The notes beneath the pieces are model-generated. The model made no database searches and was not told the origin of the DNA. It saw only the letters and a list, made by a program, of their open reading frames with translations. Below, in pieces: positions 1 through 64,000 of a DNA stretch of 64,000 nucleotides; position 1 is the stretch's first letter, and each line of letters starts with the position of its first letter. The DNA lies in NCBI RefSeq assembly GCF_026410925.1, contig NZ_CP112972.1, positions 2,542,001 to 2,606,000 of the forward strand, in the 5' to 3' direction. This DNA is from Halovenus salina (GTDB taxonomy: Archaea; Halobacteriota; Halobacteria; Halobacteriales; Haloarculaceae). The position numbers and the translations under genes were made by a program.

Positions 1-1089
1 GAGCGCGCCGCCGACGGTGACCTCACTGCGCGGCTGGATACGGATATCGATAACGAGGCAATGACCGAGATTGCAACAGGCCTCAACCGGATGTTGGCCG
101 ACATCGAAACGACAATGCGGGATATACAGGGTTTCTCCCACGAAGTCGCGGCCGCAAGCGAGGAGGCAAGCGCAAGCGCACAGGAAGCCAAGCGCGCAAG
201 CGAAGATATAAGCGAAAGCGTTCAGGAGATAGCGAGCGGCACCGACGATCAGCGTGAACAGCTCGAACAGATATCGAGCGAGATGAATAACCTATCAGCC
301 ACTATCGAGGAAGTTGCGTCGACGGCACAGACTGTCGCTACCACGTCACAGGAGGCCGAAGAGCTGGCAACGAGCGGCGAGCATACCGCACAGGAGGCCA
401 TCGGACAGATGGACGAGGTTCAACAAACGATGGCCGACACAGTCGAGAACGTCGAAGCACTTGACGACCTGATGGCCGAAATCGACGAGATTGTCGACCT
501 GATCGCCGACATTGCCGAGCAGACGAACATGCTCGCACTGAATGCCAATATCGAGGCCGCTCGGGCGGGTGACGGCTCTGGCAGCGGCGACGGGTTCGCC
601 GTCGTCGCAGACGAGGTCAAGCAACTCGCCGGCGAAACACAGGAGTCTGCCGAAGACGTTGCACAACTAGTCGCGCAAGTCCAAGACCAGACGAACATCA
701 CAGTCGAAGAGATACAGACCGCAGAACAGCAGGTCCGTGAGACCAGCGACACGGTCGCGGAGACAGTCGAAGCCTTCAGCAACGTTGTTTCAAACATCGA
801 GACGACAAACGATGGCGTCCAAGAAATCAGTGAGGCGATGGACGACCAGGCCGCAAGCTCCGAAGAAGTTGTTGCGATGGCCGACGAAGTCGCAGAAATC
901 AGTCAGTCAACGGCCGCTGAGTCTGAGACTGTGTCGGCAAACGCTGAGGAACAGGCGTCCTCGATGACAGAAGTCACCGCAAACGTCCAATCACTCGCCG
1001 AACAGGCTGAGAACCTCCAACTACAGCTTGAGAGCTTCGACGTTGGTGAGCGTTCGACACAGCAAGAAGCGGCATACGGCGACGACTGA
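1..1089 (+). CDS. Methyl-accepting chemotaxis (Htr-type) transducer, C-terminal part
   Basis: The reading frame is open from base 1, so the start lies outside the window; 362 residues are visible. The first 30 residues look like the end of a HAMP domain (DGDLTARL motif), followed by a long coiled-coil signalling domain. The conserved hairpin tip [18 protein letters not shown] sits near residues 172-189 and would contact CheA and CheW. A short Gly/Ser/Asp insertion follows the tip before GFAVVADEV, as is common in haloarchaeal transducers. Glu/Gln-rich stretches could be methylation sites. No sensor domain or membrane segment is visible, so the ligand cannot be inferred. Confidence 0.93.
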
Positions 1090-1196
1090 CGACAGCGAAC
1101 GCTGTCGACAGCTCGTCGTGGCTACGTATCACGAAGCGGCAAATGTCTATCTTTCGCGGGGTAATACTTATCGACCTGCCGCGAGACGACAGATGT

Positions 1197-1718
1197 ATGA
1201 CGGAATCAGCTGACTCTGAGACGGTTTCGGTCGAGCTTGATACGGAACTGCTGGCAGATATCGAAACGCGCTACGAGGATCTTGGATACGCTAGCCTCAG
1301 CGCCTTTTTCGAGCAGGCGGCAGCCGACGCCGTCAGACATCCAGCGTTCGACCGCGGCGACCTGCGGGCGATGCTGACCAGCGAGGTCGACATTCAGGCC
1401 GGACGCCTGTCGACCAGTACGGAAATTGCTGAGGATATTGGCGTCGAGGAGCCAGCCGACAACAACGCCTGGGATTGGCTGCTCACCGAGACGGCGGCGG
1501 CCGACCTCGACCGGCGTGACGACTACGCGAAAGAGCGTATCGTGACGACGCTCAACGACCTCGTCAGCGGCGAGTGGCGCAACCCAACAGAGGACCTGGA
1601 GTCGCTCGCTGAAGCCCCACACGACAAGCTACTCATCGGGCCCTTCCGCCTGGGCTGTCGTGTCGACGCTGACGAGCAGGTGTTGTACGTCCTCCGAATC
1701 CGGATGCGGGGCGAGTGA
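1197..1718 (+). CDS. Ribbon-helix-helix / RelE-ParE-like fusion protein
   Basis: This 173-residue protein starts at ATG 1197; a TATA-like TAATACTTA at 1162-1170 lies about 30 bases upstream, which suits a leaderless transcript, so I prefer it to ATG 1143. Residues 8-45 resemble a ribbon-helix-helix DNA-binding domain (SVELDTELLADIETRY then LSAFFEQAA). The last 70 residues read like a RelE/ParE fold: AKERIVTTLNDL, a variable loop, then LLIGPFRLGCRVDADEQVLY and LRIRMRGE. In toxin-antitoxin systems these parts are normally separate proteins. Fusion suggests a self-neutralised toxin or a regulator that reuses the fold. No partner gene is adjacent. The domain calls come from motif recognition only. 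Confidence 0.7.
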   Translation: MTESADSETVSVELDTELLADIETRYEDLGYASLSAFFEQAAADAVRHPAFDRGDLRAMLTSEVDIQAGRLSTSTEIAEDIGVEEPADNNAWDWLLTETAAADLDRRDDYAKERIVTTLNDLVSGEWRNPTEDLESLAEAPHDKLLIGPFRLGCRVDADEQVLYVLRIRMRGE

Positions 1719-1746
1719 GGCGGGCTATAGTACTCCGTCGGCGGAC

Positions 1747-2151
1747 TCACTCCGTCAGGGTGTCGGATGACTCCGGAGCTGGCGTCTGTGAGTTGTCGGT
1801 GTACGGGAGTGTGGCTGCGAGTCGGTTGGCGACCTCGGGGCTGACAGCGCCGGCCATCTCCATTGCTTCCCGCTCGTAATCCTCCAGGTCGAGGATACTT
1901 CGAAAAAACCACGAGAGGATGACGTACCGGTCGTGATACGACTCGGCAACCTCCTCGCCTTTTCCCGTGAGTGTCACTCCTTGGTAGGGCTCGTAGCTGA
2001 GCAGATTCTCTTCATCGAGGCGTTGACAGGTCTCGGTCACCGTCGCCGGCGAGCGATCGAGCATCTCGGCGAGTCTATCGAAAGATACCGGACGAGGGCC
2101 TCGACTCTCCTCGATGTAGACGGCGAGCAGGTACTCTAGCTTGCTGGTCAT
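1747..2151 (-). CDS. DtxR/MntR-family transcriptional regulator lacking canonical metal ligands
   Basis: The protein has 134 residues from ATG 2151; a TTG at 2208 would add 19 residues that do not fit the family. An N-terminal winged helix (residues about 3-62, with SFDRLAEMLDRSPATVTETC as the helix-turn-helix and GVTLTGKG as the wing) leads into a dimerisation region ending near SPEVANRL. The family normally binds Mn or Fe through His and Glu residues in that second half. Here the RH pair and the LEH motif read RY and MAG, so most ligands appear lost. A perfect palindrome upstream of its start is a likely autoregulatory operator. The divergent neighbour is a NifU-like protein, which points to iron or Fe-S control. 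Confidence 0.8.
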   Translation of the reverse strand: MTSKLEYLLAVYIEESRGPRPVSFDRLAEMLDRSPATVTETCQRLDEENLLSYEPYQGVTLTGKGEEVAESYHDRYVILSWFFRSILDLEDYEREAMEMAGAVSPEVANRLAATLPYTDNSQTPAPESSDTLTE

Positions 2152-2216
2152 CGTTTCCTCCGTCGGCAGTTCTGTCCCCAACGTCGTCTTCGTCGGTCCA
2201 TCGGACAACCTCTTGT

Positions 2217-2234
2217 TTTTAGGTATACCTAAAA
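2217..2234. promoter_or_regulatory. 18-bp perfect palindrome, probable DtxR-family operator
   Basis: The sequence TTTTAGGTATACCTAAAA is a perfect inverted repeat. It resembles DtxR-family operators, which have TTAGG/CCTAA half-sites. It lies between a TATA-like element on the minus strand (2235-2244, GTATTTTATC) and the start of the regulator gene, so a bound repressor would block transcription of its own gene. Confidence 0.75.
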
Positions 2235-2298
2235 GATAAAATACCTTGTGGTGCTATCTCGGGTGGCCGACAGACAGAACCGTGTCACCGCAGGATCG

Positions 2299-2316
2299 TT
2301 TAGGCAGTGCGAAAAA
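2299..2316 (+). repeat. Direct repeat copy 1 (TTTAGGC..TGCGAAAAA)
   Basis: TTTAGGCAGTGCGAAAAA matches a second copy at 2383-2400 in 16 of 18 positions. The copies start 84 bases apart, close to eight helical turns. Each begins with the same TTTAGG half-site as the palindrome at 2217. Confidence 0.6.
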
Positions 2317-2382
2317 TATATGATACAGATACGTTTCTCAAACCGAGTCGACAAATAGCGCGATTTCTTGCATCTCACGTGT

Positions 2383-2400
2383 TTTAGGCGATGCGAAAAA
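2383..2400 (+). repeat. Direct repeat copy 2, just upstream of the nifU-like promoter
   Basis: TTTAGGCGATGCGAAAAA is the second copy. It ends about eight bases before the TATA-like TTTATTA (2408-2414) of the NifU-like gene, in the position expected for the BRE or an activator site. Together with copy 1 it may be a paired regulator-binding site. Confidence 0.6.
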
Positions 2401-2441
2401 ACCTCACTTTTATTACACTTATGGGTGTAGAAGTATGTGTA

Positions 2442-2768
2442 ATGAGCGCCCAAAGCCTCAAACAGCAGACCCAGAACTACCTCACAAACAACGTCCCACA
2501 GATTCAGCAACACGGTGGCTCCTTCGAGGTGCGAGATGTCGACCCCGAGCGCGGACACGCAACCGTCGCCATCGGTGGCACCTGTTCTGGCTGTGGCATC
2601 GCGCCGATGACGATGAACGCAATCGAGAGCCGGCTTCCAGAGAGCATCGACGGCATCGACACGGTGGAAGTGGTTCGGTCGACGCAGCCCGACGCGGCGG
2701 TGATGCCCTCGAAGACTGACGAGATGGAGTCGATGACCGAGTACGAAGATTACAGTCCGCCGCTCTGA
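2442..2768 (+). CDS. NifU C-terminal domain Fe-S scaffold-like protein
   Basis: This 108-residue protein starts at ATG 2442, about 30 bases after a TATA-like TTTATTA, consistent with a leaderless message. The upstream in-frame ATG 2391 lies inside a repeat and is less likely. Residues 25-90 match the NifU/Nfu C-terminal domain, with the cysteine pair in GGTCSGCGIAPMTMNAIE that holds a transient Fe-S cluster. The family delivers clusters to apo-proteins in the cytoplasm. The acidic tail after the domain has no recognised function. Its divergent DtxR-like neighbour and the repeats in front of it suggest regulation by iron or oxidative state. Confidence 0.85.
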   Translation: MSAQSLKQQTQNYLTNNVPQIQQHGGSFEVRDVDPERGHATVAIGGTCSGCGIAPMTMNAIESRLPESIDGIDTVEVVRSTQPDAAVMPSKTDEMESMTEYEDYSPPL

Positions 2769-2787
2769 GAAATTCGTTCGTCGACGG

Positions 2788-3420
2788 TTACTCCGAGGTC
2801 TCGCTGGCGTCGAACTCGTGGCCACATTCCGGACAGCACACCTCGTCGTGGCGTAACTCGACGCTGTGCTCACGGACGTCGCGCATGACCTCGGAGATGC
2901 GGTCTTCGGCCTCCAGCTCTTCTTCGACAGTGAGGTCGACACCTTCGATCTCCAAGAGGAACTTCGCGACCTCGGTGGCCTCGTACATCACGTCGTCGAG
3001 CTCCTCGGCGGTGAAGAAATCCGACATCGCGCCATAGAGGAAAGTCGCCCCGGCGGTGCGGACCTTCTCCTCGAAGGAACTGCGGGCCTGGTTGACCGCC
3101 TGTGGCGAATAGGTGTCGGTCATGAAGGGGACGAGATGGGGAAGATTTTCGCCGATTTTGGTCATCTCCACGCCCGTCTCGGTTCGGAAGTCAGCACAGA
3201 GGCGGGCGATAGCCCACTCTCTGGCCGTAATGTAGGTCCGCTCGCGCAGGAACTCGTTCGCGCGGTCGTAGGTGCTGTCGTCGATTTTCTGGAATTTCTC
3301 GTATTTTTGTACATCTTCTGGGAGGGTTACCTCGCGTTCCTCGCCCACCCTCGAATCCTCTGGCGGTGGTGTCTCCTCGTCGGCCGTCGACTTCTCCGAC
3401 GACGCTGGCTCATCTGCCAT
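2788..3420 (-). CDS. Conserved haloarchaeal protein of unknown function (DUF5806-like)
   Basis: This is a 210-residue acidic protein starting at ATG 3420; the reading frame extends upstream, but those residues lack the acidic composition. The first 40 residues are disordered and Glu/Pro-rich. The core from about residue 50 to 190 is helical, with a conserved-looking stretch around ITAREWAIARLCADFRTETG. The C-terminus ends with CCPECGHEFDA, a half zinc ribbon. I recall similar proteins in many haloarchaea without a known function, possibly the family called DUF5806, but I cannot confirm that. It is convergent with the NifU-like gene, 20 bases away. Confidence 0.75.
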   Translation of the reverse strand: MADEPASSEKSTADEETPPPEDSRVGEEREVTLPEDVQKYEKFQKIDDSTYDRANEFLRERTYITAREWAIARLCADFRTETGVEMTKIGENLPHLVPFMTDTYSPQAVNQARSSFEEKVRTAGATFLYGAMSDFFTAEELDDVMYEATEVAKFLLEIEGVDLTVEEELEAEDRISEVMRDVREHSVELRHDEVCCPECGHEFDASETSE

Positions 3421-3517
3421 GCTCGACCCTGTGAGCGCTGACAGAAAAAGCGTGTCGGCACCTGCCAGTGTCGTCTGCGAGCTGTCTCGGCGAAACACTT
3501 TGTGTATCTTCCATGCT

Positions 3518-3748
3518 ATGACAACTATGGCCACTTCGATTACGAGGCCGGATCCCGACGAATCGTGTGCGTACTGTCAGTCTCCGATTTTCGACCACGA
3601 ACCGGTCTGTGTTCGGGACTGCACCGACGACTGTGGGTCGCCCGTCCACTTCTGTAACTACGCGTGTCTTTCAGTGTACATCGAGGAGAACGACCTCGCG
3701 GTGGGTGACGCCTGTGAGTGGTCGCCCGACGGAGAGGGCTGCTGTTAA
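3518..3748 (+). CDS. Small cysteine-rich zinc-finger protein
   Basis: This 76-residue protein starts at ATG 3518, or three codons later at 3527. Cysteines lie at CAYC, then C..DC..DC, CNYAC and a terminal CC, enough for one or two zinc sites of the treble-clef or MYND type. Such small Cys-rich proteins are abundant in haloarchaea, and most have no assigned role. It is divergent from the DUF5806-like gene, and the two share a short promoter region of about 100 bases. No partner is evident. Confidence 0.7.
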   Translation: MTTMATSITRPDPDESCAYCQSPIFDHEPVCVRDCTDDCGSPVHFCNYACLSVYIEENDLAVGDACEWSPDGEGCC

Positions 3749-3762
3749 GTCGGGAACACCGC

Positions 3763-4041
3763 CTACCACCGGACCTCGAAGCCGTCTTCTTCCTGTGGGG
3801 GCTCGTAGCTCACCTCCACGTCGTCGACGCTGGCTGCCGAACTCCCCTCGTGACAGAACTCGACCATCGTCTCGACATCTTTCTCGGTCCCCTCGAAGAC
3901 CGCCTCGACGCGGCCGTCGTCGAGGTTGCGAACCCAGCCGTCGACGCCGTGTTCGCGGGCCGTGTCGCGGGTCGTCGCACGGAAGTAGACGCCCTGTACC
4001 TTGCCGGAGACGTAGACGTGTGCCCGTGTTCGTTCGCTCAT
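3763..4041 (-). CDS. acyP: Acylphosphatase
   Basis: The 92-residue length is typical of the family. The signature VQGVYFRATT near residues 15-24 holds the catalytic Arg, and GWVRNLDDGRVEAVFEG near residues 34-50 holds the catalytic Asn. The enzyme hydrolyses carboxyl-phosphate bonds such as acetyl phosphate and carbamoyl phosphate in the cytoplasm. The start is set at ATG 4041; nine extra upstream codons are not conserved in the family. It follows the glycosylase gene by 36 bases on the same strand and could be cotranscribed with it. Confidence 0.95.
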   Translation of the reverse strand: MSERTRAHVYVSGKVQGVYFRATTRDTAREHGVDGWVRNLDDGRVEAVFEGTEKDVETMVEFCHEGSSAASVDDVEVSYEPPQEEDGFEVRW

Positions 4042-4077
4042 GCGTCGGCGTTCGAGTGCGCCCCTCAAAACAGTATC

Positions 4078-4989
4078 TCACTCGCCGAGGTCGTCGCCGC
4101 CACCGTTTCGGAGGAAATGGAAGAGGTACGTCTGGGTGTAGCCCGCGTGCTCTCCGCCGAGGCGCTCGCGAATCGCACGCGAGGTCTCCGTGTAGTTCCC
4201 GCGTTCGCAGTCAGGGTAGTACTCCTCGATTGTCTGGCGAATCCACGTATCCAGCGGGACCGCCTCATTATAACCGAGAGAAAAGAGCAGAATACAGTCC
4301 GCGACCTTGTCGCCGACGCCGACGAACTCGGTGAGTGCCTCGCGGGCCTCCTCGTAGGGCAGGTCACGAACGTCGATAGGCGTTCCTTCGGTGACCAACT
4401 CGGCCGAGCGCTGGACGTACGGCGCACGGTAGCCAAGCGAGAGATCACGTAACTGTGTCTCCGTGGCCTCGGCCAGTTGTTCCGGCGTCGGATAGGCGTG
4501 GTAGGTCGAGCCGTCGAACTCGACGGGCGTGCCAAAGGCCTCTCGGAGAGACTGTTGCATCCCGTGGATGCGCGAGACACGCATCTGGGCCGAGCAGATA
4601 AACGAGATGAGCGACCCGAAAGGTGGGTCGTTTACCAGCCGCATCCCCCAGTACGTGTCGTAGGCCTGCTCGATTACCTCGTCGTCGGGTGCGGTGGCAC
4701 GAATCGAACCGAGGTCGTCGTCGAGGCGGAGTCGACGAAACAGAATCGGTTTGGCGTCGACAGTCGCTTCCCATTCGAGACGACCCTCGTGTTGGCGGAC
4801 TCGGATGACCGCGGGGTCGCCGTCGACCCGGGCGGTCGTCAGATACCAGGCCTCGCCACCGTACTGTGTGGTGTCGTCGAAGTCTTCGCCGTCTTCGCGC
4901 CACCAGAGATACGACTGCCCGCTTTCGAGCGTCGACTGGAGATCGAACCCACTCCCCAACGCTGACAGGTCGATAACACCCTGCTCCAT
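4078..4989 (-). CDS. ogg: OGG1-type 8-oxoguanine DNA glycosylase/AP lyase
   Basis: The 303-residue protein has an OGG1-like N-terminal domain followed by the helix-hairpin-helix GPD domain. FVGVGDKVADCILLFSLG near residues 220-238 contains the catalytic Lys, and AVPLDTWIRQ supplies the catalytic Asp. It removes 8-oxoguanine opposite C and cleaves the abasic strand. The full OGG1 architecture, rather than the shorter OGG2 or AGOG forms, is common in haloarchaea. The start is ATG 4989; the 29 upstream codons in frame are basic and not family-like. The upstream neighbour is divergent. Confidence 0.92.
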   Translation of the reverse strand: MEQGVIDLSALGSGFDLQSTLESGQSYLWWREDGEDFDDTTQYGGEAWYLTTARVDGDPAVIRVRQHEGRLEWEATVDAKPILFRRLRLDDDLGSIRATAPDDEVIEQAYDTYWGMRLVNDPPFGSLISFICSAQMRVSRIHGMQQSLREAFGTPVEFDGSTYHAYPTPEQLAEATETQLRDLSLGYRAPYVQRSAELVTEGTPIDVRDLPYEEAREALTEFVGVGDKVADCILLFSLGYNEAVPLDTWIRQTIEEYYPDCERGNYTETSRAIRERLGGEHAGYTQTYLFHFLRNGGGDDLGE

Positions 4990-5101
4990 TATCCATACAG
5001 CAGGCTGGAACCGTCTTGTCCGTTTCGAGTTTGACACGGTTCGTGAAAGCGAGCGAACATTCGGGCTAACCTTCATATTTGTTGGCGGTCAAAATGTAGA
5101 T

Positions 5102-5599
5102 ATGAACTGCAGAGTTGTCGTCGAAGCGGCTGTTCCTGTCTACGACGTGGAAACTTCCGACGAAGCGGTTCGTATTGCCATCTCGAAGACAGGCGAGATG
5201 CTGAACCCCGACCTCAACTACGTCGAGATAAACATGGGCGAGCGAACGTCACCCTCCGGCGAGGAGCTGCCCCCTGCGTTCATCGCGGCCGACGAGGCCC
5301 TTGTCGCCTTGGAACTGGAGATAACCGTCTTCAACGTCGAACGAGAGGAACACGCCGCCCGTATCGCCCGCAAGGAAATCGGCCAGCGCCTCGAAAACAT
5401 CCCGCTCGATGTGCTCGAAATCGAGGTCACCGAGGAAGATGACGAGGAGGAGGCGGACGACGGAGGAACGGACGAACAGAATGCGGCCGAGGACGCTGCC
5501 GAGAACGAGTCGGCCCAAGAACCAGTCGGAGACGAGACACCGACAGAGAGCCCTGACGACGAGGTCCTCCCCGAGTTCGAGGAACTCATCGACGAGTAA
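5102..5599 (+). CDS. UPF0212 (DUF555) family protein
   Basis: The 165-residue protein begins at ATG 5102 with a TATA-like CATATTT about 27 bases upstream. Residues 1-110 match the archaeal UPF0212/DUF555 family: VVVEAAVPVYDV, then AIGVAIS-like IAISKTGEMLNPDLNYVEI, and EHAARIARKEIGQRL. The CxxC pair that some members have in the middle is absent here. The last 55 residues form a Glu/Asp-rich low-complexity tail. The function of the family is unknown. Confidence 0.85.
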   Translation: MNCRVVVEAAVPVYDVETSDEAVRIAISKTGEMLNPDLNYVEINMGERTSPSGEELPPAFIAADEALVALELEITVFNVEREEHAARIARKEIGQRLENIPLDVLEIEVTEEDDEEEADDGGTDEQNAAEDAAENESAQEPVGDETPTESPDDEVLPEFEELIDE

Positions 5600-5622
5600 C
5601 GTTCCCTATTTTGTCTGTGTTG

Positions 5623-5647
5623 GGCTGTCGCCCTCGACCCGACAGCC
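5623..5647. terminator. GC-rich hairpin between convergent genes
   Basis: GGCTGTCG (5623-5630) pairs with CGACAGCC (5640-5647) across a 9-base loop, 24 bases after the UPF0212 stop. A second small stem, GCCAC/GTGGC, lies at 5674-5688. The 97-base gap separates two convergent genes, so a bidirectional terminator is plausible, although no T-run follows the stem. Confidence 0.4.
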
Positions 5648-5696
5648 GCAGGGCTATCGACAACTGTTGTTGACGCGCCACTCGAGGTGGCAGAAA

Positions 5697-5933
5697 TTAG
5701 TCGGCGGCAGCAGAAACCGGCTCGGTCTCTTCGGCGGTCATCTCAGAGGTGATGTCTCGTGCGATAGCAAAGACAGCCTCTTTGTGTTCTGTTTTCGACT
5801 TGTGAATCGAGGTTGGTTGGACGCCAAGAGAAATGTATTCGTCGTGGTCAACAGAGTCTCCTGTTTTTTCTTCGTAGTGATTCTGTACCTGGGCAAGGAG
5901 ACCGTGAAGGTGAATGAGCTCCTGCTTTTTCAT
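5697..5933 (-). CDS. UPF0058 family protein
   Basis: This 78-residue protein starts MKKQELIHLHGLLAQVQNHY, which is the hallmark of the archaeal UPF0058 family. The rest is mainly helical and ends in an Ala/Glu tail. The family has no established function. The gene is single, convergent with the UPF0212 gene and followed upstream by about 215 bases without a gene, in which I see only AT-rich promoter-like sequence. Confidence 0.9.
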   Translation of the reverse strand: MKKQELIHLHGLLAQVQNHYEEKTGDSVDHDEYISLGVQPTSIHKSKTEHKEAVFAIARDITSEMTAEETEPVSAAAD

Positions 5934-6148
5934 GGTCGTCTTACCATATAGACTGGAGGGTTATAATGGTACCCCGAGTACCGTTAACACACTTCTGGCG
6001 AGATTGGCCCCGTTAGCCCCCCTCTGGCCGATGTACCCAACCCTGTTGGAGACTGTTTCGAAAGTTCCTCGCCTCGTTGTAAGTGATTATATTATTACAC
6101 TATGATTATTCTGGAGTATTTGGCAGGGGGTTTGATGCATACAGGTTA

Positions 6149-7507
6149 TCAATTTTGCGGACCGTTCTCCTTTCCGTAGCTCTGGACGGCCTCGTAGACG
6201 CGTTCGGTTCCCCACTCGACAGCGTCGACGGGGACCCGCTCGTCGCCGCTGTGGACGAGTTCGAGGAAAGGGAGATCGCCGAGTTGCATCGGGATGAAGC
6301 CGTAGCTCTGGACGTCGACCTGCGCGAGGTGGCGGCCGTCGGTCGCGCCCGCCATCAACAGCGGAATCGGGGTGCCACCGGTCTCTGCTTCGAGAATCGC
6401 ACCCAGTTCCTCGAAGGTGTCTAGATCTGCCGAGGGCGGGCCGGAATCGAATCGCACGACCTCGAACTCGGGCTCCTGGCCCGTCAGCTCCCGGAGCTCT
6501 GCCATCACGTCTTCGGGTTCCTGGCCGGGAACGAGCCGACAGTCGAGGAAGACGGTGACCTCTTCGGGAACCACGTTCTCCTTGTCGCCGCCGTCGACGA
6601 TGGTCGGGTTGGCGGTGTTGTGGAGCAACGCGTCGAACATCTTCGTCTCTGTCTCCATCGCATCCAGTACGTCGTCGGTCTGCTCGGGGTCGAGCAGAGC
6701 TTCAAACTGCTCGGCCTGTTCGGGAGGAACGGCGTCGGCCAGCGCCTCGAACATCTGTTCGGCGGCGGGCGTGATGTGGACCGGCAGGCGCTCACTGTCG
6801 ACGGTCTCGACGAACGACGCCATCTTGCCCATCGCCGTCCCCTCGTGGGGGAACGACGCGTGACCACTGTTTCCCCGGAACGTTGCCTCCAGCCAGCAGA
6901 CCTGCTTCTCGTTGACCTGAATCGGGTAGGTCTCGACCCCGGCTATCTCCATGTCGTAGCCGCCGAACTCGCCGATTGCGTGGTCGATATCGGCAAACAG
7001 CTCGGGGTGTTCGTCGACGAGATAACCAAGGCCGTCGTCGCCGCCGCCCTCCTCGTCGGAGACGACGAGCAGATGCACGTCGCCTGGCGGCTGTTCGTCC
7101 TCGGCTGCGAGCCGGAGGAAGGTGGCGAGGAACATCGCCACCCCGGATTTCATGTCGAGCGTCCCGCGCCCCCACACGTGACCGTCCTCGACGACTGCCT
7201 CGAAGGGGTCGTGTGTCCACTCCTGGCCGGTGACGGGAACGACATCGACGTGTCCATAGAGTAGGAGCGGTGGCCCATCGCCGCCAGAGATAGTACTGAA
7301 CAGATTTGGCCGGCTCGGGTCCTTGGCGTAGGTGTCGTACTCGACACCGTATGCGTCGAGCAGCTCCCCAATCCAGTCAATGCAGGCTTTCTCGTCCCCC
7401 GGCGGATTGACTGTCTCAAAGCGGATTAGATCCCGAAGTAACTCGACGGGCGCGTCGTGTACGTCGGTCGATACGGGCGCGTCGTGTGTGGTCTCGGCGT
7501 CGGCCAT
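6149..7507 (-). CDS. M20-family metallopeptidase (ArgE/DapE/carboxypeptidase type)
   Basis: The 452-residue protein has the M20 metal-binding plan: YGHVDVVPV near residue 85 (first His and Asp), GRGTLDMKSG near residue 115 (bridging Asp), and SDEEGGG near residue 150 (catalytic and metal Glu). A dimerisation domain is inserted between residues about 210 and 320, after NSGHASFPHEG. Members are di-zinc peptidases or deacylases, such as acetylornithine deacetylase, succinyl-diaminopimelate desuccinylase or carboxypeptidase G2. Nothing nearby fixes the substrate, so I leave it general. It is a monocistronic gene. Confidence 0.92.
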   Translation of the reverse strand: MADAETTHDAPVSTDVHDAPVELLRDLIRFETVNPPGDEKACIDWIGELLDAYGVEYDTYAKDPSRPNLFSTISGGDGPPLLLYGHVDVVPVTGQEWTHDPFEAVVEDGHVWGRGTLDMKSGVAMFLATFLRLAAEDEQPPGDVHLLVVSDEEGGGDDGLGYLVDEHPELFADIDHAIGEFGGYDMEIAGVETYPIQVNEKQVCWLEATFRGNSGHASFPHEGTAMGKMASFVETVDSERLPVHITPAAEQMFEALADAVPPEQAEQFEALLDPEQTDDVLDAMETETKMFDALLHNTANPTIVDGGDKENVVPEEVTVFLDCRLVPGQEPEDVMAELRELTGQEPEFEVVRFDSGPPSADLDTFEELGAILEAETGGTPIPLLMAGATDGRHLAQVDVQSYGFIPMQLGDLPFLELVHSGDERVPVDAVEWGTERVYEAVQSYGKENGPQN

Positions 7508-7599
7508 GCCTCTCTATCGCGGGCGGCCGACAATAAAAGATTCCCGCGGGTACATGTCGTTTCGAAACCGACAAACGCCGGACAGGCAAACGGCAACCA

Positions 7600-8511
7600 A
7601 TGAACGTACTGGAGCGGTACGAACCGCTCGTCGACGACGTCGAGGCGTTCCGGGCGACGTGTGACCGCCCGCTACCGTCTGTCGTCCGAGCGAACACTAT
7701 CAAGACGACGGTCGAGCGCACGCGCCGGGCCCTCGAGGAAGCTGGTATCGACCACGAGCAGACGGCGTGGCACCCCGGCCTGTTCCGGCTTCCCGACGAC
7801 CAGCCGGGAGTGAACTGGCCGTACGTCTACGGCTGGCTCCACGGCCAGGAGGAGGTGTCGGCACTTCCGGCGCGCGTCCTCGACCCACAGCCCGGCGAAC
7901 GGGTCTGGGACGCCTGTGCGGCCCCGGGAAGCAAGACCACCCAGCTCGCCGCGCTGATGGACGACACCGGGCTGGTGGTGGCGACGGACAACAACCTCGG
8001 CCGTATCTCGGCGCTGCGTTCGAACACGGAACGGCTGGGCGTGACAAACGCCGCGGTCACGCGCGAGGACGCCCGGAACCACTCGCTCAAACCCTTCGAC
8101 AACGAACCCTACGACCGTGCCCTCGTCGACGTTCCCTGCTCGTGTGAGGGAACGATTCGCAAAAACCCCGACACGTTAGACGAGTGGACGCTCGAACACG
8201 TGACGGGGATCGCCGGCGTCCAGCGGGCGATTCTCGGCCGGGCTATCGAGGTGACTCGTCCCGGCGGCACGGTCGTCTACTCGACGTGTACGTTCGCCCC
8301 CGAGGAAAACGAAGCGATACTCGATTACGCGCTCGCGGAGTATCCCTGTCGAGTCGTCGACTTCGACTGTCCGCTCGACTCAGCGCCAGGGGTGACCGAG
8401 TGGCAGGATGAGGTCTTCGACGAGTCGGTCACACGCGCGAAGCGCATCTATCCCCACCACAACGACACCGGCGGCTTCTTCTGTGCGAAACTGGAGGTGA
8501 CCGACAAATGA
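7600..8511 (+). CDS. Nop2/Sun (NSUN) family RNA 5-methylcytosine methyltransferase
   Basis: The 303-residue protein carries the SAM-binding motif DACAAPGSKTTQLA near residues 104-117, the catalytic VPCSCEGTIRK near residue 178 and the second cysteine in YSTCTFAPEENE near residue 230. It methylates C5 of cytosine in tRNA or rRNA. There is no PUA domain within the protein; the next gene overlaps by four bases (ATGA) and may supply one. The last residues read GGFFCAKLE, as in family C-termini. The substrate cannot be told from sequence alone. Confidence 0.93.
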   Translation: MNVLERYEPLVDDVEAFRATCDRPLPSVVRANTIKTTVERTRRALEEAGIDHEQTAWHPGLFRLPDDQPGVNWPYVYGWLHGQEEVSALPARVLDPQPGERVWDACAAPGSKTTQLAALMDDTGLVVATDNNLGRISALRSNTERLGVTNAAVTREDARNHSLKPFDNEPYDRALVDVPCSCEGTIRKNPDTLDEWTLEHVTGIAGVQRAILGRAIEVTRPGGTVVYSTCTFAPEENEAILDYALAEYPCRVVDFDCPLDSAPGVTEWQDEVFDESVTRAKRIYPHHNDTGGFFCAKLEVTDK

Positions 8512-9011
8512 GCGAAAACGTCGGCGACCGGTTCGACCGCCTTCCCGCGACCGAAGACGAGCGCACAGTCGAGGGGCGGCCGACCCGTCGGGCGGTGCTG
8601 GAGTGGTTTGAGGAGCGGTTCGACATCGGGCCGTCGGTCTTCGAGGCGTACTCCTTCTGGGAGCGCGGGTCGGGGAAGATATGGGCCTTCCGCGGCGAGG
8701 TCGAGTCGCCAATCGAGATTCAGGGCTTGGGGATGACAGCCCTGCGAACCCGCGGGGAGCACTGGAAGCCCACGCTCGAAGCCGTCCAGCGGTTCGGGGG
8801 CCACGCCACGAAGAACTGCCTCGCACTCACCGACGACCAGGCCGCCCGCTTTTTCGCCGGCGAAGACCTGGAACCCGACTGGGACGGCGACTGGGGGTAT
8901 CTCATCGTCACGCGCGAAATCGCGGGCGAGCAGGAACCTCTCGGCGTCGGCCTCTACACCTACGGAGAGCTGCAGTCGATGGTCCCGAAGGGCCGTCAGC
9001 GTGAGCTCTGA
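8508..9011 (+). CDS. PUA-like protein translationally coupled to the NSUN methylase
   Basis: The 167-residue protein starts in the ATGA overlap with the methylase stop. The region around FRGEVESPIEIQGLGMTALR, and NCLALTDDQAARFFAGEDL followed by GYLIVTREIAGEQEPLGVGL, resembles PUA or NIP7-like RNA-binding domains, where a gene product ends with a short beta-rich region. In some NSUN enzymes such a domain is fused to the catalytic part. I infer that this protein binds RNA together with the methylase. The name DUF7122 may apply, but I cannot confirm it. Confidence 0.65.
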   Translation: MSENVGDRFDRLPATEDERTVEGRPTRRAVLEWFEERFDIGPSVFEAYSFWERGSGKIWAFRGEVESPIEIQGLGMTALRTRGEHWKPTLEAVQRFGGHATKNCLALTDDQAARFFAGEDLEPDWDGDWGYLIVTREIAGEQEPLGVGLYTYGELQSMVPKGRQREL

Positions 9012-9065
9012 CCGTATCGAGCGGAAGCCCACATCCGTTCACGGGTGGGTGTGAGCGACAGCACG

Positions 9066-9081
9066 GCGTGGCAATCCACGC
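9066..9081. repeat. Left-end hairpin of the IS element
   Basis: GCGTGG (9066-9071) and CCACGC (9076-9081) form a 6-bp stem with a CAAT loop. It sits one base beyond the stop codon of the small divergent gene and may be both the transposon left-end hairpin and that gene's terminator. Confidence 0.5.
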
Positions 9082-9082
9082 G

Positions 9083-9226
9083 CTAGGACTCGTCGGGATG
9101 TTCCACCGCTTCCAACCCTGCTTGGATAATCTCCTGATAGGCTTCTTCCAGACTCATGTCCTGCTGTTCGGCATAGTCTTTCACCCGTCCGTTTAGCGTG
9201 TGCGAAATGTTGATGTTCGGCCGCAT
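9083..9226 (-). CDS. 47-residue ribbon-helix-helix-like protein divergent from tnpB
   Basis: The gene runs from ATG 9226 to a TAG at 9083-9085. It starts MRPNINISHTLNGRVKDYAE and continues QQDMSLEEAYQEIIQAGLEA, a pattern like a short ribbon-helix-helix or VapB-type DNA-binding protein (one strand plus two helices). It is divergent from tnpB, and the 38-base gap between them holds tandem AGACAT repeats and an inverted TAGACA/TGTCTA pair. I infer that it may repress its own promoter and that of tnpB. Confidence 0.6.
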   Translation of the reverse strand: MRPNINISHTLNGRVKDYAEQQDMSLEEAYQEIIQAGLEAVEHPDES

Positions 9227-9264
9227 AGTTTGTGTCCAAAAGACATTTAGACATAAGGGTATAA

Positions 9265-10572
9265 GTGTCTATTGTCGTGAGGCGAACCAACACCTTCGCG
9301 GTACGCCCGCTCTCAAACGACGATGAGCGGCTACTGCTGGACCTGTTGGACGCCTCTGCGAGCCTGTGGAACGAGCTGAATTACGAGCGCCGCCAGCAAT
9401 TCTTCGATGGCGAAAGCGTGTGGGACACTACCGACTACCGGAAACAGTACGTCGATGTTCTCGGCTCTGCCACCGCACAGCAGGTCATTCGGAAGAACAA
9501 ATCGGCGTGGCAGTCGTTTTTCGCTGCCCGCGAGGACGGTGAGGACACTTCTCCGCCGGGCTACTGGGGCAACGAGGACGATGGCCGCGAGCTACGCACC
9601 TTCATCCGCAACGACCAGTACACGCTGGAAACCGGCCAACGGTCACGGATCGAAATACCAGTCGGACAAGACCTGAAAAATGAGTACGGCCTTGGCTATC
9701 ACGACCGCCTTCGCATCGAAGTGTGTGGCGCTCCGAAGTGGGACGGCGAACAGGGACGCTTGGAGATACAGTACGACGGGGTAGACGACACGTTCAGGGC
9801 CTTTCAGCCTGTCACTGTACCTAATTCTCGACAGGATTCACCACTGGCTTCGGAAGAAGCCGCGCTGGACGTTGGCGCGAACAATCTCGTCGCCTGTACC
9901 ACTACAACCGGCCAGCAGTACCTCTACGAAGGCCGGGACCTATTCGACCGCTTCCGCGAGACGACCGAGGAAATCGCTCGCTTACAGTCCAAACTCCGCG
10001 AGGGACGATACAGCAGTCACCGGATACGGCGGCTGTATCAGAAGCGAACGCGACGGCGTGACCATGCCCAAAATGCACTGGTTCGGGACCTGCTGGAACG
10101 GCTGTATGCCGAGGGCGTTGCCACGGTGTACGTAGGCGACCTCACGGACGTACTCTCAACGCACTGGAGCGCCGAGGTGAACGCCAAGACACACCAGTTT
10201 TGGGCGTTCCGGGCGTTTATCGACAGATTGGCGTGTGCCGCCGAGGAATACGGTATCACTGTTGAAGTCCAGTCAGAAGCCGACACCACGCGAACCTGTC
10301 CCAAGTGTGGAGGACAAGATGCTACCGACCGGGACGGCGACCTGTTCCGGTGTCCGTGTGGCTACGAAGGGCACGCCGACCTCGATGCCTCGCGGCAGTT
10401 TCTCGAACGACAGGCTGGCGAAGAAGTCGGGTCGATGGCACGGCCCGTGCGCCTCAAGTGGGACGACCACATCTGGTCGGAGATATCACACTCTCCCGAG
10501 AGGGCCAGTCCCAACGAGGAGCGCGCAAACCGGAGTACCGGCGACGGGAAACTTGCCTCCGTGAGTGGATAG
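9265..10572 (+). CDS. tnpB: TnpB, IS605 OrfB family RNA-guided nuclease-like protein
   Basis: The protein has up to 435 residues from GTG 9265; a second GTG at 9277 gives [12 protein letters not shown], a common family start. RuvC-I is visible as [14 protein letters not shown] (catalytic Asp). The RuvC-II position reads [10 protein letters not shown], where canonical TnpB has EDL, so the catalytic Glu appears replaced by Gly with the Asp next to it kept. The zinc finger is CPKCGG, then CPCGY (CxC instead of CxxC). RuvC-III is GHADLDAS with its Asp present. I recall similar haloarchaeal TnpB proteins with GDL. Nuclease activity is therefore uncertain. Confidence 0.88.
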
Positions 10573-10594
10573 CCAACATCCCCACCGGAGGAAT

Positions 10595-10614
10595 CCCACG
10601 GCTTCAGCCGTGGG
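10595..10614. repeat. Right-end hairpin of the IS element
   Basis: CCCACGGC (10595-10602) pairs with GCCGTGGG (10607-10614) around a TTCA loop. In TnpB systems the guide RNA ends at the transposon right end, so this stem may be the 3' hairpin of that RNA, with the guide taken from bases just beyond 10622. Confidence 0.75.
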
Positions 10615-10620
10615 AGGATG

Positions 10621-12150
10621 TCAATACTGTGTCCGGAGTGTTCCGCCGCTCAACCCCTCCCACTCGATTCGGTAGCCGAGTTCGCCAAGCACTGCGCTCG
10701 TCTCCGAGAGGTCGTACTCGGCGAGTAGTTTCTCGACCGCGTCGAGGTCCATCCCGGGTTCGAGACGCTCGTTCAGGTCGTCGAGCACTCTCTCCCTGAG
10801 AAGCGTCTGTCCGACCCGCTCGTGGTCCGGAAAGGCAATCTCCTCGAAAGCGCTCTCGCTCGCGCCGTATTCGGCAGAAAGCGCTTCGAGCGAGATGACG
10901 TCCTCGTCGGGGCGTATCTCTGCGGGCAGTGATTCGGCCGCGTCGGCCTGTAACTGGTCCTCGTAGCGCTGGAGCGCGTTCCGCACGTCCTTGATGCGCA
11001 CGCTCCCCGAGTAGGGAATCGCACGGTGGTCCCGAGACTCTATCTCCTCGCCGACGCCGAGGCTCTCGTCGACGGCGACGAGCATCTCGACGTCATCGAC
11101 GGCGTCGAGGCGAGCCAGCTTCTTCTCGACGTACTCGGGCGTCCAAAAGCCCATAATCTCGAAGTACACCCGGAAGTCACCGAACGCGTAGTCGAAGGCG
11201 AAGTCGGGGATAACGACGTGTTCACCGGCCGCGACTGCGTCCGGCTCCCGGACCAGCTCCCAGTCGAGTTCCAGTGACGCGAAGCGACGAGCGAACTCCG
11301 CCTCGACGCCGCTGTCGTAGGTGACGTCGGTCACCGGGTCGACGCCCGGCACGGTCACGTCCCCGTTGGTGAGAACCAGTTCGCGCTCCGTGCCGCGGTC
11401 GTCGATCGTGGCCTCCAGTCGCCACTCGGCGGTCTTGGCGATAGACCTGAGCAGGCGGGCGAATCGCGTGCCGTACCGACGGGTCTTCCGGAACAGCGCG
11501 TCCGGTCCAGTGACGACGATTTCGCGGTCGTTGTCCGCGACGGTCCGGCGCTCGCCCTCGGGCAGGCGACGTATCTCGTAGAGCAGTCGGAGCCGTTTGA
11601 GCGCCGAAATTACCGCTTTCGGATCTGTCGACCGGATTCGCACCTCGGTCGCGTCGAACAGCGCGGTCTGGGCGAGTGAGAGGTTGTACTGCTCGATTAG
11701 CTCTGGTGGCGACCACCGCGAGTCGACCGCCGCGAGCACCTCCCGCGATTCGAGGTCGGCATACAGCGACGACTCGACTGCCTCGGGCGTGGCATCCAGT
11801 TGCTGGGCGGCACGGTCGAGTGCCTCGGCCCGCTCGCCTTCGGTGACAACGCCGACAGCCTCGCCGGCGACGAAGGCGGCCTCACGTGCAGTCGCTGGCT
11901 CCAGGGGCGACCGGACCTTCCAGGTCGCCTCGCGGTCGAGCAGCTTGGCGAACCCGCGGACGAGTTTGAAGTCGTCGCTCTCGCGTTCGATATCCGACAG
12001 CGCCTCCCGAAGCGTCTCCCGGCGCTTGTCGACGTGGCCCTGGTAACAGCCGATGACACGGGCGGCCAGCCGCTCGTGGCTCTCGCCGGCGAACTGTGGC
12101 TGGTAGCCGCCACCGCGCCGGGAGACGCGCAGGAGGTCTTTGGTCAGCAC
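10621..12150 (-). CDS. bax1: Bax1 (DUF790), XPB-associated nuclease
   Basis: The family start matches GTG 12150, giving MLTKDLLRVSRRGGGYQPQF and 509 residues; the frame is open for another 109 codons, but that stretch covers the divergent metX region. DUF790 proteins are the archaeal partner of the XPB helicase. They bind its thumb region and act as an endonuclease in a nucleotide-excision-like repair pathway. Residues about 330-400 (VIPDFAFDYAFGDFRVYFEI) fit a PD-(D/E)xK nuclease core. The stop codon is formed exactly at the right end of the IS element, so the natural C-terminus may have been altered. The helicase gene is 34 kb away at 46097-47452. Confidence 0.88.
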   Translation of the reverse strand: MLTKDLLRVSRRGGGYQPQFAGESHERLAARVIGCYQGHVDKRRETLREALSDIERESDDFKLVRGFAKLLDREATWKVRSPLEPATAREAAFVAGEAVGVVTEGERAEALDRAAQQLDATPEAVESSLYADLESREVLAAVDSRWSPPELIEQYNLSLAQTALFDATEVRIRSTDPKAVISALKRLRLLYEIRRLPEGERRTVADNDREIVVTGPDALFRKTRRYGTRFARLLRSIAKTAEWRLEATIDDRGTERELVLTNGDVTVPGVDPVTDVTYDSGVEAEFARRFASLELDWELVREPDAVAAGEHVVIPDFAFDYAFGDFRVYFEIMGFWTPEYVEKKLARLDAVDDVEMLVAVDESLGVGEEIESRDHRAIPYSGSVRIKDVRNALQRYEDQLQADAAESLPAEIRPDEDVISLEALSAEYGASESAFEEIAFPDHERVGQTLLRERVLDDLNERLEPGMDLDAVEKLLAEYDLSETSAVLGELGYRIEWEGLSGGTLRTQY

Positions 12151-12261
12151 ACCCGGTACTCTACGGTCAAGCGTGAAAAGCGCTTGTGGCGTGTCCGCGA
12201 CGCTGGTAATATCCGCCGGTGGCGAAGTCGGAATGTGGGCCCCGCTCACAGCTAGTGATAG

Positions 12262-13467
12262 ATGACACAGGTCACCGCCGAGACGGTCTCGCTGGGCGAG
12301 TTCACCTTCGAGTGTGGCGAGACGATTCCGGACCTGCAGATTGCCTACGAGGCCTACGGCGAGTTCGACGGCGAGAACGCTGTCCTCGTCTGTCACGCGC
12401 TGACCGGCAGCCAGAACGTCGCCGAACTCGGCGACACAGAGAGCGGCCAGGACGGCCAGGCCGCGGCCTGGTGGCACGAGATCGTCGGGCCGGGCAAGGC
12501 AATCGACACCGACGACTACTACGTCGTCTGTGCGAACGTGCCGGGGTCGTGTTACGGCTCATCTGGACCGGCCAGCCCCGCTCCGGAGGGACGCGGTGCC
12601 GGCGACCACGGCCGTTGGGGGCCTGCGTTCCCGGCAGTGACCGTCGGCGACTGGACCCGTGCCCAGCGGCGGCTTCTGGATGTTCTCGGTGTAGACCGAC
12701 TCCGGGCCGTGGTCGGCGGCAGCGTCGGCGGGATGAACGCTCTGGAGTGGGTCGCTCGCTATCCCGAGGACGTGGAACTGGTCGCCCCGATTGCGTCGGC
12801 ACCGCGACTCGACACGCAGTGTCTGGGACTCGACGCGGTGGCGCGTCGGGCCATCCGGTCAGACGCGAACTGGAACGGGGGGAACTACTACGACGGCCAG
12901 CCGCCACGTGACGGACTCGCGCTGGCCCGCCAGCTCGGTCACATCATGTACCTCTCGAAGGAGTCGATGGACCGAAAGTTCGGCCGCGAGGAGGCAGACA
13001 GCGACGCCGAGGGCCACGAGTTTCCGGCCGACCCCGCCCGCGAACGGTTCGCCTATCGCGATGTCGAGTCCTATCTCGACTACCAGGCCGCCTCCTTCGT
13101 CAGGCGGTTCGACGCGAACTCCTATCTCTACTTGACGCGAGCGATGGACGCCTACGACCTCGCTGAGGACCGTGGCTCGGCGGCCGAGGCGCTCGCGGAG
13201 TTCGACGGCGAGGCGCTGGTGGTCTCCTTTACCGGCGACTGGCATTTCACCGTCGAGCAAGCCGAGCACCTCACCGCGGCCTTCCGGGAGGGCGGGACGG
13301 CTGTGAGACACCGAGTCGTGGAGTCGGATCACGGTCACGACGCCTTTCTCGTTGAGACGGAACAGGTCGGCCCCCTCTTAGCCGAGTTCCTCGCCGACGG
13401 CACAGCGAGCGAAAGGCGGTGTGTTGCCGGTGATAGCCAGGGAGACAGACACGATCAATCGCCTTGA
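12262..13467 (+). CDS. metX: Homoserine O-acetyltransferase
   Basis: This 401-residue alpha/beta hydrolase-fold enzyme matches MetX. The nucleophile elbow is [12 protein letters not shown] near residues 153-164, the acid lies in SFTGDWHF near residue 322, and the His in [10 protein letters not shown] near residue 355. It acetylates homoserine with acetyl-CoA for methionine synthesis. Its product is the substrate of the sulfhydrylase encoded 1.3 kb downstream (14750-16039). It is divergent from bax1 with a 111-base promoter gap. Whether the acyl donor is acetyl- or succinyl-CoA cannot be decided from these motifs. Confidence 0.93.
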
Positions 13468-13529
13468 CGGGCTTCGGACAATCCCGACCTGAGCAAGATT
13501 GAATAACCGTCCACCTGAAGGGAATTGAT

Positions 13530-13778
13530 ATGTCACTGGTCAAGGGGACTGTACACGGCTTCGCGTCAATGACACTCGTCGTGTTAGGGGCAGTACTTAC
13601 AGACGTCATCAGACAGAACATCGAACTCTTCGAACAAATCTCAGAGCTGACGGTCCAGCTACTGGTTGATGTCGGAAACATCCCAATCTCCAAGGAGGTC
13701 GCGAGTATCGTCATCCCGGTTGGGATACTGATGGGAATCTGGGTATTCCTGTACGAGATAAAACAGGCCACGACCTGA
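13530..13778 (+). CDS. Small membrane protein of unknown function
   Basis: The 82-residue protein has two hydrophobic stretches, about residues 11-27 (SMTLVVLGAVLTDVI) and 58-75 (VASIVIPVGILMGIWVFLY), separated by an amphipathic segment. A TATA-like GATTGAATAA sits about 30 bases before ATG 13530. I do not recognise a family. It lies alone between metX and a convergent secreted protein gene. Confidence 0.6.
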   Translation: MSLVKGTVHGFASMTLVVLGAVLTDVIRQNIELFEQISELTVQLLVDVGNIPISKEVASIVIPVGILMGIWVFLYEIKQATT

Positions 13779-13897
13779 CACGAGGTCACGGTCAGTTTTG
13801 TGTCGGAGGCACGTGACGAATCCTGTCTGCCCTCGCCTCGGGTCGAATGAGGGTCCGCTGGACTACCGCACCACTCCGGTTGCCGTTTGTGACCGCG

Positions 13898-14554
13898 TTA
13901 GTCGTCGCTGTCTTCGTCTTCGTCTTCGTCGTCCTCGTCCTCGTCTTCGGCGTCTTCCTCGCCGTCAGTTTCGTCTTCATCTGTTTCATCTTCGGTCTCC
14001 TCTTCTTCGGCTTCTTCTTCCTCGGCCTCGTCATCCTCTGCGTCGTCGGCTTCGTTCTCTTCGGCCTCGTCATTCTCCTCGTCAGATTCGTCGTCTGCGT
14101 CGTCACCGAGTATCTCGGCGAGCGTCTCGCCCAGGTTCTCGATGTCGTCATTGAGGAACGACTCAATGGCGCTGTGAATCTCCGAGACGTGGTCGGGCAC
14201 CTGTTCGGGCAGTCCGTCCGGCGGGCCGACCTCACGGTCCTCGATCGCGTTCGCCGCCTGCTCGCTTGCATTGTTGGCCGACCTGGTGGCGTTTCCGTCC
14301 TCTTCAGTCTCGTTCTCGCTCGTCTCTTCGTCGTCTTCCTCGTCAGCGTCGCCGGCGTCGTCAGGGGCGTCACCGTTGCCCGGGTCGTCCGGAGCGTTCC
14401 CGTTGCCAGGGTTGTCAGGTGCGTTGCCCTGATCGGGGTTGGCTTGACTGTCTGTGACCTGTGCGCCTGTCTGTGCGGCGGTGCCGACGGCGGCGACGCC
14501 GCCGACCAGCACCAGTCCGGCAAGCACTGCCGCGAGTAGTTTCGTTGCGTTCAT
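13898..14554 (-). CDS. Secreted, extremely acidic low-complexity protein
   Basis: The 218-residue protein starts with a Sec-type signal (about residues 1-27, LLAAVLAGLVLVGGVAAVGTA). A short repeat follows: NAPDNPGNG, NAPDDPGNG, DAPDDAGD. The middle (about 110-150) could form one helix, IHSAIESFLNDDIENLGETL. The last 65 residues are almost only Asp, Glu, Thr and Ala. Such tails occur in haloarchaeal cell-surface proteins and stay soluble in high salt. No enzyme motif is present. The opposite strand reads as a hydrophobic open frame, but this is an artefact of GAx codons. Confidence 0.8.
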   Translation of the reverse strand: MNATKLLAAVLAGLVLVGGVAAVGTAAQTGAQVTDSQANPDQGNAPDNPGNGNAPDDPGNGDAPDDAGDADEEDDEETSENETEEDGNATRSANNASEQAANAIEDREVGPPDGLPEQVPDHVSEIHSAIESFLNDDIENLGETLAEILGDDADDESDEENDEAEENEADDAEDDEAEEEEAEEEETEDETDEDETDGEEDAEDEDEDDEDEDEDSDD

Positions 14555-14749
14555 CGCATCCGTTGCTCGTGTCGAGAGCCACTTAACCCGGGGATTCGCT
14601 GTACCCGAATCGGTCCGAATTTACCGGGTTTGGCGGACAGTTTAGTCCGTTTAATCCAGATTAACCGTCCGCAATCGCGGGTGTTTCCGACTGCGGCAGT
14701 TCCTGACGCGGCAGCCGTGTTTAGGTGGTGACCCCGCGAAACGGTGTGT

Positions 14750-16039
14750 ATGACACAGCAGGACGACCAGTACCAGTTTGACACACGCTCGGTCCACGCA
14801 GGCACCGACCCCGATCCAGCCACAGGTGCGCGCGCACCACCGATTCACCAGAGCACCTCTTTCGTCTTCGATGACCCAGACCACGCCGCGCGGCTGTTCG
14901 CGCTCGAAGAGGAGGGGTACATCTACTCGCGGCTGTTGAACCCAACGACCGCACAGCTCGGCGACCGGCTGGCAGACCTGGAGGGCGGCGTCGGTGCCGT
15001 CCCGACTGCCTCCGGGATGGCTGCCTTCGACCTTGTGACCTTCCTGCTCGCCTCCGCGGGCGACAACATCGTCTCCGCGAAGTCACTCTACGGCGGCACC
15101 TACACCTACCTCAACCACACCGTCGAGCGCCGGGGCGTCACGACCCGATTCGTCGACACGCTCGATTACGAGGGGTACGCGGAGGCAATCGACGAGGATA
15201 CCGCCTACGTCCACATCGAGACGCTCGGCAACCCAGCACTGACGACGCCCGATATCGAGCGCGTCGCCGATATCGCCCACGACCACGGCGTCCCGCTGTT
15301 CGTCGACAACACCTTCGCTACGCCGGCGCTCTGTCGACCCATCGAACACGGCGCGGACATCATCTGGGAGTCGACGACCAAGTGGATTCACGGTGCCGGC
15401 TCGACAGTCGGCGGCGTCGTCGTCGACGGCGGCTCGTTCCCCTGGGCCGAGCACGCAGAGAAATACCCCGAACTCGCACAGGACAACCCCGCCTATCACG
15501 GCGTGAACTTCGCCGAGCGGTTCGGCGAGGCGGCACTCACCTACGCCGCAATCGCTCGCGGTGCCCGCAGCCTCGGGAACTCACAGGCACCCTTCGACGC
15601 CTGGGTCACGCTCCAGAAGCTCGAATCGTTCCCACTCCGGGTCGAACGCCACGCGAACAACGCCCTCGCTGTCGCCGAGCACCTCGACGACCATCCCGAT
15701 GTGGAGTGGGTTTCCTATCCGGGACTGCCCGACCACGAGACCCACGAAGAGGCGAGCGAGTATCTCGACGGCGGCTACGGCGGCATGGTCACCTTCGGAC
15801 TCGGTGACTTCGAGAGCGCGAAGGCGGCGGTCGGCAACACCGAACTCGCCTCGCTTCTGGCGAACGTCGGCGACGCCAAGACGCTCGTCATCCATCCCGC
15901 CTCGACGACACACCAGCAACTCACCGAAGAAGAACAGCTCGAAGCCGGCGTCAAACCCGACATGATTCGCCTCTCGGTTGGCATCGAAGACCCCGAAGAT
16001 ATCATCGCCGACCTCGACCAGGCAATCGAGCGCGCCTGA
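14750..16039 (+). CDS. metY: O-acetylhomoserine sulfhydrylase (PLP-dependent)
   Basis: This 429-residue enzyme of the Cys/Met metabolism PLP family starts at ATG 14750. The PLP lysine is in WESTTKWIHG near residue 207, after VDNTFATPALCRPIEHGAD. The insertion around FPWAEHAEKYPELAQDNPAYHGVNF and a length above 420 are typical of O-acetylhomoserine sulfhydrylase rather than cystathionine gamma-synthase. It makes homocysteine from O-acetylhomoserine and sulfide. It shares a pathway with metX and ends directly against the convergent ilvD with no gap. Confidence 0.93.
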   Translation: MTQQDDQYQFDTRSVHAGTDPDPATGARAPPIHQSTSFVFDDPDHAARLFALEEEGYIYSRLLNPTTAQLGDRLADLEGGVGAVPTASGMAAFDLVTFLLASAGDNIVSAKSLYGGTYTYLNHTVERRGVTTRFVDTLDYEGYAEAIDEDTAYVHIETLGNPALTTPDIERVADIAHDHGVPLFVDNTFATPALCRPIEHGADIIWESTTKWIHGAGSTVGGVVVDGGSFPWAEHAEKYPELAQDNPAYHGVNFAERFGEAALTYAAIARGARSLGNSQAPFDAWVTLQKLESFPLRVERHANNALAVAEHLDDHPDVEWVSYPGLPDHETHEEASEYLDGGYGGMVTFGLGDFESAKAAVGNTELASLLANVGDAKTLVIHPASTTHQQLTEEEQLEAGVKPDMIRLSVGIEDPEDIIADLDQAIERA

Positions 16040-17779
16040 CTACTCCCAGGTCACGCCGGGATTGGTGACGGCTCCGTTCGCAGCCGACCCGAAATCCCGG
16101 ACGTACTTCGCCAGCACGCCGGTCTCGTAGGCCGGCTCTGGGTCGTCGCGCTCGGCCAGCCGCCTGTCGAGTTCCGCTTCGCTGAGGTCGACCGACAGCT
16201 CACGGTCCGGGATATCGACGGTCACGGTGTCGCCGTCTTCGAGAGCTCCAATCGGCCCGCCGACGTATGCCTCGGGGGCGACGTGGCCGACCATCGGTCC
16301 CCGAGTCGCTCCCGAGAACCGCCCGTCGGTGAGCAAGGCCACATCATCCTCGTGACCCTGGCCGACGACGGCGGCAGTCACGCCGAGCATCTCGCGCATG
16401 CCGGGACCGCCTTGCGGTCCCTCGTTGCGGATGACGATGACGTCGCCCGACTCAATGTGTCCCTCCTGGACGTAGGCCATCGCGTCCTCCTCGCTCTCGA
16501 AGACGCGAGCGGGTCCCTCGTGGTGAAACGCCTCGTCGTCGCCGGTTACTTTCAGTACGCTTCCGTCGGGAGCGAGATTACCCGAGAGGATTTTGATTGC
16601 GCCCTCTGCCTGTTTTGGCTCCTCGGGTGTATACAGCCACTCTTCGTCGATTGTCTCCTCGGGCGGCAGCCGCCCCTCCGCTTCGAGGTGGGCGAGTTCT
16701 TCTGCAATCGTGCGGCCCGTGACCGTCATCGCGTCGCCGTGAATCAGGTCCCCGTTGAGCAGCCGACGGAGGACGACCGGCACGCCGCCGACCTCGTGGA
16801 GGTCGTTCATAACGTGTTCGCCGCCGGGCTGGAGGTCGGCAATTTTCGGCGTCTGGCGGCTAATCTCGTCGAACCGCTCTATCGAGAGCTCGATACCTGC
16901 TTCGGCGGCGAGTCCGAGCAGGTGGAGGACGCCGTTCGTCGAGCCGCCGACAGCGACCTGGAGCGCGATTGCGTTCTCGAAGGACTCCCGCGAGAGGAAG
17001 TCACTGGGCCGACGCTGACTCTCGATGATCTCGACGGCGAGTTCTCCGGCCCGGCGGGCAACCTCGTATCGTTGCTCGCTCTCGGCGGGTGGCGAGGCAC
17101 TCCCCAGCGGGGCGAAGCCGAGTGCCTCACTGACCGAAGCCATCGTGTTTGCGGTGAACATCCCGCCACAGGAGCCAGCACCGGGGCAGGCGTTGCGCTC
17201 CATCTCGTCGAGTTCTGCCTCGGACATCTCGCCCTGTGCGACCGCCCCGACCCCCTCGAAGACGTTCTGGACCGTGATTTCGCGACCCCCGTGTTCGCCG
17301 GGCATGATAGAGCCGCCGTAGAGAAAGACCGAGGGAAGGTCCGTCCGAATCGCTGCCATCAACATGCCGGGCAGATTCTTGTCACAGCCGGCGAGCGTCA
17401 CGAGACCGTCGAGACGCTCGCCGAAGGCGACCAATTCGACGGAGTCGGCAATTATCTCTCGGGAGATCAGCGACGCCCGCATCCCCTCGGTCCCCATTGA
17501 AATCGCATCGGAGATAGTGATGGTGCCAAACTCGATTGGCATCCCGCCAGCGTCGTCGACGCCCTCGTAGGCACTGTCTGCGACGTCATCGAGGTGGACG
17601 TTACACGGCGTGATGTCGGCGGCCGGGTTAGCGACCCCGACCATCGGTGAGGAGAGGTCGTCGTCGTCGTACCCCATTGCCCGGAACATTGCCCGGTGTG
17701 GGGCGCGTTCGGTCCCCTCCGTCACCTCGTTGCTTGGTAGCTCTGAGTCTTTCCTACGGGAGGCTGGTTGCTCACTCAT
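16040..17779 (-). CDS. ilvD: Dihydroxy-acid dehydratase
   Basis: The 579-residue enzyme starts at ATG 17779 ([18 protein letters not shown]); upstream in-frame codons are not conserved. Cluster ligands are visible in PCNVHLDD near residue 60, [11 protein letters not shown] near residue 131 and [16 protein letters not shown] near residue 202. It converts dihydroxy-isovalerate and dihydroxy-methylvalerate to the 2-oxo acids of valine and isoleucine, using an Fe-S cluster. It is divergent from leuA, and the 106-base gap carries AT-rich promoter sequences for both directions. Confidence 0.95.
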
Positions 17780-17858
17780 TGGCTTCCCGTTGTCCCCGGG
17801 AAACTTAATGGGTTGGGCGATTCGACGTATGTTAGTATATATCATTATAGGGACAGAG

Positions 17859-17866
17859 TTATATAC
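17859..17866 (+). promoter_or_regulatory. TATA box of leuA
   Basis: TTATATAC centred about 25-27 bases before ATG 17886 predicts transcription starting at or next to that codon, so the leuA message should be leaderless from 17886 or 17892. This supports those codons as the start even though the frame then breaks. Confidence 0.6.
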
Positions 17867-17885
17867 CTCCCCCTCACCCGTACAG

Positions 17886-19107
17886 ATGAACATGGCTTAC
17901 AACGAGGATACGTCGGGCACCCCGGCGGATCGAGTTCTTCCAGGGGACAACTAGTTCCCCCGACCAGAACGTACGAATTTTTGACACCACGCTGCGCGAC
18001 GGCGAGCAGACGCCACGGGCTTCGTTCTCGTACGACGACAAACGCGAGATAGCGGCGCAACTTGACGAGATGGGGACTCACGTCATCGAGGCAGGGTTCC
18101 CGGTCAACAGCGACGACGAGTTCGAGGCGGTCCGTGACATCGCCGCGGCAAGTTCGAGTACGGTCTGTGGGCTTGCGCGCGTCGTGGAAGCTGACATCGA
18201 AGCGGCCCTCGACAGCGGCGTCGACATGGTCCACGTGTTCGTGTCGACCAGCGACGTCCAGCTTGAGGATTCGATGCACGCAACAAGAACAGAAGCGAAA
18301 CAACGTGCTGTCGACGCAGTACGGCGAGTCGTCGAGGCCGGTGCCGAGTGTATGTTCTCGCCGATGGACGCCACCCGAACTGACGAGGCGTTCCTGTTCG
18401 AGGTGGTTGAGGCGGCCGCCGGGGCCGGCGCGGACTGGATAAACGTCCCGGACACCTGTGGCGTTGGCACTCCTGAGCGGTTCCAGGAGCTCGTGGCCGA
18501 GGTTGTCGAACACAGCGGCGACGCCCGAGTGGATGTACACACCCACGACGACTTTGGAATGGCAACGCCGAATGCCCTCGCGGGCGTTCGTGGCGGTGCG
18601 AACCAGGCCCAGGTCTCGGTCAACGGCATTGGCGAGCGGGCCGGCAACGCGGCCTACGAGGAGGTCGTCATGGGCCTCGAATCGCTGTACGACATCGACA
18701 CTGGTATCGACACCACGCAGATTGCTGCGCTGTCCCAGACCGTCGAACAGCGGTCGGCGGTACCGGTGCCGGGCAACAAGCCTGTTGTCGGTGACAACGC
18801 CTTCGCTCACGAGAGCGGCATCCACGCCGCGGGCGTCATCGAGAACAGCGAGACGTTCGAGCCCGGCGTGATGACCCCCGAGATGGTCGGCGCGGACCGG
18901 GAGTTTGTCCTCGGGAAACACACTGGGACCCACTCGGTACGCAAGCGACTCGAAGAGGTCGGCTTCGACCCCACAGATGAGGAGGTCCAGACGGTGACAC
19001 AACGAGTCAAAGAGAGCGGCGTTACCGCCGGTCACGTCACCGCTACCGACCTGACCGAGTTCGCCCGCGAAGCCGGTGTCGCCCGGCACGAGGAGGTCCA
19101 GGCCTGA
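17886..19107 (+). CDS. leuA: 2-isopropylmalate/citramalate synthase family protein with apparent N-terminal frameshift
   Basis: The HMGL-like TIM barrel is clear: [20 protein letters not shown], then [17 protein letters not shown] and [12 protein letters not shown]. The N-terminal motif is read in a frame that has no ATG, GTG or TTG after a TGA at 17887. The promoter-proximal ATG codons 17886 and 17892 are one frame off and stop at a TAG at 17952. Removing one C from the run at 17920-17923 would join them into [12 protein letters not shown], a family-like N-terminus, and give about 404 residues. The enzyme condenses acetyl-CoA with a 2-oxo acid. No C-terminal LeuA regulatory domain is present. 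A short version from ATG 18070 would lack the active-site motif. Confidence 0.85.
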
Positions 19108-19219
19108 GCAGATGTCCCGGCCGAGTGCTAGCGACAGCCGCCAACAGTGGCTGTCTGACCCGACCACGGATGCCCGCCACGACCAGCGGCGCAGCCAGTC
19201 GGGAAAGGCACCCCGAAAG

Positions 19220-19228
19220 AAATATATA
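19220..19228 (+). promoter_or_regulatory. TATA box of the ilv leader and ilvB operon
   Basis: AAATATATA ends 26 bases before ATG 19254, the usual spacing for a leaderless haloarchaeal transcript. This predicts that the operon message begins at the small leader reading frame rather than at ilvB, which starts 146 bases further down. Confidence 0.65.
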
Positions 19229-19253
19229 CGACGGCGAAACGAGAGTTGTAGTA

Positions 19254-19331
19254 ATGGAACAGCACGCTGGCACCCAGTCATTTGTCGTCGCCAGCGGCAT
19301 CGCATTCCTCGGCATTATTGTAGGGGCCTGA
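19254..19331 (+). CDS. Candidate branched-chain-rich leader peptide of the ilvB operon
   Basis: The 25-codon frame encodes MEQHAGTQSFVVASGIAFLG followed by IIVGA. Seven residues are Val, Ile or Leu, concentrated in the second half. The run ATT ATT GTA uses AT-ending codons that look uncommon in this GC-rich window. The stop TGA (19329-19331) falls in the loop of a 9-bp hairpin whose 5' arm begins inside the GTA codon. A leaderless promoter precedes it and ilvB follows 68 bases later. I infer a translation-dependent regulatory leader. It could alternatively be a small membrane peptide. Confidence 0.65.
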   Translation: MEQHAGTQSFVVASGIAFLGIIVGA

Positions 19332-19340
19332 GCCCCTACA
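19319..19340 (+). promoter_or_regulatory. Hairpin overlapping the leader stop codon, candidate attenuator
   Basis: TGTAGGGGC (19319-19327) pairs with GCCCCTACA (19332-19340) around a CTGA loop, a 9-bp stem with five consecutive G-C pairs. It is followed by the pyrimidine-rich CTCTCCTTTCC but no true T-run. A ribosome paused on the Ile-Ile-Val codons would cover the 5' arm. The structure could act by stopping transcription or by masking downstream sequence. Confidence 0.6.
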
Positions 19341-19399
19341 CTACACTCTCCTTTCCGACCCCGACTGCATCGCCACCGACTAGCAGCCAACGGACATCC

Positions 19400-21193
19400 A
19401 TGGACAGGACAGCACAGCAGCAACCACCGACACAGACAGCACAGCACGACGCCTCGGAGGGAGACGAATCTGCGGAGGCTCCCGATTCCAACGGCGTCGA
19501 AACAGGCGCGGACGCAGTGGCGAAGGCACTGGAAGCCGCCGGCGTTGAACACCTCTTTGGCGTCCAGGGCGGGGCGATAATGCCCGTCTACGACGCGCTG
19601 TACGACCACGATGACCTGGACCACATCACGATGGCCCACGAGCAGGGAGCGGCTCACGCCGCCGACGCCTACGGCATTGTCACCGGCGAGCCGGGTGTCT
19701 GCCTCGCCACCTCGGGGCCGGGCGCGACGAACCTCGTCACCGGGATCGCGGACGCGAGCATGGACTCGGACCCAGTGCTCGCACTGACAGGTCAGGTCCC
19801 GACGGATTTCGTCGGCAGCGACGCCTTCCAGGAGACGGATACAACCGGCGTCACACAGCCGATCACGAAACACAACAGCTTCGCCCAGGACCCAGATACA
19901 GTCGGCGACGCCGTGGGGACGGCGTGGGCGCTGGCAAACGACGGCCGCCAGGGGCCGACGCTCGTCGACCTTCCCAAGGATGTCTCGCTCGGCGAGACAG
20001 CGAGCGAACCAGACAGCCCGGAGACACCGGACACCTACAGTCCGCCAGCCGAGGCAGACGAGGTTGTCGTCGAAGCCGCCGCGGAGGCGTTCGAAGACGC
20101 ACAGCGGCCGGTAATTCTCGCTGGCGGCGGCGTTATCAAAGGCGAGGCCTGTGACCGACTCAGGAGTTTCGCCCGCGAGTACGAGGTCCCAGTTGTTACG
20201 ACGATGCCCGGACTGGGGTCGTTCCCCGAAGACGATCCGCTGTCGATGGAGATGGCCGGCATGCACGGCACCGGGTACGCGAACCTCGCGCTGGCAAACT
20301 GTGATTTCCTGCTGGGCGTCGGCACGCGGTTCGACGACCGGCTGACCGGCGGCGTCGAGACGTTCGCGCCAGATGCTGAGGTCGCACACGTCGACATCGA
20401 CCCCGCCGAGATGAGCAAAAACATCTTCGCGGACTACCCGCTAGTGGGCGACGCGACGCAGGTGCTCGACCAGTTCGACGACGCGGTCGAGGATGGCCCC
20501 GACCCGACGGCGTGGCACGAGACCTGCCAGGCGTGGGTCGAAACGTATCGGCTCGATTACGAGATGCCGGACGAGGACCCACTCAAGCCCGAGTACGTCG
20601 TCGAGACGGCCGACGCGGTGACGCCGGAGGATACAATCGTTACGACAGGCGTGGGCCAACACCAGATGTGGGCCTGCCTGTTCTGGGAGTACACCGAACC
20701 CCGGACCTGGGTGTCGAGTCACGGCCTGGGGACAATGGGGTACGGCCTGCCGGCTGCCATCGGTGCAAAAGTCGCCGCCCCAGACAAAGAGGTCGTCTGT
20801 TTCGAGGGCGACGGCTCTCTGTTGATGACGATCCAGTCACTGTCGGTGGCGGTTCGCGAGAACCTCGATATCACCGTCGTCGTCCTGAACAACGAGGCGA
20901 TCGGGATGGTCCGACAGTGGCAGGACGGCTTCTTCGAGGGCCGACACATGGCCTCGAAGTACGGCTGGGTCCCCGAGTTCGACACGCTCGCCGAGGCCTT
21001 CGGCGCTCGTGGGTTCTCGCTCGATGATGCCGACGATGCCGAGGCGACGCTCACAGCGGCCAGCGAGTACGACGGCCCGGCAGTCGTCGACGCCCACATC
21101 GACCCCGACGAGAACGTCTACCCGATGGTTCCAAGCGGGGGCGACAACGCCCGGTTTGCGCTGAACGAGACACAGCTGGAGGGGCTCCAATGA
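19400..21193 (+). CDS. ilvB: Acetolactate synthase large subunit
   Basis: The 597-residue protein starts at ATG 19400; the first 40 residues are a variable acidic extension. The catalytic Glu is in MAHEQGAAHAADAYG near residue 80, and the TPP/Mg motif runs from GDGSLLMTIQSLSVAV to VVVLNNEAIGMV near residues 470-500. The central FAD-binding domain is present, with GVGTRFDDRLTGG. It makes acetolactate or acetohydroxybutyrate from pyruvate with TPP and FAD. It overlaps ilvN by four bases and follows the candidate leader peptide, which may control it. Confidence 0.96.
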   Translation: MDRTAQQQPPTQTAQHDASEGDESAEAPDSNGVETGADAVAKALEAAGVEHLFGVQGGAIMPVYDALYDHDDLDHITMAHEQGAAHAADAYGIVTGEPGVCLATSGPGATNLVTGIADASMDSDPVLALTGQVPTDFVGSDAFQETDTTGVTQPITKHNSFAQDPDTVGDAVGTAWALANDGRQGPTLVDLPKDVSLGETASEPDSPETPDTYSPPAEADEVVVEAAAEAFEDAQRPVILAGGGVIKGEACDRLRSFAREYEVPVVTTMPGLGSFPEDDPLSMEMAGMHGTGYANLALANCDFLLGVGTRFDDRLTGGVETFAPDAEVAHVDIDPAEMSKNIFADYPLVGDATQVLDQFDDAVEDGPDPTAWHETCQAWVETYRLDYEMPDEDPLKPEYVVETADAVTPEDTIVTTGVGQHQMWACLFWEYTEPRTWVSSHGLGTMGYGLPAAIGAKVAAPDKEVVCFEGDGSLLMTIQSLSVAVRENLDITVVVLNNEAIGMVRQWQDGFFEGRHMASKYGWVPEFDTLAEAFGARGFSLDDADDAEATLTAASEYDGPAVVDAHIDPDENVYPMVPSGGDNARFALNETQLEGLQ

Positions 21194-21846
21194 GCCGCGG
21201 TGAGTTGCCCGGCGAGCCACCGGAGACCCGCCAGACACCAGACGGCGAGCGAACCGACCAGGGCATCGCCGTCGAGAATGCCGACCGGCAGACAGACACG
21301 ACCCAGCGGGCCGTGCTGTCGGCGCTGGTCAAACACGAACCTGGCGTCCTCGCCGAGGTGTCAGGATTGTTCAGCCGCCGCCAGTACAACATCGAGTCCC
21401 TGACTGTCGGAGAGACGATCGACGACCGACTCGCCAGGATGACCATCGTCGTCGAGGAGAGTCGCCCGAACATCGACCAGGTCAAAAAACAGCTCGAAAA
21501 GCGGATTCCGGTCATCTCGGTGCGCGAACTCGAAGACGCTGTCCAGCGTGAGCTGGTCATCGTCAAAGTCGACGGCGACAGCCCCGATCAGGTCAACGCA
21601 ATCACCGAGATGTACGACGGCCAGACGCTTGACGCCGGACCACGCTCGATCACGGTCGAAATCACGGGCGACGAACAGCGTATCGACGCAGCAATCGACG
21701 CCTACCGCCAGTTCGGCATCCGGGAGCTCACCCGCACCGGCTACGCCGCCCTGGCGCGTGGCGAGGAACCCACAGCACAGGTCACGGAACCGAACCAGGC
21801 GCCAACAGAAGCCCAGGTCAAAACGGAGACAATCGCAGATGACTGA
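21190..21846 (+). CDS. ilvN: Acetolactate synthase small regulatory subunit
   Basis: The 218-residue protein has an ACT domain at about residues 38-112 ([20 protein letters not shown], then YNIESLTVG) and the ALS small-subunit C-terminal domain to residue 190. It binds the large subunit, raises its activity and confers valine feedback inhibition in known systems. A Gly/Pro/Thr-rich N-terminal extension of 35 residues and a Gln/Thr-rich tail are extra compared with bacterial IlvH. It starts inside the ilvB stop (ATGA) and overlaps ilvC by eight bases. Confidence 0.95.
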
Positions 21847-22843
21847 AATATACACCGACAGCGACACAGAGCGCGCACAGCTTTCGAACAAGACGGTTGC
21901 AGTACTCGGCTACGGCAGCCAGGGCCACGCCCACGCACAGAATCTCGACGACAGCGGCATCGACGTGGTCGTCGGCCTGCGACCCGGCTCGCGGTCCCGC
22001 GAACACGCACAGGACGATGGGCTCCGCGTAGCAACGCCCAGCGAGGCAGCCGCCGAGGCCGACATCGTTGTCATGCTAATCCCCGACACGGTACAGCCGT
22101 CGGTCTACGAGACGATTGCCTCCGAACTCGACCCCGGCGACACGCTCCAGTTCGCTCACGGGTTCAACATCCACTACGGCCAGATTGAGCCACCCGAGGA
22201 TGTCGACGTGACGATGGTCGCGCCGAAGGGCCCTGGCCATCTGGTCCGGCGGACCTACGAGCGCGGCGAAGGCACGCCCGGTCTGTTCGCGGTCTATCAA
22301 GACGCGACCGGCGAGGCGAGTTCCGAAGCACTCGCATACGCAGGCGCAATCGGCTGTACCCGTGCCGGCGTCATCGAGACGACCTTCCGCGAGGAGACAG
22401 AGACGGACCTCTTCGGGGAGCAGGCGGTGCTCTGTGGCGGCGTCACCGACCTCATCAAGGCAGGGTACGAGACGCTCGTCGACGCCGGCTACTCTTCGGA
22501 GATGGCCTACTTTGAGTGCCTGAACGAGCTGAAGCTCATCGTCGACCTGCTGTACGAGGGAGGCCACACCGAGATGTGGAACTCAGTCTCGGACACCGCA
22601 GAGTACGGCGGCCTGACCCGGGGCGAGGACGTTGTTGACAGAGAGGCGATGGAGGCGATTCTCGACGGCGTCCAGTCCGGCGAGTTCGCCCGCGAGTGGA
22701 TCGCCGAGAACCAGGCCAGCAGACCGGCCTACAGACAGCACAGACGTGCCGAACAGAACCACGAGATAGAGGAGGTCGGCGACCGCCTGCGCGAGTTGTT
22801 CGCCTGGAGCGAACAGGCAGAGCCGGCACCGGCTGACGACTGA
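21839..22843 (+). CDS. ilvC: Ketol-acid reductoisomerase, class I
   Basis: This 334-residue enzyme has the NADPH-binding [13 protein letters not shown] near residue 25, the phosphate-contact loop [12 protein letters not shown], and the class I C-terminal knotted domain (residues about 185-330) with ETFREET-like [15 protein letters not shown] and SDTAEYGG. It isomerises and reduces acetolactate and acetohydroxybutyrate. It starts within the end of ilvN, so translational coupling is likely. A length below 350 confirms the short class I form. Confidence 0.96.
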
Positions 22844-22875
22844 CCAACACGACGACCACAGAGACACCGACACCA

Positions 22876-23157
22876 ATGACAGACACTAACGACACCACCG
22901 AGAGCGACACAGCGCAGAAACCGACCCGAGACGACGGCCAGCCGATGAAGATGCGAGAGATGGACCACGCCCCACCGGTCGAGGGGACACGCCGGGTCTT
23001 CGAGCGAGCAAACGAGGGGAAGACAGCCCGTCCAGACGGCGGCACGGAGACAACTGAAGACGACGAGTTCAACCAAAAGATGAAAGAGATGGACCACACA
23101 CCGCCGGTCGACGGTCCAAACCGGACCTTCGAGCGCGGCGCAGACGTAGACAAATGA
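22876..23157 (+). CDS. Small protein with an internal repeat inside the ilv-leu operon
   Basis: The 93-residue hydrophilic protein contains a duplicated 20-residue unit at residues 26-45 and 69-88. The shared pattern is M-R/K-E-M-D-H-A/T-P-P-V-E/D-G, then R..FER. The rest is Thr, Asp and Glu-rich and probably disordered. It lies between ilvC and leuC, 32 bases after the former and overlapping the latter by ATGA, so it is certainly cotranscribed. I do not know the family. The position suggests a role with the branched-chain enzymes, for example as an adaptor, but this is inference. Confidence 0.75.
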   Translation: MTDTNDTTESDTAQKPTRDDGQPMKMREMDHAPPVEGTRRVFERANEGKTARPDGGTETTEDDEFNQKMKEMDHTPPVDGPNRTFERGADVDK

Positions 23158-24599
23158 GCGAGGGGACGCTGTACGACAAGGTCTGGGACGCCCACCGGGT
23201 GACGACTCTTCCCAACGGACAAGACCAGCTGTTTGTCGGACTCCATCTCATCCACGAGGTGACGAGCCCGCAGGCGTTCTCGATGCTCGACGAGCGCGAG
23301 ATGGAGGTCGCCCGGCCGGAGCTGACACTCGGCACCGTCGACCACATCGTTCCGACTGACGACCGGACCCGTCCCTACGAGGACGAGGCGGCCGAGGAGA
23401 TGATGCAGTCTCTGGAGCGAAACGCCGCCGACGCCGATATCGAACTGCTGGACCCGACGACGGGTGACCAGGGTATCGTCCACGTCGTCGGACCCGAACA
23501 GGGGCTCACCCAGCCTGGCAAGACCATCGTCTGTGGCGACTCGCACACCGCGACACACGGTGCCTTCGGCGCGCTCGCCTTTGGTATCGGTACCTCCCAG
23601 ATTCGGGACGTGCTCGCGACCGGGACCGTGGCGATGGAAAAAAAGGCCGTCCGGAAAATCGAGGTGACGGGGGAACTCGGCGAGGCTGTCACCGCGAAAG
23701 ACGTTATCCTGGAGATTATCCGCCGGCTCGGCACCGACGGCGGTGTCGGCTACGTCTACGAGTATGCCGGCGAGGCAATCGAGGCGTTGGACATGGCCGG
23801 CCGGATGAGCCTCTGTAACATGTCAATCGAGGGTGGCGCTCGGGCGGGCTACGTCAACCCCGACGAGACGACCTACGAGTGGCTCGAATCGACCGATTAC
23901 TTCGCGGAGAATCACGCCGAGTTCGAGGAGCTCCGTCCCTACTGGGAGTCGATTCGGAGCGACGACGACGCCGACTACGACGACGTGGTCACGGTCGACG
24001 GGACGGCTCTGGAGCCGGTGGTGACCTGGGGGACGACCCCCGAGCAGGGTGTCGGTATCACCGAACCGGTTCCGGAGCCGTCGACGCTGCCCGCGGACAA
24101 ACGACAGCGGGCGCGGGACGCACAGGAACACATGAGCGTCGAGCCAGGCGAGACGATGGAAGGGTATCCTGTTGACGTGGCCTTCCTGGGGTCGTGTACC
24201 AACGCCCGACTCCCCGACCTCCGGCGTGGGGCTCGCGTCCTCGACGGCCGAACGGTTCACGAGGACGTGCGCGCGCTCGTAGTGCCCGGGAGCCAGCGCG
24301 TCAGCGCCGCCGCCGAAGCCGAGGGACTCCGCGAGACGTTCACCGAGGCTGGCTTCGAGTGGCGCGAACCCGGTTGCTCGATGTGTCTCGCGATGAACGA
24401 CGACCAGCTGGTCGGCGACGAGGTTTGTGCCTCCTCGTCGAACCGGAACTTCGTTGGCCGACAGGGGAGTTCGACTGGCCGAACCGTCCTGATGAACCCC
24501 TCGATGGTCGCCGCGGCCGCGGTCACGGGCGAGGTGACCGACGTGCGCGACCTGCCGCCGACGGGAACGCCGGGTTCACAGCCGGGGGTGTCGGTATGA
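23154..24599 (+). CDS. leuC: 3-isopropylmalate dehydratase large subunit
   Basis: The 481-residue aconitase-family protein carries [18 protein letters not shown] near residue 120 (first cluster Cys), [13 protein letters not shown] near residue 343 and [14 protein letters not shown] near residue 403 (second and third Cys). With LeuD it isomerises 2-isopropylmalate to 3-isopropylmalate. It starts in an ATGA overlap with the small repeat protein and overlaps leuD by four bases. Confidence 0.96.
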
Positions 24600-25219
24600 G
24601 CGAGGGCGTCTCGGTGCCGTCGGTGAGCACCGTCTCGGGGGCCGCTGTCCCGATACGGGGGAACGATATCGACACCGACCAGATCATTCCGGCCCGGTTC
24701 CTGAAGGTCGTCACATTCGAGGGGTTGGGCCAGTTCGCCTTCTTCGATCAGCGCTACGACGAGAACGACGAGCCGACCGACCACCCGATGAATCAGTCCC
24801 GTCACGAGGACGCGACGGTGCTTGTGGTCAACGCCAACTTCGGCTGTGGCTCCTCGCGGGAACACGCGCCACAGGCGCTGATGCGCTGGGGTATCGACGC
24901 TATCGTCGGCGAGAGCTTCGCGGAAATCTTCGCAGGGAACTGCCTCTCGCTAGGGATTCCGACCGTGACGGCCAGTTCAGACGAAATCGAAGCACTGCAG
25001 GACTGGGTCGATGCGAATCCAGACGGCGAGGTGACAGTCGACGTGGAGGGCGAAACGGTGACCTACGGGTCGACGACCGTCGAGGCCGGCGTCGACGAGG
25101 GCCAGCGGACGGCACTGGTCGACGGGATCTGGGATACGACCGCACTCATGCGCTCGAACGAGGCGGCAATCGAGGCGACTGCCGCAGAGTTACCCTACGT
25201 CGACGGAGGTCAGTCGTGA
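24596..25219 (+). CDS. leuD: 3-isopropylmalate dehydratase small subunit
   Basis: The 207-residue protein has the swivel-domain motifs [16 protein letters not shown] near residue 22 and [15 protein letters not shown] near residue 80. It forms the LeuCD enzyme of leucine synthesis. The start ATG 24596 overlaps the leuC stop, and its own stop overlaps the GTG of leuB. Its length near 200 residues and the long helical C-terminus are typical of the bacterial-type subunit rather than the shorter archaeal homoaconitase type. Confidence 0.95.
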
Positions 25220-26199
25220 CCCACGAGGTCGCGGTGGTCCCCGGAGACGGTATCGGCCGAGAGGTCGTCCCCGCTGCTGTCGACGTGTTGGCGACAGTCG
25301 ACGCGCCGATAGAGTTCGTTCACGCCGAGGCTGGCGACGAGACGAAAGCCGAACAGGGCGTCGCGTTGCCCGAGGAGACCCGCGAGACTGTCGCCGACGC
25401 GGACGCGACGCTCTTTGGCGCGGCCGGCGAGACCGCAGCCGACGTGATACTGCCGCTTCGCTCGGTTGTCGGCTCGTATGCGAACGTCCGTCCGGTGTGT
25501 GCCTACCCTGGCACGGACGCCCGCGCGCCCGAAACGGATCTAGTCTTCGTCCGCGAGAACACGGAGGGTGTCTACTCGGGTATCGAGAGCGAACTTACGG
25601 ACGGGGTACGAACCTTGACTCGCGTCGTGACCGCAGCGGCATCCAAGGCCATCGCCGACTTCGGCTTCGAGTACGCCGATACCAACGGCTACGAGCAGGT
25701 CACGGTCGCCCACAAGGCAAACGTGATGCGCGAGACCGACGGCCTCTTCCTCGATATCGTCGAGGATGTCGCCGAGCAACGCGGAGCCGCCTACGACACC
25801 GCACTCATGGACGCACTGGCGATGGAACTGGTCATGCAGCCAGAGGCCTACGGCGTGGTCATCTGCCCGAACCTCGCCGGTGACGTCCTCTCGGACCTGG
25901 CGGCTGGGCTCGTCGGCGGCCTTGGACTGCTCCCCTCGGCCAACATCGGCGACGAGAACGCCCTCTTCGAGCCAGTCCACGGGACCGCACCCACCATCGC
26001 CGGCGACGGCGTCGCCAACCCCGCGGCGACAATCCTCTCGGCTGCCCTCCTCCTCGAACATATCGGCTACGAGAGTGACGCCCAGCGGGTCCGTGAGGCT
26101 GTCGAGGGTGTCCTCGCCGAGGGGCCGCGGACACCGGACCTCGGCGGCACTGCCTCGACTGCCATGGTCCGGGATGCAGTCGTCGACCGCCTTTCCTGA
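25216..26199 (+). CDS. leuB: 3-isopropylmalate dehydrogenase
   Basis: The 327-residue protein starts with GTG 25216, overlapping leuD. Family motifs are [12 protein letters not shown] at the N-terminus, the substrate-binding [12 protein letters not shown] near residue 115, HKANVM near residue 165, and the metal-binding [14 protein letters not shown] near residue 222. It oxidises and decarboxylates 3-isopropylmalate with NAD. It is the last gene of the operon. Isocitrate or tartrate dehydrogenase relatives are less likely given the context. Confidence 0.94.
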
Positions 26200-26324
26200 T
26201 ACTATCAGTTTGACGCCCAGTGTCGGACTGACTTCCCAGAGAACTGATATAGGTATCCTGGTAGGGCTGTTCACTGGCCCACGAAAACGACGCTGGCTTT
26301 GGATGCGGAGTAGGACTTATACTA

Positions 26325-26344
26325 CTGTAATGCATGTAATACAG
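26325..26344. promoter_or_regulatory. Imperfect palindrome before vapB, probable autoregulatory operator
   Basis: CTGTAATGCATGTAATACAG is an inverted repeat matching at 16 of 20 positions. It lies between the TATA-like ACTTATAC (26315-26322) and ATG 26346, where binding of the antitoxin or of the toxin-antitoxin complex would block transcription, as known for other VapBC loci. Confidence 0.5.
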
Positions 26345-26345
26345 C

Positions 26346-26603
26346 ATGGGAACTGTCAGTTTCCGCATCCCCGACGACGTGAAAGCACGGATGGAAGAAC
26401 ACGACGAGATAAACTGGAGTGCAGTACTCCGTGACCACATCGAGGAAGAACTACACAGTCTGGAATCGCGGAATATCGCCCACGCAGTCGCGACCAGCGA
26501 GCGGCTGAGCAGTGGTATCGACGCCGACGAGGTGGCGACGACGAACACGGCAGAACAGATTCGTGCGTTCCGTGATACCAGATACAGCGAGGAGCGACCC
26601 TGA
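26346..26603 (+). CDS. vapB: VapB-like antitoxin
   Basis: This 85-residue protein begins MGTVSFRIPDDVKARMEEHD, a ribbon-helix-helix strand and helix, followed by INWSAVLRDHIEEELHSLES as the second helix. The C-terminal half, ending in TAEQIRAFRDTRYSEERP, is expected to wrap around the toxin active site. Its stop codon overlaps the toxin start by one base, typical of a coupled toxin-antitoxin operon. A palindromic operator candidate sits directly upstream. Confidence 0.85.
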   Translation: MGTVSFRIPDDVKARMEEHDEINWSAVLRDHIEEELHSLESRNIAHAVATSERLSSGIDADEVATTNTAEQIRAFRDTRYSEERP

Positions 26604-27022
26604 TGGCCGACGTTGTTGTCGACACCAGCACGGTCGTCAAGTGGTACATTCCCGAACAGCACCACGAACAGGCCCGAGCACTTCGTGACGATTTCCTCAA
26701 CGGCAAACACGACCTCTACGCACCGGCTCTCATGCCCTTCGAGGCGGTCAATGCACTCAACTACAGCGGGCACTACGACGGAGAGCGACTCCACGAGGCT
26801 GCGAACTCGCTCGACAACTACGGTATCGAACTCGTCTCGTTCGGGTCAGTCGGCCCTATCGCAGAGATTACGAACACCGTTGACAGCACGGTCTACGACG
26901 CTGCCTACATCGCACTCGCCGTCGAACGGGATGCGACAGCCTACACTGCCGATAGGAATCTCTTGCAGGATGTCGATGGGAGTGAGTATGAAGGCGCCGT
27001 TGCCCACATTCAGACCTACTGA
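26603..27022 (+). CDS. vapC: VapC-like PIN-domain toxin
   Basis: The 139-residue PIN-domain protein has acidic residues in VVVDTSTVVKWYIPEQ (first Asp), PFEAVNAL near residue 50 (Glu), YDAAYIALAVERDATAYTAD near residues 99-118 (two Asp). In VapC toxins these bind Mg for RNA cleavage, often of tRNA or rRNA. Pairing with vapB through a one-base overlap supports the assignment. The 210 bases after it contain no gene and are AT-rich. Confidence 0.88.
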   Translation: MADVVVDTSTVVKWYIPEQHHEQARALRDDFLNGKHDLYAPALMPFEAVNALNYSGHYDGERLHEAANSLDNYGIELVSFGSVGPIAEITNTVDSTVYDAAYIALAVERDATAYTADRNLLQDVDGSEYEGAVAHIQTY

Positions 27023-27178
27023 GCGCTCCGTTGCGTTTCTTGTTGCAGACTCTTTCTACCTTGCACGTAACATATCAAAGCAAAATTAGATACAGCGGTT
27101 TCACTCTCTCGCGCGAAGAGGACTTGGTAGGTTATTTGCACGCAATCATAGGCAGCACTGCGTGTGTTTCTGAGTCTG

Positions 27179-27194
27179 CTAAAATATATTTTAG
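27179..27194. promoter_or_regulatory. 16-bp AT-rich perfect palindrome upstream of psmB
   Basis: CTAAAATATATTTTAG is a perfect inverted repeat. A separate TATA-like ACATATAT (27198-27205) lies about 28 bases before the psmB start. The palindrome therefore sits just upstream of the core promoter, where an activator would bind, although it could itself act as a TATA element. Confidence 0.5.
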
Positions 27195-27232
27195 ATAACA
27201 TATATCCCGTCCTCGTCCCTATTACTGGTGTA

Positions 27233-27916
27233 ATGTTCGACACACCGCACGGTGGCGACACGCAGTTACAGGAACACAGACAGGTGAGTCTCGACAGACA
27301 GGGGGGTGAGGCCCCGGAGCCGTCAGGGGCAATCTACGAGACTGGGACGACCATTGTCGCGTTGAGCGCGGCCGACGGGGTGGTGATGGCCGCAGACAGG
27401 CGGATGAGCCTGGGCGGGCGGTTCACCGCGAGTAAGAACGTCCGCAAGATCTCGAAGGTCCACCCGACGGCGGCGATGGCCATCTCCGGGAGCGTCGGCC
27501 CGGCACAGCAGTTGCTCCAGTCGCTCCGGGCCGAAGCGAGCCTCTACCGGACGCGGCGGGGCGAACCGATGAGCATGCGAGCGCTCTCCCAGACGGCGGG
27601 CCACCTCGTCCGGGGGCTGCCCGCACAGCCGCTGCTTGCTGGTGTCGACGAGGAGGGCGGTCACGTCTACGAACTCGACGGCGGCGGAAGCGTCATCGAG
27701 GACAGCTACGCTGCGGGCGGGAGCGGTCTCCAGACCGCCTACGGTCTGCTCGAAGGGCGCATGAGCGAGGGGCTGTCAGTCACGGAGGCGACAGCGGTAG
27801 CCACCGACGCAGTCGAGGCCGCAAGCGAGCGCGACACGGCAAGTGGCAACGGCGTCACCGTCGCACAGATTACTGCCGAGGGTATCGAGATGGAGGCCCC
27901 GGGGGGTGAGAACTGA
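27233..27916 (+). CDS. psmB: 20S proteasome beta subunit
   Basis: The 227-residue precursor starts at ATG 27233. A 38-residue propeptide ends ETG, and the mature chain begins TTIVALSAADGVVMAADRR, giving the catalytic Thr and the Asp at position 17. A Lys follows in KNVRKISKV, and ASERDTASGNG near the C-terminus provides the conserved Asp and Ser. It should be an active protease subunit. It overlaps psmA by one base, so the alpha and beta subunits are made together. In well-studied haloarchaea these genes are not adjacent, so this may be an extra isoform pair. Confidence 0.92.
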   Translation: MFDTPHGGDTQLQEHRQVSLDRQGGEAPEPSGAIYETGTTIVALSAADGVVMAADRRMSLGGRFTASKNVRKISKVHPTAAMAISGSVGPAQQLLQSLRAEASLYRTRRGEPMSMRALSQTAGHLVRGLPAQPLLAGVDEEGGHVYELDGGGSVIEDSYAAGGSGLQTAYGLLEGRMSEGLSVTEATAVATDAVEAASERDTASGNGVTVAQITAEGIEMEAPGGEN

Positions 27917-28626
27917 TGGAGCCGAACAACCAGCAGGCCTACGACCGCGGGAGCACCATCTTCTCGCCGGACGGCCGGCTCTACCAGGTCGAGTACGCCC
28001 GCGAAGCCGTCGCTCGCGGCGGGCCGACGGTCGGGCTGACGACTGCCGAGAGCGTCGTCTTCGCCTCCTACGGCTCGGCCCGGTCACCACTCGTGGTGCC
28101 AGAGAGCATCGAGAAGCTCCGAGATATCGACGGCCAACTCGGCATCGCCACCGCAGGCCACGTCGCTGACGGCCGTCGCCTCGTCGAACAGGGCCGTCAG
28201 TTCGCCCACCAGGAACAGCTCCGATACGACGAACAGCCCGGCGTCGAACCCACCGCGAAGGCACTCGCCGACTTCGTCCAGGAGTCGACACAGGTCGGGG
28301 GAACGCGTCCGTTCGGAGCGGCACTGCTCGTCGGCGGCGTCGTTGGTCGGCCTCGCCTCTACGACGTCGACCCGTCGGGGACGCCGACGGAGTGGCGGGC
28401 AACGGCAATCGGCAACGAGAGCGACATCATCAGGGAGACACTCGAAGCGGAGTACGAACAGGACCTCGACGAACACACCGGCCTCCGGCTTGCACTCCGG
28501 GCCCTTGCCGGTGACGAGCGAGAGCTCTCGACGGACTCGCTGGACGTTGCCGTTGCTCGGGACGATGGATTCACCACGTTCGACCAGGCCCAGCGGGCGG
28601 ACATCCTCGAAGAGACAGAACTCTGA
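27916..28626 (+). CDS. psmA: 20S proteasome alpha subunit, divergent
   Basis: The 236-residue protein carries the alpha signature AYDRGSTIFSPDGRLYQVEY at residues 8-27. The next strands differ from typical archaeal alpha subunits: RGGPTVGL replaces the usual RGTTAVGI-like stretch, and VFASYGSARSPLV replaces the segment that usually reads VLxADKR. The SIEKL segment with its Lys, used in binding the C-termini of regulatory ATPases, is kept, as is GGTRPFGAALLVGG. This looks like a specialised alpha isoform. It is coupled to psmB. Confidence 0.9.
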   Translation: MEPNNQQAYDRGSTIFSPDGRLYQVEYAREAVARGGPTVGLTTAESVVFASYGSARSPLVVPESIEKLRDIDGQLGIATAGHVADGRRLVEQGRQFAHQEQLRYDEQPGVEPTAKALADFVQESTQVGGTRPFGAALLVGGVVGRPRLYDVDPSGTPTEWRATAIGNESDIIRETLEAEYEQDLDEHTGLRLALRALAGDERELSTDSLDVAVARDDGFTTFDQAQRADILEETEL

Positions 28627-28644
28627 GAACCGAATGCAGACCGA

Positions 28645-28890
28645 TTACGCCTCCGTTCGCAGTCCGGCGACAGCGCCGGCGAGTCTGTCCTGCAGGACGT
28701 GATAGGCGGCGTTGAGCGCGATGACGCCGACGACCGCAGCCCAGAGACCGATGAACGTCTCGCCCCCGCTCAGAAACAGGAGGCTCTTGTATTCGAACAG
28801 GACCCCGAGTGCAGCAAACAGCGAGACGGCACCGGTATAGAGCGCCGTGACGGCGACGGGGATGATTAGCTCCAGTACTTCTTCGTACAT
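28645..28890 (-). CDS. Small two-helix membrane protein
   Basis: This 81-residue protein starts at ATG 28890 and has two hydrophobic segments, about residues 7-30 (IIPVAVTALYTGAVSLFAAL) and 44-64 (FIGLWAAVVGVIALNAAY). The C-terminal tail is charged. It is convergent with psmA with an 18-base gap. I do not recognise the family. Confidence 0.65.
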   Translation of the reverse strand: MYEEVLELIIPVAVTALYTGAVSLFAALGVLFEYKSLLFLSGGETFIGLWAAVVGVIALNAAYHVLQDRLAGAVAGLRTEA

Positions 28891-28953
28891 GCACTGAGAT
28901 AGCAGCACTGACAATTATAACTCTGTTGGCTGCGTCGTCAGAACAGCACGTCG

Positions 28954-29907
28954 CTACGCGGCGGCGTCGTCGCCGATGTCGGTCGTCTCTCGCTGCGTGG
29001 CGGTGTCTCCGTCGCGGCGACGGTGGTCGTGGACGGTCCCGTCCGCACGGACGTACAGCTCTAACAGGTCCCCCTCCAGCTGTGTGCTCACAAGCAGACA
29101 CCACGGGTCAGTCGAGAGGAGGCGCTCGCGCCACTCCGGCCCGACGTTCCAGAGGGGCCGCTCGGTCACGTCCTGGCCGTGGTCGTCGTAGAAGGAGACG
29201 ACCGCAGCGTGGTCGATGACTGCAAGGGTGGCGGGACAGTCGACGCCCGCCCGACACCGCGAGCAGTCACAGGAGAACTGGACGGCCGAGCGGTCGTCGG
29301 CAGTCTCCGGCGTCAACTCAACGGGACCGCCACAGTCGGGACAGACCCCCTCGACGAACGATCGGATGCGGTTGCGGTGATAGCTGTCGAGTGCTGCCGG
29401 AAGGTCCTGCTCGTCTCGAACTTCGACCCCGGTCGGAAAGGAGAGGCGAGTGACCGACTCTCCACAGCCGCTACAGGTCACGTCGGCAACGCCGTCAGAG
29501 ACCGCAAGCGTCAGCGCCCCCTCTCGACAGAGCGGGCACGACGTACCGAGTGACACCGACTCGGTGTCGACGCTTCTCGTGAACTGTTCGGAGGCGACCG
29601 CGCGTGCGGCTGCCTGTCCGGCCCCTGTCAGCTCCCAGCGCTCGTCTTCGCGCTGGCGGACGAACCCGTCGAGTTCCCGGAGGTGATACGCGAACCCGGC
29701 GGAGCTGTTACTGTCGCTCCCGTCGAATAGTGCCGAGAACGAAGACGGGCCCTCGGCGTGCAGGCGACGGACGATGTCGACTCGCGTCTCGTTGCCAAGC
29801 TGCTGGAAGGCCGCTGCTGTCGTCGGACCCGTCTCCGCCGCTGGCGGTGCATCAGCCGTCTCGCCGCCTGCGGTCTGGCCGGGGCTATCTGGAGGTGCGG
29901 GTGTCAT
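28954..29907 (-). CDS. ArsR-like winged-helix protein with zinc-ribbon sensor region
   Basis: The 317-residue protein has an N-terminal winged helix at residues about 31-105 (AAFQQLGNETRVDIVRRLHA, then YHLRELDGFVRQREDERWEL), typical of haloarchaeal ArsR-type regulators. The C-terminal part has cysteine pairs in CPLC, CSGC, CPDC and CDCSRC, enough for two zinc ribbons, and a final beta-rich region. I recall haloarchaeal proteins with this plan (DUF7351-type), but their targets are unknown. It could sense metal or redox state. It is a single gene. Confidence 0.8.
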   Translation of the reverse strand: MTPAPPDSPGQTAGGETADAPPAAETGPTTAAAFQQLGNETRVDIVRRLHAEGPSSFSALFDGSDSNSSAGFAYHLRELDGFVRQREDERWELTGAGQAAARAVASEQFTRSVDTESVSLGTSCPLCREGALTLAVSDGVADVTCSGCGESVTRLSFPTGVEVRDEQDLPAALDSYHRNRIRSFVEGVCPDCGGPVELTPETADDRSAVQFSCDCSRCRAGVDCPATLAVIDHAAVVSFYDDHGQDVTERPLWNVGPEWRERLLSTDPWCLLVSTQLEGDLLELYVRADGTVHDHRRRDGDTATQRETTDIGDDAAA

Positions 29908-29997
29908 TACTCGTGGTTACTGCTCGGGTAGTAAGGGTCTGTTGGCTCTGTCAATTACAGGTGCTCACTCGGTCAAAGTCCCGGACAACACGACCGA

Positions 29998-31029
29998 CTA
30001 CAGGTAGACAGCGCGCGTCCGGTCAAGGAGCGCACCGTCGTAGTAGTCTCTGGTTTGGGAAGGGTGTATGTCGTCGATAGACCGGACCGTCGCGACCGTA
30101 TTAGCGAAGTTCTTGTACGTCGCTTCATCGACCATCTGGCCGTCGATAACGACCGCACCTGTCCCGTCGCGTTTGGCGTCGTTGAACTGTTCTATTCTGC
30201 CAACGGCACGTTCGAGTTCATCGCTGGTCGGCATGTGGACCCGGTTTGCTTGAACGGTCTGTTTGGGGTGTAGCGACCACGAACCATCGAGGCCGATACG
30301 TGCCTCGCGTTCGATCTGGTCGGCGTAGTCGGGCGCGTTGTAGTAGGTAATCCCGGCTCGCTCGTCGAACAGTCGGTCGAACGGGCCGCCGATAGCCACA
30401 AGTCCACCCGCCGACGCCTCGTTCGATATTCGTTCGAGCACACCGGGCCACCCTGGGCGCTCGTCGTTCATCGCCCGCCCTCCGAGATCTGCCGTGTAGT
30501 CGACGGGACCGAATACGAACGCCGCGAGTCGATCGCTCTCTCCGAGCCGAGCGATACGATGAAGATCTGACACTGCGGCCCCTGTCTCGACGATCGTCGC
30601 TACCTCGATTGTGCCATCGTCGTAGCCGTGTTCGCGCTCGGCCTCCGCCACAGCGCTCAGTGCCGACTCGACATTAGCGAGGCGGCCAACCTTCGGCACG
30701 ACGATGCCATCTAGGTGACCGCCCACCTGCTCTATGAGCGTCGCTATCTGTTCGCGGCCGCGCTGACGAGTGCGCTGACTGTCGTGTGCCCACTCGATCC
30801 GGGGCCAGATCTCCCCACCGAACGACGGCGCGTGCTCTGACAGGGAGGCGACGGTGTTTTCGATGGCCTTGGTTTTCATTTCCGGTGCAGTCCCATCTTC
30901 GATATCCGGAACAAGCCAGTCGGGGGCCTCGAACCCCTCGGCAGTGAGACCGGATTCGAGGTACTTCGCCGAGTTATCCTTGGGAACGGCGGCTGGCGCA
31001 GTCTGAAACGTGCGACAAAGTCGTGTCAT
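29998..31029 (-). CDS. mcl: Beta-methylmalyl-CoA lyase (HpcH/HpaI aldolase family)
   Basis: The 343-residue protein starts at ATG 31029. It belongs to the citrate-lyase beta/malyl-CoA lyase family, with metal-binding residues in EVATIVETGAAVSDL (Glu) and AAFVFGPVDYTADLGG (Asp). SWSLHPKQTVQAN near residue 255 is the family C-terminal motif. In the methylaspartate cycle this enzyme cleaves methylmalyl-CoA into glyoxylate and propionyl-CoA. The context, 13 bases after the MaoC-type hydratase, makes this role much more likely than citrate lyase. It is the last gene of the minus-strand operon. Confidence 0.9.
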   Translation of the reverse strand: MTRLCRTFQTAPAAVPKDNSAKYLESGLTAEGFEAPDWLVPDIEDGTAPEMKTKAIENTVASLSEHAPSFGGEIWPRIEWAHDSQRTRQRGREQIATLIEQVGGHLDGIVVPKVGRLANVESALSAVAEAEREHGYDDGTIEVATIVETGAAVSDLHRIARLGESDRLAAFVFGPVDYTADLGGRAMNDERPGWPGVLERISNEASAGGLVAIGGPFDRLFDERAGITYYNAPDYADQIEREARIGLDGSWSLHPKQTVQANRVHMPTSDELERAVGRIEQFNDAKRDGTGAVVIDGQMVDEATYKNFANTVATVRSIDDIHPSQTRDYYDGALLDRTRAVYL

Positions 31030-31042
31030 TTTGAGTGTATTT

Positions 31043-32134
31043 TTAATCGCAGGTTCGGTCGACGAGTGCTGTACGAGTTCCCGAGTAGACGGGACGCTTA
31101 TCGTCGGTAAAGGCGACGTGTTCGAACGTGACCGCTCCGGCACGTGGTGGCCCACGGTCGCCGTCGGCGCTGATAACGCGAGTGAATCCGAAGACGGTAT
31201 CACCGGCAGTCACGAAATCGTGGAACTGTTCATTCGCAAACCGGAGTTCACGGTAGGTCTGCTCGTCCGACCGAGCGTGCCCGAGCGCGACCGAGCGAGT
31301 GACATCACCGTACGCGACTGGCTCGCCCGATGGTGACTCGGCCATCGCGGCTGCGTTGTGGTGCTGGCGGGCGGTGTTCAGCGTCGCCAACGGGAGTGCC
31401 GCAACCATCGTCTCGTCCATCGTCCGCCCGCGTTCGTGCCGATAGGCCACGGCCGCGTCTCGGTCAGCGCTCCGGTCGAGTGCCGCCCGGAAGGCCTCGA
31501 ATCCTGTACCCTCGGGCGTGACGAACGTCTCTGGCAACTCGACATCGGTTGGGTTGGCTGGTCCCTCCGCCGACCCTGCGTCGTCCCCAGCCGTGTCGGA
31601 ACTCCCACCGTCAGGGATTGCTTCCTCACGGCGTGGGATCATGTTTGTCCGCTCGTAAGACACGAGCGTCTTGCCGGAGTCAGCGTCAATACCGCTGGTT
31701 GTCCAGGTGACAATCCCGTACGCTGGCCGCGACGAGGATGTCTGTTTCTGCTCGACGGTCGACTCGACCCGCAACGGTGTCCCCGGAGCGACGCCGTGTT
31801 GGTGATACTGGACATCGTCACGGCCGAGGAAGTAGCCTCCCTTCTCGCTGAGGTCTTCGACGGATGGACCCATCACGCTCGCCAACAGGTAGTCCGGGTG
31901 AATCGGTGGCTCATCGAAGCCGCGGGCGTCCGCAGCGTCCGGGCGCCAGTAGGCCGGGTCGTGGTTGAGTGTCTGACTCATCCACTGTTCATTGCCGTGC
32001 CGGGTCAAGCGATGCCCTGCCGCGTGTTCGATCTGCTCGCCCTCGGTGAAGTCCTCGAAGTGGTTGCCCTTCTCGCGGACGGCAACACGGTCGATGGCCG
32101 TACCGAACGTCTCGGGGTCGGTCCAGTCAGTCAT
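31043..32134 (-). CDS. mch: Mesaconyl-CoA hydratase (MaoC-like, double hot-dog)
   Basis: The 363-residue protein contains two MaoC/hot-dog halves: the first from about residue 20 to 170 (FEDFTEGEQIEHAAGHRLTR, then PIHPDYLLASVMG), the second from about 255 to 355 (HHNAAAMAESPSGEPVAYGD). They are joined by an acidic, disordered linker with Asp and Gly. It hydrates mesaconyl-CoA to beta-methylmalyl-CoA. It overlaps mal by eight bases and precedes mcl by 13, so translation is probably coupled. Confidence 0.9.
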   Translation of the reverse strand: MTDWTDPETFGTAIDRVAVREKGNHFEDFTEGEQIEHAAGHRLTRHGNEQWMSQTLNHDPAYWRPDAADARGFDEPPIHPDYLLASVMGPSVEDLSEKGGYFLGRDDVQYHQHGVAPGTPLRVESTVEQKQTSSSRPAYGIVTWTTSGIDADSGKTLVSYERTNMIPRREEAIPDGGSSDTAGDDAGSAEGPANPTDVELPETFVTPEGTGFEAFRAALDRSADRDAAVAYRHERGRTMDETMVAALPLATLNTARQHHNAAAMAESPSGEPVAYGDVTRSVALGHARSDEQTYRELRFANEQFHDFVTAGDTVFGFTRVISADGDRGPPRAGAVTFEHVAFTDDKRPVYSGTRTALVDRTCD

Positions 32135-33398
32135 CGAGGCTCACCTCCGGGCTGGCTCGTTGCTGTCGTGCTACGGTGCGTCGCATCTCGTTTGTGACAA
32201 TCATGTATCCTTCATCGAATCCCATTCCGGGCTTTGCAAGCACCTGCGCGGCGTCAGTTGCGAGTGCGACGTGAGCGCAGGCTCGGGCGGACACCGCTGT
32301 CTCGTTGCAGGTCCCACCCAGGTAGGCCCGTGTCTCAGTACCGTTACACTCCAGGACAGCCCGCGCACTCCGGTGGATGCCGCCGAGATCCGGTGTCTTC
32401 ACCTGCACGATATCCGCAGCGGCGGCGTCGACGAACGCGCGAACGTCCTCGAAGGTGTTACACCACTCGTCGGCAACGATATCCACATCGACGGCGGCAG
32501 CCCCAAGCCCGTTGCGAAGCTCTGTCATCGCTTCAATCTGTGCTGTGCGTCCACCGGCGTCCATGGGACCCTCCACCTGAAGCGGGAATGGAGCTGCCGC
32601 TTCGCGGAGACTGTCGAAGTAGCCGGTGACTTCGGGGCGGTCGTACGGCGGCCCGAACAGTTCGCCAATCATCCCGTACACGTCGACGTGAAACCGATGG
32701 TCGTCTTCCGTCGAGCCGAACTCCAGCGCCCGGTCTGAGAGCCACTCAAGATACGCGACGAGCTTCTCTCCGTTGGCCCCGAGTTTCGCTTCACTGTTGA
32801 ACAGACCGTGTGGGAGAACTGGGACCCCCTTCAGAAGCATTTTTTCTGCATTTTGCCGTCGCTCGTCGCCCGATTGTCCAAACACGGGCACCGGATCTGT
32901 CGCCGGCGTCACACCGAGCGCGTCGGCGAGGAGCGTCGTCGGCGTGAGTCTCCGGGCGTGGGCAGCGGCGAACAAAAGCGCCTGTGAGACGCCGTACCGG
33001 ACAGCAGTATGCAGTCGATCATCGCCGCCACGCTGGTCCGATAGCTCCTCGATAGCGGTGGCGTTGGCGAGGAACTCGCCCGGGTCGCGACCGACGAGTT
33101 CGTCCGCGACTGGTCCCTCCACGACCGGTGTGTAGGTAGCAGCGCGAAACAGCGGGTCGCGTCCACCAGCACCGGAGTACTGGACGGCCGCGCAGTCTCC
33201 CCGATGGCATGTTCCGTCCGAAAGCCCAACCTCAACCAGCAGCGCCTCGCCGGCCTGCCGGATGTCTTCGAACCCGTCGGTAACGGGGTCGCCCGCGTAC
33301 CCGAAGCCGTCCTCAGTTGCGCCGGCCTTGATCGCACGCTGGTCGTCGAAATAAAACCCCGAAACACCCGGAATCGCCCGTATCGACTCAATCTGCAT
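32127..33398 (-). CDS. mal: Methylaspartate ammonia-lyase
   Basis: The 423-residue enolase-superfamily enzyme starts at ATG 33398, overlapping glmE by 11 bases; an alternative ATG ten codons upstream is possible. Metal ligands appear in FHVDVYGMIGELFG (Asp), FPLQVEGPMDAG (Glu) and DIVADEWCNT (Asp). The catalytic Lys is in VQVKTPDLGGIH, and the general-acid His probably in VPVLPHGLFNSE. It removes ammonia from 3-methylaspartate to give mesaconate. This is the signature enzyme of the methylaspartate pathway. Confidence 0.95.
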   Translation of the reverse strand: MQIESIRAIPGVSGFYFDDQRAIKAGATEDGFGYAGDPVTDGFEDIRQAGEALLVEVGLSDGTCHRGDCAAVQYSGAGGRDPLFRAATYTPVVEGPVADELVGRDPGEFLANATAIEELSDQRGGDDRLHTAVRYGVSQALLFAAAHARRLTPTTLLADALGVTPATDPVPVFGQSGDERRQNAEKMLLKGVPVLPHGLFNSEAKLGANGEKLVAYLEWLSDRALEFGSTEDDHRFHVDVYGMIGELFGPPYDRPEVTGYFDSLREAAAPFPLQVEGPMDAGGRTAQIEAMTELRNGLGAAAVDVDIVADEWCNTFEDVRAFVDAAAADIVQVKTPDLGGIHRSARAVLECNGTETRAYLGGTCNETAVSARACAHVALATDAAQVLAKPGMGFDEGYMIVTNEMRRTVARQQRASPEVSLDD

Positions 33399-34890
33399 CG
33401 CTTTCGCCTCCGGGTGTGTCGATACCACTGGCCGAGTTCCCGGGCTCGTCCGATTCGCCCCCGCTCGCCGTTGGACGGCCGATTAGCTTGCCGTCGCTGA
33501 TTGCGTCGACATCGTCTGCAACCATGCGGAACGAGCGCGAGCGGCCTTCCGTCCGAGCACGCTCGTCGAGACGGGCGTTGTGAATATCCTTGATATCCGT
33601 GTCGACTGCGAGGTCGCCCCACTTGAGTATCCGGACCCGTCCGTCGTCGTCGCGAGCCGGAAGGACGTCAGCTCTGGCGCTGTCACTGGGGGCGAAAGGA
33701 ACGTCTAACGCTCCCGATTCGAACGCAGCCACGACCCCGCGTGCAACGTCGCCGTCGCCGTGGTCGAAGACTGCGTCGAGCAGCGACCGGGCAGTCCGCT
33801 CGATCAGTTGTTGCTCTTCGTCAATGCCGTCGATGACGATATCCTGTTCGACCATCATATCGATAAGTTGTCTCGTTGTTCGCAAGCCAGCGGCGTTTGC
33901 CTCCTGCGTGGGAACGCCCTGGAACTCCTGTGGTGATTTGGTGATCACCTTATCTGGTCGGGCAAGCGACGCTGTCGCCCCGCCGAGACCGATGACCCCG
34001 TTTGCTCGCGCTTCGTCAGGCGGGAATCCGCCCATCCACTCGTGGAACACTGTGGTGACGACTACATCGTTCGGGAGATACTCCTCGCCCAGCGCCCGGA
34101 GTGCCCGGAGCGCGGCGACATCTTGGACGACGTTCCCGACCTGGCCGTATCCCAGCGTGAGCGAGCGCACACCCTGGGTCGCCGCGAGCAACCCTTCAAC
34201 GACCATCACGGCGATGGCGATCGCCGGTGGGACCAGCGTCCCGGTTAGCGGCCCGAACGGCTCGCGGTTGATACGGATTCCACGTTCGGTATATGCGCCA
34301 CAGAGGCGGTCGACGAACTGCCAGTGTTCGATCGTCTCTGCGAGGTCGTGCTCTTTGGTGTACGGGATGTTGTACGAAATTGGCCCGCCCTCGAAGCTCT
34401 GGAACCCCCCTGCAAGCGTGACAATTGCGAGCAGGCGCGCGTCAGGTGTTCCGTGCCGGACCTCGACTGGGGTGTCGACGGCTTCGATCAACTCACGACA
34501 GGACTCGACGCCGTGGTTCACAGCGGGAAAGCCGTTGAGTGTATCTTCACCGGACTCACGGGCTTGCTCCAGCCCTCGCTGGGCTTTCTCGTATTCGTTG
34601 TCCCGGGTGTAGGAATCGATGGTCGTCGGCAACAGGTCTGCGCCGCCCTCCTCGTCGAGATATCTGAGTAGCTCAGTCTGGTCGTCGAGGCAGGGCACGC
34701 CCGCACGTGGCTGAAGCAGTGGTCGGTCGGCCGTCTCCAGCACGTCTGCAAACTGCTTCTCTGGCGGTAGCGACTCGTGGTAGTCAACAGCCGACTCAAA
34801 GTCTGCCGCAGCACCGGTTGGCCACTGCTCTCTGAGTGCCGACTCGACTTCGACCAGCTCTTCGTCCGAGATTCGCTCGTTGCGAGGCAT
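33388..34890 (-). CDS. glmE: Glutamate mutase epsilon (large) subunit
   Basis: The 500-residue protein is the catalytic subunit of coenzyme B12-dependent glutamate mutase (also called mamB in haloarchaea). The TIM barrel includes FPAVNHGVESCRELIEAV near residue 122, GGPISYNIPYTKEHDL near residue 173 and EWMGGFPPDEARANGVIG near residue 289. It interconverts glutamate and threo-3-methylaspartate by radical carbon-skeleton rearrangement. A Gly/Ser/Glu-rich tail of 30 residues is extra. It follows glmS by 45 bases. Confidence 0.95.
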   Translation of the reverse strand: MPRNERISDEELVEVESALREQWPTGAAADFESAVDYHESLPPEKQFADVLETADRPLLQPRAGVPCLDDQTELLRYLDEEGGADLLPTTIDSYTRDNEYEKAQRGLEQARESGEDTLNGFPAVNHGVESCRELIEAVDTPVEVRHGTPDARLLAIVTLAGGFQSFEGGPISYNIPYTKEHDLAETIEHWQFVDRLCGAYTERGIRINREPFGPLTGTLVPPAIAIAVMVVEGLLAATQGVRSLTLGYGQVGNVVQDVAALRALRALGEEYLPNDVVVTTVFHEWMGGFPPDEARANGVIGLGGATASLARPDKVITKSPQEFQGVPTQEANAAGLRTTRQLIDMMVEQDIVIDGIDEEQQLIERTARSLLDAVFDHGDGDVARGVVAAFESGALDVPFAPSDSARADVLPARDDDGRVRILKWGDLAVDTDIKDIHNARLDERARTEGRSRSFRMVADDVDAISDGKLIGRPTASGGESDEPGNSASGIDTPGGESDAD

Positions 34891-34935
34891 CTACGCTCCT
34901 CCTGGGTCATTATCGCCGCGTTTGTCGGGGAACAT

Positions 34936-35382
34936 CTACGTATTCATCCTGACCCGTTGAGTCTCGGGCTCGGTCGTCCTGTGATCCAAGTCACGCTCGA
35001 GTGCGCTGACAACGGCCGATGGATCTGTTTCGGCGTCAAACACGCGGTCAAAGCCGAGACTCCGGAAGTGGTCGCGGGTTTCGTCCCAGTCGTTTTGACC
35101 AACGTCGAGGTTGCCGCCGATATACGTGATCGCACCGCACTCCGCGTCTGCGAGACGTTCGTGGAGGCCCTGACAGTCCTGCCTGGCGTGCCCGTACAGC
35201 GACGATACGAGGACTGCCCCAGCGTCGTGTTCCTGCGCCGCCGAGGCAAACTCGTCTTTCGAGGTCTGAACCCCCAGGTTTTTCACGTCGAACCCGGCGG
35301 CCGAAAGGGCCTGTTCGAGAATGGTAATTCCAACGACGTGTGCGTCGGACCCTATCACACCGAGGATGACTGTCTGTCCCAT
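34936..35382 (-). CDS. glmS: Glutamate mutase sigma (small, B12-binding) subunit
   Basis: The 148-residue protein has the cobalamin motif DxHxxG in IGSDAHVVGITILEQAL near residues 12-28, and later VSSLYGHARQDCQGL and TYIGGNLDVG, which are the SxL and GG parts of the B12-binding fold. It pairs with GlmE (mamA and mamB are other names). It is the first gene of the five-gene minus-strand operon; a TATA-like TTATATTTATC (35413-35423) lies upstream. Confidence 0.95.
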   Translation of the reverse strand: MGQTVILGVIGSDAHVVGITILEQALSAAGFDVKNLGVQTSKDEFASAAQEHDAGAVLVSSLYGHARQDCQGLHERLADAECGAITYIGGNLDVGQNDWDETRDHFRSLGFDRVFDAETDPSAVVSALERDLDHRTTEPETQRVRMNT

Positions 35383-35535
35383 GTGGGTATCGTACCAGTA
35401 ACACGCTACCTTGATAAATATAATGATTTTTCATTACAATCGAGTAGAATGTCTGAAACACTGGTTTATAGGGCTTTTAGGGAATATAATTAATAATAGG
35501 GAACTTTTTTTACAGGCCGTAACTGACCAGAATAT
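35383..35535. promoter_or_regulatory. AT-rich divergent promoter of the methylaspartate genes
   Basis: This 153-base gap is much richer in A and T than its surroundings. It holds a minus-strand TATA-like element at 35413-35423 for glmS and a plus-strand one, TATAATTAATAA, at about 35485-35496 for mct. A shared regulator could control all six genes here. I see no strong palindrome. Confidence 0.55.
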
Positions 35536-36705
35536 ATGACTGCGTTGTCGGACCTGCGGGTCATCGATTTGACACAGGTGCTAGCCGGACCGTACTGCAC
35601 GATGTTGCTCGCGGACATGGGCGCAGACGTAATAAAGGTCGAGCGGCCGGGTGGTGACCTCATCCGCTCGAACCCGCCGTTTCTTACCGATGCAGAGGCC
35701 GAAGCCTACGGCGGATACTTCCAGAGTGTCAACCGGGGGAAACAGTCACTGGAGTTGGATCTTGGCGACGAGGACGACCAGAACGACTTTCTCTCACTTG
35801 TCGAAACTGCCGATGTTGTCGTCGAGAACTATCGTGCCGGGACGATGGAGTCGTTCGACTTGGGCTACGAACAACTCCGCGAGCACAACCCACAGCTCAT
35901 CTACTCCTCGATCCGGGGTTTCGGTGACCCCCGGACAGGCGAAACAAGCCGACAGGGACAGCCCTCTTTCGACCTGATCGCTCAAGCATTAGGGGGCGTC
36001 ATGGAGACGACCGGCCAGCCTGACGGACCGCCGACGAAGGTTGGCCCAGGAATCGGTGACCTGTTTACAGCCGTGCTTAATGCGGTCGGTATTCTGGCCG
36101 CGGTTCACCACCGCGAGCGCACTGGTGACGGACAGTACGTCGATACCGCGATGTACGACGCGATGGTCTCGATGTGTGAACGAACGGTCTACCAGTACTC
36201 GTATACGGGAACATCTCCATCTCGACGGGGGAACGCACACCCGACCCTGTTCCCGTACAACGCATTCGAAACGGCAGACGGATACGTCGTCATTGCTGCG
36301 TTCTCGGACGGCCACTGGCGCGGCCTCTGCCAGCAGATGGACCGGCCGGATCTTGTCGCCGACTATCCGACTGCTTCGGACCGTCTGGCCGAGCGCGACA
36401 TGCTCCGCGAAGCGATTGCCGACTGGACTCAACCGCAGTCGTCGGACGACGTCATCGACGCGCTCCGCGGAACAGTGCCGGTTGCACCCGTCCAGGACAC
36501 GAGTGATATCTTTGACGACCCACATCTCCAGAATCGAGACATGCTCACGACCGTCGAACAGCCGGGAGCCGACGAAAACGTGACCATTGCTGGCTCGCCA
36601 ATCAAGATGACCGAGACCCCTCCGACGGTCGAGGACCGCGCCCCGCTTCTTGACGAACACCGCGAGCAGCTGCTGAACTCGTTGCACGCTGAGGGCGACG
36701 ACTGA
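35536..36705 (+). CDS. mct: Succinyl-CoA:mesaconate CoA-transferase (family III)
   Basis: The 389-residue CaiB/BaiF-type enzyme has the N-terminal motif DLTQVLAGPYCTMLLADMGA, the CoA-binding IKVERPGGD, and the catalytic Asp expected in GIGDLFTAVLNAVG near residue 175. It transfers CoA from succinyl-CoA to mesaconate in the methylaspartate cycle. Family III members act on many acids, so the substrate is inferred from the divergent position next to glmS and the other cycle genes. Confidence 0.9.
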   Translation: MTALSDLRVIDLTQVLAGPYCTMLLADMGADVIKVERPGGDLIRSNPPFLTDAEAEAYGGYFQSVNRGKQSLELDLGDEDDQNDFLSLVETADVVVENYRAGTMESFDLGYEQLREHNPQLIYSSIRGFGDPRTGETSRQGQPSFDLIAQALGGVMETTGQPDGPPTKVGPGIGDLFTAVLNAVGILAAVHHRERTGDGQYVDTAMYDAMVSMCERTVYQYSYTGTSPSRRGNAHPTLFPYNAFETADGYVVIAAFSDGHWRGLCQQMDRPDLVADYPTASDRLAERDMLREAIADWTQPQSSDDVIDALRGTVPVAPVQDTSDIFDDPHLQNRDMLTTVEQPGADENVTIAGSPIKMTETPPTVEDRAPLLDEHREQLLNSLHAEGDD

Positions 36706-36758
36706 GAATTGTTACGTATCGCACGGCTTTTAGTCGTCCATCGTATATAACCGACTGA

Positions 36759-37751
36759 ATGATATCGAAGGGCTGCGAGCAGTGTGCGGAAGGCGCCAAG
36801 ATGGTGCTCTTTGTCTATGGTTACTGCGACCAGCGCGACTGTTTTTACTGTCCGCTCGGCGAGAATCGCAAGAACGTGACCGACGTCTACGCCAACGAGC
36901 GACAGGTCCAGTCCGACGAAGAGGTTATCGCCGAGGCCAAGCGCATGGACGCCCTTGGAACGTCGATTACCGGCGGCGAGCCACAGGAGGCACTCGACAA
37001 GACCTGCCGGTATCTCTCGCTTCTGAAGGAGGAGTTCGGCGAAGACCACCATACCCACCTCTACACCGGCATCACGGGTGGCCGCGAGAACATGCGTCGT
37101 CTCGCCGAGGCCGGCCTGGACGAAATCCGCTTCCATCCGCCCCTCGAACAGTGGGGTGACCTTCACGGCACCGAGTGGGAGGACATCCTCTACATCGCCC
37201 GCGAAGAGGGGCTCATCCCTGCCTTCGAGATTCCGGGTATCCGCGCCGAAGAGGAGTTCCTGGAGTTCCTCGACGAGGGCGCGGCCGACTTCTGTAACAT
37301 CAACGAGTTCGAGATGAGCCAGGGCAACTTCCGGCGGATGCAAGAAGAAGGATTCGAGCGCAAGGAAGGCCACATGAGCGCTGTCGAGGGAAGCCACAAG
37401 ATTCTGGACGTGATGGGCGACCACGAGCAGGTCTACTTCTGTACCTCGGTCTTCAAAGACGCCGCCCAGCACCGCAACCGGATGAAACGGATGGCCCAGA
37501 ACGTCCGGCGTCCGTTCGACGAGGTGACCGAGGACGGTACCATCGTCTACGGCAAGACCTGGGTCGACGCCGAGCGCCTAGACGAGCTGGGTGTTCCTAC
37601 CGACTACTACGCCGTCAAGTCCGGCCACGTCGAACTGGCGTGGTGGCTCTTAGAGGAGATGCTCGCCGACGGCGACATCGAGGAAGGAGAAATCGTCGAG
37701 CAGTATCCGACGGTCGACGGAACCGTCGTCGAGCGGACGCCGCTGGCCTGA
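36759..37751 (+). CDS. Radical SAM protein with atypical cysteine spacing
   Basis: The 330-residue protein has the cluster motif CDQRDCFYCPLG near residue 25, i.e. Cx4Cx2C instead of Cx3Cx2C. TSITGGEPQEALDKT near residue 70 is the GGE SAM-binding motif. The N-terminus also has CEQCAEGAKM, which could hold metal. The rest resembles a partial TIM barrel of pyruvate formate-lyase activase or MoaA-type proteins. I recall similar haloarchaeal proteins without a known substrate. It follows mct by 53 bases and is convergent with the lipoprotein gene, with one base between them. Confidence 0.85.
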   Translation: MISKGCEQCAEGAKMVLFVYGYCDQRDCFYCPLGENRKNVTDVYANERQVQSDEEVIAEAKRMDALGTSITGGEPQEALDKTCRYLSLLKEEFGEDHHTHLYTGITGGRENMRRLAEAGLDEIRFHPPLEQWGDLHGTEWEDILYIAREEGLIPAFEIPGIRAEEEFLEFLDEGAADFCNINEFEMSQGNFRRMQEEGFERKEGHMSAVEGSHKILDVMGDHEQVYFCTSVFKDAAQHRNRMKRMAQNVRRPFDEVTEDGTIVYGKTWVDAERLDELGVPTDYYAVKSGHVELAWWLLEEMLADGDIEEGEIVEQYPTVDGTVVERTPLA

Positions 37752-37752
37752 T

Positions 37753-38304
37753 CTACGACACCTGCAGGGGCGGAATCGTGGGCAGTGACCAGAGCTGCCA
37801 TTTCTCTTCGGTCTCGAACAACAGCGTTGTCGGATTGAACGAGAGCCCGTCGGCCTCGGCCTCGTGGCGGACGTAGGCGTACCCCTTGAAGTCGTGTTCC
37901 TGCTGGAGCGTTTCAAGTGCCTCTTGCTCCTGTTCGATTGTGGTCTGGACAACCTCGGTGTCGCCGCCCGAGTCGCCGTGCTTGTTCTCTACCGCAGTTT
38001 CGAGGTCGACTTCCGTCGGGTCTGAGAGGGTAATTTTCTCGGCATCGAGCGCGGCCTCAAACTGCCCGGAGGGGTCCTCGCTGATGGCGTAGTCGCCGTC
38101 CTCGTGTGCGTACTCGTTCGCCCGCTCGTGGTCGCCGTCTTCGAGCGCCGCGAAGTACGATTCGACGGCATCGACGGGGCCGCCTGCCGAGGTGTCGTCG
38201 CCGCCCATACAGCCGGCCGTCGCGACGACGACACCGCCGATTGTGGCACGGACGAACGCTCGTCTACTTGAAATATGTGTACTGCTGTTGGAGGGCTGTG
38301 GCAT
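37753..38304 (-). CDS. Tat-exported lipoprotein of unknown function
   Basis: The 183-residue protein has a twin-arginine signal, SSRRAFVRATIGGVVVATAG, followed by a lipobox cysteine near residue 32 (TAGC). Tat-exported lipoproteins are the usual haloarchaeal form. The mature part has a helical region around VESYFAALEDGDHERANEYA, typical of NTF2-like or DUF4878-type small domains, and ends with a beta-strand region EEKWQLWSLP. It is likely to be anchored on the outer face of the membrane. Confidence 0.85.
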   Translation of the reverse strand: MPQPSNSSTHISSRRAFVRATIGGVVVATAGCMGGDDTSAGGPVDAVESYFAALEDGDHERANEYAHEDGDYAISEDPSGQFEAALDAEKITLSDPTEVDLETAVENKHGDSGGDTEVVQTTIEQEQEALETLQQEHDFKGYAYVRHEAEADGLSFNPTTLLFETEEKWQLWSLPTIPPLQVS

Positions 38305-38388
38305 GGCTGTAGCTGGCCGTGGCGACCGAAAAAGTGTTTTGATGCTGATGAAACCACTGTCCTGTACCCTGTTGTCACGAGACGACGC

Positions 38389-39342
38389 TCACGCGTCGCT
38401 CAACCGACTAACCCAGGTGGTGGTACCACTCAGCGCACGCTGGACCATCTCGCGGCTGACCAGCGCGAAGCCGGTCGCGACAGCCAGAAAGCCGACGACG
38501 GTGCCCGCCGCCAGCCCGTGCCCGAGAAACAGAATCGAGACCAGCGTCGCAAACACCGGTTCGAGGTATGCCACGAGGGTCGTCTCGGTCGCCCCGACGC
38601 GCCGGACCAGCCCGAAATACAGCAGGTAGCCCGCCGCGCCGGCTCCGAGCGTGATGTACACCAGCGAGCCGACCGCGGCCGGCGACACCGCAGTCGGAGC
38701 TGGCATCGACTCGCCGCTCAGCGCCGAGCCACCGAACAACAACGCGGCACCGACGACCATCGCCCACCCCTGGAGCGCCTCCAGCGGAAGCCCGCCCTCG
38801 ACGAGCTGGATAGCCACCGAACCGATGGCAAACAGCGCCGTCCCGCCGAAGACGAGACCGACGCCGATGACGGTCGTCGAGAGCACACCCGAGCCGGCTG
38901 AGGGCTGTGCGATGACGGCGACGCCGGCGAGACCGAGCAGGAATCCACAGGCGTCGAGCAACCCGCGTGACTCACCCAGCAACGGGACGGCGACGATTGC
39001 CGCGACGACTGGCGACATCGACACGACGACCGCCGCGACCGCGCCCGAGACGTACTGTGTGCCCATGAACAGCGCGCCCTGATAGCCGCCGAACATGAAC
39101 GTACCGACGACGGCGACACCAAACATCTCACGCCTGTCGCGGGGGAGCAGTCGGTCTGTCACCGCAGCCGCGTACGCGAGTACGATACCGCCCGCGACGG
39201 CGTACCGAATCCCAGCAGCGCCCAGCGGGGGAATCTCGTCGACGACCACGTCGATTGCCGGAAACGCCGCCCCCCAGAGGAGACCGACGCCGACGAGCAC
39301 GAGCGCGGCCGGCAGTTGAAACGAATCCTTTGTTAGCCACAT
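38389..39342 (-). CDS. EamA/DMT-family transporter
   Basis: The 317-residue protein has about ten hydrophobic segments in two repeats of five, the EamA architecture, with GLLWGAAFPAIDVVVDEIPP at the N-terminus and the second repeat from about residue 165. Family members export amino acids or other metabolites. The divergent gene, 160 bases away, encodes an Lrp-type regulator, so control of amino acid export is a reasonable inference. The substrate is unknown. Confidence 0.9.
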   Translation of the reverse strand: MWLTKDSFQLPAALVLVGVGLLWGAAFPAIDVVVDEIPPLGAAGIRYAVAGGIVLAYAAAVTDRLLPRDRREMFGVAVVGTFMFGGYQGALFMGTQYVSGAVAAVVVSMSPVVAAIVAVPLLGESRGLLDACGFLLGLAGVAVIAQPSAGSGVLSTTVIGVGLVFGGTALFAIGSVAIQLVEGGLPLEALQGWAMVVGAALLFGGSALSGESMPAPTAVSPAAVGSLVYITLGAGAAGYLLYFGLVRRVGATETTLVAYLEPVFATLVSILFLGHGLAAGTVVGFLAVATGFALVSREMVQRALSGTTTWVSRLSDA

Positions 39343-39502
39343 TCTTTCGAAGTTAATTCAGCTAATGGCTGGCCTTGAAAAGCTGTAACTACGACGGCAG
39401 TCTTTCTTCCAGATACTACAGTTTTCAAAGCGTATTCGATATATAGACGACTTACATCCCTAAAACCGAAGTCACTTCAAAAAACAATCCATTTGCAGTT
39501 GT

Positions 39503-39985
39503 ATGGACGAAAAAGACATTCAGATACTGAAGTCAATCGAAGATCTGGAGACGACAAGCACCGACGCGGTGAGCGAGGCGACAGGGATTCCGATATCGAC
39601 TGTCCACTACCGTCTCAACAACCTCCGCGAGAAGGGGGTCATCAAAAATGACCGCCTGGACCTCGACCTCGACGAACTCGGACTCGAGATTACTGTCCTC
39701 GTCGAGGTGTTCACCAAAAACGAACAGGACCACCGCAAGAGCGGCACGAAAATCGCCGACATCGAGGGAGTGACGAAGGTGTTTTTCACGATGGGGGAGA
39801 CCGACTTCATGGCGCTCGCCCGCCTCCCGAACAGCGAGAGCGTCGAACGGCTCATCTCCGACTTCGAGGCACTGGAGGATGTCTCTCGGACCAACTCGAC
39901 GTTCGTCATCTCGCGCGAACTCGACAGCCACTACCCCCTCCAGCAGTACGACGAGGAGACCCTCGTCACGGCACTCGCCGAGTAG
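39503..39985 (+). CDS. Lrp/AsnC-family transcriptional regulator
   Basis: The 160-residue protein has an N-terminal helix-turn-helix, residues about 2-50 (SEATGIPISTVHYRLNNLRE), and a ligand-sensing RAM/ACT-like domain from about residue 60 (VFFTMGETDFMALARLPNSE). It is divergent from the EamA transporter and likely regulates it in response to an amino acid. It differs from the Lrp protein near glnA at 59504. It is convergent with the HAD gene with no gap. Confidence 0.9.
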   Translation: MDEKDIQILKSIEDLETTSTDAVSEATGIPISTVHYRLNNLREKGVIKNDRLDLDLDELGLEITVLVEVFTKNEQDHRKSGTKIADIEGVTKVFFTMGETDFMALARLPNSESVERLISDFEALEDVSRTNSTFVISRELDSHYPLQQYDEETLVTALAE

Positions 39986-40660
39986 TCACAGAATCTCGCG
40001 AACGTCGGCCGGCGACGACAGCACATAGGTGGGTTCGTGGTCTGGGTCTGCCGGCGGCTCCTCGTCGGGAACCCAGGCCGACTGCATCCCGGCGTTGTTC
40101 GCGCCGCCGATATCGCCCCGGAGCGAGTCGCCGACGTAGATACTCGTCTCCGGGACCGCCCCCAGTTCGCGGAGGACCGTCTCGAACGCGTCGGGGTCAG
40201 GCTTGCCAGCGACTTCGGTGTTCGGACCACAGACGACGACCGCGTCGAACAGCTCCGCGATGTCGAGTACGTCGAGTTTCGCCCGCTGTGTGTCGGGGTC
40301 GCCGTAGGTCAACATCCCGAGGTCGTCGTACCGCTCGCGGGCGTACTCGACGGCCTCGCGTGCGCCCTCGCGGAACTCCACGTCGGTCTCGTCGACGACA
40401 TCCACCGTGACCTCGGCCAGCCTGCGGTACCCCTCGTGGTCGAGGTCGTCAGTCACTGCACGGTAGAGTTCCTCGTAGAACGCGCGGTCTGTGTCGACAG
40501 TCGGGATATCCGCAGGGTCGACATTCTGTACGTCCTCGACGGTAAACGGCGGCTCGATGCCGACGCGAGCGAACACCGTCTCGTGAATCTCCTCGTCGCT
40601 CTGGGTGTTCTCACAGAGGGTCGTATCGAGGTCAAACACCACAGTCTCGATCGCTGACAT
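39986..40660 (-). CDS. HAD-superfamily hydrolase
   Basis: The 224-residue protein starts at ATG 40660. Motif I is VVFDLDTTLCENTQ (catalytic Asp pair), motif III contains Lys in AGKPDPDAFE near residue 157, and motif IV is YVGDSLRGDIGGANNAG near residue 177. The helical cap between residues 20 and 85 is of the C1 type, as in phosphoglycolate phosphatase and haloacid dehalogenase. The substrate is a small phosphorylated metabolite that I cannot specify. Confidence 0.9.
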   Translation of the reverse strand: MSAIETVVFDLDTTLCENTQSDEEIHETVFARVGIEPPFTVEDVQNVDPADIPTVDTDRAFYEELYRAVTDDLDHEGYRRLAEVTVDVVDETDVEFREGAREAVEYARERYDDLGMLTYGDPDTQRAKLDVLDIAELFDAVVVCGPNTEVAGKPDPDAFETVLRELGAVPETSIYVGDSLRGDIGGANNAGMQSAWVPDEEPPADPDHEPTYVLSSPADVREIL

Positions 40661-40714
40661 TGTTTGCTCTCCTCGCCTGGGATACAAAAACGAGACGAAA
40701 CCGTCTTTCCCGGC

Positions 40715-41692
40715 TCAGGCCGGCGACGAGGGGTCAAGAAAGGCCAGCAGCTCGTCGGTCGTCCGTCCTGGCTGGGCCGCATGTGGCCAGTGGCCGCTCT
40801 CGGCAAACCGCCTGACACTGAGGGGTTCGACCACGGCGTGATGACGGTCAACAAGGCCGCTGTCGAGTACGGGGTCCCGCTCTCCCCAGACGAGGAGGGT
40901 CGGTAGGTCGACGCGTCGCTGGGGTGGCAACCCGCCGCGAAGCATCGAGGTGATGCCATCGACAACGGTGTCGCGCCCAATCGCACGGTAGTGATTCAGC
41001 GGCCCGGAGGAGTCGGTTCGTTCCATCGCTTTGCGAAACCGCTCTCTGTCACTCTCGGAGAGCGAACCCGCAGCGGACAGCTGTTCGAGGGCGCGTTCGA
41101 CGAGCCGGTAGTCGTCGGCTTCGAGCAGTTGCTCGGGTAGCCAGGGGAGCTGGAAGAAGCCGACATACGACGAGCGCACGAGCTGGCCCGGCGACCGGAG
41201 CAGGCTCCGCCGATACACGTCGGGGTGAGGTGCGTTGAGGACGGCGAGCTGTGAGACCAGCTCGGGCTCGCGGACTGCACACTCCCAGGCGACGAGCCCG
41301 CCCCAGTCGTGGCCGACGACGGCCGCCTGTGTCGCGCCCCGGCTCTCGACGAGCCCACGAACGTCGGCGACGAGTTCTTCCATCCGGTAGCTGTCGAGGC
41401 CTGGCGGTGTCGACGAGTGATTGTATCCGCGCAGGTCCGGGGCAACGACGCGGTAGCCGGCGGCCGCGACTGCGTCGAGCTGTCGATGCCAGGTGTACCA
41501 ACACTCTGGAAATCCGTGCAGGAGGACCACCAGCGGAGCGGCACCTGTTGGGTGGTCGACCGCATCCCGCGCCGGCGGGAGCGTCACGTAATGGAGCGCA
41601 ACGTCGTTAACGTGGACAGTCTCGTGGTGCCAGTTCGGCGGATCCCCAGAGCGGGGGTTCGCCGCCCTGTCGTGGTGTTTATCTGTAGTCAT
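40715..41692 (-). CDS. Alpha/beta hydrolase (epoxide hydrolase or haloalkane dehalogenase type)
   Basis: In this 325-residue protein, LHGFPECWYTWHRQ near residue 53 is the oxyanion region, and VVGHDWGGLVAWECA near residue 122 contains an Asp nucleophile rather than Ser, as in epoxide hydrolases and haloalkane dehalogenases. The final acid lies in VWGERDPVLD and the His in ESGHWPHAAQPG. Its role in this cell is unknown. It lies alone, upstream of the HAD gene on the same strand. Confidence 0.88.
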   Translation of the reverse strand: MTTDKHHDRAANPRSGDPPNWHHETVHVNDVALHYVTLPPARDAVDHPTGAAPLVVLLHGFPECWYTWHRQLDAVAAAGYRVVAPDLRGYNHSSTPPGLDSYRMEELVADVRGLVESRGATQAAVVGHDWGGLVAWECAVREPELVSQLAVLNAPHPDVYRRSLLRSPGQLVRSSYVGFFQLPWLPEQLLEADDYRLVERALEQLSAAGSLSESDRERFRKAMERTDSSGPLNHYRAIGRDTVVDGITSMLRGGLPPQRRVDLPTLLVWGERDPVLDSGLVDRHHAVVEPLSVRRFAESGHWPHAAQPGRTTDELLAFLDPSSPA

Positions 41693-41835
41693 GCATTATC
41701 TGACACATCTGTCCGTCGATGGACAGTAGTTCGGCCGCCAGCAGCAAAAAGTCGCCGCCGAGACGGCAAATGCGGCGACCTGTCAGAGAACCACCCGGAA
41801 ACCTTTTGAATCCAGTCGTCTCTAGACGGAAACGA

Positions 41836-42432
41836 ATGAGTAGCTCCGAGCCTGCGACAGTGCTCGTCGTGGACGACGAGCCTGACGTGGCGGACGCGTA
41901 TGCGGCACAACTCAAGGGGGAGTATACCGTCTCGACAGCGTACGGCGGTCAGGAGGCACTCGACAAGATGGACGACGCGGTCGACGTGGTCTTGCTCGAC
42001 CGCCGGATGCCGGGCATCTCCGGCGACGAAGTTCTCGAAAAGATACGGGAGCGAGAGATGCACGTCCGGGTTGCGATGGTGACGGCGGTCGATCCAGACT
42101 TCGATATCATCGAGATGCCGTTCGACGATTACGTCATCAAACCTGTCTCGCGTGACGACCTCTTCGAGACCATCGAACGCCTGCTCACCTGTTCGGAGTA
42201 CGAGGAGCACCTGCGACGCTACTACGCACTGACCGCCAAGCACGCGACGTTAGTCGCGAACAAACCTGAGTCCGAACTGGCCGAAAGCGAAGCCTTCGAC
42301 GAACTCGAAGAGCAGATGGACTCGATTCAGCAAGACCTCGACGAGACAATCTCGTCGTTCGACGACGCGGACTTCGAGGCCGCGTTCCGCGACCTGAACG
42401 ACGAGTCCATGCTCGACCCGCCCGAGGAGTAA
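41836..42432 (+). CDS. Response regulator with HalX output domain
   Basis: The 198-residue protein has a receiver domain, residues about 8-118: VLVVDDEPDVADAYAAQL, the phospho-acceptor in VVLLDRRMPGISG near residue 56, and DYVIKPVSRDDL near residue 105 with the conserved Lys. The C-terminal helical part with CSEYEEHLRRYYALTAKHAT is the HalX domain, which is found in haloarchaea and may be a helix-turn-helix or coiled-coil output. No kinase is adjacent. The start ATG 41836 is preceded by acidic-poor, non-family sequence. Confidence 0.93.
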   Translation: MSSSEPATVLVVDDEPDVADAYAAQLKGEYTVSTAYGGQEALDKMDDAVDVVLLDRRMPGISGDEVLEKIREREMHVRVAMVTAVDPDFDIIEMPFDDYVIKPVSRDDLFETIERLLTCSEYEEHLRRYYALTAKHATLVANKPESELAESEAFDELEEQMDSIQQDLDETISSFDDADFEAAFRDLNDESMLDPPEE

Positions 42433-42495
42433 CGCCGCTTTCTTTAATTTCCCCTACCGAAAACCATAACCTACACTTTTCCCTAGGCCGGTTCG

Positions 42496-43428
42496 ATGAG
42501 TCAGCAACTACCGGACGTCCAAGCCGACAGTCCCGACGTTACCGTCGGGCTGAACCGGGTTGGCGTCACGGGTGTCGAGAAACTCGTGAAAGTCGCGCGA
42601 CCCGAGAAGCGTCCTATCGTCCTCATGGCGGCGTTCGATGTCTACGTCGATCTCCCATCCTGGCGGAAAGGAGCAGACATGAGCCGGAACATGGAGGTCG
42701 TTGACGAGACGCTTGAAGATGCAGTCAGCGAGCCAACCTACCGCATCGAAGATGTCTGTGGTGACGTTGCCGAACGGCTGCTCGACAAACACGAGTACAC
42801 GACGAAAACTGAGGTGCAGATGGAGGCCGAGTACATCGTCCGCGAGGAGACGCCGGCGACGGACCGGGAGACACAACACTCCGCGGATGTCACGGCGGCC
42901 GCGACCGCGACAGAGGACGGAACAACCGAGAAAATCGGTGTCACCGTCACGGGGATGACCGTCTGTCCCTGCTCGCAGGGAATGTCTGCGAGTCGCGCAC
43001 GCGAGACGCTCGACACGCTCGGAGTCGACGACGAGACCGTCGAGCAGTTCCTCGACGAGGTACCCCAGCCGGGTCACTCCCAGCGCGGGCACGCGACGGT
43101 CACCATCGAGAGCCCGGGTGCACCCGAGGTCGACCTGCGCGAGCTTATCGACGTTGCCCGTGACTCGATGAGTGCACGCATCTACAACCTCGCCAAACGG
43201 CCCGACGAGGACTACATGACCTTCGACGCACACAGCGACGCCAAGTTCGTCGAGGACTGTGTCCGCGCGATGGCCGAGGGCGTCGTCACCGAGTTCCCCG
43301 ACCTGCCCGACGAGGCCGTGGTGACGATGAAACAGTCGAACGACGAATCTATCCACCAGCACAACGCCCACGCCGAGCGCGTCGCCGAGTTCGGCCAGCT
43401 CAAACAGGAACTCGACAGCGACGAGTGA
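42496..43428 (+). CDS. mptA: GTP cyclohydrolase MptA (type IV)
   Basis: The 310-residue protein matches the FolE2/MptA family: [17 protein letters not shown] near residue 20, and [17 protein letters not shown] near residue 154, where the Cys is catalytic. It converts GTP to dihydroneopterin cyclic phosphate using Fe(II), the first step of pterin synthesis for folate or methanopterin-type cofactors in archaea. It is preceded by a 63-base gap with a TATA-like run. Confidence 0.94.
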
Positions 43429-43464
43429 GGTTCTGCGTTCTCACAGCAGCGGCCTGAGACGCGT

Positions 43465-44676
43465 CTACTCGTCCATGCCGCCTTGGAGAAAGTCGACGAC
43501 AGCCCCCGGAGTGGCATCGATGCCGCCGCCCTGTGCCGCCGCGGGACTGCCGCCACCGCCACCGCCGAACTCCTCTGTTACTTCATCGACAATAGCGCCG
43601 GCATCGAACCCCTCGGCGGCGGCGACCGCGACGAACGTCCGGCCGTCCTGTCCCGCGAGTGCGACCACGTCGGCGGCCTCACCCGCCATCTCCGTGGCCT
43701 TCTCGCTGAGGTCGTTCGGCCCCATCGCGTCGACGCTCCCAGCAAGCCACGTCCCACCTTCGCGCTCGACTACGTCATCCCGGAGGTCGTCGATGCGTCG
43801 CTCGGCGAGTTGGTCCTGGAGTTCTCCGCGCTCGGCTTCGAGCCGTTCGATATCGGACTGGAGGTCCCGGACGTACTCCGAGAGCCCAGCGAGATTTGTC
43901 CCGGCTGTGGCCGCCGCCTCGAAGGCCGCTGCTTTCTCTTCGATACGCCGCCCGATTGCCGGTTCGCCGACGGCGAACTCGACGCGGGTCATCCCCTCTC
44001 CAGGATTCGACCGCTCGATGACGGTAATCGGGCCAATCTCCTGTGTGTTCTCGACGTGGGTGCCGCCACAGGCCGCCACGTCCCACGGCTCGCTGCCGCC
44101 GACGGTTACCACCCGGACCGTGTCGCCGCCGAGTCCCTCCTCGGTTTTCGTATTAAACGCAATCCGCTCCATGTCGAGGGCCTCTGCCTCTGGGTAGCGT
44201 TCCCAGGTGACGGACCGAGACTCCCAGACCGCCTGGTTCGCCAGCCGTTCGAGTTCGAGGAGGACCTCGTCGTCGATTTCCGTCGAAGTCGTGAAATCGA
44301 CTCGGACCTTCTCGGGAGAGATGTCGAATCCGCCGTAGCCGAGGTCGTCGAGCATCCGCCGACCAGCGCCGTAGACGACGTGACTGGCTGTATGTGCCCG
44401 CATGCAGTAGGTTCGAAAGGACTCGTCGACGTTCCCTGTCACGGTCTCGCCGACTGTCAGGTCCGACGCTTCGGCGAGTGTATGAACAACGCCGTTCTCG
44501 CCGTGTTGAACGTCGACGACCTCCTGGCCTGCGAGGGTCCCGCGGTCTGCGGGCTGGCCGCCGCCCTCTGGGTAGAAGTAGGTCTCGTCGAGGACAACCG
44601 CGCTGTCGGTGACCTGTTCGACGACCGCCTCAAACTGCGTCGTATATGGGTCGGCCGAAGCCTTCGTCTCAGTCAT
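43465..44676 (-). CDS. Alanyl-tRNA editing protein (AlaX-like with DHHA1 domain)
   Basis: The 403-residue protein starts at ATG 44676. It contains the AlaRS editing domain, with zinc ligands in MRAHTASHVVYG near residue 93 and DVAACGGTHVENTQEIG near residue 198, the family HxxxH and CxxxH pattern. YFYPEGGGQPADRG near residue 36 is the domain start. The C-terminus (about 300-400) is a DHHA1 domain with a Gly-rich stretch. It hydrolyses Ser- or Gly-mischarged tRNA-Ala in trans. It is on the strand opposite mptA. Confidence 0.92.
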   Translation of the reverse strand: MTETKASADPYTTQFEAVVEQVTDSAVVLDETYFYPEGGGQPADRGTLAGQEVVDVQHGENGVVHTLAEASDLTVGETVTGNVDESFRTYCMRAHTASHVVYGAGRRMLDDLGYGGFDISPEKVRVDFTTSTEIDDEVLLELERLANQAVWESRSVTWERYPEAEALDMERIAFNTKTEEGLGGDTVRVVTVGGSEPWDVAACGGTHVENTQEIGPITVIERSNPGEGMTRVEFAVGEPAIGRRIEEKAAAFEAAATAGTNLAGLSEYVRDLQSDIERLEAERGELQDQLAERRIDDLRDDVVEREGGTWLAGSVDAMGPNDLSEKATEMAGEAADVVALAGQDGRTFVAVAAAEGFDAGAIVDEVTEEFGGGGGGSPAAAQGGGIDATPGAVVDFLQGGMDE

Positions 44677-44748
44677 CGTTCCAGACCCAACGGCGGCCGC
44701 CCACATCAACGTCACGTTTGTTCGAACGGCTGTCACGAACCCACCGAG

Positions 44749-45171
44749 TCATGACTGCGACACCAGTTCCTCACACACCGTGTCGGCAATATCCTGTCGT
44801 GTTGTTTCGTCGGCACCCTCGGTACACCACTCCAGGGCGACAGTATCGTCTTCGTATCGAGGAATGATGTGGAGGTGAGCGTGAAAGACCTCTTGACCTG
44901 CGGCGACGCCGTTCGACTGGACGACGTTGTAGCCCCGGAGTGGACAGACGGATTCGAGGGCACCGGCGACGCGGTGAACCGTTCGGAACACGTCTCCGGC
45001 GAGCGATTCGGACATGTCGGTCATCGTCTCGTGGTGTGATTTCGGAACGACGAGTGTATGCCCACGAGTCGCAGGTTCGACGTCGAGAAAGGCGAGTGAC
45101 TGCTCGTCTTCGTACAGTCGATACGCAGGTGATTCCTCGGCGACGATAGAACAGAAGACACAATCGGACAT
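44749..45171 (-). CDS. HIT-family nucleotide hydrolase
   Basis: The 140-residue protein carries CVFCSIVAEESPAYR at the N-terminus, with a zinc-type CxxC, and the HIT motif FHAHLHIIPRYE near residue 97, where the middle His is catalytic. Members hydrolyse adenosine 5'-phosphoramidate or similar nucleotide conjugates. This small form is an HinT-like enzyme. The gene is downstream of the RDD protein gene on the same strand, with 155 bases between them. Confidence 0.93.
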   Translation of the reverse strand: MSDCVFCSIVAEESPAYRLYEDEQSLAFLDVEPATRGHTLVVPKSHHETMTDMSESLAGDVFRTVHRVAGALESVCPLRGYNVVQSNGVAAGQEVFHAHLHIIPRYEDDTVALEWCTEGADETTRQDIADTVCEELVSQS

Positions 45172-45326
45172 GGTTGGTCAATTCTCTGCACCGAACAAAA
45201 CTCTACTGGCTGTCATCATAACGCACTCTGGGTCCGCCGAATCCGTCTGCCGTCTCGGAGACGACGTCTCTCACGAGCCGGTGACTCACTCTTGGGGCGA
45301 CGAACCCACACGGGGCGGGACAGCAC

Positions 45327-45743
45327 TTAATCGACCGACACGACGAGCGTCCGGCCGACCATATCGCCGAGTCGCTTCCCGTCGCCCCGGAGAAGGATGA
45401 TAGCGACCGCGACCCCCCAGTAGCCGAGGCCGTCGACGAGTCGCAGCGCGTTCCGGACGAACGACGCGACGACCCCGATTTCGTGTCCGTCGTCCCGGCG
45501 GACGCCCAGACCGAACAGACGCTTTCCGACGGTCGTCCCAGTCTGCCACTCCAAAATAAAGTGATAGATGAACGCGACACCCATCAGAAGGACGAACACC
45601 CCACGGCGAGTCGGGCCGGGACTGACGACCTCGGCGACCGGCACACCAGCAGCGACCGTCGGGACGACACCGAGGACCGACACGATGGCCTGGTCACAGA
45701 GAAACGCGGGCGTTCGAGTGTGAAGTGGCGCTGGCTTGACCAC
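45327..45743 (-). CDS. RDD-family membrane protein
   Basis: The 138-residue protein has three hydrophobic segments (about residues 18-37, 50-66 and 105-120) and the family motif GTTVGKRLFGLGVRRDDG near residue 70, followed by FVRNALRLVDGLGYW and KRLGDMVGRTLVV. The RDD family is poorly understood; some members take part in ion exchange or transport. The first residues (MVKPAPLHTRTPAFLCD) are preceded by no better start. Confidence 0.85.
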   Translation of the reverse strand: MVKPAPLHTRTPAFLCDQAIVSVLGVVPTVAAGVPVAEVVSPGPTRRGVFVLLMGVAFIYHFILEWQTGTTVGKRLFGLGVRRDDGHEIGVVASFVRNALRLVDGLGYWGVAVAIILLRGDGKRLGDMVGRTLVVSVD

Positions 45744-45826
45744 GCGGGAAGATAGAACCTCACTCAGTTAGGGGCTCCGGCTGAACGATCAGATACCTTT
45801 TTGCCACGCTCGGCGAACGTATCTCT

Positions 45827-46090
45827 ATGACAGAGACGACGGCCGAGAAGCTCAGAGCGGAACTGGAGGCAGTATTCGAGGAAGCATCCTATCCGGTCGA
45901 GGAACCGATGGAGTTGGCGTCGGTGCTCCCCGATGGACCGAGCACGACCTTTGAGGCGGACGACGTGAGCGTCGGCGTGATGGAGTTCGGCTCGGAGTAC
46001 GCCGACTATCAGGAGTACCCCTACGAGTCAGCCGAGGCCCTCGTCGACGACCTGATGGCTGGCTTTCGTGAGGAAGGGCTGTTCGAGTAA
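45827..46090 (+). CDS. MTH865-family small protein
   Basis: The 87-residue protein resembles the archaeal MTH865 family (an EF-hand-like helical fold of unknown function), with LRAELEAVFEEASYPVEEPM, ELASVLPDGPSTTF and YPYESAEALVDDLMAGFREE. A TATA-like CTTTTTGCC lies about 30 bases before ATG 45827. It is convergent with the XPB gene with a 6-base gap. Confidence 0.85.
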   Translation: MTETTAEKLRAELEAVFEEASYPVEEPMELASVLPDGPSTTFEADDVSVGVMEFGSEYADYQEYPYESAEALVDDLMAGFREEGLFE

Positions 46091-46096
46091 CCCATC

Positions 46097-47452
46097 TCAC
46101 CGTCGTCGCCGGGCGACCCGTTTCTCTGCGGTCTCCTCGGTGACGAGTTCGTACAACAGCGCGCGGCCGCCGTCGGCCTTCGGCCGGAGAATCCGCCCGA
46201 GGCGCTGGGTAAACTCCCGCTGGCTCCCCGAGCCAGACAGGAGGACAGCGACGTTCGCGTCGGGTACGTCTACCCCCTCGTCGAGGACGTTCGCCGTGAC
46301 GATACGGGAGTACGTTCCATCCCGGAACCGCTCTAACACCTCGCGGCGCTCGCTCGCGCCCGTCTCGTGAGTGATTGCCGGAAGCAGGAACCGCTCGGAG
46401 AGCCGGTAGACTAGCTCGGTGTGTGCGGTGAAGACGAGCACGCGGTCGTCGCTGTGGCGGTCGAGAATCTCGGTGAGTCGTTCTACTTTGCGCGCTGCGT
46501 TCATCATCACCTCGCGGGCGCGCTGTTTCGCCAGCAGCGCCTCTCGTGCCCGCGGGTCGGTTCCCGAGCGCTTGACGAGTTCCTGGTAGTCGCTGCCGCT
46601 CCGGAGTGTGATGTTCGACTCCGCGAGGTAGTCGGTGAAGGTAGACTGGTGGCGCTCGTAGACGTCCCGTTCTTCGGGCGTCAGCTCCACCTCGATGCGT
46701 TTGATGTCGTGCTCTGCGAGGTGTTCGCCCGCCAGCTCGTCGGCGGAGATGCGATAGACGAGCGCGCCGAGTAGCTCCTCGACGACTTCGTGTGCGCTGT
46801 CCGGGCGCTCGAAGGTTGCCGTCAGGCCGAGCCTGGCCGGCGCGGCGAGCAGGCGGGCGATGTCGCGGTACCCATCGCCGCCGAGGTGATGGACCTCGTC
46901 GAAGACGACCAACCCGAAGCGGTCGCCGAGTTCGTCCGCCCGGAGATACGCCGAGTCGTAGGTGGCAACGGTCACGTTCTCGACGCGTTGCTCGCCGCCG
47001 CCGAGACAACCGATTGGAGCGTCGAACTCGGCCTCCAGTTCGTCTTGCCACTGATTCAGCAGGTCGATTGTCGGGACGACTACCAGCGTCGGCGTTCCGA
47101 GGGCCTCGATTGCGCCGAGACCGATGACAGTCTTGCCGCTGCCGGTCGGCAGTTCGAGGACGCCGCGCTCGTCGGCCGACCGCCAGGTGTCGAGTGCCTC
47201 CTGCTGGTACTCACGGAGACGGTAGCTCGACGACAGCGCCAGCGTCGGCAGGTCGATGACCTCATCGACGACCGAGAACCCACTCGCCGAGAGGGCCTCC
47301 CGAACCGCAGCGTACCGGAAGGCGGGTGCACGGTAGCTCTCGGTCCGTGGGTCCGGGGCCACATCGGGAACCGACGCCAGCGCGTCCTCGACCTCGGCGT
47401 CGCCGGCGATGCGAATCGAGCCCTCCTCGAAGGCGAGTCTGACCGTCGTCAC
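46097..47452 (-). CDS. XPB/Rad25-type DNA repair helicase
   Basis: The 451-residue protein starts best at GTG 47452 (MTTVRLAFEEGSIRI); the ATG nine codons upstream is possible. The N-terminal damage-recognition-like domain precedes LELPTGSGKTVIGLGA (Walker A), VVFDEVHHLGGDGYR (Walker B), GLTATFERPD (motif III), RIVTANVLDEGVDVPDA and FTQRLGRILRP (motif VI). Archaeal XPB unwinds or remodels DNA with the Bax1 nuclease. The bax1 gene is in this window but 34 kb away, whereas the two are adjacent in some other archaea. Confidence 0.93.
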   Translation of the reverse strand: MTTVRLAFEEGSIRIAGDAEVEDALASVPDVAPDPRTESYRAPAFRYAAVREALSASGFSVVDEVIDLPTLALSSSYRLREYQQEALDTWRSADERGVLELPTGSGKTVIGLGAIEALGTPTLVVVPTIDLLNQWQDELEAEFDAPIGCLGGGEQRVENVTVATYDSAYLRADELGDRFGLVVFDEVHHLGGDGYRDIARLLAAPARLGLTATFERPDSAHEVVEELLGALVYRISADELAGEHLAEHDIKRIEVELTPEERDVYERHQSTFTDYLAESNITLRSGSDYQELVKRSGTDPRAREALLAKQRAREVMMNAARKVERLTEILDRHSDDRVLVFTAHTELVYRLSERFLLPAITHETGASERREVLERFRDGTYSRIVTANVLDEGVDVPDANVAVLLSGSGSQREFTQRLGRILRPKADGGRALLYELVTEETAEKRVARRRR

Positions 47453-47771
47453 GGCCGGATAGACGGCGGCGACACACAAGAACGATGCCCCTCGGAGTGT
47501 TCATGGAAGACCTCTCAGTGAGAGCGGTCAGAACAGCAAGAAAGCCCCGAGTCGTTCACCGAGCGAGACGACGCAAGGACCGCAACGGAGTGAGGACCAC
47601 AGCGAGTCGCAGCCGGTGAACGACTCGCCCCTTTCAGTCCCGCCCGAGTTCGCTTTCGAGGCCGGCTGGGGCTTTCTTCCTGTTTCACAGTCCATTAGCC
47701 AACACGCGAAACGAAACACCGCTCGGAAATTCCGGCACACGTTTTTTGCGCGTGCCGCCCTAACCCAGGGT
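47453..47771. other. 319-base gap holding a nested inverted-repeat element
   Basis: No gene with archaeal character is visible here. The gap is filled by the inverted-repeat element at 47533-47683, then an AT-richer stretch with GTTTTTTGCG that probably serves as the promoter of the downstream membrane protein. An in-frame extension of that protein through the element (from 47616) is not convincing. Confidence 0.6.
47533..47683. repeat. MITE-like nested inverted repeat
   Basis: The outer ends are an imperfect 16-base inverted repeat, ACAGCAAGAAAGCCCC (47533-47548) against GGGGCTTTCTTCCTGT (47668-47683), with one mismatch. Inside is a second, perfect 13-base pair: CGAGTCGTTCACC (47548-47560) with GGTGAACGACTCG (47615-47627), extended by GAAAG/CTTTC after a three-base internal loop. 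The left arm is thus used twice. The block TCAGTCCCGCCC after it recalls a repeat I have seen between haloarchaeal genes. No clear target duplication is seen. Confidence 0.55.
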
Positions 47772-48179
47772 ATGGATACCGGAAAGATACTCCTCTGGCT
47801 GGTCTTGGGCGTGGTTGGCCTGGTCGTGCTCAACGTCGTCGTCTCGGCGGTGCTCGCGGCCATCGGCCTGCTCTGGGGGCTCATCACGACCACGGCGACG
47901 CTCGCAGTTGTCGGTGGCCTCCTGTACGGTGCGTATCGCCTGTATGGCTTGGTCAGCGGCAACGATACAGGGTCGTCGGTCAGCACGTCGCGAAACACGT
48001 CGTTCTCCCAGAACAGCGACTTCGGCGGGACCGGCAACTCGGTTGACGACGTTCAGACGCGGTACGCAAACGGCGAAATCTCCGAGGCAGAGCTCGAACG
48101 CGAACTCGAACGCGAGATGGACGACGACAGCGACTTCGACAGCATCGACCGCGAACTCCAGCGCGAACGGAGCTCGTAA
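47772..48179 (+). CDS. Membrane protein with C-terminal SHOCT motif
   Basis: The 135-residue protein starts at ATG 47772. Two hydrophobic segments, about residues 6-30 (LLWLVLGVVGLVVLNVVVSA) and 33-60, are followed by a Ser/Asn/Gly linker and VDDVQTRYANGEISEAELER near residue 90, a SHOCT-type helical hairpin. SHOCT motifs commonly end membrane or secreted proteins and may mediate oligomerisation. The function is unknown. Confidence 0.8.
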   Translation: MDTGKILLWLVLGVVGLVVLNVVVSAVLAAIGLLWGLITTTATLAVVGGLLYGAYRLYGLVSGNDTGSSVSTSRNTSFSQNSDFGGTGNSVDDVQTRYANGEISEAELERELEREMDDDSDFDSIDRELQRERSS

Positions 48180-48180
48180 C

Positions 48181-48879
48181 TCAGCCGAGCGGGTCGAACG
48201 ACGGCTGGAACAGGTATGGTTTCTCGACTCGTTCCGTATCGAGCTCGGATGTGAGCCGTGGCTCGAGTTCTGTCTGCACGGTCTCAAGTGCCGACACATC
48301 GCCTGATAGCGCCGCGTCGATGCCCGGAAGCGACAGCGGCGGGGCCCGGAACAGCCACTTGCGGTACGGCGGAAACCGGTTTTCGAGGACGTAGGTGAGC
48401 GCGACGAACTGCTCGACGGCTGCGGCCGTGGCACACTGTGCAACACGCTCGTCGCCGCGCTCGACGGCTTTCTGTGCGTCGAAGGTGTTCCCGGTGGCGT
48501 AGAACCATCCGGCGTACAGCTTCTCGGTCCGGACCTCCGGCGGGTACTCGCTGTGGTCGTCGAGCAACTCCGCGACCCCTGCTCGGTCGTAGAGGACCTC
48601 CGCGTTGGCGTACATATAGCGGTCGGTGTCGTCCTCCCAGCCGTCGAGTTTCGCGTCGAGGTCGTCCCGGTCGAGCGTCGTCCACTCGACGTGGATACCA
48701 TCGACCGAGCGCTCGTCTCCCTGCTCGGGACCGACAACAGTAAGGTCGACATCCGAGTTCTCGTCGGCGTAGCCCGTCGCGGTCGAACCGATGAGAAGGA
48801 CCGCGTCCACGTCCCCGCGCTCGGCCAACTCTTCGCTGACCGACCGTGCGACCGCTCGGCGTTGTTTCAGCGGTGTCAT
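48181..48879 (-). CDS. Nucleotidyltransferase-domain (MNT-like) protein
   Basis: The 232-residue protein (ATG 48879; 48903 is an alternative) has the pol-beta-type motif LLIGSTATGYADENSDVDLTV near residue 28, with GS and the two Asp residues. The rest, from about residue 110, is helical and HEPN-like (FYATGNTFDAQKAVERGDER). Such proteins can be antitoxin-like, as in MNT-HEPN pairs, or antibiotic-modifying. No HEPN partner gene is adjacent; the helical half is in the same chain. It is convergent with the SHOCT protein gene with a one-base gap. Confidence 0.8.
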   Translation of the reverse strand: MTPLKQRRAVARSVSEELAERGDVDAVLLIGSTATGYADENSDVDLTVVGPEQGDERSVDGIHVEWTTLDRDDLDAKLDGWEDDTDRYMYANAEVLYDRAGVAELLDDHSEYPPEVRTEKLYAGWFYATGNTFDAQKAVERGDERVAQCATAAAVEQFVALTYVLENRFPPYRKWLFRAPPLSLPGIDAALSGDVSALETVQTELEPRLTSELDTERVEKPYLFQPSFDPLG

Positions 48880-48921
48880 GTTTGCCAAGACCTGGCCATC
48901 CAAGGTTACTGTTCCGATTTC

Positions 48922-50013
48922 TCACTCTGGCAACACGAACAGCCCTTCGCGCGTGTCGATGACACTGACCGTTTCGGCGTCGGGGTCAAGGTAGTCGGGC
49001 CGGGCGACCGTCTTCGTCTCGTAGGTGTCCGGATGGAGCACCTGCACGGCGTGTTCGTCGGTTACCGCCACCAGCGTCGTCTCCTCGCCGTCGTCGGCCG
49101 TTCCAAGCCGGTCAGCATCGGGTGCGTCGCCGTCCTCGTAGTTTGCTTCGTAGTGCTCACCCGAGGTCAGACGCGTCCCCTTGAGGTTGCCTTTGACACT
49201 CTCGACGAGCACCGCGCCATCGTCGTCGGGAGCGATGACCTCACCCGGGCGATAGGGTGGCAGGTGGACGGCGTAGGTGACCCGGTAGACCTCGTTGCCG
49301 TCGGCGTCTTCGGTGACGAGTGTCTCGTAATCGCTGTAGGAACCGCCGAACTCCCGGACGATGCGTCGGGCGACCTGCTCGCCGAGACGGTTGGTCGACA
49401 GCTTGATATCGAGCCCGCCGGCAACCTCCAAGACCTCGGTGACAAAGGCCTCGCGGTCGCCCTTGTCTTCGAGTTCGTCCACCAGTTCGTGTGCAATCTC
49501 CGTGGCGCGGTCGGTCTCTTCCCCGCTGGGGTCTCGGTCCGTCGAGCGGACCTGGACGACACTGGCGTAGGAGCCGCCGGCGATACGACCACACCGGTCG
49601 CAGGTCTCCCGGCTGAGTTTGACCGGGACCACGACTTCCTCGGCAACCGGCGTCTCCCGGAGCACGCCAGAGAACTGGCAGTGCATCCGGATGGTCGTCT
49701 GGTCGACCTGTTCGGGAGCGACCTGCCAGGAGATGCTCGTCGCGTCGATGTGGACCGACAGCGCCTCGGTGACGGCGTCGATCGCGATATCGGTGTAGTC
49801 CTCCGCGCCGACATCGACCCAGCGGTTGCCACGATGGACCGCGCCACACTGCGAACAGACACGGACCTGGACACGGTCGGGGGCGTCGACGAGGTCGTAC
49901 TCGTCGATGTAGCAGGCGTCACAGAGCGCGCTGTCGACCCCCTCGCGGGAGAGTGTTTCCTCGCGCTCGATGGTGTCGCCACACCGTGGGCAGAACTCGC
50001 CGGAGCCGCTCAT
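48922..50013 (-). CDS. NMD3-family ribosome-associated protein
   Basis: The 363-residue protein starts at ATG 50013 with CPRCGDTIE, then CDACYIDEYDLV, CSQCGAVHRGNRWVDVG and CDRCGRIAGG, the four CxxC pairs of NMD3. In eukaryotes NMD3 is the 60S export adaptor. In archaea it probably acts in large-subunit maturation or quality control. The middle region (about residues 200-260) and the Asp-rich C-terminus match archaeal forms. It overlaps no neighbour. Confidence 0.92.
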   Translation of the reverse strand: MSGSGEFCPRCGDTIEREETLSREGVDSALCDACYIDEYDLVDAPDRVQVRVCSQCGAVHRGNRWVDVGAEDYTDIAIDAVTEALSVHIDATSISWQVAPEQVDQTTIRMHCQFSGVLRETPVAEEVVVPVKLSRETCDRCGRIAGGSYASVVQVRSTDRDPSGEETDRATEIAHELVDELEDKGDREAFVTEVLEVAGGLDIKLSTNRLGEQVARRIVREFGGSYSDYETLVTEDADGNEVYRVTYAVHLPPYRPGEVIAPDDDGAVLVESVKGNLKGTRLTSGEHYEANYEDGDAPDADRLGTADDGEETTLVAVTDEHAVQVLHPDTYETKTVARPDYLDPDAETVSVIDTREGLFVLPE

Positions 50014-50085
50014 TATCAGCCGGTATGCCGCTGTCGCACGTAAGTCCCGCGTTTCGCCCCTCACAAATCTCGGCCACGGCCAAGT

Positions 50086-50101
50086 CACCAACATCTTGGT
50101 G
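50086..50101. promoter_or_regulatory. Hairpin-forming palindrome upstream of the doxX promoter
   Basis: CACCAA (50086-50091) and TTGGTG (50096-50101) are a 6-bp inverted pair, ending two bases before the TATA-like AAATATA at 50102-50108. The position suits an activator or repressor site for the doxX transcript. Confidence 0.35.
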
Positions 50102-50139
50102 AAATATACACGTCGATAGCGCTCTGACTAACAGTTGTG

Positions 50140-50208
50140 ATGAGGAAATCAACGCTCGTCTCGAACACAACAGCAACGGTCACAACGAATCCAGGTGGTC
50201 ACAGATGA
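50140..50208 (+). CDS. Upstream 22-codon open frame coupled to doxX
   Basis: ATG 50140 follows the TATA-like AAATATA (50102-50108) at a spacing of about 32-38 bases, so it could be the first start codon on the transcript. It encodes MRKSTLVSNTTATVTTNPGG and HR. Its stop TGA (50206-50208) overlaps the doxX ATG (50205-50207) as ATGA. This is a translation-coupling layout, and I infer a small upstream coding frame. It may not be conserved, so confidence is moderate. Confidence 0.45.
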   Translation: MRKSTLVSNTTATVTTNPGGHR

Positions 50209-50633
50209 GTAATGACGCGAGCCAACTGAGCCGGTGGACGCCGGTCATCTTCCGGGTCGTTGCAGTGGTACTCACCTTGTATCCGGCCGTCAGGAAGTTC
50301 ACCGAGTACGCCGCACGCGTGGATGCCTTCGAGGAATACGGGCTCCCGTTCCCGGAGCTGGCGGTGCCGTTTACGGGAGTCGTCGAACTCGTCGCCATCG
50401 TATTGATTGGGTTCGGTATCGCCGGCCGCCTCGGCGCAGTCGGGCTCGGCGTCGGGATGGTGGTTGCAATCGCCGCGGCCGGTCCGAACCCGTTTAGCGT
50501 CTTGGTTTTGGTGTCGTCTGTCGGTATCGCGGTCCTCGGAACCGGTCCGTACTCTGCCTGGGACCCGACGCTGCGTGACTTGTTCGGACGGCTGTCGGGC
50601 CGTGACCGAGTCGCTGCCGCCGTCGAGGAGTGA
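50205..50633 (+). CDS. DoxX-family membrane protein
   Basis: The 142-residue protein has four hydrophobic segments (about residues 12-30, 52-72, 76-95 and 98-115), the DoxX fold, with YPAVRKFTEYAARVDAFEEY after the first helix and FPELAVPFTGVVELVAIVLI in the second. DoxX proteins are linked to quinone or thiol redox processes in some organisms; the role here is unknown. It is followed by a 243-residue membrane protein after 37 bases. Confidence 0.85.
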   Translation: MSNDASQLSRWTPVIFRVVAVVLTLYPAVRKFTEYAARVDAFEEYGLPFPELAVPFTGVVELVAIVLIGFGIAGRLGAVGLGVGMVVAIAAAGPNPFSVLVLVSSVGIAVLGTGPYSAWDPTLRDLFGRLSGRDRVAAAVEE

Positions 50634-50670
50634 GCGACACGTTTAGTTACGACCCTGTCGAATCCAGGCT

Positions 50671-51402
50671 GTGAACGACGACGAGGCCGAGACGGCTCGT
50701 GAGGCCGACGACGTGGGTACGGGAGCGTCACCACAGGGCGATTCCGAGGAGGACCCCGCCCCGCATATTGAGGAGGCACTCGAAACACTCCCCGACGGGA
50801 GCAAACTCCGCGGTGAGGTCGTCGCGGTCGAACGGGTGGGTTCGTCTGCGGTACCCGAGGACGTTCCGTACGAGGTTGCCGGTGACGCGCTCGCGCTCAC
50901 CCTCGACATCGACCACCTCGAGGGCGAGGCGACGACGTACTTCGCCTGGCCCGACGCCGGGGCCGACGACCGCCTCGAACGACTCCTGTGGCTGCGTGAG
51001 TTCGGCCCCGACCAGGTCACTGATTTTCAGGGAGCGCAGATGCTGCTCACAGTGGAGAACGGTCACGTCGTCCCGGTACTACCGGAGACGAAGCCACGAG
51101 GCGACGAGCGTGCCTACGTCGGCATCCTGGTCGGATTGCTCCCAAGTCTGCTTATCTTTTTAAGTGGACTGTTCGGGGCCGGCGACGCCCTCTTTACACA
51201 GGCATTCGTCGGCGTCTGGGCGGCTGGGACGTTTCTCGTTTTGCCGGTCTCGCTGTATCTCGACGCCTGGCATCTACGGACGACGATGGACTGGCGAGGC
51301 CGGCCGCTGCTGTGGGCCGGGCTCTCTGTGATTCCGGCTGTGAACGTGATGGCTGTCTCCGCCTACCTCGTCTTGCGACAATCTGCGGACCCGCTGACCT
51401 GA
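50671..51402 (+). CDS. Membrane protein with soluble N-terminal domain
   Basis: The 243-residue protein starts with GTG 50671. Residues 1-35 are acidic and disordered. Residues about 35-140 form a beta-rich soluble part (LRGEVVAVERVGSSAVPEDV, MLLTVENGHVVPVLPETK). Three hydrophobic segments follow near 148-168, 175-195 and 213-235. I do not recognise the family. It may be cotranscribed with doxX and is convergent with the CCA-adding enzyme gene. Confidence 0.7.
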   Translation: MNDDEAETAREADDVGTGASPQGDSEEDPAPHIEEALETLPDGSKLRGEVVAVERVGSSAVPEDVPYEVAGDALALTLDIDHLEGEATTYFAWPDAGADDRLERLLWLREFGPDQVTDFQGAQMLLTVENGHVVPVLPETKPRGDERAYVGILVGLLPSLLIFLSGLFGAGDALFTQAFVGVWAAGTFLVLPVSLYLDAWHLRTTMDWRGRPLLWAGLSVIPAVNVMAVSAYLVLRQSADPLT

Positions 51403-51406
51403 CTGC

Positions 51407-52774
51407 TCACGCGCGGGCGGAAGGAGACAGATAGTGTGCGAGTTCGTGGCCGAATCGCTCGGCCAGCGTTGCTACCTCGTCGCCGGCGAGCACCTCGTAG
51501 CCGTCTTCGATGGCTGACTCAATGTGGACGCCCAGAGCAACATCAAGCAACGCATCGCTCTCGACGAACGACTTTGCGGTCGTGAACTCTCGTTCGCGCT
51601 CGACGACATACCGGTCGTCCTCGATGAACGGTCCGTAGGCGTCGCCGTCGGCGTACCCCTCGTAGAACCGCCGCGCGTGAGCCTGGACGTGGACAGGTGG
51701 TCCGGTGTGGCGCTCGATTGCGGGGCGTTCGGCGACCGCAAGCTCGAACAGCAGGACAACCTCCTCGTCGTCGGCGAATGCGTCCGTCCGGAAGATGTCG
51801 AACCCGCGACGCACGAGCTCGTCGGCGATACCTTCCCGTGACCGCTCTAGCTGGGGCCACAGCTGGTCCTCGACGATATCGGGGCGGCTGACCCGGAGTG
51901 CGAGCGGCGTCGTCCCACGGGCCACGAACCCCTCCTGTACCTCGGCCGCCGAGAGGGGGTCGACCTCGGCGGGCGAAAACAGCTCCTCGCGAGGGTCTGC
52001 AAGCAGTTCCCGTGCGAAGTGCTGAAAGCGGGCGACGTTCTCCCGCGAGAGGACGGCGGCGACGTTTCGCTCTGGGTCGGTGGGGTCGATGACGACCACC
52101 GGGTCAGCGAACGACGCCGTCCCGTGGTCGGCGGGGTCGAACCGGACTGGTGGGTTCCAGTCCGCGGCGGCCTCGACGAGCCCGCGAAAGCCGTCGTGTT
52201 CGAGGACGAGCAACTCTGTCAGGTAGCCCGAGAATCCTTTGGTCCGCAGGTCGCTGCCGTAGACGCCGATGCCACGCATGAACTGCTTGCAGACGCGCAC
52301 GTCGCTTGCCAGCGCGGGCGTCATCCGTTTGCGGAGGTATATTGTATGGAAGGGTGTCCGGTCGACCGAGGACTGAATCTCGCTCGCGGCGTCGACGGCA
52401 TAACACGGCACGAGGTCCACGTCGAAGCCGTCGAGTTCGCCGACGACGTAGGGGTGTTCGGCGAACTCCTCGCGGCCGTCGGGGAGGACGCTGTGGCCGA
52501 CATCGAGCCCGTATCGCTCCAGTTCGTCGGTGTCGAGTGAGGGCGGAAAACAGACGAAGAGGTCGATATCCCGCTCGCCGGCGAGCCAGGTGCCTCTCGC
52601 GGTCGACCCGACCTGCATCACCTCGGCGTCGACGGGAAACTCCGAGAGTGCGTCTCTTGTTCGCTCGGTGAGCCGCTCGACGGCCTCCTCCATCGCCTGA
52701 CGCTCGGGGGCGTCGGGCTCGACCCGTCCGGCGACACTCGTGACCACCGCATCGAACCTGTCCTCCTCGCTCAT
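51407..52774 (-). CDS. cca: CCA-adding tRNA nucleotidyltransferase (archaeal class I)
   Basis: The 455-residue protein starts at ATG 52774; the long upstream frame overlaps the tRNA-Asn gene and is not coding. The catalytic motif is VMQVGSTARGTWLAGERDID, followed by LFVCFPP near residue 60 with GS and the DxD pair. The later FMRGIGVYGSDLRTKGFSGY and the tail domains match the archaeal enzyme. It adds or repairs CCA on tRNA 3' ends. The tRNA-Asn gene lies just upstream and does not encode CCA, which fits. Confidence 0.94.
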   Translation of the reverse strand: MSEEDRFDAVVTSVAGRVEPDAPERQAMEEAVERLTERTRDALSEFPVDAEVMQVGSTARGTWLAGERDIDLFVCFPPSLDTDELERYGLDVGHSVLPDGREEFAEHPYVVGELDGFDVDLVPCYAVDAASEIQSSVDRTPFHTIYLRKRMTPALASDVRVCKQFMRGIGVYGSDLRTKGFSGYLTELLVLEHDGFRGLVEAAADWNPPVRFDPADHGTASFADPVVVIDPTDPERNVAAVLSRENVARFQHFARELLADPREELFSPAEVDPLSAAEVQEGFVARGTTPLALRVSRPDIVEDQLWPQLERSREGIADELVRRGFDIFRTDAFADDEEVVLLFELAVAERPAIERHTGPPVHVQAHARRFYEGYADGDAYGPFIEDDRYVVEREREFTTAKSFVESDALLDVALGVHIESAIEDGYEVLAGDEVATLAERFGHELAHYLSPSARA

Positions 52775-52864
52775 ACAGGGCCGTTGCCGACAAGTACGTG
52801 AAAGCGTGTCGATGCCGGGTCGAAGCGAAACGCCTATTTTATTCATGCCTGTACGAGGTAGTGG

Positions 52865-52937
52865 GCCGCCGTAGCTCAGATGGTAGAGCACCACGCTGTT
52901 AACGTGGTTGTCCCAGGTTCGAGTCCTGGCGGCGGCG
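52865..52937 (+). tRNA. tRNA-Asn (GTT)
   Basis: The 73 bases fold as a cloverleaf: acceptor stem GCCGCCG with CGGCGGC, D-stem GCTC/GAGC, anticodon stem CCACG/CGTGG with loop CTGTTAA (anticodon GTT), and T-arm CCAGG-TTCGAGT-CCTGG. The discriminator is G and CCA is not encoded. There is no intron. Its 3' part is duplicated 160 bases downstream. Confidence 0.97.
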
Positions 52938-52943
52938 CTTTCT
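52917..52943 (+). repeat. Copy 1 of the tRNA-Asn 3'-end direct repeat (att-like)
   Basis: The 27 bases from the T-loop through the tRNA end and into CTTTCT are identical to 53077-53103. Integrases that use tRNA genes restore the tRNA from such a repeat. The copy is part of the intact tRNA. Confidence 0.75.
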
Positions 52944-53113
52944 TCCACGAACTGACGACGAGCACCGCGAGTCGTCCGTGAGTGGTGAAAGCGTGACCCG
53001 ACAGACTCGGGCAGACGAGTCGCAGCCCCGGAATGGCCGAACGGAGTGAGGCCACGTGCCCGGAACGTCTCGGCGAGTTCGAGTCCTGGCGGCGGCGCTT
53101 TCTCATACAGATA
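52938..53113. other. Short spacer between tRNA-Asn repeats
   Basis: The region after the tRNA contains no gene. It has the pair CGCTTTC (52936-52942) and GAAAGCG (52987-52993), and the pieces CGAGTCGCAGCC and ACGGAGTGAGG, which also occur near 47586-47613. It reads like the remains of an excised element or a small haloarchaeal repeat. Confidence 0.5.
53077..53103 (+). repeat. Copy 2 of the tRNA-Asn 3'-end direct repeat (att-like)
   Basis: The exact copy of 52917-52943 lies 160 bases downstream on the same strand and ends 10 bases before the downstream gene. Only 133 bases separate the copies, so no intact cargo remains. Confidence 0.75.
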
Positions 53114-54286
53114 CTATGACAGTCGGTCGAATCCGCGTTCGAGGTCGCGGATAATATCGTCGGTCGCTTCGATACCGACAGACATCCGCACGAGCCCCTC
53201 GGAGATATCCATCGCCTCGCGTTTCTCGTCGGTGAGGTAGGCGTGGGTCATCCCCGGCACGGACGCAATGATGGACTCGACGCCGCCGAGACTGACAGCC
53301 AGCTGTATCTCTTCGAGGTGTCCGAGCACTGTCGCCGCCGCCTCGCGGCCGCCGTCAATCTCGAACGAGAGCATCCCGCCGAAGCCGCTCATCTGCTCGC
53401 GTGCGAGGTCGTGTTGTGGATGACTTGGAAGACCGGGGTAGTGGACGGCCTCAACCGCCGAATGAGAGTCGAGAAACCCCGCGACAGCGAGGGCGTTTTG
53501 CTCGTGGCGTTCCATCCGTGCGGGGAGGGTCTTCAGCCCGCGGAGGACCATGTAGGAGTCGAACGCCGAGAGCACGGAGCCGGTGCCGTACTTCTGGACG
53601 AACTCGGCGCGCTCGGCGAAGTCGTCGTCGCGGGTGACGATGGCCCCGCCCAGCGAGTCCGAGTGGCCGTTGATGTACTTGGTCGTGCTGTGGACGACAA
53701 CGTCTGCCCCGAGGTCGAGCGGTCGCTGGAAGTACGGGCTGGCGAAGGTGTTGTCGACACAGAGCGTGGCGTCGGCCTTGTCGGCGACCTCGGCGATTGC
53801 GCCGATATCACAGAGTCGCATCAGCGGGTTGGTCGGGCTTTCGACCCAGACCAGCGCCGTCTCGTCGGTGACTGCGTCGGCGACGGCTGCCGTCGAGGTC
53901 GCGTCGACGTACTCGACATCGAGGTCGAAGGATTCCGCGTAGATGTCGTCGAAGAGCTTGCGGGTGCCGCCGTAGAGATACTGGAAGGCGACGACGTGGT
54001 CGCCGGGCTCGAGCAGCGTCATCGCGGTCGTCCCGATGGCACCCATCCCCGACGAGAGCGCGAGCGCATGGCTCCCGCCGGAGAGCGAGGCGAGCTGTGA
54101 TTCGAGCGCAGCTCGCGTCGGCGTCCCGTCCCGGGCGTAGGTGAACTCCGGGTAGTCACTCACCTGCTCTTGGGTGTACGTCGAGGCCAGGTGAATCGGT
54201 GTGACGATGTCGCCGGTCGTCGGTTGGCCCGTCTGTTCGTCTCCCGAGACTGCCTGCGTGTCGAACTGCCGTGGTATGTCATCCAT
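53114..54286 (-). CDS. metB: Cystathionine gamma-synthase / lyase family PLP enzyme
   Basis: The 390-residue protein starts at ATG 54286 (MDDIPRQFDTQAVSGDEQTG). PLP-binding features are LYGGTRKLFDDI near residue 105, CVDNTFASPYFQRPLDLGAD near residue 170, and the lysine in VVHSTTKYINGHSD near residue 197. Its length and GHSDSLGG are typical of cystathionine gamma-synthase or gamma-lyase. It would link homoserine esters with cysteine or cleave cystathionine. The name metB is the simplest choice; the gamma-lyase function cannot be excluded. The second family member in the window is metY at 14750. Confidence 0.88.
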   Translation of the reverse strand: MDDIPRQFDTQAVSGDEQTGQPTTGDIVTPIHLASTYTQEQVSDYPEFTYARDGTPTRAALESQLASLSGGSHALALSSGMGAIGTTAMTLLEPGDHVVAFQYLYGGTRKLFDDIYAESFDLDVEYVDATSTAAVADAVTDETALVWVESPTNPLMRLCDIGAIAEVADKADATLCVDNTFASPYFQRPLDLGADVVVHSTTKYINGHSDSLGGAIVTRDDDFAERAEFVQKYGTGSVLSAFDSYMVLRGLKTLPARMERHEQNALAVAGFLDSHSAVEAVHYPGLPSHPQHDLAREQMSGFGGMLSFEIDGGREAAATVLGHLEEIQLAVSLGGVESIIASVPGMTHAYLTDEKREAMDISEGLVRMSVGIEATDDIIRDLERGFDRLS

Positions 54287-54296
54287 AGGTCGTGTT

Positions 54297-54752
54297 TCAG
54301 GGGCTTTCGTCCTCTCTGGTGAGTCCGCGTCGCATACAGGTAGCGGTGTCGGGACAGACCTCGGTGAACTGTGTGGTCTCCCGAATCGACCCCGGAGCGG
54401 CCGCGCGGTCGACTCGCTCGAAGCCGAGTCCTCGAAAAAAGTCGGCGGCCGTCGTCGTGAGCAAGAACAGTTCGTCGATGCCCTCGTCACGCGCACGGTC
54501 GAAAAGTGCCTCGGTCAGCGCAGTCCCGTACCCCCGGCCGCGGGCCGACTCCTCGATAGCGACCGAGCGAAGGAGGGCGACCGTCCCATAGCGTTCGATA
54601 CCGCCGACGCCGACGCGGTCACCGTCGACCGTACAGACATATAACTGTACCACTGAGGGGTCCGCAGTTGGGAGGTCGTTCTCGGCCAGCAACGACTCGG
54701 CGTAGCGAGTGTCCGCTGTCTCCGCCGCCCGCAGATTGATATTGTCTGGCAT
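54297..54752 (-). CDS. GNAT acetyltransferase, ArsN2-like
   Basis: The 151-residue protein starts at ATG 54752. The acetyl-CoA motif is VAIEESARGRGYGTALTEAL near residues 69-88. GIERYGTVALLRSVAI, LLTTTAADFFRGLGFERVDR and ETTQFTEVCPDTATCM resemble ArsN2 proteins, which acetylate arsenic-containing compounds in some ars operons. No arsenic genes are adjacent, so the function remains open. It overlaps no neighbour and lies 10 bases upstream of metB on the same strand. Confidence 0.8.
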   Translation of the reverse strand: MPDNINLRAAETADTRYAESLLAENDLPTADPSVVQLYVCTVDGDRVGVGGIERYGTVALLRSVAIEESARGRGYGTALTEALFDRARDEGIDELFLLTTTAADFFRGLGFERVDRAAAPGSIRETTQFTEVCPDTATCMRRGLTREDESP

Positions 54753-54828
54753 ACAATCGCAGGGGGACGCCGTCGGTATAATCGTGTCCACCGCGAGCCT
54801 TTTGACGTCGCCCACAGAACACGGCGAT

Positions 54829-55638
54829 ATGGAGACACTCACGCTAGGGCCGTCGGGAACGTACTCCCACCGAGCGGCGCGTGCCGTCGCCGACGACACG
54901 GAGATCGAGTTCACCGAATCTGTGACCGGTATCATCGAGGCAGTCGCACGAGAAGAGACAGCCCGCGGGGTTGTTCCGGTCGAGAACAGCATCGAGGGGG
55001 CGGTAACCGAGTCACTCGATGCCTTCGCTGAGTACGACGTGTCGGTCGTCCAAGAGATTGTAACGCCGATACGCCACGCGTTGCTCGCACAGGGCGAGAC
55101 GTTCGAGGTGGTAGCCAGCCACGCCCAGGCGCTTGCGCAGTGTCGATCCTTCCTAGAGACGAACTACCCCGACGCCGATCTCGAAGCCGTTGCCAGCACC
55201 GCCCGCGGCGTCGAGCGGGCACGCGAGGATAACGCGGTCGCGGCCATCGGCCACCCCGACAACGCGGGTGGCTCGCTGACGGCACTCGCCGAAGACATCC
55301 AGACCCGCGATTCGAACGCCACGCGGTTTCTGGTCGTCGCCCCAAGCGCCGAGCAGTCCCGTGCCGGGAGCAAGACCTCACTCATCGTCTACCCCAACCG
55401 GGACTATCCGGGCCTTCTGCTGGAGCTACTCGACCCGTTTGCCGAGCGGGATATCAACCTCACGCGGGTCGAATCCCGTCCCAGCGGCGAGCGACTCGGG
55501 GATTACGTCTTCCATATCGACGTTGCCGCGGGGCTCTACGAGAGTCGAACCGCCGAAGCGTTGTCGGTCGTCGAAGAACTCGCCGAGGCCGGCTGGGTCC
55601 GACGGCTCGGCTCGTACGACACAGAGACCGTCGTCTGA
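54829..55638 (+). CDS. pheA: Prephenate dehydratase with ACT domain
   Basis: The 269-residue protein begins METLTLGPSGTYSHRAA. The catalytic domain shows VVPVENSIEGAVTESLDAF near residue 50 and the TRF motif in SNATRFLVVAP near residue 163. The ACT domain from about residue 185 has the ESRP motif (TRVESRPSGERLGDYVFHID) for phenylalanine feedback. It converts prephenate to phenylpyruvate. There is no chorismate mutase domain. The gene is divergent from the ArsN2-like gene with a 76-base gap. Confidence 0.95.
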   Translation: METLTLGPSGTYSHRAARAVADDTEIEFTESVTGIIEAVAREETARGVVPVENSIEGAVTESLDAFAEYDVSVVQEIVTPIRHALLAQGETFEVVASHAQALAQCRSFLETNYPDADLEAVASTARGVERAREDNAVAAIGHPDNAGGSLTALAEDIQTRDSNATRFLVVAPSAEQSRAGSKTSLIVYPNRDYPGLLLELLDPFAERDINLTRVESRPSGERLGDYVFHIDVAAGLYESRTAEALSVVEELAEAGWVRRLGSYDTETVV

Positions 55639-55693
55639 TACGTCACCTCCGTCTGACGGTGGGTGAGAAGAGACTGTTGCACTGTGCAGTTTC

Positions 55694-57406
55694 TCAGTTG
55701 TCAACAGTCCCGGCCGGCCGCCGCGGTCGATTCGACTCCGCCGTTTCATCAGCAGTCTGGAGCCGAACAGTCACCACCGAGCCGCGTGGCTCGTTTGATC
55801 CGAACTCGATGACGCCGTCCATTGCAGTGACGAGCCAGTAGGTGAGCCACAAGCCGAGACTGCTGCCGTGTTCGAGCTGTGACTCGGCGGTCTTGTCGAG
55901 GATTTCGACTTCCTCGGGTGGGATTCCGGGACCGTTGTCGGCGACGATGAGCAGAGCTTCGTCGCCGTCTTCGGCGGCGGTTATCTCGACGACCGGCTGC
56001 TCGCTGTCGTTGTGTTCCAGTGCGTTCTCGACGACGTTTCGAACCACCGTTTCGAGCGTTTCTCGGCCGGCCGCACGGACGAAAAGATGCGCAGGTCCAT
56101 CGTAGCGAATCTCGGCGTCGGGAAACTCCTGACGGTACCGCTGGGCTGTCCTCTCGAGTGTCGTAACGAGGTCGATTGCGAGCAGCGACTTGCCGTCAAT
56201 CTGTAGCGACTCTTGAATGTGGCGTGCCTTCTCACTGACGTCGTTGAGGCGATTTGCGGCATCCTGCAGGCGTTCGAGTGACTCGTGAGCCTGTCCGTCG
56301 AGGTCTGACCTGTCGAGTTGGTCGGCAACGCCGAGGACGATGTTGAGTTCGTTTCTGAGGTTGTGACGCAGGACACGGTTGGTGACGCTCAGCCGCTGTT
56401 GGTGTTCTTTGAGCTCGGTCACCTCGCGCATCACAACTGCATGCCCGGCAGGGTCGTCGCGCTGATCACACAGCACCGAGTACCGGACAGTGTACATCTG
56501 CGGGTTCGGTTTGTCAGTCGCCAACACCGTTCCGTTGAGGTCATCCAACGACGAGTCGAACAAGGCGTCGGCGGACATCCCGGCTGCGATTTTGGTGTCA
56601 AGGATGCGTTCTGCGTGGTCGTTCGCTTCTACGACACGGCGCTCGTCGTCGAAGACGAGTACGCCATCGGCAAACAGGTCCGGAACGCTCCGGTACGCTG
56701 CCGGCGTGAGGCCAATAAGCTCGTACCGGAACAGTGCCAGCGCGAACGCTGCCCCCGACAGTGCCAGCGACGAGGAGGTGAGGTCGAGTGGCGGCAGCGG
56801 CCCCACGCCGAGGTTGAACATGATGTTGAGCGCCGTCGGAGCGACCCCGCCGAACAACATCAAAAGCGCCTGTCGCCGGTACAGCGGACGGGAGTTGAGT
56901 GCGACGCCCGCGAATATCCCCCAGGCGATGACGATGAGCAGATAGGAGTAGCCCAGATTGAGCCACAGCAACGGTCCGTTTACCCCATCCAGTGTGGTGA
57001 CCCCAGCCACCTCTCTGAGCGCGGTCGAGTCCCAGAACAGTTTGTGCGCCGAATTAGTAAATACTCCTAACACGGTCACGACCGGCACGACACAGAGCCC
57101 GCCGTAGAACTTCCATGACTGCCATCGGTCGTGGCCCGCGTACCGCAACGCCAGGACGAAGTACGCCACCGGAACCAGCGACGCACCCGGGAAGAGGAGC
57201 TTACTCCAGAATCGCACCTGCTCGAGCGTATCGAAACCGAGACTGATTGCCTCGGGCACTGTCCACAGCGTTCCGAAAAACATCAGCGCCGCAAGCGGCA
57301 ATGCTACTGGGTCCGGTCGCTTCCGAAGTGCGACCACACCGATACTGGTACAGAGCACAGCCGCGGTCAACACGACTGCCGACACAACCGACACCGTCCA
57401 CCCCAT
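55694..57406 (-). CDS. Membrane histidine kinase with 7TM sensor, PAS and HATPase
   Basis: The 570-residue protein has about seven hydrophobic segments in the first 230 residues (the histidine-kinase 7TM N-terminal type), a PAS domain near 240-335 (GVLVFDDERRVVEANDHAER), and a kinase core. The H-box is VLRHNLRNELNIVLGVADQL near residue 349, the N-box VVENALEHND near residue 460, and the G-box IVADNGPGIPPEEVEILD near residue 485. This plan is frequent in haloarchaea. No response regulator is adjacent; the HalX regulator at 41836 is a candidate partner but not linked. The ligand is unknown. Confidence 0.93.
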   Translation of the reverse strand: MGWTVSVVSAVVLTAAVLCTSIGVVALRKRPDPVALPLAALMFFGTLWTVPEAISLGFDTLEQVRFWSKLLFPGASLVPVAYFVLALRYAGHDRWQSWKFYGGLCVVPVVTVLGVFTNSAHKLFWDSTALREVAGVTTLDGVNGPLLWLNLGYSYLLIVIAWGIFAGVALNSRPLYRRQALLMLFGGVAPTALNIMFNLGVGPLPPLDLTSSSLALSGAAFALALFRYELIGLTPAAYRSVPDLFADGVLVFDDERRVVEANDHAERILDTKIAAGMSADALFDSSLDDLNGTVLATDKPNPQMYTVRYSVLCDQRDDPAGHAVVMREVTELKEHQQRLSVTNRVLRHNLRNELNIVLGVADQLDRSDLDGQAHESLERLQDAANRLNDVSEKARHIQESLQIDGKSLLAIDLVTTLERTAQRYRQEFPDAEIRYDGPAHLFVRAAGRETLETVVRNVVENALEHNDSEQPVVEITAAEDGDEALLIVADNGPGIPPEEVEILDKTAESQLEHGSSLGLWLTYWLVTAMDGVIEFGSNEPRGSVVTVRLQTADETAESNRPRRPAGTVDN

Positions 57407-57519
57407 CAGACCAGGTATAACGTTAGCTCCTATTTACATATCACGGCCGAACTGACCGAGTGAGTCGCTCGTGTGGCCCTTGTGATTAGTGTACTTAAAC
57501 CGCCACTGTGTGATACTGA

Positions 57520-57533
57520 ATAACATGTGTTAT
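57520..57533. promoter_or_regulatory. Inverted repeat upstream of the thermosome promoter
   Basis: ATAACA-TG-TGTTAT lies 37 bases before the TATA-like TTTATATA at 57573-57580. It may be a regulator site for heat-responsive transcription. Confidence 0.3.
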
Positions 57534-57606
57534 CCCCAGACACAGCGACTCTCTACACTCGTAACAGTAATCTTTATATAGAAGCACATTCAATCTTCGA
57601 GTGATT

Positions 57607-59289
<1,683 letters not shown>

Positions 59290-59503
59290 GTTCGGCCACA
59301 CACCCTGCGCTGTCATCTGCCGACCGACGTACCGATTCCACGAATTGTCTACGTGATTTTTTCATTTTTGACCGTTCACCAGCGAGGCTGCTGCTCTCGT
59401 GAGAGACGCAGGAACGCGACGAGACTACAGAACAGCTTGGTGGGCGAGCGGGCTATCGGCTACGGCGTCCTCGTCTCAGCGAGTAACTGATCTGGATACA
59501 GAC

Positions 59504-59959
59504 TCACTCTCCGTCCAGATCGAACTGTTCGTGCTCTTTGGCGGGGTTGAGAACGACACTAGTGTTCGACTCTTTGATTTCCGGATCTGTCAACAGGTCC
59601 TTTATTGTGTCGTTCATGTCGTCTGTGTTCCGGAATTTCCCGATAGCAATGATATCGTGGTCGCCGGTGGTCTCGTAGACACTCACCATCTGTGGGTGGT
59701 CGCTCAGCGTGTCAGTCACCTCGACGAGCGCGCTTCCCTCGACTTTCAACTGGAGGATTGCGGTCACGTCGTACCCGACAGCGCCGTAGTCGATTTTTGG
59801 CGTGTATCCCTGGATGATGCCTTCCTCTTCCAGCGCCGAGAGATGATTCGAGATGGTCGTCACCGAGACATCGAGGTCCTCTGCGAGACTTCGCAGACTC
59901 GCTCGTCCGTCTCCCAGAAGTGCATTCACCAATTTCTCGTCTAAATTTTCGTACGTCAT
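59504..59959 (-). CDS. Lrp/AsnC-family regulator next to glnA
   Basis: The 151-residue protein has the winged helix at about residues 5-52 ([20 protein letters not shown], then [17 protein letters not shown]) and a sensor domain at 60-140 ([18 protein letters not shown]). In haloarchaea an Lrp gene is often found beside glnA, where it controls it. It is divergent from glnA with 125 bases between them. The 214-base gap before it, after the thermosome, contains no gene. Confidence 0.92.
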
Positions 59960-60084
59960 CAGTCCGAGAAACGAACCCTTCCCATTAGAATTTTACGAAT
60001 ATGCAATTTTTTCGCTGTCGTGCAAGGTTTGCTCAAAATGGGTGGGTTTTAGTATGTGTAGGACGCTCATTCGCGTGTCGAAAG

Positions 60085-61440
60085 ATGACAAGTAAAAGTC
60101 TATCGAGTGAAGCAGAGGCAGTACTCGACCGCATCGAAGAGGAGGATGTCGACTTTCTCCGGTTGCAGTTCACCGACATTCTGGGGACGGTAAAGAACGT
60201 TTCTGTCCCGGCCGACCAGACTGAGAAGGCGTTCAGGGAAGGGATCTACTTCGACGGCTCCTCGATAAACGGGTTCGTCCGGATTCAGGAGTCGGACATG
60301 CGTCTCGAACCTGACCCGAATACGTTCGCGCTGTTGCCCTGGCGGAACAACGGTGACGTGACGAGTGCCCGGCTCATCTGTGACGTTATCGATACGACGA
60401 CAGGCGAGCCGTTCTCCGGTGACCCGCGCCGCGTCCTCAAGAATGCCATCGATCGGGCACACGAAATGGGATACAAAGTCAACGCCGGGCCGGAGCCGGA
60501 GTTTTTCCTGTTCGAGGAAGACGAGGAGGGCCGTGCGACGACGACGACTCACGACAAGGGTGGGTACTTCGACATGGCACCGAAAGACCTCGCACAGGAT
60601 GTCCGTGGCGACATCATCTACGGTCTCGACGAGATGGGGTTCGAGGTGGAGGCGAGCCACCACGAGGTCGCAGAAGGCCAGCACGAGATCGACTTCAAGT
60701 ACGAAGACGCGCTGACGACGGCCGACAACATCGCCACCTTCCGGGTCGCGGTGCGGGCGCTGGCGGCCGAACACGACCTGCACGCGACGTTCATGCCGAA
60801 GCCGATTCCGCGCATCAACGGCTCCGGGATGCACACACACCTGTCGCTTTTCACCGAAGACGGGGACAACGTGTTCCACGACGACGACGACGAGTTCAAC
60901 CTCAGCGAGACGGCAAAGCAGTTCCTCGCTGGGATTCTCGAACACGCGCCGGCACTGGCCGCGGTCACGAACCCGACGGTAAACAGCTACAAACGGCTGG
61001 TCCCCGGCTACGAAGCGCCGGTGTACGTCGCGTGGTCGGACGTGAACCGGTCGGCGCTGATTCGGAAGCCAGCCGCCCGCGTCCCCGCAGCCTCGCGCAT
61101 CGAAGCGCGGTTCCCCGACCCCTCGTGTAACCCCTATCTTGCGGTCGCCGCGCTCATCCAGGCCGGGCTCGACGGCATCGAGAACGACCTCGACTGCCCG
61201 GAGCCGGTTCGGGAGAACATCTACGAGTTCGACGAACAGAAGCGTGAAGAGTACGGCATCGAGACGCTCCCCTCGAATCTGGGCGAGGCGGTCGAAGCAC
61301 TCGAATCCGACGAGGTCGTGATGGATGCCCTCGGCTCTCACGTCGCCGAGAAGTTCGTCGAGGCGAAAACCCAGGAGTTCGAGGACTACCTCGTCGACGT
61401 TTCCCAGTGGGAACTCGACCGCTATCTCGAAACGTTCTGA
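60085..61440 (+). CDS. glnA: Glutamine synthetase, type I
   Basis: The 451-residue protein starts at ATG 60085. Motifs in order are [17 protein letters not shown] near residue 55, [11 protein letters not shown] near residue 134, [14 protein letters not shown] near residue 246, [20 protein letters not shown] near residue 295, and [15 protein letters not shown] near residue 341. It is the GSI-alpha length without the adenylylation tyrosine region of GSI-beta. The Lrp gene is divergent. Glutamine synthesis is linked to the glutamate used by the methylaspartate cycle. Confidence 0.97.
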
Positions 61441-61441
61441 G

Positions 61442-62056
61442 CTACGCCGACAGGAACGCGCACGTCTTTTCGATTATTCGCTCTTGCTCGGTTACAAACG
61501 AGTGGTCTTCGCCGGGGAGTTTGACGAACGTCCCACCAGGAATTCGGTCGGCGATGCGCTTGCCGTTCGCTGCCGGGACGACGTCGTCCTCGTCGCCTTG
61601 TAACACCAGTACGGGTATCTCAATACTACGAAGCGTCTCGGGAGCTATTGAGGGAGCGTCGTCGTGGCTCCCGAACAGTATCGCCGGTGCCCACAGTACC
61701 ATCCGGTCGGCTTCGTCTGTCGCGTGTTCGAGCGCGAGTCGGCCGCCGAAGCTCTTTGCGACGACGGCAACCGTCGTACACCCCCGGGCTCTGAGTAGGT
61801 CGATTCCTGCATATATCTCCTCGCGGAAGTCGGCAGCCGTCTTCGCTTCGAGGTCGTCTGGGCCCGTCCAGGTGTGGAACCTGGCAACTAGGTGTCCGGC
61901 GTCTGTGGCTGCCTCGGCAAATCCGTCGAAGACGTCCCCGAAGGGGCCGTGTCCCGCGCCGGGAACCACCAGAACGCCGCGTTCGGTCTCCACGTCGGGG
62001 ACGGTCAGACGGCCGGGGTACTCATCGCCGTGGACTGTTAAGGTCGTCTCCTCCAT
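61442..62056 (-). CDS. Alpha/beta hydrolase, dienelactone-hydrolase-like
   Basis: The 204-residue protein starts at ATG 62056; a longer open frame upstream overlaps the next gene and is not conserved in style. VVVPGAGHGPFGDVFDGFAE is the oxyanion loop, VAVVAKSFGGRLALEHAT has the nucleophile (KSFGG), and GDEDDVVPAANG and GEDHSFVTEQE give the acid and His. It is close to small alpha/beta hydrolases of the KANL3/Tex30 group. The substrate is unknown. It begins two bases after the glnA stop, convergently. Confidence 0.85.
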   Translation of the reverse strand: MEETTLTVHGDEYPGRLTVPDVETERGVLVVPGAGHGPFGDVFDGFAEAATDAGHLVARFHTWTGPDDLEAKTAADFREEIYAGIDLLRARGCTTVAVVAKSFGGRLALEHATDEADRMVLWAPAILFGSHDDAPSIAPETLRSIEIPVLVLQGDEDDVVPAANGKRIADRIPGGTFVKLPGEDHSFVTEQERIIEKTCAFLSA

Positions 62057-62115
62057 CAAGACTGGTTTTCCCGACCCGATATTATAAATTCGGTGGCTGG
62101 TTGTGGTGTCTTCCT

Positions 62116-62580
62116 TCAGCGCAGACTTCGTAGCTTGTCGAGTATTCGCCCGGGCGCGCCAACGGCTTTCACCGTCACACCGACAAGCACCATCAGCGCG
62201 TAGAGCCCGAGCGTCGACAGCCAGATGACGAGCATCGCGAGAATCGCCCAGCCGCCACCGAGGAAGTAAAACGCTCCGAGTGTCATCACAGTCCCGTACA
62301 GTAAGACGAGATACGGTCCCCACCCGGTGGCGTGACCGCGACGGACTCGCCCCCGGACGTACTGTTTCAGGTCGTCTTCGAGCTCTTCCCGATGGACGGT
62401 TCGGTCTTCGATCTCGGATTCGAATGCTTCGAGTTGGTCCTGCAGCTCGCGTAGCTCGTCGCGCGTCACGGCTTGGCGCTCGCGCTGTGCCCTGCTTGTC
62501 CGCTCGCCACGCCCCGACGCGTTTCGGTCACCCTCTGGCTCACTCGTGTCGTCGTCTATCGGCCCATCAGCTTCGCCCAT
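62116..62580 (-). CDS. Membrane protein with coiled coil
   Basis: The 154-residue protein has an acidic, disordered N-terminus, a predicted coiled coil (RDELRELQDQLEAFESEIED and on to HREELEDDLKQYVRG) and two hydrophobic segments (about 91-108 and 112-135). The start ATG 62580 precedes MGEADGPIDDD. I recall haloarchaeal relatives of unknown role. It lies between the hydrolase and a divergent membrane protein gene. Confidence 0.7.
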   Translation of the reverse strand: MGEADGPIDDDTSEPEGDRNASGRGERTSRAQRERQAVTRDELRELQDQLEAFESEIEDRTVHREELEDDLKQYVRGRVRRGHATGWGPYLVLLYGTVMTLGAFYFLGGGWAILAMLVIWLSTLGLYALMVLVGVTVKAVGAPGRILDKLRSLR

Positions 62581-62724
62581 AGTCGCTCGTTGTGTAAGGT
62601 GTCGACCCGACACCTGTTGTAGTTGCCGGTCTTCGTGGCTGTCTGCCAACACCGCGTTGACGGCGACGCCGGTGTCACAGCACGGCCTCGAAAGCCATTA
62701 GACGGTCGGCGGCTACCTCTCCGT

Positions 62725-63120
62725 ATGGAAGAGCCTCGCGTGACAATACGACGGGTCACAGCGGTCCTGCTCGTGACCAGCGTTGTGCTCATCCTGCCGG
62801 GAACAATCGGTATCGGTGCGTCTGTTCCCTTCGCTGTCGGGCTCGGACTCGCTGCTCTTGCACTCGCAGCCGTACGCGAGACCCTGGCGACAGTACCGAC
62901 TGTTCTTGGCTACGACCTCGGTCAGTATGCGCCACATCTCTGGCTCTCGCCGCTTCTCGCGTTGGGTGCTGTTGTCGTCTTCCCGGACGCGACCTCCGTC
63001 GAACTCCAGTCTCTCGGTGGGGTTGCGGGACTCGTGGCGATGGTGAACTACTTTTTGACGCCGGCTTACAGCGTCGTCTACGCGCTCGCCAGCCGCATCG
63101 CTCGCGGTATCGGTGGGTAA
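62725..63120 (+). CDS. Small multi-helix membrane protein
   Basis: The 131-residue protein has four hydrophobic stretches (about residues 11-28, 32-50, 69-86 and 95-120), such as AVLLVTSVVLILPGTIGI and LGGVAGLVAMVNYFLTPAYS. I do not know the family. Its stop is one base from the convergent trm1 end. Confidence 0.65.
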   Translation: MEEPRVTIRRVTAVLLVTSVVLILPGTIGIGASVPFAVGLGLAALALAAVRETLATVPTVLGYDLGQYAPHLWLSPLLALGAVVVFPDATSVELQSLGGVAGLVAMVNYFLTPAYSVVYALASRIARGIGG

Positions 63121-63121
63121 G

Positions 63122-64000
63122 CTACTTCCCGGTGACAGCCTCAATCTCGTCGACGGATGCGGTCGTTTTGAACGTCGTCCCGCCGTAATGAGTCCGCGAG
63201 ACCTCGTGTCCTGCTTCCTGGAGCTGTTCGAGGAAGCTATCCATCGAGGGAGCAGGCCGACCCCAGCGCTTGCAGAGCCGGTGCTGGTCGTAGTGTGTCG
63301 GGACCGCTAGCTCGTCTGTGAGTGTCGAGAGCAATCCGTCGATATTCTCTGCTGTCTCCATATCGTCGCTCAGACTATCACGGACGGACGCGACGAACTC
63401 GGGGTCACAGGTTCCGTCGAGCCAGACCGGGCCGGCCGTCTGGATTCCGTGGTCACAGAGCGGACACGACGAGGGTGGGTCCGCAATCAGCCCGGCCTCA
63501 CTCTCGCGGTACAGGCAGTGTTCGCAGTGATGGATGTACCCCAGTCTGTCGACCATCTCGTTTGCGACTGTCGCGCCGCGGTCGAGTTCGAGGTATGTCC
63601 GGACATAGTGTTTTGTTGCGTGTGTCAACACCGGGCGCGGTGCGATGTCGTAGCGGGCCCCTGTTCGGACCAGGGCCGACAGCAGAATCCGGACACCCAT
63701 TTCGGCGTGATACTCGGTGTTCCGTGGCACCGCACTATAATTTCGAACGCCGCTCTCGAAGTGTGCACCACACAGCGGGGCGGTGTCGGTCGCCGTCACA
63801 CACAGGAGATTCCGCGTCCCCTGGAAGGCGGCGTCGGCAAACGGTATTGGCGTCCCGAACGGGTCGATGTCGACAACGTCGAAGTAGTCGTCGTGCAACA
63901 GCGCGTTGACATCACGGTTACGCACGTCGCCGTCAAGGTTGTTGCGTGCGAGATTCTCTTGGCAGAGGTCGATAGCGTCCTCGTCGATATCACAGCAGGT
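63122..64000 (-). CDS. trm1: tRNA (guanine26-N2)-dimethyltransferase Trm1, partial
   Basis: The frame is open to base 64000, so the N-terminus is outside the window; about 292 residues are visible. Motifs are [39 protein letters not shown] and [20 protein letters not shown], the class I methylase core of Trm1. The C-terminal zinc part has [10 protein letters not shown] and [15 protein letters not shown]. It methylates G26 of tRNA, and in archaea it is a standard enzyme. Confidence 0.94.

Follow-up and report, generated by a model that had tools for sequence, protein, structure and literature searches.

In the window, a stretch of 64,000 nucleotides of Halovenus salina DNA, the acetolactate synthase gene ilvB is preceded by a short leader frame, uORF1, whose last codons run into a 9-bp hairpin. 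Comparison across the Halobacteriales suggests that uORF1 is probably a leaderless leader peptide on which ribosomes gauge the charging of Val-tRNA, alongside that of Ile-tRNA, and so set the expression of ilvB and the genes downstream. The features, with positions counted in the window, are:

17886–17954, + strand: promoter-spaced leader frame before leuA, with GTT CTT at 17934–17939
17971–19107, + strand: leuA core, a family match, with no ATG, GTG or TTG past the leader ATG
19112–19399, + strand: linker frame, starting 7 nt past the first base of the leuA stop and fused in frame to ilvB
19223–19228, + strand: TATA-like promoter element of the ilvB leader
19254–19331, + strand: uORF1, leader peptide frame of 25 codons, MEQHAGTQSFVVASGIAFLGIIVGA*
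19314–19322, + strand: control codons ATT ATT GTA (Ile Ile Val)
19319–19340, + strand: hairpin of 9 bp, its loop holding the uORF1 stop
19341–19357, + strand: C/U-rich, G-poor tract 3′ of the hairpin, a putative release region
19366–19372, + strand: conserved box, consensus CGNAYCG (TGCATCG here)
19400–21193, + strand: ilvB, acetolactate synthase large subunit (TIGR00118, 673.6 bits)
21190–21846, + strand: ilvN, small subunit (TIGR00119)
21839–22843, + strand, start approximate: ilvC, ketol-acid reductoisomerase (NF004017)
23154–26199, + strand: leuC, leuD and leuB (family matches TIGR00170, TIGR00171 and TIGR02088)

The family matches bear out the ilvB-ilvN-ilvC-leuCDB operon proposed in the first-pass annotation of this DNA, with leuA upstream, and the frame and hairpin (19254–19331 and 19319–19340) lie exactly where that annotation had put them. 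uORF1 opens with an ATG at 19254 and closes with a TGA at 19329–19331. Since its ATG is promoter-spaced, uORF1 is probably leaderless, and with the TATATA hexamer beginning 31 nt 5′ of the ATG, transcription is predicted to start at the ATG or a few bases before it. A start downstream of 19254, which the annotation had named as an observation that would speak against the leader, has no sign at the sequence level, the TATA spacing pointing to the ATG itself. The annotation had also described MEQHAGTQSFVVASGIAFLGIIVGA as rich in Val, Ile and Leu. The count is right here (3 Val, 3 Ile and 1 Leu, 7 of 25 residues), but this richness is not a conserved feature, the N-terminal part of the relatives' frames having 1.6% Ile.

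It is conservation, not the single sequence, that excludes chance. When the relatives were compared, as the annotation had suggested, 181 of the 187 regions 5′ of the main ilvB in the Halobacteriales carried the leader frame and its hairpin, and the lack of conservation that the annotation had named as counter-evidence is not seen; 168 of these leaders are distinct, share ancestry and were counted in a search anchored on GTA. The six regions without a leader are L117, L151, L152, L153, L154 and L159, of which L151 to L154 represent two families with ilvB close behind leuA and L159 is cut by a contig end. A TATA-like hexamer begins 29–33 nt 5′ of the ATG in 143 of the 168 unique leaders. An ATG 24–43 nt past the best TATA exists in 141 leaders (the other 27 of 168 have none), and in 137 of the 141 the first such ATG shares its frame with the GTA codon. 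In this comparison, the conservation of frame and start speaks for translation of the leader. Substitutions within uORF1 (176/192/184 in 68 pairs) are spread over the codon positions without bias, so selection on the protein is not apparent for the peptide ahead of its end. Named, cultured genera such as Natrialba, Halococcus and Halobacterium have the element, which makes its start codon, control codon and stem directly testable. A second copy in the element's own genome was considered and rejected: with at most 1 mismatch the search returned 72 places versus 109 for the reversed control, and the three exact places are this leader and L072 and L074, the latter two not being leaders.

The leader carries an Ile-Val-Gly-Ala/Val motif at or near its end. 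The GTA codon, at 19320–19322, is preceded by one further T-A pair of the stem. In the GTA-anchored search the Val codon is GTA in 168/168 leaders, GGG follows directly in 165/168, and the stop lies 3–8 codons from GTA. The annotation's impression that these codons are uncommon held up: ATT stands in 124/168 leaders versus 8.0% of the Ile codons in ilvB genes, and GTA makes up 1.0% of the Val codons there (50 named ilvB matches). As for Ile and Val as control codons, Val (GTA) is constant and Ile precedes it in 160/168 leaders, while the N-terminal part is not Ile-rich. End-product codons stand in the leader peptide at the hairpin, as in an attenuator. Most leaders have only one to three control codons. 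GTA is retained though its T pairs in only 91/168 of the best stems, and its invariance could instead reflect a constraint on the RNA.

The stem arms, TGTAGGGGC and GCCCCTACA, occupy 19319–19327 and 19332–19340, and the loop, CTGA at 19328–19331, contains the stop. Fold prediction gives the hairpin; the 181-nt segment taken as a whole has only a modest stability advantage over its shuffles (z −1.91). A stem of at least 5 pairs is found in 167/168 leaders, and in 158/168 the stop falls within the loop or reaches into the beginning of the 3′ arm. Two-sided changes preserve the stem in L219, L084/L100 and L136, which act as rescue variants. Past the hairpin, counted from the loop side of the 3′ arm, the columns at 6–19 nt contain 1–8% G, and T rises to as much as 43–46% at 16–18 nt. 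This C/U tract stands in place of an intrinsic terminator with a T-run directly 3′ of the hairpin. The annotation had noted the missing T-run, and the same holds among relatives, where a run of at least 4 T within +18 to +55 of GTA occurs in 21/168 leaders and in none of the other 147. For 119 of 168 leaders, RNAalifold was given the alignment from 15 nt 5′ of GTA to 12 nt beyond the next ATG and returned only the GGG/CCC helix, with no competing hairpin or antiterminator. In these 119 leaders, three columns of the CGNAYCG box are 93–95% conserved and two are 74–86% conserved; the strict pattern occurs in 105/168 leaders, and its codon phase is not fixed. The curated Rfam families gave nothing above gathering score. 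A sub-threshold SECIS_2 match (18.4 bits versus 70) lies outside the element, at 19170–19211.

Second copies of ilvB offer a natural experiment on the sensed residue, as Val is exchanged for Ile between copies with the hairpin kept. Ile takes the place of Val at the control position in 4 of the 5 second-copy leaders read, which end in ..GIIGIIGIIGAPQ, ..ASIIAIIAIIGVS, ..SIIGASY and ..LAIIGAPQ, the exception being L175 with Phe-Val. Two second-copy leaders have six Ile within eight residues, and the Ile-type copies keep a GGGGC/GCCCC or GGGG/CCCC stem. We read these as sensors of charged Ile-tRNA.

With enough Val-tRNA, the ribosome would pass GTA, terminate in the loop and depart. The hairpin would then close behind it and, together with the C/U tract, favor premature release, either of RNA polymerase or of the transcript. 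When Val-tRNA is scarce, the ribosome would wait at GTA and cover the 5′ arm; the stem would stay open, and transcription would continue into ilvBNC-leuCDB. A ribosome waiting on the stem for Ile- or Val-tRNA, the ilv-attenuation logic put forward in the first-pass annotation, is well supported by the comparison through order-wide conservation, the leaderless start, the rare GTA at the stem base, the position of the stop and the Ile-for-Val exchange. The competing hairpins of classical attenuation were not found in the leaders folded, and the T-run is mostly missing. We infer transcription termination as the output, and with no T-run in 147/168 leaders and no competing structure in the 119 folded, this output step is not of the textbook type. 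It also poses the question of how an archaeal RNA polymerase comes off in a leader without a T-run.

A conserved −1-frame linker from leuA to ilvB, absent from the earlier annotation, is new here. It crosses the promoter, uORF1 and the hairpin in the −1 frame relative to uORF1. Among the 153 leaders with leuA recognized upstream, a second open frame spans leuA stop to ilvB start, with the leader inside it, in 141, and in 144 the linker begins on a start codon of its own, −1 to +8 from the leuA stop. Ribosomes coming from leuA through the linker would likewise prevent the hairpin from closing, and a transcript reading through from leuA into ilvB should therefore escape control. The linker 5′ of the internal ATG has substitutions of 112/119/142 at codon positions 1/2/3 (55 pairs), a protein-level signal judged too weak to count as conservation. 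uORF2 as a separate gene was also rejected: it forms the 3′ portion of the linker frame, and its substitutions (80/73/70 in 33 pairs) favor no codon position. From hairpin to internal ATG the −1 frame is open in 116/119 leaders and the other frames in 100/119 and 97/119, which tells little alone. The linker could instead be reached from uORF1 by a −1 ribosomal shift at TATTGTAGGGG, the open −1 frame then leading to ilvB. That frame is indeed open across uORF1 in 166/168 leaders (shuffled codon order, mean 108, maximum 130), and its stop overlaps or abuts the open ilvB start in 148/168. However, the start at the leuA stop explains this openness without a shift, no slippery heptamer is seen, and the second-copy leaders G259 and G067, judged by eye, close the −1 frame before ilvB. 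A programmed frameshift signal is thus not needed, and we regard the shift as very unlikely.

The same sensor might act on translation, with the hairpin gating a start at an ATG that usually lies 77–92 nt 3′ of GTA, followed by stop-start passage to ilvB. An ATG-initiated frame 3′ of the hairpin with its stop at the ilvB start occurs in 119/168 leaders, using the −1 frame in 101 of these, and the general lack of a T-run fits such an output. Yet the hairpin lies ∼55 nt from this ATG, no conserved pairing reaches the ATG in the 119 leaders folded, and 17 of 127 coupled leaders have no in-frame internal ATG; we hold a translational output possible but doubtful. The near-constant V-G-[AV] residues would also suit arrest by the nascent peptide, the Ile-Val-Gly-Ala/Val end stalling the ribosome on a free metabolite instead of an uncharged tRNA. 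A peptide, however, has no need of the constant wobble bases of GTA and GGG, and the change of Val to Ile in second copies, the multiplied Ile in two of them and the variable distance from GTA to the stop make arrest quite improbable. Finally, GTAGGGG and the CGNAYCG box are both conserved beyond what pairing asks, as if the hairpin were a regulator binding site or processing signal and uORF1 a by-product. This is unlikely given that uORF1 is conserved in its frame, its start, where it stops and which codons it uses, and that the Ile swap alters codons yet keeps the stem. Sensing of charged tRNA by the leader ribosome remains our preferred reading.

Similar frames occur elsewhere. In one related family, all 18 genomes sampled have Ile/Val/Leu-rich frames ahead of ilvB. 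Phe-rich frames lie upstream of pheS at 19/30 haloarchaeal loci versus 1/29 control loci and end in GFGFFF-like motifs; the 11 pheS loci failing the Phe criterion include L336, near the threshold. Trp leaders before trpC were rejected, as 5/29 is no excess over the control (6/30). leuA lies in the +1 frame of its own leader, at a Leu codon. We tentatively propose, at somewhat less than even confidence, a haloarchaeal family of leaderless tRNA-charging leaders: Val (GTA) at ilvB, Ile at the second ilvB, Phe at pheS, and Leu (CTT) at leuA with a +1 shift into LeuA at the hungry codon. The leuA and ilvB leaders would then act in series, with Leu shortage sending ribosomes through leuA and the linker to open the ilvB hairpin and Val shortage opening it from the leader's own promoter. 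The arrangement may be an old property of the archaeal phylum, shared with the related family, perhaps Methanosarcinaceae.

Amino-acid sensing by the translating ribosome is a textbook bacterial mechanism, used in the transcription attenuation of enterobacterial ilvGMEDA and ilvBN and, through the pheM leader peptide, in control of E. coli pheST. No archaeal case was found in the searchable literature. The haloarchaeal leader resembles the bacterial ilv attenuators in having a short frame with codons for regulated amino acids and a hairpin overlapping the frame end, 5′ of ilvB. It differs in being leaderless, with one rare Val codon the commonest arrangement, a single hairpin and mostly no T-run, in using an archaeal promoter and polymerase, and in sitting within the leuA linker frame. 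The pheS frames recall E. coli pheM in their Phe-rich, GFGFFF-like ends, a likeness drawn from the leader frames, but are archaeal with a promoter-spaced start. Ribosome-mediated transcription attenuation has also been described for Corynebacterium ilvBNC (PMC11857589, PMC10272879). In Haloferax volcanii, 16 short frames were reported in 5′ UTRs of 150–250 nt, including those of pheS (26 aa) and Trp-tRNA ligase (23 aa) (PMC4983044). uORF1 is likewise a short frame in a 5′ UTR; Table 2 of that paper has no ilvB entry, and its section 12 proposes no amino-acid sensing by these frames (PMC4983044). Leucine-dependent slippage has already been proposed for the haloarchaeal leuA2, HVO_1510, in a paper whose main text has 0 occurrences of ilvB (PMC8305020). 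Like HVO_1510, whose orthology to the present leuA is assumed, leuA has an ATG out of frame with LeuA (PMC8305020); unlike it, the ilvB leader requires no shift.

The leader frame and the hairpin that the first-pass annotation had described before ilvB were both confirmed, and a TATA-like box begins 31 nt upstream of the ATG of the leader. The genes identified here in the window are leuA, ilvB, ilvN, ilvC, leuC, leuD and leuB, with ilvD on the opposite strand, and the nearest named relatives are Halovenus species, with ilvB identities of 90% (H. aranensis) and 83% (H. rubra).

Elements before and within the leuA-ilvB junction (window positions, forward strand)
17886-17954, leader frame of leuA (compared at loci L022-L071 and L364-L393)
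17971-19107, leuA
19112-19399, linker frame, running from the leuA stop and fused to ilvB
19254-19331, leader frame of ilvB
19319-19340, hairpin with the leader stop codon in its loop
19366-19372, CGNAYCG box

Across the order Halobacteriales, ilvB was found in 278 of 286 sampled genomes (E <= 1e-120). We examined 191 upstream regions, made up of 140 ilvB matches, hand-picked for spread among the matches listed, 50 named-contig loci and the window; four of these belong to second ilvB copies (L155, L175, L197 and L200) and the other 187 to the main ilvB. The leader is present in 181 of the 187, including four (L084, L100, L136 and L219) that were missed by the GTAGGGG motif and assigned by eye, and is absent from L117, L151-L154 and L159, the last of which ends at a contig end. 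At L151-L154, drawn from two families, leader and promoter are both absent and ilvB lies close behind leuA, which is perhaps the older arrangement. Dropping identical regions left 168 leaders, the basis of later counts unless stated.

The leaders begin with ATG (165) or GTG (3) and are mostly 22-33 codons long. A TATA-like hexamer begins 29-33 nt upstream of the start codon in 143 of 168, and the transcript is therefore probably leaderless. The Val codon GTA is present in all 168, a count that is not independent because the search was anchored on it. When the first ATG 24-43 nt past the best TATA was chosen regardless of frame, GTA was in frame with it in 137 of 141 leaders, the remaining 27 having no ATG in this range. 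An Ile codon stands directly 5′ of GTA in 160 leaders (ATT 124, ATC 36), GGG directly 3′ in 165, followed by Ala or Val in 166, and the frame terminates three or four codons past GTA in 159, and at the eighth codon at the latest in all. Ile makes up only 1.6% of the N-terminal part. In 50 named ilvB matches, GTA accounts for 1.0% of Val codons and ATT for 8.0% of Ile codons, with GGT at 10% of Gly and CGT at 8% of Arg codons.

The best single argument that this codon is read by the ribosome comes from comparing the leaders of five second ilvB copies, where Val is exchanged for Ile in four of five with the stem kept.

Leader ends at second ilvB copies
G259: ..GIIGIIGIIGAPQ, Ile for Val, GGGG/CCCC stem
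G067: ..ASIIAIIAIIGVS, Ile for Val, GGGG/CCCC stem
G060: ..SIIGASY, Ile for Val, GGGG/CCCC stem
G215: ..LAIIGAPQ, Ile for Val, GGGG/CCCC stem
G291 (L175): SPVFVGAA, Val kept

The Ile-for-Val loci are L234-L236 and L155; by eye, a strong GC-rich hairpin also separates the leader from the gene at L234.

Stems of at least 5 pairs occur in 167 of 168 leaders. The stop codon falls within the loop in 65 and overlaps the first bases of the 3′ arm in 93, together 158. Covariation is limited, since the GGGG/CCCC core is nearly invariant: the inner pair adjoining it is C-G in 114, T-A in 12 and T-G in 10, while the stem reads GGGC/GCCC at L219 and GGTGC/GCGCC at L136, and L084 and L100 retain GTA with the stem shifted by three bases (GGGCC/GGCCC). 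After shuffling of the 3′ side, 5.7% of stems scored at least as high as the observed median. Among the 168 best stems only 91 pair the T of GTA, which suggests that GTA is conserved for more than pairing. RNAalifold, run on 119 leaders, returned no helix besides this hairpin. The tract beyond the 3′ arm is poor in G (1-8% in columns 6-19) and reaches 43-46% T at 16-18 nt, and T runs of 4 or more occur in only 21 of 168. Intergenic termination sites of H. volcanii are marked by a stretch of T and the dinucleotide TC, and a hairpin lies no more than 10 nt upstream of 503 of the 1,543 termination sites (PMC7237163); given these features, the hairpin and pyrimidine tract form a plausible terminator, but not a strong one. 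A CGNAYCG box, matching the strict pattern in 105 of 168 leaders, lies ∼50 nt downstream of GTA; no pairing partner was found for it. Some second-copy leaders carry a similar box by eye.

The frame of ilvB relative to the leader is identical in 135 of 168, across 67 distinct distances, and among 37 named unique loci the frames split 33/2/2 from leader to ilvB vs 20/11/6 from leuA to leader. Across the leader, 166 of 168 sequences have an open -1 frame, compared with a mean of 108 and a maximum of 130 for codon-order shuffles; the +1 frame is open in 66, vs 99 in the shuffles. In 148 leaders the first stop of the -1 frame either shares bases with, or directly adjoins, an open ATG or GTG where ilvB begins, and in 5 more the frame continues into ilvB. 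A frameshift from the leader into ilvB was considered but is unlikely, as 144 of the 153 leaders with leuA recognised upstream (the rule used missed the other 15) provide the -1 frame with its own start codon, placed -1 to +8 relative to the leuA stop. For archaea, one reported -1 frameshift is named besides viral and suggested cases (PMC8211752). The linker ends within 11 nt of an ATG or GTG at ilvB, or is fused to ilvB, in 141 of 153, and spans 67-182 codons (median 113, fused linkers measured to the end of the region). Starting at the leuA stop and ending at ilvB, the linker would thus join the two genes in a stop-start relay, with the leader and its promoter inside it in another frame. Neither part of the linker has a clear codon-position bias of substitutions, and no clear protein-level conservation was seen.

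We propose that, with ample Val-tRNA, a ribosome would complete the leader in the loop and depart, allowing the hairpin to form and the transcript to be terminated or rendered useless. Under Val-tRNA shortage, the ribosome would wait at GTA, covering the 5′ arm, and keep the hairpin from closing, and ribosomes translating the linker would open it regardless of valine supply. Release of transcription is the favoured output, as the hairpin lies ∼55 nt from the next ATG.

A promoter-spaced leader with a conserved GTT CTT C..GGG site precedes leuA, and LeuA is encoded +1 to it. In the named set and the window, the TATA-scored ATG is in frame with GTT CTT, and LeuA +1 to it, at 42 of 45 unique loci; at L024, L031 and L037 the TATA rule chose another ATG, that of L031 being in the LeuA frame. 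The same +1 offset of LeuA from the GTT CTT frame holds at every one of the 30 loci of a further set, the best 30 of 54 matches, which includes the genome studied here and some species of the named set. A LeuA-frame ATG, GTG or TTG downstream of the promoter-spaced ATG occurs at 7/45 and 2/30 loci, and a LeuA-frame stop between that ATG and the site at 8/45. Slippage or a CTG start, with leucine dependence, has already been proposed for HVO_1510 (PMC8305020). The comparison adds a widely conserved site in which the change of frame coincides with a Leu codon, CTT; a leucine-dependent +1 shift there is likely.

Outside the order, we inspected ilvB upstream regions of 51 phylum-mates (11 + 20 + 20 loci). 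In family f21, at a guess the Methanosarcinaceae, ilvB is directly preceded in all 18 sampled genomes (L287, L291, L293, L296, L298, L300, L301 and L314-L324) by a short frame whose last 12 residues include at least 6 Ile/Val/Leu, as in MNTALRNKINELFLRVVILAVIIVVLL; 106/1800 base shuffles attain a count of 6. Some of these frames precede a hairpin and T-run by eye. Among the 33 phylum-mates of other families no such leader was seen by eye, the best frames resembling tails of an upstream leuA-like gene, with L311 reaching 6. Upstream of pheS, 19 of 30 haloarchaeal loci (L334-L363, L348 being the genome studied here) carry a promoter-spaced frame whose last 14 residues include at least 3 Phe, mostly as GFGFFF-like ends, compared with 1 of 29 trpC control loci; some of the pheS frames lie 620-920 nt upstream, measured to the family match and not to the PheS start codon. 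A Trp leader at trpC was not above control (5/29 vs 6/30).

In the literature searched, neither an ilvB leader nor an attenuator responding to amino acids was found for archaea, and novelty is limited to that literature. The word attenuation is absent from a review of archaeal transcription-translation coupling (PMC8116511), and a methanogen valine paper states that attenuation affects the IlvBCD operon, the reference given being on Corynebacterium (PMC13158618). The first-pass annotation had read the element as a candidate leader-peptide attenuator; its core, a Val/Ile leader read by the ribosome, holds, and the reading was incomplete in having missed the linker frame. As a T-run and a competing structure were both tested and neither was borne out, we do not file the element as a classical attenuator, but its sequence features suggest that it functions like a leader-peptide attenuator.
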